DNA from: Pseudolabrys taiwanensis
Lineage (GTDB): Bacteria; Pseudomonadota; Alphaproteobacteria; Rhizobiales; Xanthobacteraceae
Direction: 5' to 3'
Assembly: GCF_003367395.1 (NCBI RefSeq)
Contig: NZ_CP031417.1
Span: 2,046,001-2,110,000 of the forward strand
DNA: 64,000 bases
Below are positions 1 through 64,000 of the stretch, in pieces. The notes under the pieces are model-generated. The model made no database searches and was not told the DNA's origin. It worked only from the letters and a program-made list of their open reading frames with translations. Numbering within the stretch: position 1 is the first letter of the stretch; every line of letters begins with the position of its first letter. A program made the translations under genes and the position numbers.

Positions 1-129
1 GACGGCGAGAACTCCAACTTCGGCACCGTCAGCATCGACGACAACGTCTACGAGACGCTCACCGAGGCGATGACGACGTTGAACACGCAAGCCGAGACCA
101 TCCACGCCAGCGCGGAGGCCATCGCATGA
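1..129 (+). CDS. C-terminal end of an unidentified protein (5' truncated)
   Basis: An open frame enters from the left edge and ends with TGA at 127-129, giving the last 42 residues of a protein (ends [13 protein letters not shown]). Its stop overlaps the ATG of the next gene by ATGA, so the two are translationally coupled and probably share an operon. I do not recognise the family. From the neighbours (GH4 glycosidase and PIG-L deacetylase) it may belong to a carbohydrate uptake or catabolism operon, but that is inference only. Confidence 0.6.
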
Positions 130-1403
130 GCCATCACACCAAGATCGCTTTCCTCGGCGCGACCAGCATGTCGTTCGGCTTGAGCATGTTCCGCGACGTA
201 TTCTCGAGCGACGAGTTGCGCGGCTCGACGCTCACCTTGGTCGGGCTGGACCGCGCTCCCTTGGAGAAGATGACGGCGCTCGCGCGCCTATTGAACGAAA
301 AGACTGGCGCCGGCCTTGTCATCGAGCAGACGACCGATCGCCGCGCTGCGCTCGATGGCGCCGGCTTTGTCGTCAACGCCACGGCCATCGACCGCAACCG
401 GCTGTGGAAGCTCGACTTCGAGGTGCCGCGCAAATACGGCATCCGCCACACGCTCGGCGAAAACGGCGGCCCAGGCGGGCTGTTCTTCACGCTCCGCACC
501 TTGCCGCTGGTGTTCGACATCGTACGCGACATGGAAGAATTGTGCCCGAAGGCGCACTTCCTCAACTTCTCCAATCCGGAAAGCCGCATCGTTCTAGCGC
601 TCGGCAAATACAGCAAGATCGCCTCGCTCGGCCTGTGCCACGGCATCTTCATGGGCCAGGGCGATGTCGCCGAAATCCTCGGCCTGCCTTCCGAGGATGT
701 CGACGTCTCCGGCGCCGGCATCAACCATTTCCAATGCCTGACGCAGATCCGCCACCGCAAGACAGGCGAAGACCTCTACCCGCTATTGCGCGAGAAGGAA
801 AAGACGCTCGACCCCGATTTCGCGCCGCTGACGCGGCAACTGTTCCGAGCCTTCGGCTATTGGTTCACCTGCAGCGACGATCATTTAGGGGAATATCTCG
901 CCTTCGGCTGGGAAGCCGGTGAGGACGGCTACGATTTCGAGGAGGATGAGCACGAGCGGACCGCATTCGCCGCGCAGATCGATACGGTACTCGGCGGCGG
1001 ATCGATCCCGAGCGACTGGCTGACCCCTTCGGGCGAACGCGGCGCGGCCGCCATCGGCGGCATCCTGCACGACAAAAAGCGTGTCATCGAGTCTGGCGTG
1101 GTGCCGAACCACGGCACGATTCCCAACCTGCCCTATCACGCGTCCGTTGAAGTGCCGGTAATGGCCGACGCCGCCGGCATTCATCCGATCTCGCTCGGGC
1201 CGTTGCCCGATGCGGTCGCCAAGCTGCTGCACACGCCGGTACAAGTGCATGAGCTGGCCGTCGAAGCCGCGGTGCACGGCTCGAAGGAGATCGCCCTCCA
1301 GGCTTTGCTGATCGATCCGGTGGTGAATTCGGCCGATGCCGCTGTCAAGCTGCTCGATGAGCTGTGGGAGGTGAACAAGCCCTATATCCGCGCGTGCATC
1401 TGA
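126..1403 (+). CDS. Glycoside hydrolase family 4 (alpha-galactosidase/alpha-glucosidase type)
   Basis: A 425-residue protein, normal length for GH4 (MelA/AglA-like). GH4 enzymes cleave glycosides by an NAD-dependent oxidation-elimination-reduction cycle that needs a divalent metal. The N-terminus has the Rossmann-type segment [10 protein letters not shown]. The family's NP signature is seen as FSNPESR (N150-P151), and the metal ligands are expected at C171 (GLCHG) and H201 (GINHF). No signal peptide is visible, so it should be cytoplasmic. It starts at an ATG overlapping the previous stop and is followed 2 bp later by a PIG-L deacetylase gene, pointing to a sugar-catabolic operon. The substrate (alpha-galactoside, glucoside or glucuronide) cannot be read from sequence. 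Confidence 0.88.
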
Positions 1404-1405
1404 TC

Positions 1406-2239
1406 ATGACAGACGGCATCGAACACGTTGCCTTTTACTTCTCGCCGCACGAGGACGACTGGCAGCTGTTCATGAATCCGCCGGCTTTCACGGACGTGCT
1501 CGATGCCGCCTGCCGCGCGGTCTTCGTCCATATGACGGCCGGCGATGCCGGGCTCGGCCTGGGCAATGGCGGCCGCAAGCATCCGTTCTATCTCGCGCGC
1601 GAGCACGGCGCCGAGGCCGCCATCCGTTTCATGGCGGACGCCGATGAGCGGTCGCCGATCGAGGCACAGACCGGCGCTGTGTCGTGCAATGGACAGAGCT
1701 TGCAGCGCACCGCTTATCGCAACACAGCGACATATTTTCTGCGCCTGCCGGACGGCAGCCCCAGCGGCGACGGCTACGAAACCACCGGCCGCCAGTCACT
1801 GAAGCGGCTGCGCGGCGGCGACATCGATGGCATGACCACAATTGACGGCGCCGCCGTCTATCGCGACTGGGAGGCGCTTTGCGAGACGCTCCGCGCCCTG
1901 ATCGAATACGAACGCCAGGGCGAGCTTGCGGTCGATCTCCACATCCCCGAGACCGACGCCGCGCTCAATCCGAACGATCATTCCGACCACGTCACCACCG
2001 CCCTCGCCGTACGAGAGGCGTGGCGCGGCCAGCCCGCGCGATGGCACCACCATGTCGGCTATGCCAGCGGCAGCCGCCCGGATAATCTCGGCTCCGCGGA
2101 GCGCGACATGAAATGCGCCGTGTACGCCGTCACGCTGGCCGGTGTGCTCGCCTTCGACCACTCGGTGTCTTGGCGGCACTACGACCAGATGTTCATCGGC
2201 CGTAACTACAGCCGCGTCGAGCATCTGGAACGCAGCTAA
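1406..2239 (+). CDS. PIG-L/LmbE family deacetylase-like protein
   Basis: A 277-residue protein in the LmbE/PIG-L fold, zinc-dependent N-acetyl hydrolases acting on amino sugars and related conjugates. The metal motif is seen near the N-terminus as SPHEDD (H15, D17, D18, a variant of the usual PHPDDE), and the distal histidine motif appears as HSDHV (192-196). The ATG at 1406 lies 2 bp after the GH4 stop; an in-frame start further upstream would run deep into GH4. Operon with GH4 suggests removal of an acyl group from an amino sugar before or after glycoside cleavage. The exact substrate is unknown. Confidence 0.8.
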   Translation: MTDGIEHVAFYFSPHEDDWQLFMNPPAFTDVLDAACRAVFVHMTAGDAGLGLGNGGRKHPFYLAREHGAEAAIRFMADADERSPIEAQTGAVSCNGQSLQRTAYRNTATYFLRLPDGSPSGDGYETTGRQSLKRLRGGDIDGMTTIDGAAVYRDWEALCETLRALIEYERQGELAVDLHIPETDAALNPNDHSDHVTTALAVREAWRGQPARWHHHVGYASGSRPDNLGSAERDMKCAVYAVTLAGVLAFDHSVSWRHYDQMFIGRNYSRVEHLERS

Positions 2240-2328
2240 TAATCAATCGCAGCAGCAAAATGCGACGTCGCGCGGGCTCGAAATTCCGGCAGGATTAGGC
2301 TACATCCGCGGGCGCGAAAGGCCCCTGC

Positions 2329-3699
2329 ATGCAGAATGAGAAAGAACAAGTCGCGTTGTCGTCGATGGCCGCGTCGGCCGCGCTGACGATTGCGAAGGCG
2401 ATCGTCGGCATCAGCACCGGCTCGCTCGCGATTCTGTCGGAAGCCGGCCACTCGCTCATCGACTTCGGCGCGACGGTGATGACCTACATCGCCGTGCGCA
2501 TCTCGGGAAAGCCCGCGGATGAAGAGCATCATTACGGCCACGGCAAGGTCGAGGCCGTTTCCGCGCTCGCCGAAACCGCGCTGCTGTTCCTGCTCTCCGG
2601 TATCGTCATATGGGAGGCCGTCAAGCGGCTGGTGGAGCACGAAGGCCATGTCGTCGAAGCGACGATCTGGGCGTTCGGCGTGATGATCCTGTCGGTCGTG
2701 GTCGATTATTTCCGCGCCCGCGCCTTGAAGCGCGTCGCCAAGGAAACGCAAAGCCACGCGCTGGAGGCCGATGCGCTGCACTTCTCCTCCGACCTGTGGT
2801 CGTCGCTTGCCGTGCTGCTCGGTCTTGCCGGCGTCACGCTCGGCTATCCCTGGGCCGACTCCGCCGCGGCGCTGCTCGTTGCCCTTCTGGTCTGCGTCGC
2901 CGGCTGGCGGCTCGGCCGCCGCACCATCGACACCCTGACGGACACAGCGCCGACCGGCGCCGCCGAGCTGATCAATGCCATCACGCGCAAGGTGCCGGGC
3001 GTGGTCGCGGTGGAAAACGTGCGCGCCCGCGCCGTCGGCGAAACGACCTTCATCGATATGGCCGTCGCGGTCAGCCGCACTTTGCCGCTCGACCGCGTCA
3101 ACGCCATCAAGGCCGCGGTCGCCGATGCGCTACGCGCGGGCATGCCGGGCGCCGAGCCGATCGTCACCACCGATCCGGTGGCGCTGGACAACGAGACCGT
3201 GCTCGACCGCGTGATGGTGATCGCGCGCAACCGGGCGCTCGCCGTGCATCACGTCACGGTGTCCGATATCAAGGACCGGCTGTCGATCTCGCTGGATCTC
3301 GAAGTGAACGGCAAGATGTCGCTCGGCGCCGCGCACGAGAAAGCGGACGACCTGGAGAAAGCGATCGAGGCTGAGCTGGGCGCCGAGGTCGAGGTCGAAA
3401 CGCATATCGAGCCGTTGCAGGCGCAGCATCTATTGGGCCGCGAAGCGCCGCCAGAGCGGGTGCAGGCGGTCGCGATGGCGCTGGCCGAATTCGCGGCGGC
3501 CGGCCGCATCATTCGCGACGTCCACGACGTCCGCGTGCGCGAGACCGACGAAGGCGAGATCGTCAACTTCCATTGCCGCGTCGACCCGGCGCTCAGCGTG
3601 CAGACGGTGCACGAGAACGTCGACGCGCTGGAGCGCGCTTTGCGGGAGCGCTCATCCTCGATCAAGCGCGTGATCGGCCACGCCGAGCCTGTACGGTAG
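2329..3699 (+). CDS. Cation diffusion facilitator (CDF) transporter with extended C-terminal domain
   Basis: A 456-residue inner-membrane metal(II)/proton antiporter of the CDF family. The paired metal-site motifs of CDF proteins are seen as HSLID (H41, D45) in TM2 and HFSSD (H151, D155) in TM5, and a histidine cluster HHYGHGK follows TM2. Membrane segments fill residues 10-195. Typical CDF proteins are about 300 residues. Here the cytoplasmic part from about 210 onward holds what look like three successive ferredoxin-like (ZT-dimer) modules. This long form probably exports Fe, Mn or Zn; the metal is not readable. The gene converges on the acyltransferase gene and overlaps it by 48 bp. Confidence 0.88.
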   Translation: MQNEKEQVALSSMAASAALTIAKAIVGISTGSLAILSEAGHSLIDFGATVMTYIAVRISGKPADEEHHYGHGKVEAVSALAETALLFLLSGIVIWEAVKRLVEHEGHVVEATIWAFGVMILSVVVDYFRARALKRVAKETQSHALEADALHFSSDLWSSLAVLLGLAGVTLGYPWADSAAALLVALLVCVAGWRLGRRTIDTLTDTAPTGAAELINAITRKVPGVVAVENVRARAVGETTFIDMAVAVSRTLPLDRVNAIKAAVADALRAGMPGAEPIVTTDPVALDNETVLDRVMVIARNRALAVHHVTVSDIKDRLSISLDLEVNGKMSLGAAHEKADDLEKAIEAELGAEVEVETHIEPLQAQHLLGREAPPERVQAVAMALAEFAAAGRIIRDVHDVRVRETDEGEIVNFHCRVDPALSVQTVHENVDALERALRERSSSIKRVIGHAEPVR

Positions 3700-4869
3700 G
3701 CGCGCGCTTCGATCGTAGGCGAGGCGATCCTTGCGCGAGAAGCGGAACGCGAAGGGCCGATCCGCCAACCGGTTGAAAGCGCGGCGCGCCGGCACTTCGA
3801 TGAAGCGATAGCTGGCGGCGGCGAGCACGACGACCGCCAACATGAAGTCCACCATCACCAGGTCGACCGAGCCCATCCAAGGCTGCGTCACTGCGCCTTC
3901 GAAGGCCTTCGTGTAGTAACCGCCGGACCACAAGCCGTAGCAGAGCATGATCAGCAGCGGCTGGTGGATCATATAGATGGAAAACGAATAGCGCCCCAAG
4001 GCCTTGAACGGCCGCGCCCGCAGCACGAGCGAAATCAAGCCCTGCTGGCCCGCGAAAATGATCACCGCCGCGCCGAACACCACGGGCGCCGCGAGACTGA
4101 GCGGCGAGACGGCGTCGGCGCCGTCGCCGGCAAAGATGACGAACAGGACCGCCACGACGATCGCGCCCAATTCCCACATCGTCGCGCGGAAGAAGCCCCG
4201 CTGTCCCGTCACCTCATGGACATGGAAAGCGACGACGCCGCCGAAGAACCCGGCGATGCAACGGATGATGCCGTAATCCCAGGTCGAGTTCATGAGCGCC
4301 GGCGCCCAGCGGTGCAGCAGGATCAGGCCGGCGACCGCCAGCGCGAGGCACGGCAGCACCAGACGACGTCCCGAAAACAGCAACAGCAGCGCGAAGAGCA
4401 GATAGACATAGAACTCGGCGCCGATGCTCCACGCCGGACCGTTCCAGACATTGCCGTGCACCAGTCCCATGGCATTGAGCAACAGCGCGCTCGGAATGAT
4501 CGCGTCGATGGAATAGACCGTGCCGCTGACCGTCAGGTCGAGATCTTCCGGATGCGGCAGGCGGTTGATCCACACGACCAAGGCAATGAAGCTCGCCAGG
4601 ACAACCGCGTGCAGCGGCCAGACGCGGCCGGCCCGGCGGATGGCAAAGCGCAGCATGTCGCTCGGATTGACAATCTTGCCCCGATAGCTGTGGCACAGCA
4701 CGAAACCGCTCAGCACGAAGAAAAAGTCGACGAACAGATAGCTGTTGCGCAGGAAGGGCGACGTCTCGAGCGAACTTGGCATCATGCCGATGAAATGAAA
4801 CATGACGACGCACAGGGCACAGATGCCCCGCCACGAGTCCAAAGCCTCGAACCGCATCGCCTTCGCCAT
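3652..4869 (-). CDS. Acyltransferase 3 family membrane protein (OafA/NodX-like)
   Basis: A polytopic membrane acyltransferase of about 405 residues. The family's N-terminal signature is clear: RFEALDSWRG followed by an intramembrane histidine (VVMFHF), then about ten hydrophobic helices. Such proteins O-acylate cell-surface glycans or lipids. I chose the ATG at 4869 because GGGGA lies 8-9 bases upstream; a GTG at 4884 is also in frame but has a poorer ribosome binding site. Its 3' end overlaps the convergent CDF gene by 48 bp. No glycan biosynthesis genes are nearby, so the acceptor is unknown. Confidence 0.85.
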   Translation of the reverse strand: MAKAMRFEALDSWRGICALCVVMFHFIGMMPSSLETSPFLRNSYLFVDFFFVLSGFVLCHSYRGKIVNPSDMLRFAIRRAGRVWPLHAVVLASFIALVVWINRLPHPEDLDLTVSGTVYSIDAIIPSALLLNAMGLVHGNVWNGPAWSIGAEFYVYLLFALLLLFSGRRLVLPCLALAVAGLILLHRWAPALMNSTWDYGIIRCIAGFFGGVVAFHVHEVTGQRGFFRATMWELGAIVVAVLFVIFAGDGADAVSPLSLAAPVVFGAAVIIFAGQQGLISLVLRARPFKALGRYSFSIYMIHQPLLIMLCYGLWSGGYYTKAFEGAVTQPWMGSVDLVMVDFMLAVVVLAAASYRFIEVPARRAFNRLADRPFAFRFSRKDRLAYDRSARLPYRLGVADHALDRG

Positions 4870-4968
4870 AGATTGAATCCCCACAGGAGCAGCCTTATCG
4901 CGAACCGCGCGGGCCTGCTTTAGTTCCGGGCGCAGATGGGGAATGTTTGTGTCACGCCGCCGGCGGCA

Positions 4969-5982
4969 CTAGGGCAGCAGAACCGCGGCGCCCTGCAGCC
5001 GGCCGTCGCGTAAATCCGACAGCGCATCATTCGCCTTGGCAAGCGGGTAGCGCGTGATTTCGCAGTGAACGCCGGCCTTGGGCGCGAGCGCCAGGAACTC
5101 GTGCGCGTCATCGCGTGTGAGGTTCGCGACCGACATCAGCTGCCGCTCTTCCCACAGCAGCGCGTAAGGGAAACTCGGTATGTTCGACATATGGATGCCG
5201 CCGCAGACGACGCGGCCGCCCTTTCTCACGGCCTTGAGCGCCGCGGGAACCAGGCCCCCGACCGGCGCGAAGATGATGGCGGCATCGAGCGGTTCCGGCG
5301 GCGTGTCCTCGGAAGCGCCGGCCCACACCGCACCGAGCGAGCGGGCGAAGTCCTGCGCGGTATCATCTCCAGCGCGGATGAAGGCGAAAATGCGCCGCCC
5401 CTGCCAGCGCGCGACTTGCGCCAGGATATGCGCGGCGGCGCCGAAGCCGTAGATGCCGAGATTGATGCCCTCGCCCGCCATGCGGTAGCTGCGCCACCCG
5501 ATGAGCCCGGCGCAGAGCCACGGCGCGATCTCGGCGTCGTCGCCCGCCTCGCCGAGCGGAAAGCAGTAACGCGCATCCGCGATGGTGTGCGAGGCAAAGC
5601 CGCCGTCGCGCGTATAGCCGGTGAACAAAGGCGCATCGCACAGGTTCTCTCGGCCGGCGCGGCAATATGGACAGACACCGCAGGTCGCACCGAGCCACGG
5701 CACGCCGACGCGCTCGCCCAGAATGAAGCCGGTCACATTCGTGCCAATGGCGATGATGCGCCCGACAATCTCATGGCCGGGTACGATGGGCAGTTTGGGA
5801 TGGGTCAGATCGCCATCGACGACATGCAAGTCGGTACGACAGACACCGCAGGCCGACACCGCGATGAGCAGTTCGCCCGCGCCGGGAACCGGCACGGGCC
5901 GCTCACGATACACAAGCGGTGTATGCGGCGCCTCGAGCACCGTCGCGCGCATGGTCGGCGGGATGCCCGAGGCTTCGCTCAT
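4969..5982 (-). CDS. Zinc-dependent alcohol dehydrogenase family protein
   Basis: A medium-chain dehydrogenase of 337 residues. The catalytic zinc ligands are visible as CGVCRTD (C48) and GHE (H70-E71), and the structural zinc cysteines as CGVCPYC...C (C101, C104, C107, C115). A Rossmann motif GIYGFGAAAH sits near residue 170. AdhP-like enzymes oxidise primary alcohols with NAD. ATG 5982 is 13 bp after the tctC stop with a GAAAGA upstream, so the two genes are probably co-transcribed. The loops around the active site give no further substrate information. Confidence 0.87.
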   Translation of the reverse strand: MSEASGIPPTMRATVLEAPHTPLVYRERPVPVPGAGELLIAVSACGVCRTDLHVVDGDLTHPKLPIVPGHEIVGRIIAIGTNVTGFILGERVGVPWLGATCGVCPYCRAGRENLCDAPLFTGYTRDGGFASHTIADARYCFPLGEAGDDAEIAPWLCAGLIGWRSYRMAGEGINLGIYGFGAAAHILAQVARWQGRRIFAFIRAGDDTAQDFARSLGAVWAGASEDTPPEPLDAAIIFAPVGGLVPAALKAVRKGGRVVCGGIHMSNIPSFPYALLWEERQLMSVANLTRDDAHEFLALAPKAGVHCEITRYPLAKANDALSDLRDGRLQGAAVLLP

Positions 5983-5995
5983 GCGGCGGGATCTT

Positions 5996-6961
5996 TCATT
6001 TGATGCCGTCTTTGAAGATCGACGCAAGCTTGGCGGTGTCGTCGGCGATGGTCTTGTCGAACGCTTCCGGCGTCATCGACAGGGCTTCGACGCCTTGCGC
6101 GGCGAACTTCGCCTTGATGTCGTCGGTCATGATGATCTCGGCGACATCGCCATGCACTTTGGTGACGATGTGGCGCGGCGTTCCCGCGGGAGCCAGAAGG
6201 CCGAACCAGGAGTCGTATTTGAAGCCCGGCAGAGCGTCTTCCCCAATCGTGGGGAGGTCCTTCATGGTCGGGTTGCGCGTGGCGGTCGCCACGGCCAAAT
6301 CGCGGACCTTGCCGGCCTGCACCAGTTCGACGCCGACATTGATCGGCGTGAAGTACAACTGCGTGTCGCCGCGCACGACGCTGGTCACCGCCTCGGGCGC
6401 GCCTTTGTAGGGCACATGCAGAAGATCGATCTGTGCCGCGTCCTTGAACATCGCGGCGGCGATGAAGGTCGCGCTCGCGGGTCCCGGCGACGCGAAATTG
6501 AGCTTCCCGGGATTGGCCTTGGCGAGCGCGATGAACTCCTTCACCGATTTCGCAGGCGAATCCGGCGGCACGATCATCACCACCGGCACCGACGCGACCG
6601 GCGTCACAGCCGCAAAATCTTTCACCGGATCGAAGGTGAGGCTCTTGTTGACGACGCCGGCGATGGTGTGCCCGTTCGACGTCAACATCAGCGTGTAGCC
6701 GTCCGGTGCACTTTTGGCGACGGCCGTCGTCCCCGGCAGGCCCGGGCGATTCTCCACGACGACATTGTGCTTCCACTTCTCGGTCAGCTTTTCCGCAACG
6801 ATGCGCGCCAGGATGTCGGTGGCGCTGCCGGCCGAAAATGGAACGATGATGCGGACCGGCTGTTGGCTGGGGTAGCTTTGGGCGGCGGCCGGCGCCGCGA
6901 ACCCGAGCAGGCCGGCAGCTACCACCGCAACGCCGCGTAGCGTCCTCCACGTAAAGGTCAT
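5996..6961 (-). CDS. Tripartite tricarboxylate transporter substrate-binding protein (TctC/Bug family)
   Basis: A 321-residue periplasmic binding protein. It has a cleavable signal peptide (MTFTWRTLRG, hydrophobic core, cut near AAAAQS) and the Bug-family opening YPSQQPVRIIVPFSAGSATD. The start at ATG 6961 is fixed by AAGGGAGAA directly upstream; longer in-frame readings lack a signal sequence at the N-terminus. Bug proteins bind carboxylates and other small acids for TctAB carriers, but no tctA or tctB lies here, so this is one of the many orphan copies typical of this group. It is upstream of, and probably co-transcribed with, the alcohol dehydrogenase gene. Confidence 0.9.
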   Translation of the reverse strand: MTFTWRTLRGVAVVAAGLLGFAAPAAAQSYPSQQPVRIIVPFSAGSATDILARIVAEKLTEKWKHNVVVENRPGLPGTTAVAKSAPDGYTLMLTSNGHTIAGVVNKSLTFDPVKDFAAVTPVASVPVVMIVPPDSPAKSVKEFIALAKANPGKLNFASPGPASATFIAAAMFKDAAQIDLLHVPYKGAPEAVTSVVRGDTQLYFTPINVGVELVQAGKVRDLAVATATRNPTMKDLPTIGEDALPGFKYDSWFGLLAPAGTPRHIVTKVHGDVAEIIMTDDIKAKFAAQGVEALSMTPEAFDKTIADDTAKLASIFKDGIK

Positions 6962-7121
6962 TTTCTTCTCCCTTGGTATGTCCGGATGCGATTCCGGTTT
7001 CTGTTGTGAAACTGATATCATCGATGCGCGAGCGGGGGGAACTGGCCTGAAGCGCCAATCGTCGCGCCCGCGCCCACGAGGCCACTTCCAATGCCGGCTC
7101 CCAGGCTTTAGATCGAACGCC

Positions 7122-9767
7122 ATGCGCACAGACATTGCCCACACGATCCGCCTTAAAGACTATTTGCCGCCCGCGTGGCTGGTAGAGACCGTCCATCTCG
7201 ACGTGTCTCTGCATCCCTCGGAAACCAGAGTTCGGGCCAAGCTCGCGTTCAAGCCCAATCCAGAGTCGGCCTCCGCGCCATTGGTGCTCGACGGCGACGG
7301 GCTGTCTTTGATGTCGCTCAAGCTCGACGGTGCGCCGCTGCCTGCGGCCAATTTCGTCGCTTCGCCGAACCAGCTCACCATTCCACAGCCGCCGAACGGC
7401 CCGTTCACGCTCGAGATCGAGACGCTGGTCGACCCATCCGCCAACACCCAGCTCTCCGGCCTCTACCGCTCCAGCGACACCTATTGCACACAATGCGAGG
7501 CGGAAGGCTTCCGCCGCATCACTTATTTCCCCGACCGCCCGGACGTGATGGCGGTCTATACGACGCGCATCGAAGCGGACCGCCAGGAAGCGCCGGTGCT
7601 GCTCGCCAACGGCAATCTGGTCGACAGCGGCGCGCTCGACAACGGTCGTCACTACGCCGTCTGGCACGACCCGCATCCCAAGCCGTCATATCTCTTTGCC
7701 ATGGTCGGCGGCGATCTAGCCTGCGTCGAGGACAGCTTCCGCACGATGTCCGGCCGCGACGTGACGCTGCGCATCTATGTCGAGCACGGCAAGCAGGACC
7801 GCTGCGCCTATGCGATGGACTCGCTCAAGCGCTCCATGCGTTGGGACGAAGAGGCCTTCGGCCGCGAATACGACCTCGACATCTTCATGATCGTCGCCGT
7901 GTCAGACTTCAACATGGGCGCGATGGAGAACAAGGGCCTCAACGTCTTCAACGACAAATACGTATTGGCCAGCGCGGAGACCGCGACCGATGCCGACTTC
8001 GCGCATATCGAAGCGGTCATCGCGCATGAGTACTTCCACAACTGGACCGGCAACCGCATCACCTGCCGCGACTGGTTCCAGCTGTGCTTGAAGGAAGGCC
8101 TCACCGTTTTCCGCGACCATGAATTCTCTTCCGACATGCGCTCGCGCCCGGTGAAGCGCATCAGCGATGTGCGCAATTTGCGCGCCGCCCAGTTCATCGA
8201 GGACTCAGGCCCCCTCGCCCATCCGGTGCGACCGGAGGCCTACAAGGAGATCAACAACTTCTACACCACCACCATCTACGAGAAGGGCGCCGAGGTGGTG
8301 CGGATGGTGCACACCTTGCTCGGTCCGGAAAAATTCCGGGCCGGCATGGATCTCTATTTCCAACGTCATGACGGCGAAGCGGCCACCGTCGAGCAGTTCA
8401 TCCAGTGCTTTGCCGATGTAACCGGCCGCGACATCGCGCAATTCATGCTTTGGTACAGTCAGGCCGGCACGCCGCGGGTCACGGTGAGCACGCATCATGA
8501 CGCCGCCGCCGGAACCTATGCCCTCAGCCTCAAGCAAGCGGTACCGCCGACGCCGAACCAGCCGACCAAATCGCCAATGGTCATTCCGCTGGTGACGGGG
8601 CTCATCGGCCCGGACGGTCGCGACCTGCCGCTCGTCCTAGCGGACGGCGGCGTCGTCCGACGCGGCGTTCTAGTCCTGCACGAGGCCGAATGGACCTTCA
8701 CGTTCACCGGCATCACCGAGCGCCCCGTGCTGTCGATCAATCGCGGCTTCTCGGCGCCGATCGAGCTCGTCACCGACCTCTCTAACGACGACCTCGCCTT
8801 CCTTGCGGCGCATGACAGCGACCCGTTCAACCGATGGCAGGCCCTGCAAACCATCTCGATGCGGCTTCTGATCGAGAACGTAGCGTCGATCCGCGCCGGC
8901 AAGGCACCGCGCAGCGACGACAAACTGATGGTGGCGCTCGCCGCCCTCCTGGAGAATCCAGCACTCGAGCCGGCCTTCGTCGCGTTGGCGTTGGTACCGC
9001 CCGGCGAAGGCGACATCGCTCGGGAGATCGGCAGCGACATCGACCCGGACGCCATCTTCCAGGCCCGCACGGCGCTGCGGCGCGAGATCGGCACGCGTCT
9101 CGGCGCCGCCCTCTCCACGCTCTACGAGCGGTTGACGGTGCCCGGCGGCTATACGCCGGACGCCACCAGCGCCGGTCGCCGCGCGCTGCGCAATGTTGCG
9201 CTCGATCTGATGGCGGCGGGCGGCGACGCGTCCGCGATCACGTGGGCCGCGCGGCAGTACGATGCGGCCGACAACATGACCGACCGCATGGCGGCGCTTG
9301 CGACGTTGGCCTTGCACGGCGGACCGGAGGGTGAACGCGCGCTGGCCGACTTCTACAGTCGTTTCGAGGGCGATGCGCTGGTCATCGACAAGTGGTTCTC
9401 GTTGCAGGCGACGATCCCGCAGGCCGACACGCTCGACAAGGTGCGGGCGCTGACCAAGCACGCAGCCTTCTCGTTCGGCAATCCGAACCGCGTGCGCGCG
9501 CTCATTGGCGCTTTCGCCATGAGCAACGTGACGCAGTTCAACCGCGCCGACGGCGCCGGCTATGATTTCCTCGCCGAGACGTTGCTGGCGCTCGATCCGA
9601 AGAACCCGCAGGTCGCCGCGCGCATGGCGACGGCGTTCCGCACATGGCGTACGCTGGAGGAAGGCCGGCGCGGCAAGGCTGAAGCCGCCCTCAAGCGCAT
9701 CAAGGAAGGCGGCGAGCTCTCGCGCGACCTTGCCGACATCGTCGAACGTGCGCTGGCGCCGGTCTGA
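7122..9767 (+). CDS. pepN: Aminopeptidase N (M1 family)
   Basis: An 881-residue M1 metallopeptidase, matching the length of Escherichia coli PepN (870). The zinc motif HEYFH (H302, E303, H306) with the distal ligand in LKEGLTVFRD, and the exopeptidase motif GAMEN near 266, are all intact. It cleaves N-terminal residues from peptides in the cytoplasm during protein turnover. No signal peptide is seen. I chose ATG 7122 because MRTDIAHTIRLKDY matches the usual start of alphaproteobacterial PepN; an in-frame ATG at 6978 would add a low-quality 48-residue extension. It diverges from tctC and is followed by a strong terminator. Confidence 0.95.
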   Translation: MRTDIAHTIRLKDYLPPAWLVETVHLDVSLHPSETRVRAKLAFKPNPESASAPLVLDGDGLSLMSLKLDGAPLPAANFVASPNQLTIPQPPNGPFTLEIETLVDPSANTQLSGLYRSSDTYCTQCEAEGFRRITYFPDRPDVMAVYTTRIEADRQEAPVLLANGNLVDSGALDNGRHYAVWHDPHPKPSYLFAMVGGDLACVEDSFRTMSGRDVTLRIYVEHGKQDRCAYAMDSLKRSMRWDEEAFGREYDLDIFMIVAVSDFNMGAMENKGLNVFNDKYVLASAETATDADFAHIEAVIAHEYFHNWTGNRITCRDWFQLCLKEGLTVFRDHEFSSDMRSRPVKRISDVRNLRAAQFIEDSGPLAHPVRPEAYKEINNFYTTTIYEKGAEVVRMVHTLLGPEKFRAGMDLYFQRHDGEAATVEQFIQCFADVTGRDIAQFMLWYSQAGTPRVTVSTHHDAAAGTYALSLKQAVPPTPNQPTKSPMVIPLVTGLIGPDGRDLPLVLADGGVVRRGVLVLHEAEWTFTFTGITERPVLSINRGFSAPIELVTDLSNDDLAFLAAHDSDPFNRWQALQTISMRLLIENVASIRAGKAPRSDDKLMVALAALLENPALEPAFVALALVPPGEGDIAREIGSDIDPDAIFQARTALRREIGTRLGAALSTLYERLTVPGGYTPDATSAGRRALRNVALDLMAAGGDASAITWAARQYDAADNMTDRMAALATLALHGGPEGERALADFYSRFEGDALVIDKWFSLQATIPQADTLDKVRALTKHAAFSFGNPNRVRALIGAFAMSNVTQFNRADGAGYDFLAETLLALDPKNPQVAARMATAFRTWRTLEEGRRGKAEAALKRIKEGGELSRDLADIVERALAPV

Positions 9768-9793
9768 GCCGCTGTCAATTACCAGAACAGAAG

Positions 9794-9823
9794 CGGCGCG
9801 GCGGGAAATGCCGCGCCGTTTTT
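9794..9823 (+). terminator. Rho-independent terminator of pepN
   Basis: A perfect 9-bp GC stem (CGGCGCGGC at 9794-9802 and its complement at 9810-9818) with a 7-nt loop is followed directly by TTTTT. It lies 27 bp after the pepN stop, so transcription of pepN should end here before the next kinase gene. Confidence 0.9.
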
Positions 9824-10000
9824 AATTGCGCTTATGCATTGTGGTATCAACGCTATTTGTGGGTAACGATTTCTCAATTATTGACTCGATGACTCTCGAC
9901 AAATCAGTGCGCATCGATTCCAATCGGCAGTGATTCGGAGAGATGCGGCACATCCTTCCGTTTCAGGGATGACAGGGGACAATTCCGAACGGGGGCCTTC

Positions 10001-12295
<2,295 letters not shown>

Positions 12296-12309
12296 TTTCT
12301 ACACCGCTC

Positions 12310-12432
12310 ATTCCCGCGAAAGCGGGAATCCAGCGCCGATTGAGCGTTTTGCAAAGTCTGGGTCCCGTCGCAAGTCGGCTGTAGCCGACTTGCGCACTAT
12401 GACGACAGACATCGGGTAAACTCGATGTCTGT
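12310..12432. repeat. Cluster of three palindromic repeats (REP-like)
   Basis: Between the kinase and glnE 3' ends lie three perfect hairpins: ATTCCCGC/GCGGGAAT (12310-12329, GAAA loop), a 12-bp stem CGCAAGTCGGCT with a 2-nt loop (12369-12394), and a 10-bp stem ACAGACATCG (12405-12432, 8-nt loop). The first matches the common alphaproteobacterial CATTCCCGCGAAAGCGGG intergenic element as I remember it. Since two genes converge here, the cluster may also terminate transcription in both directions, although there is no T run. Confidence 0.85.
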
Positions 12433-12460
12433 GCGCGGGGACGAGCGGAATTCGACGCCG

Positions 12461-15457
12461 TTACGGCGCCTGTCCCAAGATCCGCACGAAGCTCTCGCGC
12501 ACTTTGGCCTGCATGTCGGCGACGGTGACGTCGAGCGTGGCGAAATCCGGCACGCCGGCCGCGCGCGCCAGAAGACGCAACAGCCCCGGGCCCGCCGTCT
12601 TAGGATCGAAGCCGCCCGGCAGGCACAGCCGCAGGATCTGCGTGAGGTCGTGATAGAGCTGCACGGCGGGACGCAGCACTTCCGCGTCTTCGACCGCCAG
12701 CAGCTTCAAAGCCCAGGCCTTGTCGAGCACGCGCGCGGTCGACGTGTCCAGGATGCCCGGCTTGTCGTGCGCATGCACGAGCTGGAGATATTGCGCGATG
12801 AACTCGATGTCGATCAGCCCGCCCGCGACGTATTTGAGGTCCCAGCGCTCGCTGTCGCCCTTTTCCGTGGCGATGGCCGAACGCATCTCCACGACATCGC
12901 CGGCGATCAGCGTCGCATCACGGCGACGGCGCAGGATGCCCTGAATGACGTCCTGGACGCGCGCGGCGAATTCCGGCGGCGCCGACACGACGCGCGCGCG
13001 CGTCAGCGCCATGTGCTCCCAGGTCCAGGCTTCGTTCTCTTGATACTGAGCAAAGCTGCCGACCTGCGTCGCCAACGGTCCCGATTGGCCGGACGGCCGC
13101 AGGCGCATGTCGACCTGGTAGAGCGCGCCGTAACTCGTCTGCGCCGTCAGCGCGTTGATCAAACGCTGCGTCAGCCGCGCGAAATACTGGCCGCCATAGA
13201 GCGAGCGCCCGCCATCCGATTCCGGCTGCGCCGCGTCGAAATCGTAGACCAGGATCAGGTCGAGATCGGACGACGCCGTCATCTCGTAGCCGCCGAGCTT
13301 GCCCATCGCCAGAACGGCGGCTTCTTCGCCGCGAACATGGCCATAGGTGCCGGCGAAATTGTCGGCCACCGCGCGGTGCACGGCGCGGATCACGGCATCG
13401 GCCAGCCGGGCGAACGCTTCGCCGGCCTGACGCGCCGTAACCGTGCCGGAGAGAATCCGCGCGCCGATCAGGAACATGTATTCGAGGCCGAACATGCGGA
13501 TGCGGTCGAGCAGATCTTCGTCGTAGCTGGCCTGCGCCAGTACCGCGTCGAGCCGGCGGCCGAGTTCGTCGGCATCCGGCAGCGCGCCGAAGAAGCTCGG
13601 ATCGACGAACGCATCCATCACCTGCGGATGCCGCGCCAAAATGTCGGCAAGCCGCGGCGCGATGCCGAGCACCAAGGTCGTCAGTTCGATCAGCTCGGGG
13701 TTCTGCCGGAGCAGCGACAGCAAACGTCCCGCGCCATGCAGGTTGGCGAGGAAGTGATCGAACTGCACCAAGGTGGCGTTGGGATTGTCGGTACGGCCGA
13801 TCTGCTCCAACAACACCGGCACGAGCTCGCGCAGGTGATTTTGCGCCACCTCGCCCTTGAGCGCGCGATGTCCGCCGTCGAGCCAATGACGCACGATGTG
13901 CGAGGCCTCGAGCGGCGCGCGGAAGCCGAGCTCCATCAGGCGATCGAGCGTCTTGTGATCGTTGGCCTCGGCCGGGAAGCGCATTTCCGGCCGCTCCGGG
14001 CCGGGCATCTTCTCGAATAGCCGCGCGTAATAGTGCTGCACCTTCGTGAGATGGCCGAGCAGCACTTTCGCGAAGGCATCCCGCCCGTCAAAGCCGAGGA
14101 AACGCGCGAAGCGCTCCATCTCCGCGCGCTCGGCCGGCAGCGTCTGCGTCTGCTCGTCGTTCATCATCTGCAGGCGATGTTCGACGGTGCGCAGGAAAAG
14201 ATAGGCGGCGGACATCGCGTCGCGCGCGGCCTCGTCGATCCAGCGATCCTCACACAGCTTGACGAGGGTCGTCAGCGTATCGCGGTCGCGCAGGCTCGGA
14301 TTGCGCCCACCGGCGATCAGCTGTTGCGTCTGCGCGAAGAACTCGATCTCGCGGATGCCGCCGCGTCCGAGCTTGATGTTGTGACCTTCGACGGCGATCT
14401 CGCCGTGTCCGCGATAGGCATTGATCTGGCGCTTGAGCGCATGCACATCGGCAAGCGCGGCGAAGTCGAGGTACTTGCGCCAGACGAAGGGCGAAAGCTC
14501 GGTCAGGAAGCGCTCGCCGGCCGCGATATCACCGGCGCAGGGCCGCGCCTTGATCATCGCGGCGCGTTCCCAGCTGCGGCCCACGCTCTCGTAGTAGGAC
14601 ATGGCGGCCGCTGTCGACACTGCGATCGGTGTCGAGGACGGATCGGGCCGCAGCCGCAGATCGGTGCGGAAGACGTAGCCGTCGCCGGTGCGCTCCTGCA
14701 GGAGCTTCACCATCCGCTGCGTGATGCGGACGGTCGTCTTGGTCGCGAGATCCGGATCGGGGAATATCGGCGCGGTCTGCTCGAAGAAGACGATGAGGTC
14801 GATATCGCTCGAGTAGTTGAGCTCGAAAGCGCCCATCTTGCCCATGGCGAGCACGATGTAGCCACTGTCGCGCGCCGGTGCCGCGGCATCGGCGGGATTG
14901 ATGCGGCCAGCCTGCGCCGCCTCGCTGAAGGCGAAACTCAACGCCGCTTCGACCGCAGTATCCGCAAGTGCGGTGATCGCCCGGGCGGCGCGCATGATCG
15001 GCCAGACGCCGCCGATGTCCGCCACGGCGATGAGCAGCGCGGCTTCCGCCTTCATGCGCCGCAGTAGCCGCATTGCCTCCGCCTCATCGGCGGTGGCGGC
15101 AACCGCGCGCATCGTCGCGGCGAGAAGATCATCGAAATGGGTATCGGGATCGGCGACCATCAGCCGCAGCAAGCGGGACGGATCGTTGCTCGCCAGTTCC
15201 CACAGAAATGGCGCGCTCTCGGCGAAGCTCTCGATCAGCGTGCGGACGAGCGGAAAGCGCGTAAGAAGAGTGCCGACTTCGCTCGCCGCCGATGGGTTGT
15301 CCGCCAGCCAGCCGTCCACACGGCTGCGGGCGGTAACGGGATCGCTGAGTTCCGGCGCCGCGACGATACGGGCTGCCAACGACAAATTATCGCCGGCCGC
15401 GGAAGCGGCAGCGCGAAAAGGATCGGACGTGACGTGTTGACCACCCGGCGGAGTCAT
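12461..15457 (-). CDS. glnE: Bifunctional glutamine synthetase adenylyltransferase/deadenylase
   Basis: A 998-residue cytoplasmic enzyme that adenylylates glutamine synthetase when nitrogen is plentiful and removes the AMP when it is scarce. Both nucleotidyltransferase modules are present: GKMGAFELNYSSDIDLI (about 206-222, N-terminal deadenylase half) and GKLGGYEMTASSDLDLI (about 719, C-terminal adenylylase half), each with the SSD.D metal aspartates. Length is normal. The ATG overlaps the stop of the upstream histidine kinase gene by ATGA, so translation is coupled. This places nitrogen control downstream of an envelope two-component operon. Confidence 0.96.
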   Translation of the reverse strand: MTPPGGQHVTSDPFRAAASAAGDNLSLAARIVAAPELSDPVTARSRVDGWLADNPSAASEVGTLLTRFPLVRTLIESFAESAPFLWELASNDPSRLLRLMVADPDTHFDDLLAATMRAVAATADEAEAMRLLRRMKAEAALLIAVADIGGVWPIMRAARAITALADTAVEAALSFAFSEAAQAGRINPADAAAPARDSGYIVLAMGKMGAFELNYSSDIDLIVFFEQTAPIFPDPDLATKTTVRITQRMVKLLQERTGDGYVFRTDLRLRPDPSSTPIAVSTAAAMSYYESVGRSWERAAMIKARPCAGDIAAGERFLTELSPFVWRKYLDFAALADVHALKRQINAYRGHGEIAVEGHNIKLGRGGIREIEFFAQTQQLIAGGRNPSLRDRDTLTTLVKLCEDRWIDEAARDAMSAAYLFLRTVEHRLQMMNDEQTQTLPAERAEMERFARFLGFDGRDAFAKVLLGHLTKVQHYYARLFEKMPGPERPEMRFPAEANDHKTLDRLMELGFRAPLEASHIVRHWLDGGHRALKGEVAQNHLRELVPVLLEQIGRTDNPNATLVQFDHFLANLHGAGRLLSLLRQNPELIELTTLVLGIAPRLADILARHPQVMDAFVDPSFFGALPDADELGRRLDAVLAQASYDEDLLDRIRMFGLEYMFLIGARILSGTVTARQAGEAFARLADAVIRAVHRAVADNFAGTYGHVRGEEAAVLAMGKLGGYEMTASSDLDLILVYDFDAAQPESDGGRSLYGGQYFARLTQRLINALTAQTSYGALYQVDMRLRPSGQSGPLATQVGSFAQYQENEAWTWEHMALTRARVVSAPPEFAARVQDVIQGILRRRRDATLIAGDVVEMRSAIATEKGDSERWDLKYVAGGLIDIEFIAQYLQLVHAHDKPGILDTSTARVLDKAWALKLLAVEDAEVLRPAVQLYHDLTQILRLCLPGGFDPKTAGPGLLRLLARAAGVPDFATLDVTVADMQAKVRESFVRILGQAP

Positions 15458-16881
15458 CCTGCACTCTGTACCGGCCCTCCCCGCGGCAGCGCAATGATGC
15501 TCTTCAAACCTGGTTGATTATCTTCAAGGACGAGTTCCCCGCCATGCAGCCGTGCGACGGCCGCCGCGAGGCTCAAGCCGAGCCCCGAGCCCGGCTGCGA
15601 ACGGCTGCACTCCAGCCGGACGAATCGCTCGACGACGCGGCCCCGGTCCGCTTCCGGGATGCCCGGTCCGCGGTCCGCCACCGCCAGCAGCACGCGCTCG
15701 CCCTCCAGGCGCGCACTCACCACGATCTCCGGCGCGACACCCGGCGCGCCCTCCTTCGGCTCGCTGTACTTGATGGCGTTATCGACGAGGTTGGCGAGCG
15801 CCTGGCTCACCAATTCGCGATTGGCCTTCACCGGCGCCGGCGTACCGGCGTCGATCTTCAGCGCAATTCCCTTCTCGTCGGCGAGCGGCTCATAGAGTTC
15901 GCAGACGTCTTGCGCGATTTCAGCGGCATCGAACTCGCTCATGTTGTCGCGCGCCTGGCCCGATTCCGCCCGCGCGATCATCAGCAGCGCATTGAAGGTC
16001 GCGATCAGATCGTCCGACTCCTCGATGATCGTCTCGAGCGCGGAACGATACTCGGTCTCGCTGCCGGATGTGCGCAGCGCCTGTTCGGCACGGTTGCGCA
16101 AGCGTGTCAGCGGCGTCTTCAAGTCGTGCGCGATGTTATCGGACACTTCCTTGAGGCCGTTCATCAAGGCTTCGATACGCTCGAGCATCTCGTTGAGGTT
16201 CTCGGCCAGGCGATCGATTTCGTCGCCCGAACCCGCGACCGGCAGCCGCTCGCCGAGATCGCCGGCCATGATCGTGCGCGTGGTCTCGGTCATCGCGTCG
16301 ACGCGGCGCAGGACGCGGCGCGTCACGAACAGACCGCCGGCCAGGCCCAGCACCACGACGATCAACACCGACCAGCGCCCTGCCGACAGCACGATCGTGT
16401 ACAGCCGCTCGCGCTCTTCGAGGTCGCGGCCGACCAGCAGCCGGAACCCGCCCGGCAACTGGAAGACGCGCACCAATGCATGATGTTCGTGATCGCCGCG
16501 CTCGCTCGCCTCCGACTCATCGAGGCGGCGATAGCTGGTCTCGATCCAACCTGTATTGTCGAGCGTGCCGGGCGGCAACGAGGTCACGTTGCCGGCGAGC
16601 GACTCGCCCTGATAGGTCGTCACGAGATAGAGGCTCGAACCCGGCCGGCGCGCGCGCGCATCCACGACGATCACCAGCCGCCGGATGCCGCCGAGCCGGT
16701 ATTGCTCGGACAGGCCGGTGATTTCGGCGTTGACGGTATCGGTGATCTGCTCGGTGATCAGACGGCGGGTGTTGAGCGCGAAATAGCCGAGCAGGAAGGC
16801 CGCGAACAAGGCGAACACGGTCAGATAGACCAGCGTCAGCTTGAACGTGGTGGTGCGAAAAAGCTTACCGAGCGCCGTCAC
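15454..16881 (-). CDS. Sensor histidine kinase (EnvZ type) paired with the upstream OmpR-type regulator
   Basis: A 475-residue membrane kinase: TM1 near 14-34, a periplasmic region of about 130 residues, TM2 near 170-190, HAMP (about 190-240), HisKA with DNIAHDLKTPLTRLRNR (His near 250) and HATPase ending SGLGLSLAAAVARLHGG. It starts at a GTG that overlaps the last 17 bp of the response regulator gene. Its stop overlaps the glnE start. The stimulus is unknown. Gene order with degP upstream suggests envelope sensing, but that is only context. Confidence 0.9.
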   Translation of the reverse strand: MTALGKLFRTTTFKLTLVYLTVFALFAAFLLGYFALNTRRLITEQITDTVNAEITGLSEQYRLGGIRRLVIVVDARARRPGSSLYLVTTYQGESLAGNVTSLPPGTLDNTGWIETSYRRLDESEASERGDHEHHALVRVFQLPGGFRLLVGRDLEERERLYTIVLSAGRWSVLIVVVLGLAGGLFVTRRVLRRVDAMTETTRTIMAGDLGERLPVAGSGDEIDRLAENLNEMLERIEALMNGLKEVSDNIAHDLKTPLTRLRNRAEQALRTSGSETEYRSALETIIEESDDLIATFNALLMIARAESGQARDNMSEFDAAEIAQDVCELYEPLADEKGIALKIDAGTPAPVKANRELVSQALANLVDNAIKYSEPKEGAPGVAPEIVVSARLEGERVLLAVADRGPGIPEADRGRVVERFVRLECSRSQPGSGLGLSLAAAVARLHGGELVLEDNQPGLKSIIALPRGGPVQSAG

Positions 16882-17545
16882 GGATCATGTATCCCGCGCC
16901 GCGGACCGTGTGCAGGAGCGGCTGGGAGAAATTCTTATCGATTTTCGAGCGCAAGCGCGAGATATGCACGTCGATGACGTTGGTCTGCGGGTCGAAATGG
17001 TAGTCCCACACGTTCTCGAGCAGCATGGTGCGCGTCACCACCTGCCCCGCGTGCTGCATCAAATACTCAAGTAAACGGAATTCACGCGGCTGCAGGACGA
17101 TCTCCTCCTCGCCGCGCCGCACCTGGTGCGACAGCCGGTCGAGCTCGAGGTCGGCAACGCGCAGCACGGTCTCCTCGCTGCGGGCGCCGCGACGGCGCGC
17201 CAATACCTCGACCCGTGCCAGCAGCTCGGAGAAGGAATAGGGCTTGGGCAGGTAGTCGTCGCCGCCGGCGCGCAGGCCTTTGACGCGGTCGTCGACCTGG
17301 CCGAGCGCCGACAGGATCAGCGCCGGGGTTTCGATGTTCTTGCCGCGCAGCGTGCCGATGACCGACAGACCGTCGCGCTTGGGCAGCATCCGGTCGACGA
17401 TGAGGACGTCGTACTGGCCGTCGAGCGCCATGGCGAGCCCGTCCTCGCCGTCGTAGGCGGCATCGGCCACGTGGCCGACCTCGCGGAAGGCCTTGACGAG
17501 ATAATCGGCGGCGTCGCGATCGTCCTCGATGATCAGCAGGCGCAT
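16865..17545 (-). CDS. OmpR-family response regulator
   Basis: A 226-residue winged-helix response regulator. The receiver domain has the acidic pair (IEDD), phospho-acceptor D51 in DVLIVDRMLPKRDG and the conserved lysine in YLPKPYSFSELLARV. The C-terminal OmpR-type DNA-binding domain ends ISRLRSKIDKN...VRGAGYMI. I took ATG 17545 (MRLLIIEDDRD), the usual first residues of such regulators; an in-frame ATG at 17620 would only add a non-conserved leader. It forms an operon with its kinase, overlapping by 17 bp. Confidence 0.93.
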   Translation of the reverse strand: MRLLIIEDDRDAADYLVKAFREVGHVADAAYDGEDGLAMALDGQYDVLIVDRMLPKRDGLSVIGTLRGKNIETPALILSALGQVDDRVKGLRAGGDDYLPKPYSFSELLARVEVLARRRGARSEETVLRVADLELDRLSHQVRRGEEEIVLQPREFRLLEYLMQHAGQVVTRTMLLENVWDYHFDPQTNVIDVHISRLRSKIDKNFSQPLLHTVRGAGYMIRDGAR

Positions 17546-17734
17546 GGTGACCCGGTCCGGTTGCGCCTCGGCGCCTACGCCGAAAGCACGATGCCCTTGA
17601 ATATCTGCAGCACTGGGCATGGGTTACACCATTTCTCGCTAAATCAAAGGCGCGTCAAATCGCCCGGCTTTTTCCGCCCCCAGATTTTCGAAATAGCCGC
17701 GACGGCCGGTTGAGTGCTCCCCTTTGTCGTACGC

Positions 17735-17916
17735 GAGGGGGTGGCGGGCGGGCCCGCCACCCCCTCAACGACCCCACCCCGACGGGGGCGACGGATGCCG
17801 GGGTTGGAGTTCGGTCGGAAAACGCCGGCCCGAGGGCCTACACTTCCCGAATTTGCCGGGACGGGCCGAAGCCCGTCCCGTTGAGGGCGATCACCGGCGG
17901 GGGCGACGGATGCCGG
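17735..17916. repeat. Intergenic hairpins and 19-bp direct repeat between degP and the response regulator
   Basis: The 394-bp gap 17546-17939 has no convincing gene. It carries a perfect 15-bp stem with a 2-nt loop (17735-17749/17752-17766, starting GAGGGGGTGGCGGGC), a perfect 10-bp stem with a CGAA loop (17857-17866/17871-17880, CGGGACGGGC), and two exact copies of a 19-bp sequence (CGGGGGCGACGGATGCCGG at 17783-17801 and 17898-17916). The hairpins are probably where degP transcripts end. The direct repeats look like part of a larger repeated intergenic unit. Confidence 0.8.
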
Positions 17917-17939
17917 TGGGACGTCCCCAAAGCTCTTGA

Positions 17940-19472
17940 TCAGCCCTGGCCGACCGGCAGCGCGACGAAGCGGGTGTTGTCGCCGGACTTCACACGCATC
18001 AGCACGCTGCGCTTGCCGCTGGCGCGGACGTCGGCAATCACCTTGCGCACGTCGCCAGGCGAAGCGACCGACTTGCCGGCCACTTCGAGAATGACGTCGC
18101 CGGTCGAGAAGCCGCGGTCGGCGGCCACGCCCGAGGAGTCGACGCCGGTGACCACCACGCCCTGGCTGCCCGCGCCGGCCACGCCGCTGGCCGGGGCCAG
18201 CGTGAGGCCGAGCTTGCCCATTTCGGCCTGGCCCTCGTCGTCGGTGTTGGCCTTGGCCTCGCGCTGGTTCGGCAACTCGCCGAGCGTCAGGCTGACGGTC
18301 TTCTCCGATCCCTTGTGCAGGACGGAGAGCTGCACGTTCGTCTTCGGCGACAGCGAGCCGATCTTCTTGGCGAGATCGCGCGCGTCCTTGACCGGCTGGC
18401 CATTGACGGCGGTGATTACGTCACCGGCTTCGATGCCCGCCTTCTGCGCCGGGCTGTCCTTCTGCGGCTCGGCGACGAGCGCGCCTTCAGGCTTCTTCAG
18501 GCCGAGGCTGTCGGCGATGTCCTGCGTCACCGGCTGGATCTGCACGCCGATCCAACCGCGCGTCACGGAGCCATGGTCTTTGAGTTGCTCGACCACGGTC
18601 TTCACGGTGCTCGCCGGGATCGCGAAGGCGATGCCGACAGAACCGCCGGAGGGGGAGAAGATCGCGGTGTTCACGCCGATGACATTGCCTTCGGTGTCGA
18701 AGGTCGGACCGCCGGAGTTGCCCTTGTTCACGGGCGCGTCGATCTGAATGAAGTCATCGTAAGCGCCGGCGCCGATGTCACGGCCACGCGCCGAGACGAT
18801 ACCGGCGGTCACGGTGCCGCCGAGGCCGAAGGGATTGCCGACCGCCAGCACCCAGTCGCCGATGCGCGGCGTGCCGTCAGCGAGCTTCACATAGGGGAAC
18901 GGGCCACCCTCGACCTTGATCAGCGCGAGGTCGGTGCGCGGATCGGTGCCGATGACCTTGGCCTTGTGGGTCTTGCCGTCGTCGGTGGTGACCTCGACGT
19001 TCTCGGCCTTGTCGACGACGTGGTTGTTGGTCACGGCGTAACCGTCAGCCGAGATGAAGAAACCCGAGCCCTGACCGGTGATGGTCTGGTGGCGGCCACC
19101 GCGACCGCGCGGCATGCCTTCCGGCATGTCCGGCATACCGAAGCGGCGGAAGAACTCGCGCACGCCGGGCGGAATTTCGTTGCTGTTCATCCCGGTGGTC
19201 TGGTCGCCGCCGTCGATCTTGACGCGGACGGACATCACCGCCGGTTTGACCTTCTCGACGATGTCGGCAAAGCCGACCGGCGCCTGCGTCTTACGCGCCT
19301 GCTCGGTCAGGTTCTGCGCATGCGCAGCGGGGTAACCGATCGACAGGTCGAAGTTGGGGGTTGCCACGAATGCCGCCGCGCCGAGCCCGGCGATGGTGGT
19401 GGCGAGAAGAATGGCCTTGCGGGCGGAAAACGCGCGCCGCTTCTGAGGTGCAGAAGTGTCGCTGGGCTGCAT
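17940..19472 (-). CDS. degP: Do-family periplasmic serine protease/chaperone
   Basis: A 510-residue HtrA/Do protease. After a signal/anchor segment (residues about 18-38), the trypsin-like domain shows the complete triad: H151 (TNNHVVD), D181 (RTDLALIK) and S253 (GNSGGP). Two PDZ domains follow (about 300-390 and 420-505). A glycine-rich PRGRGGRH loop precedes the protease core. It degrades misfolded periplasmic proteins. It lies downstream of ccmIEFH with a 154-bp gap and upstream of the two-component pair, an order also known from Bradyrhizobium. Its leader can fold into a stem that covers the Shine-Dalgarno sequence (see 19481-19536). Confidence 0.96.
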   Translation of the reverse strand: MQPSDTSAPQKRRAFSARKAILLATTIAGLGAAAFVATPNFDLSIGYPAAHAQNLTEQARKTQAPVGFADIVEKVKPAVMSVRVKIDGGDQTTGMNSNEIPPGVREFFRRFGMPDMPEGMPRGRGGRHQTITGQGSGFFISADGYAVTNNHVVDKAENVEVTTDDGKTHKAKVIGTDPRTDLALIKVEGGPFPYVKLADGTPRIGDWVLAVGNPFGLGGTVTAGIVSARGRDIGAGAYDDFIQIDAPVNKGNSGGPTFDTEGNVIGVNTAIFSPSGGSVGIAFAIPASTVKTVVEQLKDHGSVTRGWIGVQIQPVTQDIADSLGLKKPEGALVAEPQKDSPAQKAGIEAGDVITAVNGQPVKDARDLAKKIGSLSPKTNVQLSVLHKGSEKTVSLTLGELPNQREAKANTDDEGQAEMGKLGLTLAPASGVAGAGSQGVVVTGVDSSGVAADRGFSTGDVILEVAGKSVASPGDVRKVIADVRASGKRSVLMRVKSGDNTRFVALPVGQG

Positions 19473-19480
19473 GTCGAAAA

Positions 19481-19536
19481 CTCCATCTCCGGATGTTCGT
19501 GAGCGGGATGCGCTCTGTTCGAATCCGAAGATGGAG
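19481..19536 (-). promoter_or_regulatory. degP 5' leader hairpin covering the Shine-Dalgarno sequence
   Basis: On the mRNA-like strand, CTCCATCTTCGGAT (19536-19523) can pair with ATCCGGAGATGGAG (19494-19481) along all 14 positions, one of them a G-U wobble. The 3' arm contains the GGAG ribosome binding site 8 bases before the degP ATG. A small inner stem GAGCG/CGCTC fits in the 28-nt loop. Such occlusion is the layout of RNA thermometers and other translational switches. The folding is read from sequence; the function is inference. Confidence 0.6.
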
Positions 19537-19626
19537 CTTCATGCCTTACAGCGTCCTGTCGGGGGCATTAAAGTTTGGTAAGATAGGCCCGACGGACGCG
19601 CAAAAACCCGCGAAAACCCTACGCAA

Positions 19627-20103
19627 TCAGCGCTCGGGCGCGGCCGGGTCAACCAAAGTCGCAAGCCGCTTTTCTTCGTCGGCGGTCAATGGCGTTGCTT
19701 GCAATGGTACCGCACGGCGGCGGCGCGCCATCAGCACCAGCGCGAATCCCCCGGCCAGCAGCGCCGCCGGCGTCAGTCCCCACAGCAGCAGCGTGTGCCA
19801 CTCGAGTCGCGGCTTCAGCAGCACGAACTCGCCGTACCGCGCGACCAGGAAGTCCAGCACCTGTTGATCGCTGTCGCCGGCCTGCAGCCGCTGACGCACG
19901 AGCAGGCGCAAGTCGCGCGCGAGCGGCGCATCGGAGTCGTCGATCGATTGGTTCTGGCAAACCATGCAGCGCAATTCGCGCGACAGGTCGCGCGCGCGCG
20001 CCTCGAGCGCCGGATCTTTCAGGATCTCGTCCGGCTGCACGGCGAAAGCCGCCGCCGGCACGACAAGCGCAAGCGCGAGAGCGATGGTGGCCAGGCGCCG
20101 CAT
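19627..20103 (-). CDS. ccmH: Cytochrome c maturation protein CcmH/CycL
   Basis: A 158-residue membrane-anchored thiol oxidoreductase that reduces the CXXC of apocytochrome c for heme attachment. A signal peptide (residues 1-21) precedes the signature [11 protein letters not shown] with C46 and C49; one membrane helix lies near 103-122, with a cytoplasmic basic tail RRRR. It starts 4 bp after the ccmF stop. Being last in ccmIEFH, it corresponds to CycL of the Bradyrhizobium cycHJKL cluster. Confidence 0.95.
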
Positions 20104-20107
20104 GTCC

Positions 20108-22087
20108 CTACTCCGCCGGCTGCAGCGCGGACTTCGCCGCCGGCTTCGGCGCGCCGATGCGCAAGCGCCGGTCCGACAACGACAGCGCGCCGCCCAGCAT
20201 CATCACGACGGCACCGAGCCAGATCAGCAGCACCAACGGCTTGTGATAAAGCCGGACTGCGACCGAGCCGTCCTCGTTGGTGTCGCCGAGCGACAGATAA
20301 AGCTGGCTTACGCCGCGCGTCATCAGCGCCGCCTCGGTCGTGCTCATCGCGCGCGTGGCGAACGTACGCTTGGCCGGATCCATCGCGCCGATCACGACGC
20401 CGCCGCGGCGCACCGTGAAATGCGCGACCATCTCGCGGAAGTTCGGCCCGTTGCGCTGCCCGACGCCGTCGAAGGTCACGTCGTAACCGGCGAGCGACAC
20501 GTGCTGCGACGGCTTGAGCGAGACGATGCGCTCGCTCGCCCAAGACGTCACGCAAACGATGCCGAGCACCGTCACGCCGACACCGAAATGCGCGACCGCC
20601 GTGCCCCAGGCCGAGCGCGGCAGACCGGCCGCGCGGGCTTTGACGGTCGCGAGCGGCAGCCGGAACAGGCCCGTGCGTTCGGCAAGATCGACCAAGGCCC
20701 CGACCATGACGAAGAACGCCAGGCCGATGCCGAACGGCGCCAGCACGCCGTGCGCGCCATGCGCGACGAAGGTAGCGGCAAGGCCGACCAGCGCCACGCC
20801 GAAGGCGGCCACCAGCCGCTGCGCCGCGCCGTAGACGTCGCCACGCTTCCAGGCGAGCAACGGCCCGAACGGCATGGCGATGAGCAACGGCACGAACAGC
20901 GGCGCGAAGGTCAGGTTGAAGAACGGCGCGCCAACCGAGATTTTCTCACCGGTGAGCGCCTCGAGCGCGAGCGGATAAAGCGTGCCGACGAAGACGGTGA
21001 GGCACGCCGTGGTCAGGAAGAGATTGTTGAAGACCAGCGCGCCTTCGCGCGAAATCGGCGCAAACAGGCCGCCTTGCTTGAGCAGCGGCGCGCGCCAGGC
21101 AAACAAGGTCAGCCCGCCGCCGATGAAGAAAACGAGAATGGCGAGGATGAACACGCCGCGCGAGGGATCGTTGGCAAAGGTGTGCACCGACGTGAGCACG
21201 CCCGAACGCACCAGGAAGGTGCCGATCAGCGACAGCGAGAAGGCGAGGATGGCGAGCAGCAGCGTCCAGATCTTCAGCGCGTTGCGCTTTTCCATCACCA
21301 CCGCGGAGTGCAGCAGCGCGGTGCCGGCGAGCCAGGGCATCAGCGATGCGTTCTCCACCGGATCCCAGAACCAGTAGCCGCCCCAGCCGAGTTCGTAATA
21401 GGCCCAGTACGACCCCATGGCGATGCCGACGGTAAGCGCCATCCACGCGGCAAGCGTCCACGGCCGCACCCAGCGCGCCCAGGCGGCGTCGATGCGGCCT
21501 TCGATCAGCGCCGCGATGGCGAACGAAAAGGCGATCGAGAAGCCGACATAGCCGAGATAGAGCAGCGGCGGATGGATGGCGAGGCCGGGGTCCTGCAGGA
21601 TCGGATTGAGATCGCGGCCCTCGAACGGCGCCTGCGGCAAACGCAGGAACGGGTTCGAGGTGAGCAGGATGAAGAGATAGAACGACGTGGCAATCCAGGA
21701 CTGCACCGCCAGCACCAGCGCCTTCAAGCGCACCGGCAGATTGCCGCCGAACGCCGCAACGCCGGCGCCGAACAGCGACAGGATCAGCACCCACAGCAGC
21801 ATCGAGCCTTCGTGGTTGCCCCACACGCTCGTGAATTTGTAGACGAGCGGCATCATCGAGTGTGAGTTCTCGAAGACGTTCGCCACCGAGAAGTCCGACG
21901 TGACGTAACAGGCGGTCAGCGCGCCGAACGAGACGGCAACGAACACGAACTGCGCCAGTGCGGTCGACGTCGCCAGCCGCATCAGCGTCGCATCGCGATA
22001 GAGCGCGCCGATCAGCGGCACGAAGGCTTGCACCACCGCCAGCGCCAGCGCCAGCACCAGTGCGTAATGGCCGAGTTCGGGGATCAT
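20108..22087 (-). CDS. ccmF: Cytochrome c heme lyase subunit CcmF/CycK
   Basis: A 659-residue polytopic inner-membrane protein, with about 15 hydrophobic helices. The WWD heme-handling domain is visible as [13 protein letters not shown]. CcmF takes heme from holo-CcmE and ligates it to apocytochrome c together with CcmH and CcmI. The ATG overlaps the ccmE stop by ATGA. Length and gene order are typical. Confidence 0.96.
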
Positions 22088-22548
22088 TGCGTCGTACTCG
22101 CCGGCATGTGGCCCTCGCCTTCGTTCCAGCGGCCGCTTTTCTTCAATGCGTCGACCACCTCGCGCGGCATATAGCGCTCGTCGTGCTTGGCGAGCACCGT
22201 GTCGGCGACAATCGTGCCATCCGGCTCGAGCTTGCCTTCCGCCACCACGCCCTGCCCTTCGCGGAACAGGTCGGGCACGATGCCCTGATAGCGCACGGTA
22301 ACGTCGTGATTGCCGTCCGTCACCGCAAAGCGGATGCGCAGGTCGCTTCCGCGTTCGAGGCTTCCCGGCTTCACCAACCCACCGATGCGCATGCGGGTTC
22401 CGGGCGAGGGATGCTTCTCGGCGATGTCGGTCGGCGAGTTGAAGAACACGATGGAGTCGCTCAGCGAGAACAGGACGAGCGCGAGCGCGAGCGCCAACAC
22501 GCCGACGCTCCCACCGATCAGAACCAACCGCCTTTGCTTGCGCGTCAT
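22084..22548 (-). CDS. ccmE: Periplasmic heme chaperone CcmE/CycJ
   Basis: A 154-residue membrane-anchored OB-fold protein. It has an N-terminal anchor ([17 protein letters not shown] onward) and the covalent heme site [10 protein letters not shown] with H122 and Y126. CcmE receives heme from CcmABCD and passes it to CcmF. ATG 22548 gives the standard family start. It lies 13 bp after the ccmI stop and overlaps the ccmF start. Confidence 0.96.
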
Positions 22549-22561
22549 GGTGCGGTCCCGT

Positions 22562-23683
22562 TCACCCTTCGAGTCCCATTTCCTTGATCGTATCCTCGAT
22601 GCGCTTGAGCTTCTCCGGATCGCTGGCAAAGGCGCGCTTGGCGTCGCCCGCCGCGGCCTGCGCCTTGTCGCGTTCACCGAGCACGATGTAAGCGCGCATC
22701 AGCCGCTGCCACCCGTCGATATCGTCGCCGTTCTGCTTCAGGCGATCGGCAAGGCGCGCGACCATGCCACGCACCATCTCGCCGCGATCCTGCTCGTTCA
22801 TGCCCGCGGCCGCATTGATGTCGGCGGTGCTCGGACCGGGCGCGGTTGCCGGCGCCGAGCCGCCCACGCGCGCGAGTGCCTCGCGCACCATCGCCGTCCA
22901 AGGCGCATCGGCCGGCGCGCCGTCGAGCATGCCGCGCCAGATCGACGCCGCCTTCGTTTTGTCGCCATCCTGCTCGGCGGCGATGCCGAGAAAGAACCGC
23001 GCCTTCAAATCGTTGCTGTCCAGCTTCAGCGCTTGGTCGAACGCGGCCTTGGCCTCTTCCGTCACAATGCCGTTCGAGGCCGCGGCCAGCGCTTCGCCGA
23101 GATCGGATTGGCGCTGCGCGCTGTCACCCGCCAGCGCGATCACCTTGCGCCGCGCAGTCACCGCATCGGCAAAGCGGCCGAGCCGCATATAGACTGGGGC
23201 CAGCACCTCGTAGCCGCGCGCGTCGTTCGGATTGCGCTCGAGATGCGCTTCGACCTGCGACACCATGCTGGCGATGGAGCGGCTCTGGTTCGCCTGTTGC
23301 GCCATGCGCTCGGCGAGCGGCGCGCCCGGAATCTGCGGCGACCCGAGAGACAGATAAAACGCCGCGGCCCCCAGCGGCAGGAGCACGAGCGCCGCGACGG
23401 CCGTGGCACGCCGCCGCCAGAGCGGCGCCGTTCCGGTCACGGCCGGTTCCATGTCGGCCGCATCGGCTGCGGCAATCAGCCGCCGCGACACCTCGACCTT
23501 GGCAGCCTCGGCTTCGCGCTCGCCGATCAGGCCGGCGGCCCGGTCGCGGGCGATCTCGTCGAGTTGATCGCGATAAACCGCCAGATCGCTGCCGCCCCGC
23601 GCCTCGACGCGGCGGGAGAGCGGCCACAGCACGGCGAATATCGCCGCCGCCGTCATCAGCGCAAACGCCAGCCAGAGGGTCAT
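22562..23683 (-). CDS. ccmI: Cytochrome c maturation protein CcmI/CycH
   Basis: A 373-residue apocytochrome c chaperone. Two N-terminal membrane helices (about 4-22 and 94-112) flank a cytoplasmic loop with the family segment [21 protein letters not shown] periplasmic TPR-rich domain follows (about 120-370). I chose ATG 23683 ([10 protein letters not shown]), the usual start; a longer frame has no homologous leader. It is the first gene of the ccmIEFH operon. ccmABCD and ccmG are not in this window, as in Bradyrhizobium, where they map elsewhere. Confidence 0.94.
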
Positions 23684-23803
23684 GGAGCCTTTCGATCGGT
23701 CTGCCGCCGCCACCGGGGGGCGTGGCGCGTCAGGGGCATACATCACGACGAATGATGGCGGCAATGCGCAAGATCAAATGCCACCTGAGCGGATCAGACC
23801 GGC

Positions 23804-25198
23804 TCAGGCGCGGGCGGTCTTGCGGTCCGCTGTCGCGGCGACTTCGGCCGCCTTGCTCAGGAGGGCCGCATAGTCCTTGCCGAACACCTTGGCACAGAGC
23901 CGCACCGCGGCATCGACCTGCGACTGGCGGAAACCGAGGTCGGCGGCGCCGGCGTGCCGCAGCCCGTCGAGCAGCGCACGGGTGTTGGTGTCGAGGAAGT
24001 ACTGCAGGTCGCCGAAGGCCCGCTGCGTCATCTCGTTGATCGCGAGTTCGCCGGCGAAATAGCGGCAGTCGCCGACGAAAGAGACGAGCGCCTCGACCTC
24101 GGTCACCTCCTCGGCATCGACCGCCGACTGCGCGCGGATTTCGGACGACGGCCGCGGGCGCAGGAGACGGCGGACGCGGCCCGGCACCGACTCGATCTCC
24201 GCGCGCAACAATTCCGAAATCTGCGCGCGCTGCGCGGCGAGCGCGCGGCCCCAGGTGCTGTCGACCGGCAGGTCCAATTCCGTGCGCAGACCGCGCGCGG
24301 CGTCGTGGATCGCCTTCAAGGACGCGCCCACCGCGACGCCCTGCCCGCTGCGCAGATCGTTGCGCAATTCGCCGACCATGCGATCAAGTTCGGCGAGCAC
24401 GATATTCACGGTGATGCCGTAGGGCGTTTCCGCCACACGCGCGGCCGTGTCGCTGCCCGCCGCTCTGACGCCGAAGCGGATTAACTGCCAGGGCGCGGTG
24501 AGACGCGCCCGCACGAGCAGCAAGGCATAAAGGAACGAACCGTCGCGACGCGCCGCCGCGGCCTCGGTCCAGCTGCGGCATTCGTTGAGCTGATCGTCGG
24601 AGAGATTGCCGATGCGCAGCGGCAGGTTGGCCGCCATCGCGGCCAGTGCATCGCGCGCCTTCAGCACGCATTTCAACGCGGTTGCGTCTTCCTCCGCGCG
24701 CGGCGTGCCGATCTGCGCTTTCAGCCGGCGGCGCGTCTTGGTCTCGTCGGCGGCGGCGAAGGCGATGTCGATCGCGGCGACCGCGCGATCCTGGAAAGCG
24801 CGCGCCAACTGCTCGGCCCGCGCATCGTCGTCCGCCAGCAACGCCTTGTTGACCTCTTCGATAAAGGCCGGCATCGCCGCGGGCATCAGGTCGCGGCCGA
24901 CCCAGGTCCACAGCAGTTCGAGCGAGGCGCGCGCGACGCGTCCGGGATGCGTGTGATCGGGACGATCGTCGACGAGGAAAGGCTCGAGCGGCTTGAAGAA
25001 CAAGCGCGCGGCGTTGGAAATGCGCGGCGCGCCTTCGCGCTGCTCGCGCACGATCGCGCGTAATTCCTGGAGCACGAGATCGGCGCCGATCACTTCGTCG
25101 CCGCGCAGCATGCTGCGCTCGAACTCGTTGATGAGAAGCGCGCGCGCCTGTGGCGTGAGCTCACGCAGGAATCGCCGCAGCCGTTCGACGGTCGTCAT
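23804..25198 (-). CDS. Conserved hypothetical protein, largely alpha-helical
   Basis: A 464-residue cytoplasmic-looking protein with no signal peptide or membrane helix and no motif I can assign. It is rich in Ala, Arg and Leu with long amphipathic helices; its opening MTTVERLRRFLRELTPQARA and a second segment TPYGITVNIVLAELDRMVGEL look conserved in alphaproteobacteria from memory. ATG 25198 is preferred, but ATGs at 25210 and 25216 are also in frame. The 25216 start sits at the foot of a perfect hairpin (25215-25249). It is on the same strand as ccmI, 120 bp upstream, so it could be co-transcribed. No function is proposed. Confidence 0.75.
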   Translation of the reverse strand: MTTVERLRRFLRELTPQARALLINEFERSMLRGDEVIGADLVLQELRAIVREQREGAPRISNAARLFFKPLEPFLVDDRPDHTHPGRVARASLELLWTWVGRDLMPAAMPAFIEEVNKALLADDDARAEQLARAFQDRAVAAIDIAFAAADETKTRRRLKAQIGTPRAEEDATALKCVLKARDALAAMAANLPLRIGNLSDDQLNECRSWTEAAAARRDGSFLYALLLVRARLTAPWQLIRFGVRAAGSDTAARVAETPYGITVNIVLAELDRMVGELRNDLRSGQGVAVGASLKAIHDAARGLRTELDLPVDSTWGRALAAQRAQISELLRAEIESVPGRVRRLLRPRPSSEIRAQSAVDAEEVTEVEALVSFVGDCRYFAGELAINEMTQRAFGDLQYFLDTNTRALLDGLRHAGAADLGFRQSQVDAAVRLCAKVFGKDYAALLSKAAEVAATADRKTARA

Positions 25199-25214
25199 GA
25201 CGCCCGCCATTCCC

Positions 25215-25249
25215 ATCCAGGTCCCGATGTTATGAACTGGGACCTGGAT
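25215..25249. repeat. Perfect 11-bp inverted repeat in front of the hypothetical gene
   Basis: ATCCAGGTCCC (25215-25225) and its exact complement (25239-25249) flank a 13-nt loop. It lies 48 bp after the stop of the glycine-zipper lipoprotein gene and immediately before the next start codon region. It could be a terminator without a T run, a leader structure, or an operator. Which one cannot be decided from sequence. Confidence 0.75.
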
Positions 25250-25297
25250 AGCGCAGCGACGTTAAGAACGTTTTAAGGATGTCGAAAGGCGATGCGC

Positions 25298-25801
25298 TCA
25301 GCCGAGCGGCGTCCAGGAACCGTCCGGATTGCGGCAGGCCGTGCCGCGCGCCGTTTCCGGCCGGCCGTCGATGTAGATGGTATGCGTGTAAGACCGGCAG
25401 TTGCGGCCGGATTGCTGATAGGCCGGTCCCGGCACCACCGTGCCGTAGCGGCCGGAGTCGGGATTGCGCCACGACACCGCCGTGCCCGACGGGCTGCGCT
25501 CGAGCGCATCCATCTGCGCGGCATAAGCGCGCTGCCGGTCGGCGTCGTCGAGCGAGGCGCCGATGCGGTTGCCGATCAAGCCGCCCAGCAGACCGCCGAT
25601 GGCGGCGCCCGCCAGCCGGTCGCCCGTGCCGCCGCCCGCCACGGCCGCGCCCAGCAGCGCGCCGGAGCCGGCGCCGAGCAGCGTGCCGGTGTTCTCGCGC
25701 GGCCCCGGGCCTGTTCCGTCCGGGCTGCCGGCGCAAGCGGTGAGCGTAGCCGCCAAACCCAAGGCAACAGCGATCCGCGTGGCGGACAGACGAACCGGCA
25801 T
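25298..25801 (-). CDS. Glycine-zipper outer-membrane lipoprotein (17 kDa surface antigen-like)
   Basis: A 167-residue lipoprotein with a signal peptide ending in the lipobox LTAC-A (Cys near 23). A glycine zipper follows (GAGSGALLGAAVAGGG and AAIGGLLGGLIGNRIG), then a C-terminal domain with WRNPDSGRYGTVVP and two cysteines (C-x-SYTHTIYIDG...AC). This matches the rickettsial 17-kDa antigen/SlyB-type family. ATG 25801 is chosen for the signal peptide and a GGGGG-rich upstream sequence. It diverges from corA. Likely role: envelope structural lipoprotein. Confidence 0.86.
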   Translation of the reverse strand: MPVRLSATRIAVALGLAATLTACAGSPDGTGPGPRENTGTLLGAGSGALLGAAVAGGGTGDRLAGAAIGGLLGGLIGNRIGASLDDADRQRAYAAQMDALERSPSGTAVSWRNPDSGRYGTVVPGPAYQQSGRNCRSYTHTIYIDGRPETARGTACRNPDGSWTPLG

Positions 25802-25928
25802 CGAGAGCCCCCTTAGAGGATGGAATTCCTTTTGTTGAAGTCTAGCTTGAAGGGAGGATTGAGGCAAAACGGCGGCTCGCCGCAACCCCATCCCCGGCTT
25901 TGGCGTTGACCGCCGCAACAGTTCAGGG

Positions 25929-26930
25929 ATGAGCGACTTGCTGAAGGCATATACGGTGAACGACGGCTCATTGCGTGAAGTCGATGGCGTCGTCGATGCC
26001 GCGGCTCTGCGCGAGGCCGCCTGGGTCGATTTGCGCCACGCCTCGGAAGAGGAGAAGTCGCTGGTCGAGCACGCGCTCGGGATCGAGACCTCACCGGTCA
26101 ACGACTACGAACCATTCCAGGTCTCCAGCCATTTCAGCGTCACCGAGCAGCAGGTCACGCTGACCGGGCTCCTGCTGTCGGTGACGCCGGACGGCGAACC
26201 GCACCTCGTCAAGATCACTTTCGTTCGCACCAAGAATGTCCTGATCACGATCTCGGAGAGCGGCGCGCCGGGCGCCGCCGACATGGTCAAGGAATGCGAA
26301 GGCGCCCTGTCCAACCGCGCCGGGCGCGACGACATCTTCGCAATGCTTCTCGACATGATCGTCGATCACACCGACAACATCCTCGACAAGGTCGGCCACG
26401 ATCTCGATCGCATCAATACGCTGGTCTTCCAGCATCACCTGACGACCAAGCGGCGACGGCTGTTGCAGGCTTCGCCGCGTCTGCGCAACCGCCAGCTCGA
26501 AAGCATTTTGACCGCGCTTGGGCCAAGCCGCGAGATTCTGGTGAAGCTCAGGCGCAGCGTGCTCAGCTTCCGCCGCATGATCGCGTTCCTGCGCGAGCAG
26601 GAGCTCGACAAGAAGCTGAGCGCCAACCTCGACACCTTCGAACGCGACCTCAAATCGATCGCCGAGGCGGAAAGCGATCTTTCGACCACCGCCGGCTTTC
26701 TGCTCGATGCCGTCGTCGGCTATATCGGGCTGTTGCAGAACAAGGTGATGAACGTGTTGACGCTGGTGGCAACCGTTCTGACCCCGCCGATGGTGATCGC
26801 CGGCATCTACGGCATGAACTTCAAGGGCATGCCGGAGCTGAACTGGACGTACGGCTATCCCTTCGCGCTGGGACTCATCCTCTTCTCGAGCGTCGCCGTC
26901 TTCCTTTGGATGCGCATGCGCGGACTCTAG
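25929..26930 (+). CDS. corA: CorA-family divalent cation (Mg/Co/Ni) channel
   Basis: A 333-residue protein with an N-terminal cytoplasmic domain, a long coiled-coil stalk region (about 130-265) and two C-terminal membrane helices. The selectivity motif GMN is present in YGMNFKGMPE, followed by TM2 ending in WMRMRGL. It forms a pentameric Mg channel in the inner membrane. It converges on the feuQ-like gene with a 4-bp overlap of stop codons. Confidence 0.93.
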   Translation: MSDLLKAYTVNDGSLREVDGVVDAAALREAAWVDLRHASEEEKSLVEHALGIETSPVNDYEPFQVSSHFSVTEQQVTLTGLLLSVTPDGEPHLVKITFVRTKNVLITISESGAPGAADMVKECEGALSNRAGRDDIFAMLLDMIVDHTDNILDKVGHDLDRINTLVFQHHLTTKRRRLLQASPRLRNRQLESILTALGPSREILVKLRRSVLSFRRMIAFLREQELDKKLSANLDTFERDLKSIAEAESDLSTTAGFLLDAVVGYIGLLQNKVMNVLTLVATVLTPPMVIAGIYGMNFKGMPELNWTYGYPFALGLILFSSVAVFLWMRMRGL

Positions 26931-28306
26931 CCCGCCGCCGGCAGCACCAGTTCCGCGCGCAGACCGCCGAGCGGCGCGCTGCCGAGATTGAGCGCGCCAC
27001 GATAGAGCGCGGCGAGTTCGACCACGATCGACAGGCCGAGACCGGAGCCGGGCTTGGTCTCGTCGAGACGGCGGCCGCGCTTGGCCACCTGCTCGCGTTC
27101 CGACGGCGACAGGCCGCGGCCGTCATCGTCGACGATGACACGGATGCGGCGCTCTTCGCTGGCCGGATCGGGCTCGTCGCGCACGACTTCGATCGACACA
27201 CGCGACGACGCCCACTTGCAGGCATTGTCGACGAGGTTGCCGACCATCTCTTCGAGGTCGTGGCGTTCGCCGCGGAAGCGAGCCTCGGCATCGGCGCGCA
27301 CGTCGATCGCCAGGTTCTTGTCGCGGTAGATCTTCTCCATCGTGCGGGCGAGCGCGGTCACGACCGGCTCGACGTCGGTCACAGAGCCCACCACCGTCAG
27401 GCGCGCGGCAAGCCGCGCACGCTCGAGATGGCGCGTTACCTGGTCGCGCATGATGTCGGCCTGCTCGCGCACTTTCTGCGCCAGAGGATCGCCGGGCCGC
27501 GCATTCGCCTCGTTGACCATCACCGACAGCGGCGTCTTCAAGGCATGCGCCAGATTGCCGACATGCGTGCGCGCGCGCTCGACGATTTCCTTGTTGGCTT
27601 CGATCAACGCGTTGGTCTCGCGCGCGAGCGGCGCGATTTCCTCGGGGAATGTGCCGGCGAGGCGTTCGGCGGTGCCGGCGCGGATGGCGGCAAGGCCGGT
27701 GGTGATGCGCTTGAGCGGCGCGAGGCCGAACCGCACCTGGAACATCGTCGTCAGCAACAACACCACCGCGAGCAAGGTGAACGTCACGATCAACGCCTGA
27801 TCGAACGACCGCGTTTCGTCGGCGATCTCGGCGGCGTCGCCGGCAACGGCAACGAGATAGTGTCCCTCGTCGCCGAGATCGATGTTGCGCTCGACGAGCC
27901 GCAGCCGCTGATCTTCCGGACCCGACACATAGCCTTGGCGCGAGCCATCCGGTCCCGGCGTGACGCCGAGATCCTGCAAATGCGGCAAGCCGCCGTCCCA
28001 CAGCGAGCGCGACGCGCGCACATCGGTCTTGCCGGGATCGAGCCGCGTCACCTGCCAGTACCAGCCCGACAGCGGCAGTTCGAACAGCGGCTCGCCCAGC
28101 GACTGCGGAAACTTGCCGCTCGTGTCTTCGGGCGAAGCGAGATCGGCCACCAGCGTGCGCAGGTAGACGCCGAGCCTGCGATCGAAGGCGCGCTCGACGC
28201 CGTCGCGATAGAGCGACGACAGGATGACGCCGGTGATGGCGAGAATGACGACGGCCCAGGCCGAGGCCGAAAGAAACAGGCGTAGCGCGAGCGAGTTGGC
28301 GCGCAT
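26927..28306 (-). CDS. feuQ: Sensor histidine kinase, FeuQ/PhoQ-like
   Basis: A 459-residue inner-membrane kinase. TM1 lies near 10-32, a periplasmic sensor of about 140 residues follows, and TM2 is near 172-195. The H-box is NLAHALKTPLSVM (His near 252), with the Ala-Leu after His that is typical of PhoQ/FeuQ rather than EnvZ kinases. The HATPase part shows NLVDNACKWA, DDGRGLS and GSGLGLSIV. It starts 9 bp after the response regulator stop. FeuPQ in Sinorhizobium controls osmoadaptive genes such as cyclic glucan export. The gene symbol is by analogy of sequence pattern and gene order. Confidence 0.8.
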   Translation of the reverse strand: MRANSLALRLFLSASAWAVVILAITGVILSSLYRDGVERAFDRRLGVYLRTLVADLASPEDTSGKFPQSLGEPLFELPLSGWYWQVTRLDPGKTDVRASRSLWDGGLPHLQDLGVTPGPDGSRQGYVSGPEDQRLRLVERNIDLGDEGHYLVAVAGDAAEIADETRSFDQALIVTFTLLAVVLLLTTMFQVRFGLAPLKRITTGLAAIRAGTAERLAGTFPEEIAPLARETNALIEANKEIVERARTHVGNLAHALKTPLSVMVNEANARPGDPLAQKVREQADIMRDQVTRHLERARLAARLTVVGSVTDVEPVVTALARTMEKIYRDKNLAIDVRADAEARFRGERHDLEEMVGNLVDNACKWASSRVSIEVVRDEPDPASEERRIRVIVDDDGRGLSPSEREQVAKRGRRLDETKPGSGLGLSIVVELAALYRGALNLGSAPLGGLRAELVLPAAG

Positions 28307-28315
28307 GACGATGCG

Positions 28316-28981
28316 TCAACCGCCGGGCGGCGCGAGCATGTAGCCGAGCCCACGCATCGTCTGGATGATATCGACGCCGAGCTTCTTGCGGATGCGGCCG
28401 ACGAACACCTCGATGGTGTTCGAATCGCGGTCGAAATCCTGATCGTAGAGGTGCTCGACCAATTCGGTGCGCGAGACGACGCGGCCGGCGTGATGCATCA
28501 GATAGGCCAGCAGCCGGTATTCGTGGCTGGTGAGCTTCACCGGATTGCCGTCCACCGAGACGCGGCCGGTGCGGCTGTCGAGACGCACGGGACCGCACGT
28601 GAACTCGCTCTTGGCATGGCCGGCGGAGCGGCGCAGCAGCGCCCGCACGCGCGCCAGCACCTCCTCGAGATGGAACGGCTTGGCCACATAGTCGTCGGCG
28701 CCGGCGTCGAAGCCCTGCACCTTGTCGCTCCAGCGGTCGCGCGCGGTCAGCATCAGCACAGGCATCGCCCGGCCGGCCCGCCGCCACGCCTCGAGCACGG
28801 AGATGCCGTCCATTTTCGGCAGCCCGATGTCGAGAATCACCGCGTCGTAGGGTTCCGATTCGCCGAGATAGTGGCCTTCCTCGCCATCGAAGGCACGGTC
28901 GACCACGTAACCGGCTTCGGTGAGCGCGGTCGTGAGCTGGCGATTGAGGTCTGGATCGTCCTCGACAACGAGGAGGCGCAA
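28316..28981 (-). CDS. feuP: OmpR-family response regulator, FeuP-like
   Basis: A 221-residue response regulator with receiver motifs VVEDD, phospho-acceptor D51 in DAVILDIGLPKMDG and the switch lysine in DYVAKPFHLEEVLARV, then a winged-helix domain ending VGRIRKKLG...RGLGYML. It lies 15 bp after a small secreted PepSY-like gene and 9 bp before the kinase gene. The three-gene order secreted protein, regulator, kinase is that of feuN-feuP-feuQ. Confidence 0.83.
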   Translation of the reverse strand: MRLLVVEDDPDLNRQLTTALTEAGYVVDRAFDGEEGHYLGESEPYDAVILDIGLPKMDGISVLEAWRRAGRAMPVLMLTARDRWSDKVQGFDAGADDYVAKPFHLEEVLARVRALLRRSAGHAKSEFTCGPVRLDSRTGRVSVDGNPVKLTSHEYRLLAYLMHHAGRVVSRTELVEHLYDQDFDRDSNTIEVFVGRIRKKLGVDIIQTMRGLGYMLAPPGG

Positions 28982-28996
28982 AGCAGTCTTCTCCGG

Positions 28997-29317
28997 TCAA
29001 CGACCGTTCATAAGCTCGCCATTGGCCGCGTCAACGGTCAGGCTGATCACTTTGCCATTGCGGGCCAGGAGAGTCAGCACGTAGTCGAGCCCCTCGCCCC
29101 GCCGGCAGAGCCGGACGCGCACCACCTCGCCGCGATGCCCTTTCGCGCGCAACCCTTTGATCACCTCGGCCAGGGGAACCGCGCGGTGCGCGGCGACCGC
29201 GGCGCGCTGTTCGGCTTTCGTCAGGCAAGCGCCGCGGAAGGCCGACGATTCGGCCGCCATCGTCGGCGTCGCGCCGAGCAGGCAAACGGCAATCATGAGC
29301 GCGCGGAGGGCCACCAT
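28997..29317 (-). CDS. Small secreted PepSY-like protein, candidate FeuN-type kinase inhibitor
   Basis: A 106-residue protein with a signal peptide (cut after TMAAES) and a mature part that resembles a PepSY module: KAEQRAAVAAHRAVPLAEVI, then RRGEGLDYVLTLLARNGKV and the closing LTVDAANGELMNGR. It also contains two cysteines likely to form a disulfide. In Sinorhizobium, FeuN is a small periplasmic protein encoded just upstream of feuP that restrains FeuQ; the position here is the same. ATG 29317 is chosen, with an in-frame ATG at 29296 as an alternative. The role is inferred from context. Confidence 0.75.
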   Translation of the reverse strand: MVALRALMIAVCLLGATPTMAAESSAFRGACLTKAEQRAAVAAHRAVPLAEVIKGLRAKGHRGEVVRVRLCRRGEGLDYVLTLLARNGKVISLTVDAANGELMNGR

Positions 29318-29422
29318 GTGGCGGGATATAGGCGGCCCCCGGTGAACGTCGTCTGAACGAGCGGCGTTGAATCGCCCAATCGCTGTCACATTACCGCGCC
29401 CGCGCCCGCCCCACACACGTCG

Positions 29423-31750
29423 CTACCGCGTGCCGAGGCCCGCCCGCCGCAGCGCATCGGCCAGGGCCCCTCCCTGCGCGGCAGCCTTTTGACCCTGCCC
29501 GCCGAAGCTGCGTTGCTTTGGCACCGCGTCGCGGCTGGCGCCAGACGTGCGCGCGGCCTGGCTGCCGACCTCGTCGTCGAGCCTCAACGTCAGGCTGATC
29601 CGCTTGCGCGGCTTGTCGACGTCGAGCACCTTCACGCGCACGATATCGCCCGGCTTCACCACCTCGCGGGGATCTTTCACGAAGGTCTTCGACATCGCCG
29701 AAACGTGCACGAGCCCGTCCTGGTGCACGCCGATATCGACGAAGGCGCCGAAGGCCGCGACGTTGGTGACCACGCCCTCGAGGACCATGCCCTGCTTGAG
29801 GTCGTTGAGCGTCTCGACCCCTTCCTTGAACTCTGCCGTCTTGAAGGCCGGGCGCGGGTCGCGGCCCGGCTTCTCCAGTTCGCGCAGGATGTCCGTGACG
29901 GTGGGCAATCCGTATTTGTCGTCGACGAAGGACTTCGGCGACAGCGCGCGCAGCGCGGTGGCGTTGCCGATCATCGTATGGATGTCGCTCTTGGTGGCTT
30001 CGAGGATGCGGCGCACCAGCGGATAAGATTCGGGGTGCACGGCCGAGGCGTCGAGCGGATCCTCGCCACCGGTGATGCGCAGAAAGCCGGCGCATTGCTC
30101 GAACGCCTTCGGTCCGAGCCGCGGCACGTCCTTGAGCGCCTTGCGCGAGCGGAACGGCCCGTGCTCGTTGCGATAAGACACGATGCTGTGCGCGAGGCCC
30201 TGGCCGATGCCCGACACGCGCGACAACAGCGGCACCGACGCCGTGTTCAAATCCACGCCAACGCCGTTCACGCAGTCTTCAACCACGGCGCCGAGCGAAC
30301 GCGACAGTTTGAACTCGCTGAGATCGTGCTGATACTGCCCGACGCCGATCGACTTCGGATCGATCTTCACCAATTCCGCGAGCGGATCCTGCAGGCGGCG
30401 CGCGATCGACACGGCGCCGCGCAAGGTGACGTCGAGTTCGGGCAGTTCTTCCGACGCATAAGCCGACGCCGAATAGACCGACGCGCCCGCCTCCGACACG
30501 ACGATCTTGTGCAGCTTGAGATCGGCGAGGCCCTTGACGAGCTCGGTGGCGAGCTTGTCGGTCTCGCGCGAGGCCGTACCGTTGCCGATGGCGATCAGCT
30601 CCACCTTATGCTTGCGCACGAGGTTCGTCAGGATCGCCAGCGATTCATCCCAGCGCCGTTGCGGCTCATGCGGATAGATCGCGGTCGTGTCCACGACCTT
30701 GCCGGTCGCGTCGACCACGGCGACTTTCACGCCGGTGCGGAAGCCGGGATCGAGGCCGAGCGTCGGCCGCGCCCCGGCGGGCGCCGCCAGCAACAGGTCG
30801 CGCAGGTTGGAGGCGAAGACGCGCACGGCTTCTTCTTCGGCCGCGCCCCACAGCCGCAGCCGCAGATCGATCGACAAGGTCACGAAGATCTTGGTGCGCC
30901 AGGCCCAGCGCACGGTCTCGGCCAGCCATTTGTCGCCCGGCCGGCCCTGATCCGAAATGCCGTAGCTGCGCATGATGCGCAGCTCATAGGCGCTGACAAC
31001 GTTGCGCGTCGCCGGATCGTCCGGCTCGACGGTGATGCTCAGCACTTCCTCGCGCTCGCCGCGGAACAGCGCCAGCACGCGGTGCGACGGCAGCTTGGTG
31101 AACGCTTCCGCGAAATCGAAGTAGTCGCTGAACTTGGCGCCCGCTTCGTTCTTGCCCTCGCGCACCGTCGACTTGAGCCGGCCATTGGCCCACAGCTCCT
31201 CGCGCAGCGCACCGATGAGGTCGGCGTTCTCGGCAAAGCGCTCGACGAGGATGGCGCGCGCGCCGTCCAGCGCCGCCGCGACGTCGGCGACATTCTTCTC
31301 GGCGGACACGTAAGGCGCGGCGCTCGCCGCCGGATCGTGCTGCGGCTCCGTCAGCAACAGATCGGCGAGCGGCTCGAGGCCCGCTTCCTTGGCGATCTCG
31401 GCCTTGGTGCGGCGCTTCGGCTTGTAAGGGAGATAGATATCTTCGAGGCGGCCTTTGCTGTCGGCGGCCATGATCGCCGCTTCCAGCTTGTCGTCGAGCT
31501 TGCCCTGCTCGCGCACGGAATCGAGGATGACTTTGCGCCGCTCTTCCAACTCGCGCAGATAACGCAGCCGCTCTTCGAGCGTGCGCAGTTGCGCGTCGTC
31601 GAGCGAGCCGGTGACTTCCTTACGATAGCGCGCGATGAACGGCACCGTGGCACCGCCGTCGAGCAGTTCGGTCGCGGCCGCGACTTGCGCTTCCTTGACC
31701 CCGAGTTCCGTGGCAATGCGAGCCTGAATGGACGGTAACAAAGCAAGCAC
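29423..31750 (-). CDS. tex: Tex-family RNA-binding transcription accessory protein
   Basis: A 775-residue protein, the standard Tex length. It has the Tex N-terminal helical region ([17 protein letters not shown]), the YqgF/RuvX-like domain ([17 protein letters not shown] near 335), helix-hairpin-helix repeats ([15 protein letters not shown]) and a C-terminal S1 domain ([21 protein letters not shown]). It acts on RNA at transcription complexes. The start is a GTG at 31750 with a weak TGAG upstream. The last 40 residues are a low-complexity Gln/Arg/Gly tail. Confidence 0.95.
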
Positions 31751-31906
31751 CTCAGCACTGACGAGCCAGCCTGAATGCGCCGCCGGCTCAAGGGGGGCCG
31801 ATATGGGCCGCGCGGTTTTGATTCTTCAAGCGCCGCAGCCGAGGTTATCCCGGTCCCCAGGCGACAGGCTCATATCTAGTTCGACGCCCGGCTGTCGCCA
31901 CAGCAT

Positions 31907-32914
31907 CTAGGCCTCGAAGCCGTCGAACGACGCGAATTCATCCACAGGCGCGCGCGGCGACCGCCATCGATTGATGGCCGCGTCCGCGTCGGCATAGCCC
32001 AAGGCCATCGCGAGCAGCATGGGCGGCACGCCGAACGCCAGCGCGATCTCGCGCGCCGCCGCGTGCCGCGCTTCCATGAAGTCCATGTCGTGCGGCGTCA
32101 GCGACATCGGCTTCCAATCGAGCCCGCCTTCCAGGATCAGCGGCCGGCCGGCATTGGCGGCGCCCTGATACTGCGTGTCGAGCTCGCGCTTGAGCCGTTC
32201 GAACTGATGGTCGGCGAGCACGTCGTTCTCGCCGGCGGCATAGACCAGCGCGCCCGACGGCCGCGCCGCGTTGTCGAGCAGAGCCTTGTTCCACCGGGCG
32301 GCCGCGTTGTGCATGTCGACCGCCACCGCTGCCGCTTCCATCGGCGAGAAGCCGTAGTAGTCGTCGACCGGATTGAACAGCGACAGCTGCAGGATCGGCG
32401 GCAGCGGCGCCTCCTGCGCGAAGCGCACCGTGGCGCCGCCGACGGTGTATTCATAACCTTGCGGCCAGCCGTCCGACCCCGGCACGACCTTCATGCGATC
32501 GGGCCGCAACGCGTGCAGCTCACGCACGTGTGGCGCCTCTTGCGCGTCCTGCGCCGGCAACGTCACCGCCTCGACATAGGCATTGCCGGCGAGCAGGAGA
32601 TGCGAGGCGACGTTTTCGAGAAACGCCGCGCCGTCCTGGCGCGGGTTGGGCCGGGCGATGAGATCGAGAAGCGGATGAACGGTCAGTTCGCGCGCGCCGT
32701 CTTGGAGCATGAAGCTGAGGCCACCCACGCTCTCGGCGACGAGGCGCACCGCGCGATAGACGATGGCATTCTTCGTGTAGCCTTCGCGCGCGAGCGCGGC
32801 ATAGTCGCGCGGCGTCCACCGCACCCTGCCGCCGCCATCAAGCGCGATGATACGCCCCACGCGCGAGGCTTTCCGCTCCGGCGACCGGAGCAGGGCTTTC
32901 AGTTGTGTGAACAT
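31907..32914 (-). CDS. Chimera: gene-transfer-agent HK97-type portal protein fused to a nitroreductase C-terminus
   Basis: Residues 1 to about 302 read as an alphaproteobacterial gene-transfer-agent/HK97 portal: MFTQLKALLRSPERKASRVG, YTKNAIVYRAVRLVAESVGG, then PSGALVY and the family segment REIALAFGVPPMLL. Portals of this group continue for about 80-90 more residues. Here the frame passes directly at about 32008 into MALGYADADAAINRW and SPRAPVDEFASFDGFEA, which is the typical end of an NAD(P)H nitroreductase. No other phage structural gene is nearby. The protein is therefore probably non-functional, the scar of a deletion. The nitroreductase assignment is from remembered family tails, not a search. 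Confidence 0.78.
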   Translation of the reverse strand: MFTQLKALLRSPERKASRVGRIIALDGGGRVRWTPRDYAALAREGYTKNAIVYRAVRLVAESVGGLSFMLQDGARELTVHPLLDLIARPNPRQDGAAFLENVASHLLLAGNAYVEAVTLPAQDAQEAPHVRELHALRPDRMKVVPGSDGWPQGYEYTVGGATVRFAQEAPLPPILQLSLFNPVDDYYGFSPMEAAAVAVDMHNAAARWNKALLDNAARPSGALVYAAGENDVLADHQFERLKRELDTQYQGAANAGRPLILEGGLDWKPMSLTPHDMDFMEARHAAAREIALAFGVPPMLLAMALGYADADAAINRWRSPRAPVDEFASFDGFEA

Positions 32915-32988
32915 GGTCGGAGGCCCCGTGCGCAGCGTGAACGCCCGCACTCATAAACGACAACGACGGCGACGCTCCGCCCGGCCGG

Positions 32989-33156
32989 TCACCCGCCCGA
33001 GAAGAACGCCATATAGACGATCGCGAACAGCACGATCACGCCGAGCGTGCCGGCCACCAGTACATAACGGACATTGTGCCCGGTGACGCCCTGGCGCGCT
33101 TCGGTCTTGTTCTCAACGATGCGGTTGCCTCGGACTTCGGGCATGATGACGTCCAT
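32989..33156 (-). CDS. Small single-pass membrane protein upstream of the portal remnant
   Basis: A 55-residue frame: MDVIMPEVRGNRIVENKTEA, a polar stretch, then one membrane helix (VRYVLVAGTLGVIVLFAIVY) and a short end MAFFSGG. ATG 33156 or ATG 33144 could start it; a GAGGA abuts the first and is better spaced for the second. It is on the same strand as the portal remnant and 74 bp upstream. I have no function to offer; coding is supported by the coherent topology and by the good promoter 150 bp upstream. Confidence 0.65.
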   Translation of the reverse strand: MDVIMPEVRGNRIVENKTEARQGVTGHNVRYVLVAGTLGVIVLFAIVYMAFFSGG

Positions 33157-33302
33157 TCCTCGCCGTTGCGGTCTCTCGACACCAACGCGAGCGATGGACT
33201 GCCGTTCCGCGCCGGAACCGCGTCATCTTGAACTGTTTGAACTGTTGGGATGCGCCGCCTGACCGGCCCGCAGCTTCGGGCCCAGTTCGGGAGCATGCGG
33301 AA

Positions 33303-33331
33303 AACATACCTGAGCAGCGTTACGCTGTCAA
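33303..33331 (-). promoter_or_regulatory. Sigma-70-like promoter with overlapping operator-like palindrome
   Basis: On the minus strand TTGACA (33331-33326), a 17-bp spacer and TATGTT (33308-33303) form a near-consensus promoter reading toward the small membrane gene and portal remnant. The palindrome CAGCGT-t-ACGCTG lies between the elements, touching the -35 box, as TetR-type operators often do. A second palindrome, AATCCTA-t-TAGGATT (33330-33344), covers the upstream edge. An 18-bp block here (33314-33331) is repeated with 2 mismatches at 50008-50025. Confidence 0.65.
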
Positions 33332-33399
33332 TCCTATTAGGATTCTTTTTTAGGTTTTTTTCTCGGCGGCCACCGGCGCGGCGGTGCCCGGGCCGGTCG

Positions 33400-33528
33400 T
33401 CAGTTGACCTTGCCGGAATGGCACGACTGCGGACCGCTCTCCCACGGGAACGGATCGCATTTCGAGCAGGCGCCGAGCGAAAGGCCGGTGAGAACGAGGC
33501 AGAGGAAAACGACAAGGGACTTTGGCAT
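33400..33528 (-). CDS. Small predicted lipoprotein (42 aa)
   Basis: The frame begins MPKSLVVFLCLVLTGLSLGA and has a lipobox LSLGAC, so the mature peptide would start at Cys21 and carry only about 22 residues (CSKCDPFPWESGPQSCHSGKV plus N). An AAGGCGG ribosome site precedes the ATG. Small entericidin-like or other mini-lipoproteins have this form. Three further cysteines in so short a peptide are notable. Function unknown. Confidence 0.65.
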   Translation of the reverse strand: MPKSLVVFLCLVLTGLSLGACSKCDPFPWESGPQSCHSGKVN

Positions 33529-33592
33529 GGGCCGCCTTATACCGCACCGACGGCCGCGGGGCGAGTGCCAAGTCCCCTCCCGGTCGCCTCGA

Positions 33593-33871
33593 TCAGCGGC
33601 CGGATTGGCCGGACGCCGCATGCGGCAGCGCGACGTCCGCGCGCGGCTTCAGATCGAAGCCGATGACGAAGACCGTCCGGCCCACGGCATCCTTCACGGT
33701 CATGCTCCAGCCGGAGAGATCCTGAATGTAAGGATCGCACATTGCCGCTTTGAGATCGCGCACCTGCCGCGTGGCATGCGCACGCGCGGCATGCAGCCCG
33801 GGCAGGTCCTGACCCTGCGTATCACCGAATACACGATGCCCGTCGGTGAAATGAAAAAAGTAACGCGGCAC
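33593..33871 (-). CDS. DUF6894 family small protein
   Basis: A 92-residue protein beginning PRYFFHFTDGHRVFGDTQG, the recognisable opening of the DUF6894 family of rhizobial small proteins (MPRYFFH.. D..G..L, then alternating Ala-rich helix). The central helix ARAHATRQVRDLKAAM and the strand WSMTVKDAVGRTVFVIGFD fit that family. The start is a GTG at 33871 preceded by GTAGGGT. Function of the family is unknown. Confidence 0.75.
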   Translation of the reverse strand: MPRYFFHFTDGHRVFGDTQGQDLPGLHAARAHATRQVRDLKAAMCDPYIQDLSGWSMTVKDAVGRTVFVIGFDLKPRADVALPHAASGQSGR

Positions 33872-34049
33872 GGCACCCTACCCAACGAACCGTCGCCCTA
33901 GCACCACCGCATGACAGCGCAGTTACAAGTACAAGTCTACCTCTACCGGCGTGACTGGCCGCGCGTGCTTAACAATATCTATCCGTGGCGGCCCGATGCC
34001 GCGGCGATGTCCGAAAATGAAGCGCTGCTGCCGTCGCCGGCAGCGCCAT

Positions 34050-34610
34050 TCAGGCGGTCTGCATCGCCGGCCGAACGGCGAAGATCAGCCAGGCCACCCC
34101 ATGGATGATGAGGTCGACGCCAAGCAGCGCGCCGAGCAGCCAGAGGCCGGAAGCCGGCCAACCGCTGAGGATGACGAGGCCGGCAAGCGCGCCGAACACG
34201 CCGGACAGCAGCATGATCCAATCGGGGCCGCCCGCCTTCGTGAAGGACAACCCGATGCGGAGCGCGCCCGAGGCGAGCAGCAGCAGACCGAAGATGTAGG
34301 TCAGCGTCAAAGCGCTAGACACCGGCTGCGACACCAGCATGAGGCCGAATGCCAGATACAGCACGCCGAGGATGATCTGCCAGGCAAAGCCGCCCCAGCC
34401 CTTGGTCCAGAAGGCGTGGATGATCTCGAAGCCGCCGGCGATGATCGCCATGACGCCGATGAAGAACACACTGAACAGCGTCGCGACGACCACATCGCCG
34501 AGCACCAGAATGCCGGCGGCGATCATCACGATGCCGAGCGTTGCACAAACCCATGGCGCCGGCGCACGAAGCGAGGCCATGGGCGTTCCAGACATATTGT
34601 TGACCGACAT
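34050..34610 (-). CDS. hdeD: HdeD family acid-resistance membrane protein (DUF308)
   Basis: A 186-residue inner-membrane protein with six hydrophobic helices in three hairpins, as in HdeD. Segments such as TLGIVMIAAGILVLGDVVVA, FEIIHAFWTKGWGGFAWQII and GVDLIIHGVAWLIFAV fit the DUF308 repeat. ATG 34610 is fixed by AGGAGAAAGGT just upstream. It is on the same strand as, and 182 bp downstream of, the MFS transporter and glutaminase genes, which together suggest an acid-stress set. Confidence 0.85.
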   Translation of the reverse strand: MSVNNMSGTPMASLRAPAPWVCATLGIVMIAAGILVLGDVVVATLFSVFFIGVMAIIAGGFEIIHAFWTKGWGGFAWQIILGVLYLAFGLMLVSQPVSSALTLTYIFGLLLLASGALRIGLSFTKAGGPDWIMLLSGVFGALAGLVILSGWPASGLWLLGALLGVDLIIHGVAWLIFAVRPAMQTA

Positions 34611-34792
34611 ACCTTTCTCCTCTGCTTCAAAAACGATCGACCAAAACCCGCGTCGCCGGCCCGGCTCCGCGCCGCTTGCCGGGTTAGATCCGATGCCACG
34701 CGCAAACGCGCCGGCCATGGTGTTTCTGACGGGCGCTCGCCGGTCCATCGGGCGCCTGCACAGTCGCCCATCCAATGTTTGCGTTTCGCCCC

Positions 34793-36439
34793 TCAGCGCC
34801 CTTTCGCCTCATTCGGTTCATCGGCCGGAATCTCGCCGGGCCGGTAGTTCGGCAGGCGTCCCGCCGGAACGATGGTCACCAGCGACAGCATCGCCATCAG
34901 CAGCAAGCCGAGCTTCAGCGCGCGCAAGCGCGCCTCGGTGTTGACCCGGACCGCCTCGTTGACCTGCTCCGGCGTCGCCGTGGTGCGTTCAAGCGCGCTG
35001 CGCAGGCGGTCGTTGCTGATGAAGTTAATGTTGTCGAGGTCGACCTGCGCCTGCAGTTCGGGCGTGAGTTTCGGACTGGCGGCGATGCCGCCGAGCGCGA
35101 TGGCGCTCAAGAGCCCGACCAGGAGCGCGCCGGCGACAGCCGTCCCGACCGCGGCCGCGAGATTGTTGGTCGTGCCGCGCAGCGATCCGACATCGCCAGC
35201 AAGCTCCTTCGGCGACGCCGTCACCAGCACGTTGAACAGCAGCGTCACGAGCGCGCCCTGCCCGATGCCGAACAGGATCAATCCGAATAACACCGGCACC
35301 TCGCTCCAGTCGTTGTGCACGACGAAGGCGAGCCACAACAGCGCGACCGTGCAGAGCGTGAAACCGTAGCGGCCTATCTGCCGCGGCGTGAGCTTGTCGT
35401 ACAGCTTCACGATGAGCATCGCGGTGACGAACACGGTGAGATTGAACGGCATCATCGCGACCGCGGTCGCGATCGGACTGCGGCCCTGCACGATCTGAAT
35501 GTAGAGCGGCACCGAGAAGTTGAGCGCGGCCTCCAGCGCGACGACGGAGAACATCGCGTAGACGGCGGCGCGCTCTTCCGGAGAGTCGATCACCTCGAGC
35601 GCGAGAAGCGGCGTCTTGCCCGCTGCCTGGCGCCTGTGCGTCCACATCAGGAACACCTGTCCGAGCACGATGCCGACCACGATCAGCACCGGCGCCGGCG
35701 ACAGGCCGAAGAGGCTGAACGGCGCGTTCGGCGTCGCCACCGCGAGCCCCCATCCGTTCAGATTGTTGAAGCCGAAGCTGATGCAGATGATGGCGGCGGC
35801 GGCGAGAACGACGCCGACACCGTCAATCGTCACATCCTCCCGCCCCTCGTCCGGCCTCAGGCGGAAGCTCAGAAGAAAAACAATCGCCGATGCGGCGATC
35901 AGAATCCCGAACACCGGCCGCCACCCGACATAAGTGCCGAGGATGCCGCCGATGACGAAGGCCAGGACGCCGGCGGCGGCGCGCGCCGAACCCAACGCGC
36001 CGACGGCCGTCGCCTGCTGCCGTCCTTTATAGTTCTCGGCAATCAGCGCCACGAGCGACGGCACGATGACCGCGCCGGCCGCGCCGCACAGCGCCTGAGC
36101 GAAAATCATGAAGGCCGCGCTCGGACTGAAGGTCATCACGATCTGCGAGAGGCAGAACATGACAACGGCGGCGCGGAAGACGCGCGTCGCGCCATAACGC
36201 TGGCAGAGTTTGGCGCCGAGCATGACGAAGCCGGCGACCAGCATCGAATAGGCAACGATGCCGGTCGCGATCGTAGTCGGCGGCACGCCGAAGCTCTTCA
36301 CCATCCCGCCCAGCGCGACCGGCAGAGACGCCACATTGAAAGACATGATCATCTGGCCGAGCGCGATGGCAATCATCGGCACCCAGGACGCGTGCGGCTC
36401 GGACCGGACGCCGGCGGTATGAATGACTTGGACCGACAT
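34793..36439 (-). CDS. MFS transporter (DHA2-like)
   Basis: A 548-residue major facilitator with about 14 membrane helices, an N-terminal half with GAKLCQRYGATRVFRAA (the loop 2-3 motif region) and a C-terminal extracytoplasmic insert of about 80 residues before the last helix (LTPELQAQVDLDNINF...). A strong GGAGGTAAGGC precedes ATG 36439. It begins 39 bp after the glutaminase stop, so it is probably in the same operon and may move an amino acid, ammonium-linked metabolite or drug; the substrate is not readable. Confidence 0.87.
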   Translation of the reverse strand: MSVQVIHTAGVRSEPHASWVPMIAIALGQMIMSFNVASLPVALGGMVKSFGVPPTTIATGIVAYSMLVAGFVMLGAKLCQRYGATRVFRAAVVMFCLSQIVMTFSPSAAFMIFAQALCGAAGAVIVPSLVALIAENYKGRQQATAVGALGSARAAAGVLAFVIGGILGTYVGWRPVFGILIAASAIVFLLSFRLRPDEGREDVTIDGVGVVLAAAAIICISFGFNNLNGWGLAVATPNAPFSLFGLSPAPVLIVVGIVLGQVFLMWTHRRQAAGKTPLLALEVIDSPEERAAVYAMFSVVALEAALNFSVPLYIQIVQGRSPIATAVAMMPFNLTVFVTAMLIVKLYDKLTPRQIGRYGFTLCTVALLWLAFVVHNDWSEVPVLFGLILFGIGQGALVTLLFNVLVTASPKELAGDVGSLRGTTNNLAAAVGTAVAGALLVGLLSAIALGGIAASPKLTPELQAQVDLDNINFISNDRLRSALERTTATPEQVNEAVRVNTEARLRALKLGLLLMAMLSLVTIVPAGRLPNYRPGEIPADEPNEAKGR

Positions 36440-36478
36440 GCCTTACCTCCACCTTTGCGCCGGCAAAGCCGCGGCGCG

Positions 36479-37483
36479 CTAGCCTTCCGCGGCTGAGACG
36501 AAGAGATCCATTCCCACGCTCTGCGAGATGAACTTGGCGGCGAGTTGGCCTTTGACACTGTTGCCGGCCGCATCGAGCCGCGGCGCGAACGTGCCCAGTC
36601 CGCCTTTCCCGGGAGACACCGCGACGATACCGCCGCCGATGCCGCTCTTGCCGGGAACGCCGATGTCGTACAGCCAATCGCCCGACGTCTCGTACAAGCC
36701 CGACGTCGCCATCACGACGAGCGCGTAATGGCAGACCGAGGCGTCGACGACGCGTTCCCTGGTGATCGGATTGACGCCGCCATCGGCGAGCGTCGCCCCC
36801 ATGACGGCCAGATCCGTGGCGCTGACGTTCAGCGAGCACTGGCGCGTATAGAGATCGGTCGCCCGCACGGGATCGCAGTAGATGCGATCAAGACTCTGCA
36901 AGAGCCTGGCGATGCTGCGGTTGCGGAAATTGGTCGCCGACGCGGACGCATAGACTTCCTCATTCAGCGGCAAGGTCCGTCCGGCGAAGCGGCACAGGCC
37001 TTCGTAGAGGAAATCCCATTGATCGGCGACCGTCTCGCCTGGCGCCAGGCTGGTGGTGGCGATCGCGCCGGCGTTCACCATCGGATTCGTGCGACCGTCC
37101 CCCATCCTCTCGACAGCCGTGAGCGAATTGAAAGGGAAGCCGGTCGCGTTGGCGCCGATCTTCTTGCGTGCCTCCTCCGGTCCGATCTGCTCGCAGATCA
37201 ATGCGAACACAAACGGCTTCGACACACTCATGATCGAAAATGCGTAATCGACGTCGCCCGCCGAATAGACACTGCCGTTCGTGCCGGCGATGCAGATGCC
37301 GAACAGATCCGACGGCACGCGCGCGAGCGCGGGATAAACCTGCGAGTTCTGGCCGTCCGTGTTTGATTTGAAGCGCGCATGCGCATCCGACACGAGCTTC
37401 TGCACCATGTCGGGATCGGGCAGACGGCCGGTCGACACATAAGAAGCTGGCGACAGGAAAGACGGCGACGTCGCTGTATCCAC
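36479..37483 (-). CDS. glsA: Glutaminase A family
   Basis: A 334-residue serine-dependent glutaminase (beta-lactamase-like fold) converting glutamine to glutamate and ammonia. The SxxK catalytic motif is MSVSKPF (S86, K89), with the family segments TNPMVNAGAIA, NFRNRSIARLL and GVPGKSGIGGGIVAV. I chose the GTG at 37483 because GGAGG sits 5 bases upstream, whereas the ATG at 37555 adds an unconserved leader. In Escherichia coli glutaminase supplies ammonia for acid resistance. Here an MFS gene follows in the operon and HdeD beyond it. Confidence 0.92.
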   Translation of the reverse strand: MDTATSPSFLSPASYVSTGRLPDPDMVQKLVSDAHARFKSNTDGQNSQVYPALARVPSDLFGICIAGTNGSVYSAGDVDYAFSIMSVSKPFVFALICEQIGPEEARKKIGANATGFPFNSLTAVERMGDGRTNPMVNAGAIATTSLAPGETVADQWDFLYEGLCRFAGRTLPLNEEVYASASATNFRNRSIARLLQSLDRIYCDPVRATDLYTRQCSLNVSATDLAVMGATLADGGVNPITRERVVDASVCHYALVVMATSGLYETSGDWLYDIGVPGKSGIGGGIVAVSPGKGGLGTFAPRLDAAGNSVKGQLAAKFISQSVGMDLFVSAAEG

Positions 37484-37846
37484 CGGAGCCTCCTCGCACA
37501 ATGCAACACCTGCGTCGCACGGGAGCGCGGCGCCAGCGATCACTCGCGAGTCCATCGTCCGGTCGCTGAGGCTTTTTGTGCAGGCTCACTGCAAAGCGCG
37601 ATCGCTTGTGATCGGCAGTGCTGCCTTTCTATCCACGATGGGCTCTTTATTAGCAGGCGCTCGATCGTGGTTATTGTCAAGCGCCGGCCGCGCACGACGC
37701 GGTGTTTAACGACCACACCAAAAAGCAGCGAAAATAAGCGCCATATTTTACGACCGCGCCCGGCCTTCGGCGCCAAGGCAATGCGCGCGCTCAAGCACGG
37801 AGCCCTGGACTACCGTCGCGGCGCAAGCGTCACGGCGGCGTAACGC
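37484..37846. other. Intergenic region between glsA and the hxlR-type gene
   Basis: No convincing gene in about 360 bp. It is less GC-rich than its neighbours around 37700-37755. A short palindrome GGCAG/CTGCC (37614-37625) and AAGCG/CGCTT lie in the likely glsA promoter zone, but neither is strong enough to name. Confidence 0.5.
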
Positions 37847-38260
37847 TTACGCCGCGGACTTGCCTTCCGCCGTGTCGAAGCGCCGTCGCGCTTCTTCCAT
37901 CGCCGGCCGGTTCTTGCGCGCCCAGGTGCTCAGGCTGTTGACCGGATCGAGCAGCGAGCAGCCGAGCGACGTGAGCTCGTATTCCACGCGCGGCGGGATG
38001 GTCGGATAGACCGTGCGTGTGACGAGGCCGTCGCGCTCCAGCGCGCGCAACGTCAACGTCAGCATGCGCTGCGAAATGCTGCCGAGCGCCTTGCGCAATT
38101 CGTTGAAACGCTTCGGCCCCTGCCCCAGCGTCGACACCACCAGCACCGTCCACTTGTCGCCGACGCGCGACAACACTTCGCTGATCGCGCGGCAGTCGCC
38201 GGGCTCATGCAGTTTACCGGGTAACACAGGTGTGCCTTCTTGCTTCTTTCGCCTAGTCAT
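37847..38260 (-). CDS. HxlR family transcriptional regulator
   Basis: A 137-residue winged-helix repressor. The HxlR pattern is clear: an N-terminal cysteine in GDCRAISEVLSRVGDKWTVL, then RFNELRKALGSISQRMLTLT and VEYELTSLG. Members sense electrophiles, quinones or aldehydes, often by that cysteine (here C23). It is divergent from the NADPH-FMN reductase gene with 55 bp between starts, so it probably controls that gene and itself. Confidence 0.9.
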   Translation of the reverse strand: MTRRKKQEGTPVLPGKLHEPGDCRAISEVLSRVGDKWTVLVVSTLGQGPKRFNELRKALGSISQRMLTLTLRALERDGLVTRTVYPTIPPRVEYELTSLGCSLLDPVNSLSTWARKNRPAMEEARRRFDTAEGKSAA

Positions 38261-38270
38261 TTATCTAGCC

Positions 38271-38290
38271 CTGGTAACAAACCGTAACCT
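38271..38290. promoter_or_regulatory. Candidate HxlR operator between the divergent starts
   Basis: The 55-bp spacer holds a GTAAC repeat pair (GGTAAC at 38273 and CGTAAC at 38283), and a further near-palindrome TTTACC-GGGTAAC lies just inside the hxlR start (38213-38225). Spaced GTAAC/GTTAC half-sites in a divergent HxlR promoter are a reasonable operator guess. No experimental consensus is known to me for this protein. Confidence 0.3.
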
Positions 38291-38315
38291 AAGCGGACCA
38301 GAGGTAAACACTCCC

Positions 38316-38870
38316 ATGGCTAAACTCAAGCTCGGCGTCATCGTTGGCTCGAACCGCCGCGAATCCATCAACCGGCAGCTGGCGAACGCGTTGGCGAAGC
38401 TGGGCAGCGATGCTTTCGAGGTCAAATTCCTGCAGATTGACGATCTGCCGCTGTACAACCCCGACGACGAGGCCGCCTATCCGGCGCAGGCCCAGCGTTT
38501 GAAGAGCGACATCGAGGCGTCCGACGCGCTGCTCTTCGTCACGCCGGAATACGGCCGCACCTTCCCGACCGTGCTCAAGAACGCGCTCGACTGGGCGGCG
38601 CGGCCGTGGGGCAAGAACTCGTTCCCGGGCAAGCCGGGCGCCGTCATCGGCACCTCGGGCGGCGCGATCTCCTCGGCGCTGGCGCAGCATGCGCTGCGCG
38701 CCGTGCTTGGGACGCAAGGCGTGCATGTGATGGGCGGCGAAGCCTACATCCAGTTCAAGCCCGACCTCATCGATGCCGACGGCAACGTCACCGACGAGAA
38801 CGTCACCGGCTTCCTCAAGGCCTATGTCGACAGCTTCGCCAGCTTCGCTGGCAAGCTCGCGGCGAAATAG
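38316..38870 (+). CDS. NADPH-dependent FMN reductase (quinone/chromate reductase-like)
   Basis: A 184-residue flavodoxin-fold reductase. The phosphate-binding loop appears as GSNRRESINRQLANAL and the family motif as TPEYGRTFPTVLKNALDW, close to YieF/ChrR and SsuE relatives. It reduces FMN, quinones or chromate with NADPH. The start at ATG 38316 fits the family's MAKLKLGVIVGS. It is divergent from an HxlR gene and 38 bp upstream of a pirin gene, indicating a quinone- or electrophile-stress module. Confidence 0.9.
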   Translation: MAKLKLGVIVGSNRRESINRQLANALAKLGSDAFEVKFLQIDDLPLYNPDDEAAYPAQAQRLKSDIEASDALLFVTPEYGRTFPTVLKNALDWAARPWGKNSFPGKPGAVIGTSGGAISSALAQHALRAVLGTQGVHVMGGEAYIQFKPDLIDADGNVTDENVTGFLKAYVDSFASFAGKLAAK

Positions 38871-38908
38871 AGTCCAAATAACCGACAAGTACCCGAAAGG
38901 ATTTTTTC

Positions 38909-39811
38909 ATGTCGATCCGACCCGTGAAGCGGATCGTTCAGTCGAAGCCGACCATGGAGGGCGCGGGGGTGAGACTCCGCCGCGCCTTCGGCTTCGGTGA
39001 GACGTCCGAGACCGATCCGTTCCTTCTGCTCGACGATTTCCGCAACGACCGGCCGGACGATTATCTCGCCGGCTTCCCATGGCATCCGCATCGCGGCATC
39101 GAAACCATCACCTATGTGCTGCATGGCACGGTGGAGCATGGCGACAGCCTCGGCAATCGCGGCGCGCTCGGCGCCGGCGACGTGCAATGGATGACGGCCG
39201 GCCGCGGCATCATGCATCAGGAGATGCCGCAGGGCGACGCCCAAGGCCGCATGCACGGCTTCCAGCTCTGGGCGAACCTGCCCTCTTCGCTGAAGATGAC
39301 CGCGCCGCGCTATCAGGACGTCAAAGCAGCCGAGATCCCCGAGATCGTCGACGACGACGGCACGCGTGTGCGCATTGTCTGCGGCGAGTTCTGGGGCAAG
39401 AAAGGTCCGGTCGAGGGCGTCGCCGCCGACCCGCGCTATCTCGACGTCTTCGTGCCGGCGGGACAGCGCAAGACGCTGAAGGTCGAAGTCGAACGCCACG
39501 CTTTCGCTTATGTGTTCGAAGGCGACGGCAAGTTCGCCTCCGCCTCGAAGCCGCAAGGCGTGCTGACCGAAAAGCAGATCGACGGCGAGGAGATCGTGTT
39601 CCGCGAACCGGCCGGCGATCGCTCGCTCATCCTGTTCGACCGCGGCGACGAGGTCACGGTGCAGGCCGGCGACAAGGGCATCCGCTTCCTGCTGGTGTCC
39701 GGCAAGCCGCTCCAGGAGCCCGTCGCCTGGTACGGCCCGATCGTGATGAACACGCAGGCCGAGCTGCAGCAGGCGGTGAGCGAGCTGCGCAACGGCACGT
39801 TCATCAAGTAA
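38909..39811 (+). CDS. Pirin family protein
   Basis: A 300-residue bicupin. The four pirin metal ligands are present: H59 and H61 (WHPHRGIET), H103 and E105 (MHQEMP). Bacterial pirins such as YhhW act as quercetinases; others bind iron and modulate enzymes. The N-terminal cupin ends near 140 and the pirin C-terminal domain covers about 180-290. It has an AAGGA ribosome site and sits 38 bp after the FMN reductase, so the two are likely co-transcribed. Confidence 0.92.
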   Translation: MSIRPVKRIVQSKPTMEGAGVRLRRAFGFGETSETDPFLLLDDFRNDRPDDYLAGFPWHPHRGIETITYVLHGTVEHGDSLGNRGALGAGDVQWMTAGRGIMHQEMPQGDAQGRMHGFQLWANLPSSLKMTAPRYQDVKAAEIPEIVDDDGTRVRIVCGEFWGKKGPVEGVAADPRYLDVFVPAGQRKTLKVEVERHAFAYVFEGDGKFASASKPQGVLTEKQIDGEEIVFREPAGDRSLILFDRGDEVTVQAGDKGIRFLLVSGKPLQEPVAWYGPIVMNTQAELQQAVSELRNGTFIK

Positions 39812-39831
39812 CCGATAGCGGCCGCGCGAGC

Positions 39832-40560
39832 CTAGACGGGCAGCGCGGCCGCTTTCGGCGCGGCCTCTGTTTCCAACCGCCCGTCGCGCAGCCGGAAAAT
39901 ATGGTCGAAGCGGTCGAGGATCATCTCGTCATGGGTGACGACGATGATCGCGGCTTGCTGGTCAACCGCGATCCTTCGCAACAAATCCATCACGATGCGC
40001 GCGCGCGCCGAATCGAGCGGCGCCGTCGGTTCGTCGGCAAGGATGATACGCGGCCTGTTGGCAAGCGCACGCGCGATCGCCACGCGCTGTGCCTCGCCAC
40101 CCGAGAGCTGCCGCGGCATAGCATGCTTGCGGTGACCGACCTCCAGGTATTCGAGCAATTCCATTGCGCGCTTGCGCGCGGCGCCCGACGAATAGCCGGC
40201 AAGATCGAGCACCACCGCCACATTATCGGTGCCATCGAGAAACGGCAGCAGGTTTGGATACTGGAAGATAAACCCGATCTTGTCGAGCCGTAGCCGCCGC
40301 AAGTCGGCTTTGAGCCAATGGCCGTCATAAACCGTGTCGCCATCGAGCGTGAGACGGCCACTGCTCGGCTCCAGAATGCAAGCGATGCAGTGTAGCAGCG
40401 TGGTTTTACCCGAGCCGCTCGGCCCCATCAGCCCGACCACCTGGCCCGGAAACACTTCCATATTGATGTCGCGCAGCGCTTCGACGCGCGCCGTGCCTTC
40501 ACCGAAGGACTTCGACAGGTGCTCAACGCGGACGACGGGCTGTAAGTTGACTTCGGCCAT
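39832..40560 (-). CDS. ABC transporter ATP-binding protein (MacB/LolD/DevA type)
   Basis: A 242-residue ATPase with Walker A GPSGSGKTTLLHC, Q-loop, signature LSGGEAQRVAIARAL and Walker B RIILADEPTAPLD, plus the switch His in VTHDEM. Its sequence type is that of ATPases serving FtsX-like permeases. It begins 3 bp after the permease stop and is the third gene of an adaptor-permease-ATPase operon. Confidence 0.93.
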   Translation of the reverse strand: MAEVNLQPVVRVEHLSKSFGEGTARVEALRDINMEVFPGQVVGLMGPSGSGKTTLLHCIACILEPSSGRLTLDGDTVYDGHWLKADLRRLRLDKIGFIFQYPNLLPFLDGTDNVAVVLDLAGYSSGAARKRAMELLEYLEVGHRKHAMPRQLSGGEAQRVAIARALANRPRIILADEPTAPLDSARARIVMDLLRRIAVDQQAAIIVVTHDEMILDRFDHIFRLRDGRLETEAAPKAAALPV

Positions 40561-40563
40561 GCA

Positions 40564-41709
40564 CTACCCCGACGAGGCCAGCGCTTCGGCCGGATCCACT
40601 TTCAGCGCAAGGCGAATACCCATCGTGCTGGCGGCAAGGCAGATGCCGATGGTGATAAAGAACACGATGATGATGCTCTCGGGGTCGAGCACCAGCCGCC
40701 GCGGGAAATAGGGCTTGAAGACGAGCACCAGCGCGAGGCCTGCAAAATAGCTGAAAATGCCCATCGACAGCGCTTGCTGTACGATGAGGCCGACGATGGT
40801 GCGGTCTGGCGCACCAACGAACTTGAGCGTCGCGATCGAACGGACTTTATCCATGGTCAGCGTATAGACGATGAGCGCGATGATCACCGCCGAGACGATC
40901 ACCAGAAGGACCATGATCAGGCCCTGTTGCTTGCGCGCTCGCTCGATGACGTATTTGCTGAGCAGCGTCTCCTGCTGATCCTGCGTCAACGCGGTGAGGT
41001 GCTTCCAGCGTGACAAAGCAGCCGCGACCTCGTCGACCTTCACGTTCGGCGAGACTTTGGCGATGATGGCGTTGACCTGGTCGTTGGTCTCGCCATTGCT
41101 CCCGCGCGCTTTCTCGCGCCGCGACGCCGGCGGGGCCAGTTCGAACTGGAGCTGCTGAGCGTCGCGTAGCGTGATATAGGCGACCGGATCGCCTGACGAC
41201 GTGACCTCGTTCTGCATCAGCCCGACCACCGTGAATTGGTGGCCGCGCGTGCCGAGCGCCACCTCCTGTCCGAGGTTGAGCCCGGTGGAGCGGTCCGCGA
41301 CCATTTCGTAATGACTGCGTAGTATCTCGCGCCCGGCAACGAGACGGTGCGGACCGCCGGGGCGTCCGGGTTCGAAGCCAATGAGATACATGCGTAAGGG
41401 CCGGCCGTTCACCTCGGTCTGCACCGACTGATAGGTCACGGAACCTGCACGCGCGACGCCATAGACACGACTGACCAGCTCGCGTGTGTCGCCGGGAATG
41501 CGTGAAGACTCCGCGAAAGGCCCATTGGTCCCCGCCTCAACGACCCAGAGGTCGGCATTCGCGGCGCGCGCCTGCTTGAGCGCGTCGTCGATCAGCCCGC
41601 CGTAGACGCCGGTGATCATGATGACGATGCCCAGCAGCAGGCTCAGGCCGAAATTGGTCAGCACGAAACGTAGGAGATTGTGCTTGATGTCGCGGTAGGC
41701 GAGATTCAT
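40564..41709 (-). CDS. FtsX-like ABC permease (DevC type)
   Basis: A 381-residue MacB/FtsX-type permease: TM1 near 13-36, a large periplasmic domain of about 220 residues (with VAYITLRDAQQLQFEL), then three C-terminal helices (about 265-290, 310-335, 350-372). The closing segment MGIRLALKVDPAEALAS is typical of the family. The ATG overlaps the adaptor gene stop by ATGA. Together with the adaptor and ATPase it should form a mechanotransmission exporter for glycolipids, toxins or heme-like molecules; the substrate is unknown. Confidence 0.92.
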   Translation of the reverse strand: MNLAYRDIKHNLLRFVLTNFGLSLLLGIVIMITGVYGGLIDDALKQARAANADLWVVEAGTNGPFAESSRIPGDTRELVSRVYGVARAGSVTYQSVQTEVNGRPLRMYLIGFEPGRPGGPHRLVAGREILRSHYEMVADRSTGLNLGQEVALGTRGHQFTVVGLMQNEVTSSGDPVAYITLRDAQQLQFELAPPASRREKARGSNGETNDQVNAIIAKVSPNVKVDEVAAALSRWKHLTALTQDQQETLLSKYVIERARKQQGLIMVLLVIVSAVIIALIVYTLTMDKVRSIATLKFVGAPDRTIVGLIVQQALSMGIFSYFAGLALVLVFKPYFPRRLVLDPESIIIVFFITIGICLAASTMGIRLALKVDPAEALASSG

Positions 41710-42863
41710 TTAGCTCGCCCATCCGTAATCGTGGCGGAGCGGCCGACCCGCATCCCGCTGCGCAGTTCGGTAACCACGGCACCGCCGACCGGCACACCGC
41801 CGGTGATCTCGAAGCGGCCATCGAGCAGCCGATGGCTGAGCGTCACGACGCGCTGTTGCAGGGCCCCGTCTTCCACGGTCCAGACCGTGCCTCGATTCTT
41901 GCCTAGCCCGATGATTGCCGCCTCCGGCACCAGCGAAGCCTGCGGCAGGCGCACAGTGGTGATATAGACCTCGGCCTGTTCGCCGAGATTGAAGTTCTCC
42001 GGAATGGCGTCAAACGCCACCGCGACGCGACGCTCCTCGTTGACCCGATCGCTTTCCGGCTCGATGCGCGCAACTTTGCCGGCGATACGCCGGCTGGGCT
42101 GCGAGCGCAGCACGATTTCGGCCGGCTGGCCGACGGCGATCTCACCGGCCTTGCTCTCGTCGATATAAGTCAGAACCCACACTGTCTTCGGATCAATCAG
42201 TGTGAACACAGCTTCGCCGATACCGAGCGCGGAACCGAGTTCCTTCAATCGCGCCGTCACCATCGCGTCGAAGGGCGCCGTCAACGTGTGGAAGTCGAGC
42301 GTGGCGCTCTCCTGCTGTAACTGCGCCTTGGCGTCGCCGATCGAGGCGCGCGCCACCGCGACGTCACCCGTCGCCAGATTCACATCGGCCAAGGCGGCCT
42401 CTTCCGCGGTCTTCGCGGTCTCGGCCGCTTCCACGGAGGTGGTGCTCGTTTGCACGAGCTTTTGCCGGCGTTCGTTGATGTTCTTGGCATTAACGTAATT
42501 GGCCTTGGCCTTCTCGAGACCGGCAAGCGCCCGCTGCAATGTGGCTTCGGTCTGCTGCGTCGCCGCTTTCGTACGCGCCACCCGCGCCTGTTGCTCGCGA
42601 TCGTCAAGACGGGCCAGCACCGCTCCTTTGTCGACGCGGTCGCCGACATCGGCGCGCAAATCGATCAGAACACCGGCCACCTTGAAACCTATCTTGGATG
42701 AGACGCGCGCCTCTACCGTACCGAGGCCGAACACTTGCACCGCAACGTCGCGCGCGGGCTGCGCCACCTTGACGGTCACAGGCCGCAAGAAGCTCGCCCA
42801 TCCCGCGAACGCGAGCCCCAACACAGCTACGGCGGCAACGCCATATCCAACAAGACGTTTCAC
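41706..42863 (-). CDS. HlyD/RND-type periplasmic adaptor (DevB type)
   Basis: A 385-residue membrane fusion protein. It has an N-terminal anchor (residues 4-25), a biotinyl-lipoyl half (VGDRVDKGAVLARLDD), a coiled-coil hairpin of about 100 residues (about 95-205), a second lipoyl half (LTAPFDAMVTARL) and a beta-barrel domain. It would link the FtsX-type permease to an outer-membrane channel, none of which is encoded here. Its leader carries an FNR/FixK-like box 65 bp before the start codon. Confidence 0.92.
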   Translation of the reverse strand: MKRLVGYGVAAVAVLGLAFAGWASFLRPVTVKVAQPARDVAVQVFGLGTVEARVSSKIGFKVAGVLIDLRADVGDRVDKGAVLARLDDREQQARVARTKAATQQTEATLQRALAGLEKAKANYVNAKNINERRQKLVQTSTTSVEAAETAKTAEEAALADVNLATGDVAVARASIGDAKAQLQQESATLDFHTLTAPFDAMVTARLKELGSALGIGEAVFTLIDPKTVWVLTYIDESKAGEIAVGQPAEIVLRSQPSRRIAGKVARIEPESDRVNEERRVAVAFDAIPENFNLGEQAEVYITTVRLPQASLVPEAAIIGLGKNRGTVWTVEDGALQQRVVTLSHRLLDGRFEITGGVPVGGAVVTELRSGMRVGRSATITDGRAK

Positions 42864-42927
42864 CGCGCGTATCTCCAGCCAATCCTAGAACCGTTGCACA
42901 TGCATAATCTACCGCCGCCAACCTGCT

Positions 42928-42941
42928 TTGATCGTTGTCAA
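42928..42941. promoter_or_regulatory. FNR/FixK-type box upstream of the exporter operon
   Basis: TTGATCGTTGTCAA has perfect TTGA-N6-TCAA half-sites, the FixK/FNR consensus in rhizobia (TTGAT-N4-ATCAA with one deviation in the inner position). It lies in the 322-bp divergent region 42864-43185, 65 bp before the adaptor ATG and 245 bp before the binding-protein ATG, so the exporter operon is the more likely target. The remainder of that region shows no gene. Confidence 0.55.
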
Positions 42942-43185
42942 AGGGCCGCGCCATGGATTCGCGCATTGCAGCCGAAGCCGCCACCGCACGGCCAATCGCC
43001 GCGGCGGGCCGCGGCGAGGATGTGCCGGCCGCCCCTCGTTTCCGGCGGGCCGACGCTCTCGCCGATTTGGCAAGAACGCGCTTTCCTCCCGTGCGTCACT
43101 CGCGCTAGCCTCAATCTCGGAAGTGCTGCACCGGGCGTGACGTCCGCGACAGAATGGACGCCGCCCTCATCCAGGGGAAACGGCC

Positions 43186-44442
43186 ATGTCCACAGCTCGA
43201 TCGACCGCGCTGGCGCTGCTCATCGTCGGCGGCGCACTGACGCTTTCGCAACCGCGCGCGCAAGCGGAAGACCTCCGCATCGGCTTCCTCGCGCCACGCA
43301 CCGGCATCTACACCGCCATCGGCACCGACATGCTCAACGGCTTCCAGATGTATCTGGACGAGCACAACGGCATGCTCGGCGGCGTCAAAGTCAACTTCAT
43401 CGTCGAGGACGACCAGGGCAAACCCGACATCGACGTCACCAAGGCCAAGAAGCTCATCCTGCAAGACAAGGTGCACATGCTGGTCGGCGCCCTGCTCGCT
43501 TCCAGCGCCTACGCGCTCGGTCCGGTCTCGACAGCCGAAAAGGTTCTTTATATCGGCACGTCGTCCACCGCCGACGATCTCGCGCAGCGGCAGGTCGACA
43601 AATACCCCTACGTCGCGTTCTCGAACTGGGTACCCTCGCTGCCCAATCATCCGCTCGGTCAATGGGCCTGCGATCAGGGCTACAAGCGCATCAGCGCGGT
43701 CGTCGCGGATTATGCCTTCGGCTACGAACAGCTCGGCGGCTTTCAGCAGACGTTCGAGGACTGCGGCGGCAAGATCGTACAGAAGATCTGGACGCCGCTC
43801 GGCACCAAGGATTTCGGGCCGTACATCCCGACCATGAAGTCGGACATCGATGCCATTTTCACGCTGATGGTCGGACCGATGTCGCTGCAATTCCCCAAGC
43901 AGCTGCGCGCCGCCGGCAACAAGAAGCCGATCGTCGCGGGCGGCACCAGCTACGATGAGTTCGTGCTGCCGTTCATGGGCGACGAAGTGATCGGCGACGT
44001 TTCCGCGCTGATGTACAGCGCCGCGATCGAGACGCCGAAGAACGAGGACTTCGTCAAGCGCTACCGCGCCAAGTACGGCAAGGTGCCGTCGTATTATTCC
44101 GAGGGCAATTACACGACCGCCCAATGGATCGACGAGGTCATGACCAAGCACAAAGGCCAGTTCCCCGGCCCCACCGAATTCATCAAGACCATGGCCAGCA
44201 TCAAGCTCGACGCCGTGCGCGGACCGGTGCAGCTCGACCTTGCGACCAAGAGCCCGATCGAGAACATCTACATCAAGAAGGTCGAGAAGAAGAAGATGTT
44301 CGGTTACGACAAGGACGAACTCTGGAACACGGTGATTAAGACCTATCCCGCCGTCAGCCAGTTCTGGACCTACGACAAGGCCACCTTCCTCAAGCAGCCA
44401 GTGTACAGCCGCGACTTTCCGCCCTGCAAATACTGCGAGTGA
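43186..44442 (+). CDS. Branched-chain amino-acid-type ABC substrate-binding protein
   Basis: A 418-residue periplasmic binding protein (Peripla_BP_6). A signal peptide cut near AQAEDL is followed by the family opening LRIGFLAPRTGIYTAIGTDM and central VVADYAFGYEQLGGFQ. The protein ends FPPCKYCE, a C-terminal CxxC seen in relatives. A ribosome site AGGGGAAA precedes the ATG. No permease or ATPase gene of the Liv type is adjacent, so it is an orphan; ligand unknown (amino acid, amide or aromatic compound). Confidence 0.9.
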   Translation: MSTARSTALALLIVGGALTLSQPRAQAEDLRIGFLAPRTGIYTAIGTDMLNGFQMYLDEHNGMLGGVKVNFIVEDDQGKPDIDVTKAKKLILQDKVHMLVGALLASSAYALGPVSTAEKVLYIGTSSTADDLAQRQVDKYPYVAFSNWVPSLPNHPLGQWACDQGYKRISAVVADYAFGYEQLGGFQQTFEDCGGKIVQKIWTPLGTKDFGPYIPTMKSDIDAIFTLMVGPMSLQFPKQLRAAGNKKPIVAGGTSYDEFVLPFMGDEVIGDVSALMYSAAIETPKNEDFVKRYRAKYGKVPSYYSEGNYTTAQWIDEVMTKHKGQFPGPTEFIKTMASIKLDAVRGPVQLDLATKSPIENIYIKKVEKKKMFGYDKDELWNTVIKTYPAVSQFWTYDKATFLKQPVYSRDFPPCKYCE

Positions 44443-44455
44443 GGGCGGAAAGTCG
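44412..44455. terminator. Long hairpin overlapping the binding-protein stop codon
   Basis: A perfect 14-bp inverted repeat (CGACTTTCCGCCCT at 44412-44425 and its complement at 44442-44455) encloses a 16-nt loop holding the last codons and stop of the binding-protein gene. The convergent AraC gene ends 25 bp beyond. No T run follows on either strand, so it may act as a bidirectional barrier or mRNA 3' stabiliser rather than a classical terminator. Confidence 0.6.
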
Positions 44456-44479
44456 GGATGTCGTTGCGCATGCGCGCGG

Positions 44480-45448
44480 TCAGTTGCTGAGGCCTTGCGG
44501 CGGCTCGCGCATGTCGGCCGGCATCGGCTGCCCGGGCAACATGCGGACGCGTGTCGCCGCGATCACCTCGCGGCGATAATCGCTCGGCGCGCGGCCCGTG
44601 ACCTTGCGGAACGCCGCTGAGAAGGAGCTCGTTTCGGCAAAGCCGACCGCCAACCCCACCGAGGTCACCGAACTCGTCGGCAACGCCAGCAACTCCTTGG
44701 CGCGCTCGATGCGTCGCTTGACGTGATACCGGTGCGGCGGCACGCCGAACGAACGCTTGAACGCACGCGCGAAGTGGAACGGGCTGAAGTCGACCAGCGA
44801 GGCGAGATCGGCCAGCGGCACGTTCTGAGCGAGATGCGCCTCGATATAGTCGGCGACGCGCTTCTGCTGCCAGCCGGCAAGTCCGCCCCGCGCGACCGGC
44901 GCCGCGGTATCGCCGCTGTTGTTCAGACGCACGAGCTCGTGCGCCAGCAGCACCACCAGCGCTTCGCTGTATTGGCGCATGCCGTTCTCGCCTTTGAGCA
45001 CCTCGTCCTTCAGTTTCATGGCGATGCGCCAAAGTTCCGCATCGGCAAAGAAGAGCCGCGGCTGAAACTCGATCTCGCCGAAGTGCAGTTCGTCGTCGAG
45101 CCTCAGTTCCTGCGGGTCGATGTAGAAGGCAACCACCCGTGCCGGCACCAAGGGCTGTTGCCAGCCGTTGAGCTCGCGACCGGCCGGAACGAATGTGAGC
45201 TTGCCGCTCAAGCTGCGCAGGCGCGAGCGCGGCAAGCCCTCGATCTCGGTTTCGCCGTCCTCGCGCTCGACATGCTCTGCGGCAATCAGCAGATGGAATT
45301 TCGATTTGAAGTGATAGGTAAAAGGCTCTCGCTGCGTCGCGGTGACGACGGCCTTCAGGCCGGTCCAGTGCGCGACATGGTGTTGCATCATCTCAGATGG
45401 CGTAAATCGCACACAGCGATCGTCGCCCGGCATTGCATTTGAAGACAT
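44480..45448 (-). CDS. AraC family transcriptional regulator
   Basis: A 322-residue regulator with an N-terminal cupin-like sensing domain (about 25-180) and a C-terminal double HTH (about 205-300). The HTH region shows NVPLADLASLVDFSPFHFAR, FGVPPHRYHVKRRIERAKEL and the closing FSAAFRKVTGRAPSDYRRE. The target is not evident; it faces a 320-bp region shared with a small secreted-protein gene. Confidence 0.9.
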   Translation of the reverse strand: MSSNAMPGDDRCVRFTPSEMMQHHVAHWTGLKAVVTATQREPFTYHFKSKFHLLIAAEHVEREDGETEIEGLPRSRLRSLSGKLTFVPAGRELNGWQQPLVPARVVAFYIDPQELRLDDELHFGEIEFQPRLFFADAELWRIAMKLKDEVLKGENGMRQYSEALVVLLAHELVRLNNSGDTAAPVARGGLAGWQQKRVADYIEAHLAQNVPLADLASLVDFSPFHFARAFKRSFGVPPHRYHVKRRIERAKELLALPTSSVTSVGLAVGFAETSSFSAAFRKVTGRAPSDYRREVIAATRVRMLPGQPMPADMREPPQGLSN

Positions 45449-45768
45449 GCGATCTCCACGTTAGGAGACTAAGACCGCCGTACTTGGAAGTTTCCCCGCG
45501 CCGCTTTTTGTCTTGGTTACAGCGGCGCACATGCGGATATCGGCGCTCCAATGCTGCGCCGCAAGACACGCATGCGTGAGCGGCGCATGCTGATGCATAA
45601 ATGCAACGATCGGGCGCGCGGCGCCGCGTCGGGAACCCGAAAACGGCGGCGCGCAAAAGCGCAAACCACGCTGCACTGCGGCAATTTCAGACAAGCCGGC
45701 GAGCGGATCGCAACCCATCTCCCGGTCGTGGCGGCGAACGGCGTCGCCTTGGAACGATGGAGACAAAG
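45449..45768. other. Divergent intergenic region between the araC-type gene and a small secreted-protein gene
   Basis: About 320 bp without a supported gene. It has stretches of alternating GCGC and several ATGs with no ribosome site. Promoters for both neighbours should lie here, but none stands out. Confidence 0.4.
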
Positions 45769-46044
45769 ATGAAGAAGCTTCTGTTGAGCGCGGCCGTCGC
45801 CGCGGTTCTGGCGACCCCCGCTTTCGCGCAGTCGTACAGCCCGGACTTCGGCACCGGCAACATCAATCCGCCGGTTGCTTCGCTGCAGTCGAATGAAGCG
45901 GGCAGCGCCTTCGCTTACGCGCCGCGCGTTCACGGCCGCATGATGCGTGACCCGAATGCCGTCTATTCCTACGGCCAGTATCGCGGCTCCGATCCGAGCC
46001 CGTATGTGCGCGAGGAACTGCGTCGCGATTATCCGCAGAACTAA
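45769..46044 (+). CDS. Small secreted hypothetical protein
   Basis: A 91-residue protein with a clean signal peptide (MKKLLLSAAVAAVLATPAFA, cut before QSYSPD). The mature 71 residues are rich in Tyr, Pro, Asn and Arg: SPDFGTGNINPP, PNAVYSYGQYRGSDPSPYVR. ATG 45769 is supported by GGAGACAAAG upstream; an ATG 12 bp earlier is less well placed. Such short exported proteins are frequent in Bradyrhizobium relatives; function unknown. A strong terminator follows. Confidence 0.82.
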   Translation: MKKLLLSAAVAAVLATPAFAQSYSPDFGTGNINPPVASLQSNEAGSAFAYAPRVHGRMMRDPNAVYSYGQYRGSDPSPYVREELRRDYPQN

Positions 46045-46080
46045 GATCGCCGAAAGGCGTTCTGCCCTCTTGGGCCAAAG

Positions 46081-46106
46081 CCCCGGCCATCGCGGCCGGG
46101 GTTTTT
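46081..46106 (+). terminator. Rho-independent terminator
   Basis: CCCCGGCC (46081-46088), loop ATCGC and GGCCGGGG (46094-46101) followed by TTTTT. It ends the small secreted-protein transcript 37 bp after its stop and may also serve the convergent MFS gene. Confidence 0.92.
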
Positions 46107-46115
46107 ATATTGTGT

Positions 46116-47669
46116 TTATCTGGCGACGTTCGGAATCGAGGTCGCGGGCGCGGTCGGCGCTTCGGCGGCGGCACTCGGCGGGCCCTGCAGCGGCCGCTCT
46201 TCCAAAGCGATCAGGAAGGCCATGCCGAAGGCCAGCACCAGCGCGCAGGCGAGGAACACGAAGCGGAACGCAACGACGAGAACGTCGACCGAAGCCGAGC
46301 GCGCCAGCGTTTCCACCGCCGCGCCGGTTTCACCGCCCAAGCCGCCGAGCACGATGGCGCCGAGAATCGCCACCACGAGCGATGAGAACAGCGCGCGGAA
46401 GAAATTGGCGGCGCCCGTGGCGATGCCCATCTGCGCATGCGGCACGGAATTCTGCAGACAGACGGTCGACACCGGGAACACGGTTCCCAAGCCCGAGCCG
46501 ATCACGGCGAGCATCACCAAGACCAGCCACATCGGCATCGCGGCCGGCCAGATCGCCAGCGAACCGAGCGCGAGAATGGCGACGGTCGAGCCGAGCAGCG
46601 GCACCCGCTTGTAGTGCGTGACGCGCATCATCAAACGGCCGACGATGGTCGAACCCAGCACCGACGACGCCATCAAGGGAATGAGCGCGAGGCCCGATTG
46701 GCTCGCCGACAGATGCAGCACGACTTCGAAATAGAGCGGCACGAAGATGGTCATGCCGACCAGCGCGCCCATGGTGCAGGCGCCGGTCAGCGCGGCGCTG
46801 CGCACCACCGGATTGCCGAGCACGGACAAAGGCAGGAACGGCTCGGCCGCCGCGGCCAGGCGCCACGCGAACAGGATCCACAGCACCGCCGACAGCAGGA
46901 ACAGCGCGCCGATCTCGACGGAGATCCACGCATATTCGCGCCCGCCCCACGACAGCGCGAGCAACAGCGCGACCGACGCGCTGATCATCAAGAGCGCGCC
47001 GATGACGTCGAGCCGATGCTTGCGCGGATGATACGGCACGAGCTTGAGCGACTGCGAGGTGACACCGAGCGCGATGAGGCCGACCGGCACGTTGATCCAG
47101 AAGATCAGCGACCAGTCGAAATGTTCGGTGAGAAAGCCGCCGAGCACGGGACCGCCGACCGAGGAGGTCGCGAACACCGCGGCGATATAGCCCTGATAGC
47201 GGCCGCGTTCGCGCGGTGACACCACGTCGGCGATGATGGTCTGCGCCAAGGCCATCAGGCCGCCGCCGCCGGCGCCCTGCAGCGCGCGGGCAAAGATGAG
47301 CGCGCCCATCGACGGCGACAGCGCGCAGGCGACCGAGCCGGCGATGAACAGTCCGATCGCGGTCAGCATGATCACGCGCCGGCCGTAGACGTCCGAGAGC
47401 TTGCCGTAGAGCGGCGTCACCGCCGTGCCGGTGAGCAGATAGGCCGTGACGATCCAGGCGAGATTGCCGAGGTCGTTGAAGTGGCGGCCGATGGTCGGCA
47501 AGGCCGTGGCGACGATGGTCTGATCGAGCGCCCCGAGGAACATCGACAGCATCAGGCCGAAGATGATGCGCAGGATCTCCGGATGGCTGAGGACGACGCG
47601 CCCCGCCCCGTCTTTGGCATGGGCCTTGGCGGGCTTGTGAGGGTGCGGATGCTGCGGACGGGGGTTCAT
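46116..47669 (-). CDS. MFS multidrug exporter, EmrB/QacA (DHA2) family
   Basis: A 517-residue exporter with about 14 membrane helices. The DHA2 hallmarks are seen: LGALDQTIVATALPTIG in TM1, the loop 2-3 motif GKLSDVYGRRVIM, and motif C-like ATSSVGGPVLGGFL in TM5. The N-terminus is a His/Pro/Lys-rich tail (HPHPHKPAKAHAK). ATG 47669 is chosen; the next in-frame start upstream is a TTG. It is divergent from an FAD monooxygenase gene. Likely drug or toxic-compound efflux. Confidence 0.92.
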   Translation of the reverse strand: MNPRPQHPHPHKPAKAHAKDGAGRVVLSHPEILRIIFGLMLSMFLGALDQTIVATALPTIGRHFNDLGNLAWIVTAYLLTGTAVTPLYGKLSDVYGRRVIMLTAIGLFIAGSVACALSPSMGALIFARALQGAGGGGLMALAQTIIADVVSPRERGRYQGYIAAVFATSSVGGPVLGGFLTEHFDWSLIFWINVPVGLIALGVTSQSLKLVPYHPRKHRLDVIGALLMISASVALLLALSWGGREYAWISVEIGALFLLSAVLWILFAWRLAAAAEPFLPLSVLGNPVVRSAALTGACTMGALVGMTIFVPLYFEVVLHLSASQSGLALIPLMASSVLGSTIVGRLMMRVTHYKRVPLLGSTVAILALGSLAIWPAAMPMWLVLVMLAVIGSGLGTVFPVSTVCLQNSVPHAQMGIATGAANFFRALFSSLVVAILGAIVLGGLGGETGAAVETLARSASVDVLVVAFRFVFLACALVLAFGMAFLIALEERPLQGPPSAAAEAPTAPATSIPNVAR

Positions 47670-47858
47670 GGCGCGGAGCAATGCCGTGCTTCGCGCCCGG
47701 AGGCAATGGCGGGGCGTGGGGGACCGCTATGCACCCCAATACCTGCCCCCCAAAGATGGGCAGACGGCCCGCCCCACCCGCCGCCGCGCCGCCGGCTTGC
47801 TCCCGGCGCCCGACAGAAGCTATTGAACCCCCTGCTCTCTAGGATCGGCCGGGACCTC

Positions 47859-49157
47859 ATGACGGACAATCGCGTAATCATCGCCGGCGGCGGCATTGGC
47901 GGCCTTGCGACCGCCCTGACGCTGCATCAGATCGGCGTGCCTTGCATCGTGTACGAGGCGGTGCGCGAAATGCGCCCGCTCGGCGTCGGCATCAACATGC
48001 AGCCGAACGCCGTGCGCGAGCTGTACGACCTCGGCTTCACCGCCGCCGATCTCGACCGCGTCGGCCTGCCGGCCAAGGAGTGGGCGCTGGTCGGCCTCAA
48101 CGGCAACGACATCTATGCCGAGCCGCGCGGCCTCGACGCCGGCTACAACTGGCCGCAATACGCGGTGCATCGCGGCCGCTTCCACATGATGCTGCACGAC
48201 AAGGCGGTGGCGCGCATGGGCGCCGGCGCCGTCCAGCTCGGCAGCCGCGTCACCGGCTATCGCAAGAACGCCGACGGCGGCGTCACCGCGCTGATCGAAC
48301 ACGCCGACGGCACCACGTCGCAGCAACGCGGCGCGCTGCTGATCGCGGCCGACGGCATCCACTCGGCCATCCGCGCGCAGATGCATCCGCACCAGCCGCC
48401 GATCCACTGGGGCGGCGCGGTGATGTGGCGCGGCACGACCTGGGGCAAGCCGATCCGCTCGGGTGCCTCCTTCGTCGGCCTCGGCACGCACCGCCAGCGC
48501 GTCGTGTTCTATCCGATCTCGCATCCCGATCCGCGGACCGGCCTGTCGATGATCAACTGGATCGCCGAAGTGACGATGGACAATGCCGAAGGCTGGAAGC
48601 AGGCCGGCTGGTTCCGCCAGGTGCAAACCGCCGACTTCGCGCATCACTTCGACAGCTGGGTGTGGGATTGGCTCGACGTGCCGGCGCTGATCAAGGGCGC
48701 CGACGTCGCTTTCGAAAACCCGATGATCGACCGCGATCCGGTGCCGACCTGGCAGGACGGCCCGGTGCTGCTGCTCGGCGACGCCGCGCATGCGATGTAC
48801 CCGACCGGCTCGAACGGCGGCAGCCAGGCGATCGTCGACGCGCGCGTGCTCGGCGCCACGATGGTGGAGCACGGCGCGACGCCCGACGCGCTCGCCGCTT
48901 TCGACGAGAAACTGTGCGGCCCGATCTCGCAGCTGATCCTGCGCAACCGCGGCGCCGGCCCGTTCGGCCTGTTGAACCTGGTCGACGAACGCTGCGGCGG
49001 CACCTTCGACAACATCGACGACGTCATCCCGCCGCAGGAGCGCGCCGCGTTCATGGCCGGTTACAAGGCGGCCGCCGGCTTTGCCATCGAGGCGCTGAAC
49101 ACGGCGCCGCCGACCATCGCCAAGGGCGCCAAGGCGCGGGCGCTGCAGACGGCTTAA
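47859..49157 (+). CDS. FAD-dependent aromatic monooxygenase (UbiH/salicylate-hydroxylase-like)
   Basis: A 432-residue class A flavoprotein hydroxylase: dinucleotide-binding GGGIGGLATALTLHQIG at the N-terminus, the DG motif LIAADGIHSAIR near 160, and the GD motif GDAAHAMYPTGSNGGSQAI near 305. It hydroxylates an aromatic or heteroaromatic substrate with NAD(P)H and oxygen. The ATG at 47859 has a weak site (CGGGACC). Its stop overlaps the convergent HTH gene stop by 3 bases. It diverges from an EmrB-type exporter, a pairing often linked to handling aromatic toxins. Confidence 0.9.
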   Translation: MTDNRVIIAGGGIGGLATALTLHQIGVPCIVYEAVREMRPLGVGINMQPNAVRELYDLGFTAADLDRVGLPAKEWALVGLNGNDIYAEPRGLDAGYNWPQYAVHRGRFHMMLHDKAVARMGAGAVQLGSRVTGYRKNADGGVTALIEHADGTTSQQRGALLIAADGIHSAIRAQMHPHQPPIHWGGAVMWRGTTWGKPIRSGASFVGLGTHRQRVVFYPISHPDPRTGLSMINWIAEVTMDNAEGWKQAGWFRQVQTADFAHHFDSWVWDWLDVPALIKGADVAFENPMIDRDPVPTWQDGPVLLLGDAAHAMYPTGSNGGSQAIVDARVLGATMVEHGATPDALAAFDEKLCGPISQLILRNRGAGPFGLLNLVDERCGGTFDNIDDVIPPQERAAFMAGYKAAAGFAIEALNTAPPTIAKGAKARALQTA

Positions 49158-49963
49158 GCGCCGGCGGGCGCGTCCGCCCGCTGCACGGCTTCGAGATAAT
49201 CGCTCGCGGCGGCCAGCGCCAAACGCAAGGCGCGCTCGGTCGTTTCGTCGCCGGGGCACGGCGGCACCTTCGGCCGCCGCCAGGGATCGCCGCCCCAGTC
49301 CTTGGCCAGGCGCTCGGCCTTACGCCAGGCGCGATGATCGTCCTTGAACTGCGTGAGGTTCTTCAGCGCGCGCTCCACCGCCCGCCACGCGCGCAGGCGC
49401 GCGTCCGCCTGATGCACGCGCATCGCCTCCTGCTGCGCTTCGCGCGCCAGCGGGTCCGCCGCATCGCAGCGCGCCTGCGCCTCGGCGCGGCCTTGCGCAT
49501 CGAGCGCCTTGAGCCCGGTCGGAAACGGCTGGCCGCTATCGTCGCGGCGGATGAAACGGCCGCCGGACCCTTTGGCCGGCACGCGACCTGCCGTAGACGC
49601 CCAGCGCCGGCCGCGATTATGCGCCGCCGCGGCGCGCCCGCGCGGCAGCACGGCATAGCGCTTGGTCCAGCCGTGCTTCTCGACATACTTATAAAGCGTG
49701 CGCTCGGTCACGCCGGCGATCGCCGCAATCTCGCGCACCGGCACGCTCGTCTCTTCGTACAGCGCTCTGATGCGCGCGGTGAGGTCTTGCGGAGGCACGG
49801 CCGTTCCACCCGCCACGGCGCCCTTCTCCCCTCCCCCCGCGCGCGCAGCGCGTGGTGGGGAGGGGTCGGGGGTGGGGGGCGCTTGCTTGGCAACCGCCCT
49901 CTCCCGCTTCAATTCCCCATACAGTTCGCGCGCCGCCGCGCGCACGGACGTGCGTTGCGTCAT
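49154..49963 (-). CDS. HTH protein resembling the first gene of Bradyrhizobium-type gene-transfer-agent loci, with a repeat inserted in frame
   Basis: A 269-residue basic protein. A helix-turn-helix is visible at about 65-105 (ALYEETSVPVREIAAIAGVT, then ERTLYKYVEKHGWTKRY), the layout of terminase-small-subunit/GTA g1-like HTH proteins (IYEET.IPV..IA.R.GI...T.....WGW.KR) as I remember them. Residues about 32-55 (PPTPDPSPPRAARAGGG) are encoded by a palindromic repeat that appears to have inserted without breaking the frame. The C-terminal half is Ala/Arg-rich helix. No terminase gene is adjacent. A consensus promoter lies 60 bp upstream. Confidence 0.7.
   Translation of the reverse strand: MTQRTSVRAAARELYGELKRERAVAKQAPPTPDPSPPRAARAGGGEKGAVAGGTAVPPQDLTARIRALYEETSVPVREIAAIAGVTERTLYKYVEKHGWTKRYAVLPRGRAAAAHNRGRRWASTAGRVPAKGSGGRFIRRDDSGQPFPTGLKALDAQGRAEAQARCDAADPLAREAQQEAMRVHQADARLRAWRAVERALKNLTQFKDDHRAWRKAERLAKDWGGDPWRRPKVPPCPGDETTERALRLALAAASDYLEAVQRADAPAGA
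49828..49865. repeat. Palindromic repeat element inside a coding region
   Basis: CCCCTCCCC (49828-49836) and GGGGAGGGG (49857-49865) enclose a GCGCGCGC/GCGCG inner stem; G-rich runs follow to about 49880. This is the sequence type of abundant intergenic alphaproteobacterial repeats whose translation reads PTPDPSPP. Here it lies in frame inside the HTH gene. Confidence 0.7.
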
Positions 49964-49996
49964 GGCCTTCAAACCCACTTGTCGGAGAATGTAGGA

Positions 49997-50025
49997 AAAT
50001 TAGCCGGGCAGCGTCACGGTGTCAA
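49997..50025 (-). promoter_or_regulatory. Sigma-70-like promoter of the HTH gene, same motif as at 33303-33331
   Basis: On the minus strand TTGACA (50025-50020), a 17-bp spacer and TAATTT (50002-49997) make a near-consensus promoter reading into the HTH gene, whose ATG is 33 bp beyond the -10 box. The 18-bp block 50008-50025 matches 33314-33331 at 16 positions and includes the partial palindrome CAGCGT-c-ACGgTG. Confidence 0.65.
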
Positions 50026-50320
50026 GAACGATCGTCTGCAGCCTGCGCCCCCCTCGACTCGACCGCGAAGCTTGTCTTGCGGCGTTCGGCGCGGTCTTCG
50101 AGCCAGCCGTAGAACCGGAGGCGAGATCGAAAACGCAATAAACCTCGCATTATCACGGCCACCCACAACAACAACGAGAATCAGACTTGACCACCCGAAA
50201 TACGGGTGATGCAGTATACGTGAGTTAGCCCCACTTTTGCGAACGACAAAACCGGGCAGGCAATCCTCATAAGCACACTGAATACCGACTGATCTCCTCC
50301 TTGAAAACGTAAGGACGATG
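50026..50320. other. Boundary and leader of the AT-rich TIR gene island
   Basis: Composition falls from GC-rich to clearly AT-richer near 50110. A short hairpin CACCCG/CGGGTG (50192-50208) is present; TTGACC at 50187 lacks a -10 box at usable spacing, so I name no promoter. AAGGA (50311-50315) is the ribosome site for the TIR gene and can pair with TCCTT just upstream. Confidence 0.5.
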
Positions 50321-52831
50321 ATGAAGGCCTTTCTCAGTCACTCCTCACGCGACAAAGCAACTGTTGAGCAGGTCGCTGCCCAACTCGGGGCTGCAAATGT
50401 TGAACTGGACTCCGAGACCTTTGACCGCGGATTATTGAACGTCACGGCCATTCAGGACGCACTTCGCAGGTCGTCATTATTCATACTTTTTCTCTCGAAA
50501 GATGCTTTGGCTTCCGGAGTAGTTCGATATGAAGCTCTACTCGCTCAAGAGTTATTTGCACGAGGCATCGTCGAACGATTTCTCGTGATCTGCCTTGATG
50601 AAAATTCGTTCTCCTCCGCCGACGACAACTGGAAAACCTTCAATTTTGTACGCAAAGCAACATCTCCGCAGTCCATTGCAAGATTAATCCAGCACCAAAT
50701 AATTCTGTTGCAATCAAAATTATCGGGAGCCGCACAGCCATTTGTAGGCCGATTGAAAGAACTTGGCGAAACAAAGGAGAAGCTAATAGACCCAAAGCTG
50801 ACTCGCCTTCGCGGTATTTACGTGTCCGGATTCGCCGGGACAGGCCGAAGAACATTCGCCCGCCGACTATTCAGCGACATATACCCCTCTGTTATTTCCG
50901 TATTTCCTGAGATCTCCATTGAAGAGTTAGATGGACTCGAAGAGATTTACAGAAAGCTCTCCGAGAAACTCGCACCCAACTCGACGCTATCGGCCTATCG
51001 AACACGTATACTAGCCTTTGCTACAGAGACCGAAGCGGGCAAAGAGCACCTAATTGTCCAGCTATTAGAACGAGCGATTGATACCCGCGAAGCAGTACTC
51101 ATTATCGACCACGGCGGACTGCTAGATCGTGATGGACAATTCCAGTCACCGGTGCGGCAAATTATTGCACGACTCCCACCCCAACGACGCCCATGCGTAG
51201 TTTTTATCGCCGAACGAATGATGCCACAGGCTCGTCAGCGAGATACCGAAGGCTTGATATTTTGTCGCCTTTCGTCACTTAGCTTTGATGAAACCAAGCA
51301 ACTCATCGGCCTAATGCTCCGCAACTCCGGCATCACCTATACGGAGAACGATCTCGCTGAACTGGCCAACCTGAGTGATGGACACCCGTTTAATGTCGCC
51401 TTTCTTGTGGAGGCGGTGAAGCACTATGGCATTAAGATCATACTAGGAGATCCTTCAGAAATCACGCAATGGAAACGGCGCAGAGCATCTGATTTCCTGA
51501 CCAAGATCGCATTCTCACCGGAAGAGCAAAAAATAATCTCAGCGCTTAATCACTTCAATGTTTTAGATTTTGAAATACTAGTCCAAGTCTCCGGGGGAGA
51601 CAGCGTCAAAGCTTCAAATGCCCTCGCAAAACTAATAGATTACCACGTCGTTGAGATCGACACCGACACTTTCTCAATTGCCCTCCCTTTGCGCATCGCC
51701 GTCCGCAGAGACAAGCGTTTTGATCTATCTGGCGAGCCTTTACGAGCACTATTAAGCGCGGTCGGCGGAATACTCACAGCCAAGGCTGAGAGCGACGAGA
51801 TCGCGGCTCCTATGGTCGAGGGAGCCATCCTCGCACGGCTCCAAGAAGGAGGCGAGATACCGACACTGTTCTCGGCATTTCTATTGCCGTCACATCTCGT
51901 TTGGCTAGCCCGCCGACGATACGATGCAAAAAAGTTCGATGAGAGCATTTCCCTTGCTCGAAGCGCACTTAATGACTCTGGAAGATTGTCACCGGCTGGC
52001 AGGGTTGAGGCCAGCAGAATTCTATGTCTTGCGTCCGCGAGACTGGGGCAGGAGGCGAACTTTCAGTATGGGATTGACATACTGAAGGCCAACGCGAACG
52101 ACTCGTGGGCGCGAAGCAACCTTAATTTTCTTCTCGGATTTATGGCTCGGATGAGAGGTCACCTTCCCGAAGCTGAAACCTTTATGAGAAAAGCCTACGA
52201 CGACGCTCCGGGAAACTTCTCGGCAGCGCATGGGCTCGCGTCAATATGTCTCGTTCGTGGAAACCTGTCGGATGCAGAGAAATTTGCGCGCAAGGCTTTT
52301 GAGGTCGCCCCAGACAACGCATACGTCCTTGATGTGCTCTTGAGAATTCTTTTCGGCGACGACCCACATACTCTCAAAAGGAACGAATCAGAGATCAACT
52401 ACTTACTGGAACGACTAAAAGCCGTTGGAGAAGAAGAAGGAAAATCCTTTTATACAACCCGACGCGCAGATTACGAGTTCAGGACGGGCAATCTCAGCGA
52501 GGCCTGCAAGCTAATCGACGAGGCTGCCCACAAAACCCCAGGCATATTCAACGTCCACGAACTGAGGGCAAAGATATATTTAGAACGAGGAAACAAAACG
52601 ATCGCCGCTGAAGAAATACAGAAGATGCGTGACGTCGTGTATCGCCCGAACACGTCAGAGCGCCTAACTAATTTGAGAGTCTTACTCGAGACCGAAGCGT
52701 CATACTATTCTGCCAGTGGCATGTTCGACGAGGCCAAGAAAATTTACAAAAGAAAAGACGTTTTCACTGACGTCGAAGCTACGGCTGCAGTTCGAAAAAT
52801 TGAGATCGAGCAAGGCTACCGAAACCGTTGA
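50321..52831 (+). CDS. TIR-STAND NTPase-TPR protein, probable single-gene immune (anti-phage) factor
   Basis: An 836-residue protein in an AT-rich island. A TIR domain covers about 1-125: KAFLSHSSRDKATVEQVA, then SSLFILFLSKDALAS and a candidate NADase glutamate in VVRYEALLAQ (E71 from this start). A STAND/NACHT-like NTPase follows (about 135-370): P-loop GFAGTGRRT with Arg where the catalytic Lys is expected, Walker B VLIIDHGG, arginine-bearing VVFIAERMM, and the STAND GHP motif in LSDGHPFNVAF. A winged-helix region leads into TPR-like repeats (about 520-830; for example LPEAETFMRKAYDDAPGN and LSDAEKFARKAFEVAPDN). This is the domain order of NLR-like prokaryotic immune sensors in which ligand binding to repeats activates an NAD-degrading TIR. 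AAGGA favours ATG 50321 over ATG 50318. Function is inferred. Confidence 0.83.
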   Translation: MKAFLSHSSRDKATVEQVAAQLGAANVELDSETFDRGLLNVTAIQDALRRSSLFILFLSKDALASGVVRYEALLAQELFARGIVERFLVICLDENSFSSADDNWKTFNFVRKATSPQSIARLIQHQIILLQSKLSGAAQPFVGRLKELGETKEKLIDPKLTRLRGIYVSGFAGTGRRTFARRLFSDIYPSVISVFPEISIEELDGLEEIYRKLSEKLAPNSTLSAYRTRILAFATETEAGKEHLIVQLLERAIDTREAVLIIDHGGLLDRDGQFQSPVRQIIARLPPQRRPCVVFIAERMMPQARQRDTEGLIFCRLSSLSFDETKQLIGLMLRNSGITYTENDLAELANLSDGHPFNVAFLVEAVKHYGIKIILGDPSEITQWKRRRASDFLTKIAFSPEEQKIISALNHFNVLDFEILVQVSGGDSVKASNALAKLIDYHVVEIDTDTFSIALPLRIAVRRDKRFDLSGEPLRALLSAVGGILTAKAESDEIAAPMVEGAILARLQEGGEIPTLFSAFLLPSHLVWLARRRYDAKKFDESISLARSALNDSGRLSPAGRVEASRILCLASARLGQEANFQYGIDILKANANDSWARSNLNFLLGFMARMRGHLPEAETFMRKAYDDAPGNFSAAHGLASICLVRGNLSDAEKFARKAFEVAPDNAYVLDVLLRILFGDDPHTLKRNESEINYLLERLKAVGEEEGKSFYTTRRADYEFRTGNLSEACKLIDEAAHKTPGIFNVHELRAKIYLERGNKTIAAEEIQKMRDVVYRPNTSERLTNLRVLLETEASYYSASGMFDEAKKIYKRKDVFTDVEATAAVRKIEIEQGYRNR

Positions 52832-52844
52832 AGAAACCGTTGAA
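52821..52844. repeat. Perfect tandem 12-bp duplication over the TIR gene stop codon
   Basis: GAAACCGTTGAA occurs twice head to tail at 52821-52832 and 52833-52844; the first copy contains the stop TGA (52829-52831). The second copy offers a duplicate TGA in another frame. It is probably a slippage duplication. Confidence 0.85.
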
Positions 52845-52934
52845 ATTGCCTCAACCTAGTGCAGTTTTTCATCAAGAAATTACGTCCCAACTTTCAGTAA
52901 CAAAGTGTACTAGTGCTCTGGTGAGCGGTCGCCA

Positions 52935-53417
52935 TCATCGCGCCCTGCGCTTTGTTCCCCTCGGCCACTTCCCCGGCCACCCAACAATGTAATCGACGAG
53001 CTTCTCGTCCGGCACGTCCTCTTCGCTGGCGCTGACGCGGCCGCGCACGGAGATGCCGGCCTTGTGCACCGTCTCCTGCGTGCCGGAGACCAAGGGGTGC
53101 CACCAGGGCAGGTCCTTGCCCTGCGCGATCAGCCGATAGCCGCAGGTCGGCGGCAGCCAGGACAGGCGCGAGACGTTGCGCCAGGTGAGCTTGACGCAGT
53201 CCGACACCTTCTTCTGCCGGTTCTTGTAGTCGATGCAGCGGCAGGTCTCGCCGTCCAGCAGCACGCAGCCGACGTCGGTGTACACCGTCTCGTTGGTGTC
53301 CTCGTCGATCAGCTTGTTGAGGCAGCAGCGCCCGCAGCCGTCGCACAGGCTCTCCCACTCCGCGGCGGTCATCTCGCTCATGCGCTTGCGCCGCCAGAAG
53401 GGCGTCTCGTCCGGCAT
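52935..53417 (-). CDS. YcgN/UPF0260 family cysteine-cluster protein
   Basis: A 160-residue protein of the YcgN (UPF0260) family, with the cysteine pattern [24 protein letters not shown] and PPTCGYR that suggests metal or Fe-S binding. The opening [20 protein letters not shown] is the family's. ATG 53417 with AAGGGA upstream is preferred; an in-frame ATG at 53444 also has a purine-rich site. Function of the family is not established. It diverges from the PBP1A-type gene. Confidence 0.88.
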
Positions 53418-53657
53418 CCGAATCCCTTGGGTTGAGGTCTCCATATAGCCCCCGCCGGGCCCGGCCGCGAGGCGCGGGCGGGGAGTTTCCCCCTTCCCCG
53501 GCGGCCGTCCGGCCCTATTTTGCCGCGATTGGCGTTCACTTTGGCGCCAGGTTCCGCCTTCCCGCCATGGCCGGGCGGCGCCCGATCGGCTAAAATGCGG
53601 CAACGCGGCGGGCCTTGCGGCCGGCCGCCGTCCCTTTGCAAACCAGAGCCTTCAGCC

Positions 53658-55898
53658 TTGCGCGACCTGTTCCCCCGGGATTGGAAGCCCAATCTCAAGA
53701 AGTTCTTCCTGGCGATCGACGCCTGGGTGGATTTCAGCCTGTTCCGGAGCCTGTCCGGCGCGCGCGAGACCTATGGGCGTTTCTCCACCTTCATGGACCG
53801 CTTCCACGTCGCCGGCTGGCGGCGGTGGCTGACGGAGTTGCTCTCGGAAGGCGCCACGCTCGGCACCGCCGGCGCGATCCTGATGCTGGCGCTCGCCATC
53901 CCCGCCTTCCGCGAGACCTCGGACGACGACTGGCTGAAGAAGTCGGAGCTCGCCGTGACCTTCCTCGACCGCTACGGCAACGAGGTCGGCTCGCGCGGCA
54001 TCAAGCACAACGACTCGGTGCCGCTGGAGGAGTTTCCCGATCACCTGATCAAGGCCGTGCTGGCGACCGAGGACCGGCGCTTCTACGACCATTTCGGCAT
54101 CGACATCGCCGGCACGGCGCGCGCCTTCGTGACCAATGCGCGCGCCGGCGGCGTCGTGCAGGGCGGCTCGTCTCTGTCGCAGCAGCTCGCCAAGAACCTG
54201 TTCCTGTCGAACGAGCGCACGCTCGAGCGCAAGGTGAAGGAGGCGTTCCTGGCGCTGTGGCTCGAGGCGCGGCTGACCAAGAACGAGATTTTGAAGCTGT
54301 ATCTGGATCGCGCCTATATGGGCGGCGGCGCCTTCGGCGTCGACGCGGCGGCGCAGTATTACTTCAACAAGTCGGCGCGCGACGTCGATCTCGCGGAAGC
54401 CGCGATGCTCGCCGGCCTGTTCAAGGCGCCGACCAAGTTCTCGCCCAACGTCAACCTGCCGGCCGCGCGCGCCAGAGCCAACGTCGTGCTCGACAACCTC
54501 GTCGACACCGGCTTCATGACCGAGGGTCAGGTCTTCGGCGCCCGCCGCCACCCCGCCACCCCCGTCGACCGCCGAGACGACCGCGCGGCGAACTATTATC
54601 TCGACTATGCCTTCGACGAGATGAAGAAGCTCGTCGACACCTTTCCGAAGTCGATGACCGAGCGCGTCTTCGTCGTGCGCACCGCGCTCGACACCGGCAT
54701 GCAGAAGGCGGCGGATGCCGCGGTCGAGAACTCGCTGCGTCAGTACGGCCAGGAGTATCACGCCAAGCAGGCGGCGGCGGTGCTGATGGAAGTCGACGGC
54801 TCGGTGCGCGCCATGGTCGGCGGCCGCGACTACGGCGCCAGCCAGTTCAACCGCGCCACCGACGCCATGCGTCAGCCCGGTTCGTCGTTCAAGCCTTACG
54901 TCTACGCCACCGCCTTGATGCACGGCTTCAAGCCGACCTCGATCGTCGTCGACGCGCCGATCTGTCTCGGCAACTGGTGCCCGCACAACTACGGCAACGG
55001 CTATGCCGGCTCGATGACCCTGATCCAGGCGCTGACACGCTCGATCAACACCATCGCGGTGCGCCTGTCGGTCGCCGTCGGCGATGGCAATCCCAAGCTC
55101 GGCCGCTCGCGCATCGTCAAGCTCGCGCACGACATGGGCATCAAGAGCCAGTTGCCGGACACGCCGTCGCTGCCGATCGGCGCCGACGCCGTCACCGTGC
55201 TCGAACATGTCGGCGCCTACGGCACCTTCCCCAATCTCGGCAAGGCCGTCACGCCGCACGCGATCCTGGAAGTGCGCACCGGCGACGGTCAGACGATCTG
55301 GCGCTACGATCGCGACGGGCCCAAGCCGCGCCAGGTCATGCCGCCCAAGGTCGCGCAAGACATGATCACGATGATGAACAGCGTGGTCGAAAACGGCACC
55401 GGCCGGCGCGCGCGCCTCGACGGCATCGCGGCCGCCGGCAAGACCGGCACCACCAACGCTTATCGTGACGCCTGGTTCATGGGTTACACGGGCAACTTCG
55501 TGTGCGGCGTCTGGTTCGGCAACGACGACTACACGTCGACCAACCGCATGACCGGCGGCGCGCTGCCGGCAATGACGTGGCATGGGATCATGGAATACGC
55601 ACACCAAGGCATGGAGTTGAAGCAATTGCCGGGCGTGCCGGTGCCGCAGGTCCGCCAGCCTGTCGTCGCCGAAGCCAAATCGAAGTCGGACGCACCGCCA
55701 CCGCCTGTTCGTCCGGCCGTGCTGACGCGGCGCGGGGCCGACATTCTGGTGCGCGTCGAGCGCCTGATGGAAGACGCCAACCGTGCCCTCGGCCCGACGC
55801 CGCCAACGGCGACGACCGAGAAGAAGAAACAAGCCGAGGCCGAAAAGCCGGATGCCCTCGCCTCCGCCCTGGAGGGCAAGGCTTTCGGTCGTAACTGA
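53658..55898 (+). CDS. Class A penicillin-binding protein (PBP1A-type transglycosylase/transpeptidase)
   Basis: A bifunctional peptidoglycan synthase of about 746 residues. A membrane helix near 70-83 precedes the GT51 glycosyltransferase domain with catalytic Glu in LATEDRRFYDHFG (E138) and QGGSSLSQQLAKNLF. The transpeptidase domain has SxxK in GSSFKPY (about 410), SIN (SxN) and KTGT (about 595). The start is a TTG at 53658 giving MRDLFPRDW, the remembered family start; an ATG at 53595 is the alternative. The C-terminus is a Pro/Lys/Glu-rich tail. It works at the periplasmic face in cell-wall growth. Confidence 0.92.
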   Translation: MRDLFPRDWKPNLKKFFLAIDAWVDFSLFRSLSGARETYGRFSTFMDRFHVAGWRRWLTELLSEGATLGTAGAILMLALAIPAFRETSDDDWLKKSELAVTFLDRYGNEVGSRGIKHNDSVPLEEFPDHLIKAVLATEDRRFYDHFGIDIAGTARAFVTNARAGGVVQGGSSLSQQLAKNLFLSNERTLERKVKEAFLALWLEARLTKNEILKLYLDRAYMGGGAFGVDAAAQYYFNKSARDVDLAEAAMLAGLFKAPTKFSPNVNLPAARARANVVLDNLVDTGFMTEGQVFGARRHPATPVDRRDDRAANYYLDYAFDEMKKLVDTFPKSMTERVFVVRTALDTGMQKAADAAVENSLRQYGQEYHAKQAAAVLMEVDGSVRAMVGGRDYGASQFNRATDAMRQPGSSFKPYVYATALMHGFKPTSIVVDAPICLGNWCPHNYGNGYAGSMTLIQALTRSINTIAVRLSVAVGDGNPKLGRSRIVKLAHDMGIKSQLPDTPSLPIGADAVTVLEHVGAYGTFPNLGKAVTPHAILEVRTGDGQTIWRYDRDGPKPRQVMPPKVAQDMITMMNSVVENGTGRRARLDGIAAAGKTGTTNAYRDAWFMGYTGNFVCGVWFGNDDYTSTNRMTGGALPAMTWHGIMEYAHQGMELKQLPGVPVPQVRQPVVAEAKSKSDAPPPPVRPAVLTRRGADILVRVERLMEDANRALGPTPPTATTEKKKQAEAEKPDALASALEGKAFGRN

Positions 55899-55971
55899 TT
55901 AGCCGCCTGCCCTCCGGCGGCGTAGTCTCCCACCCTCGAATCAATTTCTTGACCCTGCCAGCGGATCGATC

Positions 55972-56550
55972 GTGCGGCTGCTTTTCGGAACGCTGTTTGT
56001 CCTCGCGGTCGGCGCCGTCATCGGCCTGAGCGGCACCTATTTCGCGTTGAAGCGCGGCGCCGCGTTCGGCGCCCTCACGATTGGCGCGTGGACGGCTTGG
56101 CCGAAGACCGGAACGGTGGACGCCGACCCGTACGCACGCGCTTCGATCGCCCGCATCGGCCTCCTGCCAACCGCGGTCGGCGACGGCATCACTTTCGCCG
56201 CCGAATCGGACGACAAGGGCAAGCCGCTCGACGGCCGCTGCGATGTGGTCGTCGCCGGCATCACGCCGTCGGCGCGTTTCTGGACCATCACCCTCTACAA
56301 TCGCGAGGGCGAACTCGCGGCCAATTCGGTCGGGCGCCACGGCTTCACCAGCCAGGAAATCGTTCGCGGCGCCGACGGCAGCTTCTCCATTGTCGCCGCG
56401 CCGCGGGCTCAGCCCGGCAACTGGCTGCCGACCGGCGGCATTGAGCGCTACACCTTGGTGCTGCGCCTCTACGACACGGCCGTCGGCGTCTCGACGCGCG
56501 CCGGCCGCGAGGTGCCGATGCCATCCGTCACGACCCGGGGTTGCCCATGA
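55972..56550 (+). CDS. DUF1214 domain membrane-anchored protein
   Basis: A 192-residue protein starting at GTG 55972, with an N-terminal membrane helix (LLFGTLFVLAVGAVIGLSGTYFAL) and a DUF1214 domain, recognisable by DADPYARASIARIGLLP, ARFWTITLYNREGELAAN and the closing aromatic/basic strand. It overlaps the DUF1254 gene by ATGA. The two domains are often found together in one longer protein; here they are separate genes. Function unknown, envelope location likely. Confidence 0.85.
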   Translation: MRLLFGTLFVLAVGAVIGLSGTYFALKRGAAFGALTIGAWTAWPKTGTVDADPYARASIARIGLLPTAVGDGITFAAESDDKGKPLDGRCDVVVAGITPSARFWTITLYNREGELAANSVGRHGFTSQEIVRGADGSFSIVAAPRAQPGNWLPTGGIERYTLVLRLYDTAVGVSTRAGREVPMPSVTTRGCP

Positions 56551-57110
56551 TCCGCTGGGCCCTTCTGCTTCTCGGTGGCTGCTTGCTTGGCGGCGTGGTG
56601 CACATCGCCACGATCATCATGTTGCCGCGTACGGCGACGCGCGACGCCTATGCGCGGTTGGAGCCGATCACGCCCGTGAACACGGTCACGCCGCTTCCGC
56701 CGCCGACGTCCGATGCCGCCGCGATGCCTTATATGGATCCGGCGTTTGCGAGCGCGATCTGCCGTTACGATCTCTCGCAAGGACCGATGAAGCTCAGCGT
56801 GCCCGTTCGCACGGCCTATACCTCGGTGTCGTTCTACACCAACCGTGACGTCGCTTATTACGCGATCAACGATCGCGCCGCCGGCCGCCGCGTCATCGAA
56901 CTCGATCTGATGACGATCGAACAGCACAATCAGATGCCCGAGGAAGAGGACGTCACCGCGGCCGACCGCCTGATCGTCGAGTCGCCCTCCCTCACCGGCC
57001 TCATTGCGATCCGGGCGATGGCGCCCGAGCCCGGCCTGATGCCGCAGGCGCAAAGCGCGGTCGCCGCGGCGCAGTGCCGCCGCTCCGACGACGTCAAAGG
57101 CTCACGCTGA
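56547..57110 (+). CDS. DUF1254 domain membrane-anchored protein
   Basis: A 187-residue protein with an N-terminal helix (WALLLLGGCLLGGVVHIATI) and the periplasmic DUF1254-type segment MDPAFASAICRYDLSQGP and TSVSFYTNRDVAYYAIND. ATG 56547 overlaps the preceding stop. It follows the DUF1214 gene in one operon. It ends exactly 1 bp before the stop of the convergent lipoprotein gene. Confidence 0.82.
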   Translation: MIRWALLLLGGCLLGGVVHIATIIMLPRTATRDAYARLEPITPVNTVTPLPPPTSDAAAMPYMDPAFASAICRYDLSQGPMKLSVPVRTAYTSVSFYTNRDVAYYAINDRAAGRRVIELDLMTIEQHNQMPEEEDVTAADRLIVESPSLTGLIAIRAMAPEPGLMPQAQSAVAAAQCRRSDDVKGSR

Positions 57111-57866
57111 TCAGTTGTTGGCTGCGAGGCTCGGCTCGCGCATCCACGTCGGCGGCAGCATGGTGCGATAGCGCGCAAGCTCCGTCTTCAAACGGTCGAC
57201 TTGCCGCTCGGCGTCCACGGCCTGTTGAGACGGCGTCGCGACAACAAGGCGCTCGAGCGCGAAGCGATACGACGCGATCCGCTGCGCCAGACGCGTATAC
57301 ACCATGCCGATGACCGCGTTGTTCTCCTGGATGCGCCGCTCCGCATCGCGATACTCGCCCGGGCTCGTCTCGACGTAGCGCAGACTCTTCTGCCGCTTGC
57401 GATCCATGTCGACCACGCGGCCGGCCGCCTCGAAGAAGGCCGGCATCCGCGTGCTGTCGTTGCGAACATCGTCAATGAGCTGATTGTAGCGGGCAGCCGA
57501 TGAGTCGAACTTGTTCGACATCAGGTGCGTGGCGTAGTCGCCGACATTGAATGACGCGGCCCGCGCCGATTCCAGCAGACCGTATTCTCCCGCGATCGAA
57601 TACCAGCGATGCCGGTCGTAAGGCGGCTCGATCAACGGATAAGCCAAGTCGCGGAGCAGCCGCTCGTCGTCGGTGAGATGGAAGGACGAAGGCTTGCCGG
57701 GCACGGCATCGCGGCCGACCCAGTCGTGAATGTCGTCGCGCACCAAAGACGGCCGGATTTCCTCGAAGTCGCCATTGGCGCAACCGGCCAATGTCAGCAA
57801 ACCGATCAAAAGAAAGGCGTGCCGAATCGAAAATCTGTGCCGCAAGGGCTGGCGCGAGACCTGCAT
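57111..57866 (-). CDS. Predicted lipoprotein, hypothetical
   Basis: A 251-residue protein whose signal peptide ends in the lipobox LAGC (Cys near 31). The mature part is mostly helical with FEEIRPSLVRDDIHDWVGRD and a C-terminal coiled-coil-like region (QQAVDAERQVDRLKTELARY). ATG 57866 gives the proper signal peptide; longer frames do not. I do not recognise the family beyond its likely outer- or inner-membrane lipid anchoring. It is 16 bp downstream of a 65-residue gene on the same strand. Confidence 0.82.
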   Translation of the reverse strand: MQVSRQPLRHRFSIRHAFLLIGLLTLAGCANGDFEEIRPSLVRDDIHDWVGRDAVPGKPSSFHLTDDERLLRDLAYPLIEPPYDRHRWYSIAGEYGLLESARAASFNVGDYATHLMSNKFDSSAARYNQLIDDVRNDSTRMPAFFEAAGRVVDMDRKRQKSLRYVETSPGEYRDAERRIQENNAVIGMVYTRLAQRIASYRFALERLVVATPSQQAVDAERQVDRLKTELARYRTMLPPTWMREPSLAANN

Positions 57867-57882
57867 CGTTGAGCCGTGACCG

Positions 57883-58080
57883 TCAGCGCACGGCACGCCG
57901 GCGACGGCGCCGGCCGGGATTATTCCCGGTATGTGGTTCGAGCCCGTTCGACCCATCGGGATCGCGCTCGATGCGGATCACCGGAAGGATGATGACGGTC
58001 GCGGGTTCGCTCGCGGCGTCGACATAGCGGCCGGCGCGTGCGTAGCCCGAAGCTTCAGGAAAACGGATGACTTCGCCCAT
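57883..58080 (-). CDS. Small hypothetical protein (MGEVIRFPE type)
   Basis: A 65-residue protein starting MGEVIRFPEASGYARAGRY and ending in an Arg-rich tail (RRRRRR). The opening MGEVIRF is common among short Bradyrhizobium-family proteins. AAAAGGGGA precedes ATG 58080. It is probably the first gene of a two-gene operon with the lipoprotein. Confidence 0.68.
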   Translation of the reverse strand: MGEVIRFPEASGYARAGRYVDAASEPATVIILPVIRIERDPDGSNGLEPHTGNNPGRRRRRRAVR

Positions 58081-58170
58081 TGCAGTCCCCTTTTCCGATC
58101 CGGCGCTGTTACCTCACTCTCTACTAGACCTGCCAGGTCGGCACCTCGGGTTAATTAAGGGTGCGCAAGG

Positions 58171-58186
58171 TTAACGGTTCGCTAAC
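58171..58186 (+). promoter_or_regulatory. CtrA-like binding site upstream of the DUF2336 gene
   Basis: TTAACGGTTCGCTAAC matches the CtrA consensus TTAA-N7-TTAAC with one mismatch (C for the first T of the second half). It lies 52 bp before the DUF2336 start in an AT-richer stretch that contains two further TTAA tetramers (58151, 58155), suiting a CtrA-controlled promoter. Confidence 0.45.
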
Positions 58187-58237
58187 ACGAACGCTCTAAG
58201 GTGCGTCTATTCCAAGACCCCGCAAAGCGTTGCACGA

Positions 58238-59182
58238 ATGTCCCAGTCCCCCGCGTCTCCGCCGCTCGACGGCCTACTCGACCTGGCCTGCCGCGACGGC
58301 GTCGACATCCGTCCGACCCTCCTGCGCGTCCTTACCGACCTGTACGTGCAGAAGGCGACGCACACCGCCTATGAAGAGACCCAGTATGTCGAGCTCGCGC
58401 TGGGGCTGATCCAATCGGCCGACGAGCCGACGCGCGCGGCCGTGCATGCGAGCCTGCGCGATTATGCGGGAGCCCCCAAGGCCGTGCTGGAAGCGCTCGG
58501 CGGACAACTCGCGCCGCCGACCCCACGCCCCATGGCCGAAGCTATGCAGGAGATCGCCCAAGCGATCGCGCAAGAAATGGCGCGACGGTCGGAACCCGAA
58601 CCGAAACCCGCCCCGCCTGCGGCTGTGTCTGACGATCTCGTCGAAGTATTTTTCTCCGCATCGGCCAGCGATCGCCGGTTGGTTCTCGCCAATCTCGACG
58701 TCGTGGACGGGCCGCGGCTGCGTCCCCTCGCCGCCGCTCACGAGACCGTCGCGCAGCTCGAAATAGCGGCGCTACAGCGCAATTCCGACGCCTTCTGCCG
58801 CACGCTCATGCGCGATCTCGGCCTCGATCGCCGGCTTGCCGAGCGCATCGTCCATGATGACCTTGGCGAGGGCCTGGTGGTCGTTGCCAAAGCCATCGGC
58901 ATGAAGGCGGCCGTGCTGCACCGGATCCTGCTTTTCCTCAATCCGGCCATCGGCCAATCGGTCGACCGCGTCTACGATCTCGCCAATCTGTTCGGCGAGA
59001 TATCGGCGCAAGCAGCGGCTCACCTGCTGTCGACCTGGACCAAGCCCGTCGCGCGGAAGCAGCCGGTTCATGCCCCCGTGCTGTATGACGATGAGCGTCG
59101 TCGGGCGCGCCCGGCATCAAGCACGACGCGCGCCGGCGAGCGGCCGGCGCAACCTGGCGCTCTCAAAACCAACAGCCGCTGA
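58238..59182 (+). CDS. DUF2336 domain protein
   Basis: A 314-residue helical protein with the DUF2336 pattern: LPRVLTDLYV-like N-terminal region, VEVFFSASASDRRLVLANL and LAERIVHDDLGEGLVVVAKAI. In alphaproteobacteria this domain is found in cytoplasmic signalling proteins, but no biochemical role is established to my knowledge. The C-terminal 45 residues are basic and disordered-looking. A CtrA-like site lies upstream, suggesting cell-cycle control. Confidence 0.85.
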   Translation: MSQSPASPPLDGLLDLACRDGVDIRPTLLRVLTDLYVQKATHTAYEETQYVELALGLIQSADEPTRAAVHASLRDYAGAPKAVLEALGGQLAPPTPRPMAEAMQEIAQAIAQEMARRSEPEPKPAPPAAVSDDLVEVFFSASASDRRLVLANLDVVDGPRLRPLAAAHETVAQLEIAALQRNSDAFCRTLMRDLGLDRRLAERIVHDDLGEGLVVVAKAIGMKAAVLHRILLFLNPAIGQSVDRVYDLANLFGEISAQAAAHLLSTWTKPVARKQPVHAPVLYDDERRRARPASSTTRAGERPAQPGALKTNSR

Positions 59183-59186
59183 GGCC

Positions 59187-59537
59187 TTACACCACCGCGT
59201 CGTCCAGAAAATTGCGGCCGGCGCGATCCTCGACTTCAATGATCCAAACGTCGGGGTCGAATTTAATCTCCCGCGTCAGCCGCGCCTCGATGTCGGCCTC
59301 CGCCACCGGGCCGTTCTGGCCGAGCAGGACGGAGAACAATCGCTCGGCCGGGCGCGCTTCATCGAACACGGCCTGCGGCGCGGGCCCGTAAAGCACGCCG
59401 GTGCCGTCGAGCCGATTGAGCTTGATGAAGATGGCGCCCGCTTCGTCGGCTCCGCGCCGACGCACGGCCGCGAACGCGCCCTCGATATTACAGCGGCGCA
59501 GATAAGCCGACGCCCAGATGCCCGATTTCAATCGCAT
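59187..59537 (-). CDS. DUF1491 family protein
   Basis: A 116-residue protein with the DUF1491 start MRLKSGIWASAYLRRCNIEG and segments GAIFIKLNRLDGTGVLYGPA and IWIIEVEDRAGRNFL-like end. ATG 59537 is preceded by AGGCAGG. The family is restricted mainly to alphaproteobacteria and has no known function. It is on the minus strand just downstream (36 bp) of the peptidoglycan-binding gene. Confidence 0.87.
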   Translation of the reverse strand: MRLKSGIWASAYLRRCNIEGAFAAVRRRGADEAGAIFIKLNRLDGTGVLYGPAPQAVFDEARPAERLFSVLLGQNGPVAEADIEARLTREIKFDPDVWIIEVEDRAGRNFLDDAVV

Positions 59538-59573
59538 GGGACCTGCCTAGCATGCGCGCCGGCAGGCGGCCAT

Positions 59574-60320
59574 TCACTCGAGCGGACGGCCGGTCATCGC
59601 CGCCAAATCGCGCACGAGGCGGTCGGAGATCTGACCGGTCACCGGCAGGCGGCGGTCGCGCTCGAACTTCTCGATGGCGGCGCGCGTGTCCGGATCGTAG
59701 AGGCCAGTTGGCTTGAGCTGACCGTAGCCGAAATCGGCGAGCGCCCGCTGCACGGCCAGCACACGTTTCGATGGCGCGATCAGTTGTGCGATCGGATCGT
59801 TGGTGCGCGCCGGCGGTTCCGCGGCAGCCCGCTTGGCACCCGACGAGAGGATCGCGCGCAACAGACCGTCGCTTGCCTCGACATTGATCTTGAGACCGGC
59901 CGCCTGCGCGAAATCACGCGCGGCCGCGTCGGTGCGCGCACCCCAGACGCCATCCACGGCGCCGTCATAGTAGCCACGACGATTAAGCTCGCGCTGGATG
60001 TCGGTGATCAGTTGCGTGCGGCTCGAACCGTTATCGACCGGCGGCGCAATGGTTGCGGCGGAAGGCGCAACGGGCGCCACGGCGGGCGCAATCTGCACGC
60101 GCGGCGGCGGCGCCGGAACCGCAACAACGGGACGCGTCGCAAAAATCGGCGCCGGATGGGGGCCCTTCTGCAAAAAGAGCGCATTTGCGAAAATCATGAC
60201 TGTCGCGCCGGTTGCCATGACGATGCCGACGAACTCGCGCGGATGACGACCGATGGCCGCCGCGACCTTGGCGCCGCGGCCCGTCTCGACCTCCTGCTCC
60301 TGTCGACTGCGCTTACGCAC
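59574..60320 (-). CDS. Membrane-anchored peptidoglycan-binding domain protein
   Basis: A 248-residue protein. A short basic cytoplasmic head (RKRSRQEQEVETGRGAK) and a membrane helix near 34-50 are followed by an Ala/Pro-rich linker and two PG_binding_1 repeats: LITDIQRELNRRGYYDGAVD (about 102) and VLAVQRALADFGYGQLKPTG (about 187). The start is a GTG at 60320 that overlaps the stop of the DivJ-like kinase gene by 8 bp, so it is translationally coupled to it. It probably tethers the inner membrane to the wall. Confidence 0.87.
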   Translation of the reverse strand: MRKRSRQEQEVETGRGAKVAAAIGRHPREFVGIVMATGATVMIFANALFLQKGPHPAPIFATRPVVAVPAPPPRVQIAPAVAPVAPSAATIAPPVDNGSSRTQLITDIQRELNRRGYYDGAVDGVWGARTDAAARDFAQAAGLKINVEASDGLLRAILSSGAKRAAAEPPARTNDPIAQLIAPSKRVLAVQRALADFGYGQLKPTGLYDPDTRAAIEKFERDRRLPVTGQISDRLVRDLAAMTGRPLE

Positions 60321-62127
60321 TTTTTTTGATCCGGACGTTGGCGACGGTCGCGAGTTCTTTCGCACGTTCAGTAACCAGCTTGATGGGATCGGACGGACGA
60401 TGTCCGCCGCTTTCGCCGTCGATGGGCAGACGCACAGTGATGCGCGTGCCTTTGCCGAGGCGGCTCGCTATGTCGATATCACCATCGTGCAGCCGCACCA
60501 ACCCCTTGACGATCGAAAGACCGAGGCCGGTGCCGTCGTGACGGCGATCATATGAGGCGCGCGCCTGGAAGAAGGCTTCGCCGATACGCGGCAAATCGTC
60601 TTCACCAATGCCGACGCCGGTATCCTCGACCACGACCGCGAGTTTATGGCCTTCCGTGAAAGCGCTGACCGAGATGCGGCCGCCGCGCGGCGTGAACTTG
60701 ACGGCGTTGGAAACGAGATTGATCAGGATCTGGCTGAAGGCGCGCCGGTCCGCCATCAGTTCCGGCAGATCGGCGATGCGCGTCTTGATCTCGACGCCGG
60801 CCTCGCGCGCCTTCAACGCCAGGATATCGCAGCAGCTCGTGATCGCCGGCGCGGGCGCGAAAGGTTCCGGCGTGATTTCGAAGTTGCCGGTTTCCATCTT
60901 CGACATGTCGAGAATGCCGTTCACGACCGACAGCAGATGATGGCCGGACTCGTTGATCAGCCGCGCGTATTCGACCTTGCGCGCCGGATCGAGCACCAGC
61001 GACTCGTTGGTGAGCATGTCCGAAAAACCGATGATGGCATTGAGCGGCGTGCGCAACTCATGGCTCATCGTCGCGAGGAAATGGCTCTTGGCCGCGTTGG
61101 CGCGCTCGGATTCGGCTCGCGCGATCTCGAGCGCGCGTTCCTGCGTCTTGCGCTCGCTCACGTCGCGCAGCACGGCGACGACTTCACGGGTATCGCCGTT
61201 GCTGTCTTGCGCGCGATCGAGCGGGCGGCAGCGCATCTCCACCCAGTTGAAGGTGCCGGCGTGATCGTCGTCCGCCTCGCGGCGCTGGATGCGGAATTCG
61301 ACCGAGCGGTCGGCACCGTCGGCCGCTTCGGCAAGCGCGGTGAGATAGGCCGGGCGGTCGGCGACATGAACGCGGTCGAACAGACCGTGACCGGCGAGTT
61401 CCGCGGCGCGCATCCCGAACAAAGGCTCGGCCGCGGGCGAGGCGAACAACACGGCGCCGTTGCGGCCGTGACGCGTGATCGCGTCTGTCATGTTGCGCGC
61501 GAGCAGACGATAGCGGTCTTCCTCGGCATAGAGCAGCCAGAAGCTGGTGCGCGCGAGCGTCTCGGCGCCGAGCGCAAGGCCGGTGGCATAGAGCGCGGCC
61601 GAAATGATGCCGAGCGAGACCAGCGCGCCGTGCGCATTGCCGACATCGGCCGGCGCCGGCACCAGATCGAATGTGCTGAGCCCGACGAGCAGGCCGGCGC
61701 CGACCAGCGCGCATGTGGAGGCGAGCGCCACCACGCGACGCGAGGCCGACAGCGCGGCTTCGAGCGGCACGACGACAAGCCAGATCGCCGCGAACGATCC
61801 GATGCCGCCGGTGCACCAGGCCACGACCGTGACGAGGCCGGTCAGCGCGACGGACGAAAGAACATGCGCGCTCTCATAGCGGCCGGTGCGCGACAGGTAA
61901 TAAGCCGTGAGGATCGGCGCGATCAGCCAGCCGAACACCGCGACCTCGAGCAAGCTCGGCGCGCCGCGGAACGCAAGATAAATGGGAAAGCTGGCGAGCG
62001 CGGCGAAGCTGCCGATGAGACGCGGCGCAATGAAGGCACGATGGCGCGCCGTGGTCAGCGCATCCTGCTGCGCCACCGGGTGCACCAACGTATCGACATA
62101 GTTCCACACTGGCGTGAGGAAACTCAC
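60313..62127 (-). CDS. Membrane sensor histidine kinase, DivJ-like
   Basis: A 604-residue kinase starting at GTG 62127. Five or six hydrophobic helices occupy residues 28-200, followed by a PAS domain (about 205-330), HisKA with ATMSHELRTPLNAIIGFSDML (His near 355) and an HATPase domain (NLVSNAVKFTPRGG, DTGVGIG, GTGLGLSIV). A multi-pass N-terminus with PAS and this HisKA type resembles DivJ, the polar kinase of DivK. The PleC-like kinase at 10001-12295 would be its functional partner, but such partners are usually unlinked. The gene overlaps the peptidoglycan-binding gene. Confidence 0.85.
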   Translation of the reverse strand: MSFLTPVWNYVDTLVHPVAQQDALTTARHRAFIAPRLIGSFAALASFPIYLAFRGAPSLLEVAVFGWLIAPILTAYYLSRTGRYESAHVLSSVALTGLVTVVAWCTGGIGSFAAIWLVVVPLEAALSASRRVVALASTCALVGAGLLVGLSTFDLVPAPADVGNAHGALVSLGIISAALYATGLALGAETLARTSFWLLYAEEDRYRLLARNMTDAITRHGRNGAVLFASPAAEPLFGMRAAELAGHGLFDRVHVADRPAYLTALAEAADGADRSVEFRIQRREADDDHAGTFNWVEMRCRPLDRAQDSNGDTREVVAVLRDVSERKTQERALEIARAESERANAAKSHFLATMSHELRTPLNAIIGFSDMLTNESLVLDPARKVEYARLINESGHHLLSVVNGILDMSKMETGNFEITPEPFAPAPAITSCCDILALKAREAGVEIKTRIADLPELMADRRAFSQILINLVSNAVKFTPRGGRISVSAFTEGHKLAVVVEDTGVGIGEDDLPRIGEAFFQARASYDRRHDGTGLGLSIVKGLVRLHDGDIDIASRLGKGTRITVRLPIDGESGGHRPSDPIKLVTERAKELATVANVRIKKSA

Positions 62128-62534
62128 GGTCCCTGTCCCACGTCTTGTTGAGAACAGACGCGCCCCTTTTTCGAGCCGGGATGCTAGGCCCGGCCGGCTT
62201 AAGCGAACACTAAGGTGACGGCGTCGCGGGCCCGTGAACCCCAGGCACCGACGCGAAATGCCCGCGATTTGCCGGGCATGGTGAAATTTCTATTGCGCGC
62301 AATCATTTGTAAGGGATTTCGCCGCCCGCGCCGTTACCGATACGGTAACCAAAACGGCGCTCATCGGGCACGCCGCGCCGAATTGCGTAAAACTTTAGGC
62401 AAAGTCGATCATTTCAACTTTGAGGAAAATTCGCGTCGAAACGTCGTTGCCAAGCCAACGACACTTTCAGGCCTGTCTGGTAGGTTTTAGCTCAAAGGCG
62501 GCAGAAAGCCGTCGGGGATATCAGGGATTGGGTC
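62128..62534. other. Divergent intergenic region (DivJ-like / DUF5330)
   Basis: About 400 bp without a supported gene. It has a 7-bp hairpin ATGCCCG/CGGGCAT (62258-62279), a palindrome GTTACCG-ata-CGGTAAC (62333-62349) that could be an operator, and an AT-richer stretch 62385-62480. Promoters for both flanking genes should lie here. Confidence 0.5.
62199..62214. promoter_or_regulatory. Weak CtrA-like element upstream of the DivJ-like gene
   Basis: TTAA-N7-CTAAG, with two mismatches to TTAA-N7-TTAAC, lies 72 bp before the kinase GTG. It resembles the better site at 58171-58186 but is too degenerate to stand alone. Confidence 0.25.
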
Positions 62535-62948
62535 ATGTTCTTCCTCCTGCGGGTGGCGTTCTGGCTGGGCATCGTTTGCGTGCTCCTGCCGAGCCTCGGA
62601 TCGAAATCGGATGCGCCGGAAACGCAGATCGATCCGGTGCAGGCAGTCACGCTCGCGAGCGCCGCGGTGTCTGACGCACGTGGCTTCTGCGACCGGCAAC
62701 CGGACGCCTGCGTTGTCGGCGGCAAGGTTGCGGTGGCGATCGGCCACAAGGCTGAAGCCGGCGCGCGCACATTGTTCGAATTCATCAGCAGCAAGCTGAG
62801 CCAGCAACCGCAACCGGCCGAGAAGGCCGCGATGAAACCGCAACCGGGCCAGGGCACGCTGACGGAAGCCGACATGGCGCCGGCCTGGCACGCGCCGGTG
62901 CCGCTGCCGCCGCGCCGTGAAGCCCGCGCCGGGCGGCCGTCGGCCTGA
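62535..62948 (+). CDS. DUF5330 family protein
   Basis: A 137-residue protein with an N-terminal membrane helix or uncleaved signal (FFLLRVAFWLGIVCVLLPSL), then AVSDARGFCDRQPDACVVG with two cysteines and GHKAEAGARTLFEFISSKL, the remembered pattern of DUF5330. The C-terminus is Pro/Gln/Ala-rich. ATG 62535 gives the family start MFFLLRVAFW. Function unknown; envelope-associated. Confidence 0.82.
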   Translation: MFFLLRVAFWLGIVCVLLPSLGSKSDAPETQIDPVQAVTLASAAVSDARGFCDRQPDACVVGGKVAVAIGHKAEAGARTLFEFISSKLSQQPQPAEKAAMKPQPGQGTLTEADMAPAWHAPVPLPPRREARAGRPSA

Positions 62949-63023
62949 TTTTGCGCCGCGGAGCGCGGGCGCCTATATAGCGCGTGCGGCCGGTGCACGG
63001 CCGCGCGCACAGATATAGGCCCC

Positions 63024-63455
63024 ATGACCGGTATCGACGAGATCATCGAGAACTTTGCCCTGCTCGACGAGTGGGACGACCGCTACCGGTACGTCATCGA
63101 GCTTGGCCGCATGCTGCCGCCGCTGCCGGATGCGGATCATAACGAGACCAATAAAGTGCGCGGCTGCGCCAGCCAGGTGTGGCTGGTCACACACGTGAAG
63201 CCTGACGGCGGCGAGGGTCCGGTGCTGACCTTCGAGGGCGACAGCGACGCGCACATCGTGCGCGGGCTGATCGCCATTCTGTTCGCGCTCTATTCGGGCA
63301 AGAGCGCCCGCAAGATCGTCGACACCGACGCCGCGGCGGTGTTCGAGCAGCTCGGGCTCAAAGAAAATCTCACGCCCCAGCGCTCGAACGGCCTGCGTTC
63401 CATGGTCGAGCGCATCCGCGCCGATGCCGGCGCGGCGCTCGCGACGGTCGCCTAA
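63024..63455 (+). CDS. sufE: SufE-type cysteine desulfuration protein
   Basis: A 143-residue protein that accepts sulfur from cysteine desulfurase SufS for Fe-S cluster assembly. The active-site cysteine is C48 in NKVRGCASQVWL. The start TGIDEIIENFALLDEWDDRY and length are typical. No sufBCDS genes are near, as is frequent for sufE in this group. Its stop overlaps the convergent DUF6456 gene by 4 bp. Confidence 0.94.
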   Translation: MTGIDEIIENFALLDEWDDRYRYVIELGRMLPPLPDADHNETNKVRGCASQVWLVTHVKPDGGEGPVLTFEGDSDAHIVRGLIAILFALYSGKSARKIVDTDAAAVFEQLGLKENLTPQRSNGLRSMVERIRADAGAALATVA

Positions 63456-64000
63456 TCGCGGCCGGTGAAGGCGGCGTCGTCCGCCAGCCATGTGCGAAGC
63501 GCCGGACGTGCTGCGCCTTTGACGCGTTCGCCATAGCCGTAGTGCCGCGCCAATTGCGTAAGCGCGAGTTGCAACACGACTTTGGCGGAACGCGCGGGCC
63601 ACTGTCGCTCACGTTCGACGTCATCGAGCCTCTTTAAGAAGCAACACACGTCGATCAACAAACCGGAGAACTCCGGCCCGACCGCGTCGAGCGCCCGATG
63701 CACGCGCTGCCGCGCGGCGATCATCGCATCGCTTGCGGCGGCATCCGGGTTGAAGCCGGACGATGCCATGGGGCTGCTCCAATTCGACGTCGTGCGCGGC
63801 ATCAGGTTCGCCATCGTGAAGTCGCGCCGCAGCCGCTCGCCGGCCTGCAATTGATGCGGCTCGATCAAGGCGCGGCCGTCACGTCCTTGCCGCCGCGCCA
63901 GCCACACCAGCGGGCTTTCGCCTTCGTCCATGACGACATCTCTGCGGCCGGTCTCGGTCGCGATCTGCCGGCGCGACAGCGCCAGATGCTGCGCGCGCTC
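63452..64000 (-). CDS. DUF6456 domain protein, 5' end beyond the window
   Basis: The frame is open through the right edge (its first visible residues are ERAQHLALSRRQIATETG), so 182 C-terminal residues are seen. The DUF6456 region is clear: ESPLVWLARRQGRDGRALI, AGERLRRDFTMANLMPR and FSGLLIDVCCFLKRLDDVER, ending in a helix ARSAKVVLQLALTQLARHYG. Proteins of this kind often carry an HTH in the part not seen here, and are considered DNA-binding, but that is remembered, not shown. Confidence 0.85.
   Translation of the reverse strand, partial: ERAQHLALSRRQIATETGRRDVVMDEGESPLVWLARRQGRDGRALIEPHQLQAGERLRRDFTMANLMPRTTSNWSSPMASSGFNPDAAASDAMIAARQRVHRALDAVGPEFSGLLIDVCCFLKRLDDVERERQWPARSAKVVLQLALTQLARHYGYGERVKGAARPALRTWLADDAAFTGRD

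Follow-up and report, generated by a model that had tools for sequence, protein, structure and literature searches.

A variable chromosomal site of Pseudolabrys taiwanensis houses a new and divergent TIR-NLR gene, and the P-loop change that it carries proves to be a near-fixed rule across that family. Loss of the Walker A lysine disables most P-loop NTPases; here an arginine takes its place in a bacterial NLR family that is widespread and has a member of proven activity in experiments. What is valuable in the finding is that the P-loop follows a family-wide rule, the system itself being already known. Does an NLR need to hydrolyse nucleotide, to bind it, or neither? With this family, the long-standing question can be put to a direct test in E. 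coli on a protein found in nature and not an artificial mutant, and the finding cautions against inferring decay when one NLR shows a Lys-to-Arg P-loop.

We consider it probable (about 0.82) that the gene encodes a divergent single-gene anti-phage receptor of the TIR-NLR type, combining TPR sensing, STAND oligomerisation, TIR cleavage of NAD+ and a hydrolysis-poor arginine switch. This reading draws on the architecture, family membership, conservation and genomic setting described below, and on the phage defence already published for the E. coli P4 member. We infer the ligand, the oligomerisation, the NADase step and the absence of hydrolysis: most likely, the C-terminal TPR array would bind a phage product, and binding would release the STAND/winged-helix module, which would then oligomerise and bring the TIR domains together, so that the TIR, through E72, would cleave NAD+ and stop the infected cell. 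The bound nucleotide would make the site a switch, structural or one-way, and would be hydrolysed little if at all.

Membership of the TIR-NLR family

The gene, present as a single copy in its genome, lies in a window of 64,000 nucleotides, the whole stretch of DNA that was analysed (Table 1). Its product matches the PADLOC TIR-NLR profile PDLC03015 with 115.8 bits (E=6.1e-34) over profile positions 1-728 of 824, and the architectural features of that family are all present: an N-terminal TIR with its glutamate, a central STAND NTPase and C-terminal TPRs. In structure comparison the AF2 model of the TIR (pLDDT 90) resembles the TIRs of SPARTA, AbTir and RPS4, the first two of which are NADases, and E72 is, by comparison with known TIR NADases, presumably the catalytic residue; the FVGR element we take to contact nucleotide as it does in Apaf-1-like STANDs. 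Foldseek matches of the query include plant TIR-NLRs (RPP1, ROQ1) and Apaf-1/CED-4, and VIA-align matched chiefly TPR arrays, plus MalT (8bob) and Apaf-1, with the TIR part outside its matches.

Table 1. Features of the TIR-NLR locus, in window coordinates; conservation counts refer to the 165-row alignment described in the text
Feature	Position	Strand	Remarks
MFS transporter, left anchor	46116..47681	-	Pfam MFS_1 1.2e-54
ORF with FAD-binding monooxygenase domain, within the variable site	47481..49157	+	FAD_binding_3 1.4e-20, residues 131-301
Small HTH protein, within the variable site	49154..49978	-	Weak HTH_7 match
Shine-Dalgarno-like AAGGA before the TIR-NLR gene	50311-50315	+	Read by eye
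TIR-NLR gene	50318..52831	+	837 aa; PADLOC TIR-NLR E=6.1e-34 over residues 1-735
Alternative start of the TIR-NLR gene	Second ATG at 50321	+	Product 836 aa
TIR domain, residues 1-138	50318..50731	+	Pfam TIR_2 E=2.8e-11; AF2 model pLDDT 90
E72, glutamate predicted to catalyse NAD+ cleavage by the TIR	50531..50533	+	Glu in 164/164 rows with a residue, 1 row gapped
STAND NTPase and winged-helix region, residues 139-470	50732..51727	+	
FVGR motif, residues 142-145, N-terminal to the P-loop	50741..50752	+	R145: Arg in 164/164 rows with a residue
Altered P-loop GFAGTGRRT, residues 171-179	50828..50854	+	R177 for Lys, R178 for Ser/Thr
Walker B region VLIIDHGG, residues 260-267	51095..51118	+	D264: Asp in 159/165 rows
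GHP motif, residues 355-357	51380..51388	+	P357: Pro in 165/165 rows
Helical TPR sensor region, residues 520-837	51875..52828	+	Pfam TPR_2, TPR_14, TPR_19 above cut-off
YcgN family cysteine cluster protein, right anchor	52935..53603	-	NCBIfam NF003501 4.2e-72
Class A penicillin-binding protein ORF, next after YcgN	53520-55898	+	Transgly, Transpeptidase

Among the PDB matches listed, the only relative with the full architecture is an 824-residue protein, 9m0n/9umd (E=7.4e-30); the other 25 matches listed all fall within the TPR part. The best 50 Foldseek matches do not include 9m0n, an absence that the date of the library may explain, and we found no publication on 9m0n/9umd in the open literature searched, by identifier or by topic. 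To place 9m0n, E. coli genomes were searched with a Pseudoalteromonas homologue, to which 26 of 5426 held a partial DNA match. In the one record examined out of these 26, strain 2D, the gene (L104) belongs to a P4-like satellite. On one side of it stands psu, which is the gene for phage polarity suppression, on the other the integrase, next to tRNA-Leu, and no further gene is annotated between the two. The L104 product scores 1878 bits against the PADLOC TIR-NLR model and is near-identical to 9m0n, which it matches at 1781.7 bits along all 824 residues. The psu-int slot of P4-like satellites is where the available text of Rousset 2022 (PMC9122126) describes TIR-NLR; there, the P4-encoded system protects against virulent phages as well as P2-like ones, and the mechanism proposed is sensing by the TPRs, oligomerisation that depends on NTP, and degradation of NAD+. 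L104 is tied to that system by its family and by the psu-int slot, and may differ from the allele tested.

The query and the L104 protein have in common a single-gene TIR-STAND-TPR architecture of similar length (837 and 824 aa), the catalytic glutamate, FVGR, a GxGRR[ST] P-loop and the Walker B aspartate. They differ in that the query reads DHGG at Walker B whereas the E. coli protein reads DDGC, and in that the query occupies a chromosomal site between MFS and YcgN, not the psu-int slot. Identity between them is 24% over 691 columns, in an alignment that ends near residue 669, and this leaves room for a changed function. The query is nevertheless confirmed as a divergent member of a known anti-phage family, and a role of its protein in defence, argued by analogy with that family, is well supported. 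The earlier note, made from the sequence alone, had proposed a TIR-STAND-TPR protein acting as a single-gene, NLR-like anti-phage sensor. Our results bear out the architecture (TIR_2 at 2.8e-11, STAND, TPR families), including the TIR fold on which the proposal depended, and also the sensor, through the family match and the published protection by the E. coli P4 member; the idea of a new kind of system gives way, since the query belongs to the known TIR-NLR family.

The arginine P-loop

The canonical STAND P-loop is GxxGxGK[ST]. The query sequence GFAGTGRRT departs from the canonical Walker A pattern GxxxxGK[ST], and its Walker B region departs from h4D[DE]: D264 is kept, and the next residue is His in the query and is not conserved as an acid in the family. 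How general is this departure? We aligned 166 rows: besides the query, they were 59 loci whose open frames reach at least 400 aa and 106 database proteins, some of the latter being the same sequence as a locus. Removal of L066 for poor coverage left 165 rows. Position 177 holds Arg in 158, Lys in 5 and a gap in 2 (Arg 146, Lys 4, gap 2 in the 152 rows below 90% mutual identity), between a Gly176 found in 163 of the 163 rows with a residue and a position 178 that is R in 142, K in 7, S in 6, H in 4, G in 2, Q and A in 1 each and gapped in 2. Conservation was ranked among rows with Arg at 177, and the rank of R177 itself is therefore given by construction. Seven of 65 loci, with frames shorter than 400 aa, were kept out of the alignment; outside it, the short-frame loci L061 and L032 read GKTS and GRRS.

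Other samples agree. In the E. coli P4 protein the P-loop is GLIGVGRRSF; Arg is present in 18 of the 18 relatives that reach the P-loop among 20 on predicted viral contigs, some of them near copies; a phylum search with a profile built without the Lys clade gave five further matches with an Arg P-loop; and a second alignment (A2), made of 33 STAND regions that are 17-33% identical to the query and likewise leaving the Lys clade out, shows R177 in every region. In a tree whose root was placed by choice on the Lys rows, Arg and Lys are separated by a single split and the 72 Arg rows span 11 phyla. The Lys clade is outlying (Acidobacteria, SAR202 and a Pseudomonadales MAG), and the Walker B Asp is missing in four of its five members. 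Because Arg is near-fixed across the alignment, the tree, the viral copies and the E. coli P4 protein, we regard the Arg P-loop as a constrained character of the family. What had first been read as an oddity of this one gene is thus the rule (158 of 163 rows), and we reject a quirk or a sequencing error of the query gene. We found no published account of the Arg P-loop in the open literature searched.

The conservation pattern indicates that the nucleotide site is under strong constraint, in a non-canonical form. Other P-loop ATPases whose Walker A Lys has been mutated to Arg offer an analogy for binding without hydrolysis, and because the Lys, the Ser/Thr and the second acid are all missing, the TIR-NLR site would, by this analogy, bind nucleotide but hydrolyse little or none of it, and so act as a switch that is structural or one-way. 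We tentatively raise a further idea, itself doubtful: TIR-NLR may be the first STAND/NLR lineage with a working nucleotide switch built on an obligatory Walker A Arg, usually an Arg pair, without the Mg-binding Ser/Thr. The ligand of such a site may be ADP, ATP or some other anion (conceivably NAD+ or a product of the protein's own TIR), and the site would be Mg-independent and hydrolysis-free, with activation one-way by design.

Two other accounts of the site have to be weighed. The Arg P-loop could be the sign of a nucleotide site that is dead; in that case the STAND fold would serve as a mere scaffold, and the TPR and winged-helix parts alone would act as the switch. Loss of the Lys and usually of the Mg-binding Ser/Thr, together with a second acid that is not conserved, would fit this account, as would the inactive STANDs (iSTANDs), some with an N-terminal TIR, of MoxR-vWA conflict systems in the available text of PMC7159879. 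A dead site would drift, yet Arg177 (158/163) and Gly176 (163/163) are held, as are R145, P357 and D264 at the counts given in Table 1, and we consider a dead site unlikely. An ordinary ATPase in which Arg stands in for Lys would agree with the conservation of the rest of the site, and STANDs do tolerate variant sites, because the Walker B of PaAvs5 has a single acid and both Walker A and Walker B are needed for immunity in the available text of PMC12931631. The Mg-holding Ser/Thr, however, is also replaced, by Arg in 142 of 163 rows, and ordinary hydrolysis seems to us decidedly improbable. A constrained switch with little or no hydrolysis is the reading that we prefer for this site.

Effector and relation to other systems

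Swapping of effectors on the Arg-type STAND was considered and rejected: a search with residues 137-475, limited by a length range and a word filter, returned 30 proteins, 25 of them with Pfam TIR_2, and among the other five P0036, P0111 and P0112 start inside the TIR, the remaining two being P0009 and P0028.

Avs/AVAST systems such as PaAvs5 are likewise anti-phage STAND sensors with C-terminal repeats and an N-terminal effector. The query differs in having a TIR and an Arg P-loop, whereas PaAvs5, in the available text of PMC12931631, has a Sir2 effector and the canonical Walker A GPAGSGKT with an essential Lys; because that Lys is essential, the two lineages differ at the P-loop. Five PADLOC models match the query at E<=10, none of them named Avs (the HMMER filters drop weak matches), and the name NACHT is absent both from these and from its Pfam matches at E<=1. 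The bNACHT bacterial NLRs, which reportedly have a NACHT-type NTPase, share with the query an NLR-like, single-gene anti-phage logic. Plant TIR-NLRs (RPP1, ROQ1) and Apaf-1/CED-4 share the nucleotide-switch module, and those of plants the TIR effector too; their P-loop has the canonical Lys and their sensors are of the LRR or WD40 type, whereas the sensor of the query is TPR. The iSTANDs are comparable as STANDs predicted to be inactive, sometimes with an N-terminal TIR, but in the available text of PMC7159879 they belong to three-component systems with MoxR and vWA, whereas the query gene stands alone and its site, though altered, is conserved; Pfam found no MoxR or vWA among the 10 neighbouring window ORFs scanned.

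Distribution, chromosomal site and base composition

The gene is patchy at every level (counts include its own genome). Relatives occur in 3 of 43 genomes of the genus: its own, one with a 40% identical copy elsewhere in its genome, and one at 23%. The STAND profile has matches in 3 of 198 genomes of the family, a sample among whose matches G007 does not appear, and in 6 of 398 of the phylum. The gene is not a core gene, nor one held in synteny, in keeping with the earlier note. Copies are found on predicted viral contigs and on a Zymomonas plasmid; tblastn against 50,697 phage records gave no match. Around the homologues, we surveyed 86 ORFs near 10 loci, from 202 picked mechanically in 14 loci. 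At E<=1e-15 they matched 17 PADLOC families, none of them in more than one member, with mad2, mad3, eight HamB helicase models and two ZorB models among them, against mad2 (1) and mad3 (2) only in a control of 108 ORFs from 10 arbitrary alphaproteobacterial stretches. We count this enrichment in defence genes as weak, because test and control differ in phylum make-up.

In its own genome the gene occupies a gap of about 5.25 kb between the ORF ends of MFS and YcgN. The comparison covered the surroundings of YcgN in 16 relatives, one stretch for each, and in addition those of the G007 copy. Both anchors are present in 11 of the 16, with 115 to 6384 bp between aligned parts, and the MFS anchor is absent from the stretch in 5. 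The site is near-empty in G007 and G018 (115 and 182 bp), and elsewhere the cargo beside YcgN includes an HNH endonuclease (G022), a RES-domain protein (G031), DUF3800 (G004), an acyltransferase (G020) and, near a contig end in G009, the C-terminal part of LmuB(-like). Seven cargo ORFs of the relatives were scanned by Pfam and five by PADLOC, two of the five with PADLOC matches at E<=0.01. The MFS-YcgN interval is a variable site that receives defence-type single genes among others. The survey for neighbouring defence genes, suggested in the earlier note, bears out the defence reading in part: defence-type genes occupy the same site in some relatives, but the homologue survey is only weakly enriched. 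The window locus itself is not a defence island, because the 10 neighbouring ORFs gave just two weak PADLOC matches (mad1, 2.9e-5; a desaturase model, 3.8e-4). Integration traces at its borders were rejected: the window lacks tRNA genes, the gene is not flanked on both sides by any convincing repeat, and 46000-56000 gave no Rfam match at gathering scores.

Might the TIR make a signalling nucleotide (a cADPR isomer) for a partner effector, in place of plain NAD+ destruction? The query TIR is weakly similar in PADLOC to the Thoeris protein ThsB (E=0.0011), and ThsB_TIR is matched by the E. coli relative as well (E=1.8e-6); a partner, however, was not recognised among the 10 neighbouring ORFs, the E. 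coli relative is the sole annotated gene between psu and int, and we give this possibility little credence. The gene could also be an AT-rich passenger with no part in defence, for instance a stress or regulated-death protein, as its single copy and a site that also takes non-defence cargo such as the acyltransferase would permit. Yet its family includes a tested defence system, is carried on mobile elements and is patchily distributed, and we regard a passenger as very improbable. An anti-phage receptor whose TIR would cleave NAD+ is our preferred reading of the protein.

The gene was described in the earlier note as AT-rich, and it is: its G+C is 0.499, against 0.658 (sd 0.016) in other segments. 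A recent AT-rich donor is not specifically indicated by this, because in all 29 loci compared the family gene is poorer in G+C than its flanks (loci holding at least 20 kb, with gene versus flanks the sole comparison, and with four Lys-class or TIR-only matches, L050, L057, L060 and L064, included). The gap averages 9.9 points and exceeds 3 points in 26 of the 29, across flanks that range from 0.31 to 0.70. Low G+C is a trait of the TIR-NLR family, and we reject it as proof of recent acquisition. As a whole, the earlier interpretation is upheld on architecture, defence sensor and patchiness, but not on a new kind of system or a gene-specific P-loop.

Two further ORFs share the interval. Only the first ~35 codons of the FAD-monooxygenase ORF, which overlap the MFS gene, match the relatives' stretches, and relatives of the small HTH protein occur in 6 of the 16 YcgN stretches, at differing places, two of them as a 45-residue match only.

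Base composition and a plasmid-borne relative

In 29 loci, with hosts that range from AT-rich to GC-rich, the G+C content of the TIR-NLR gene lies 1 to 20 points under that of its flanks (for example L035 and L047), and the gap exceeds 3 points in 26 of them. One relative resides on a Zymomonas mobilis plasmid (see table), where a single 14.5 kb stretch also holds a gene for an ATP-binding protein upstream of it and, about 5.6 kb downstream, a RelB/YafQ-type toxin-antitoxin pair.

Elements close to the TIR-NLR genes

The TIR-NLR genes of the window and of genome G007 occupy different genomic places, yet both lie near a 54 bp inverted match, about 280 bp upstream of the gene in the window and about 1 kb beyond the copy in G007. 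This match is possibly a shared bordering element.

The element at 49806-49892 is a dispersed repeat inside a reading frame, that of the HTH gene within the variable site; among the matches listed, copies occur at several places in the same genome and in relatives of the genus. At the YcgN site, genome G022 carries an HNH gene and G025 an apparent shortened relative of it, which had no match in Pfam or PADLOC scans.

Coordinates of the features discussed
Feature	Position	Genome or replicon	Remarks
HNH gene, YcgN site	L089:6458-7345	G022	
Apparent shortened HNH relative, YcgN site	L094:5676-6200	G025	likeness judged by eye
TIR-NLR relative	L105:6001-8520	Z. mobilis plasmid pZMOB03 (31.7 kb)	36% identical
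Short repeat element	49806-49892	window	within HTH gene 49154-49978(-); codes PTPDPSPPRAARAGGGE-like residues there
54 bp match	G007:C1:1629565-1629618	G007	inverted; 81% identity to window 49986-50039

A Lys-type clade

A separate clade of TIR-STAND proteins (L050, L056, L057, L058, L060 and the short L061) keeps the Walker A Lys, with P-loop variants GKSS, GKGA and GKAA. In four of its five long members, however, the Walker B Asp is gone (NVQHW), which comes close to a mirror image of the main TIR-NLR family, where Arg almost always replaces the Walker A Lys and the Walker B Asp is mostly kept.
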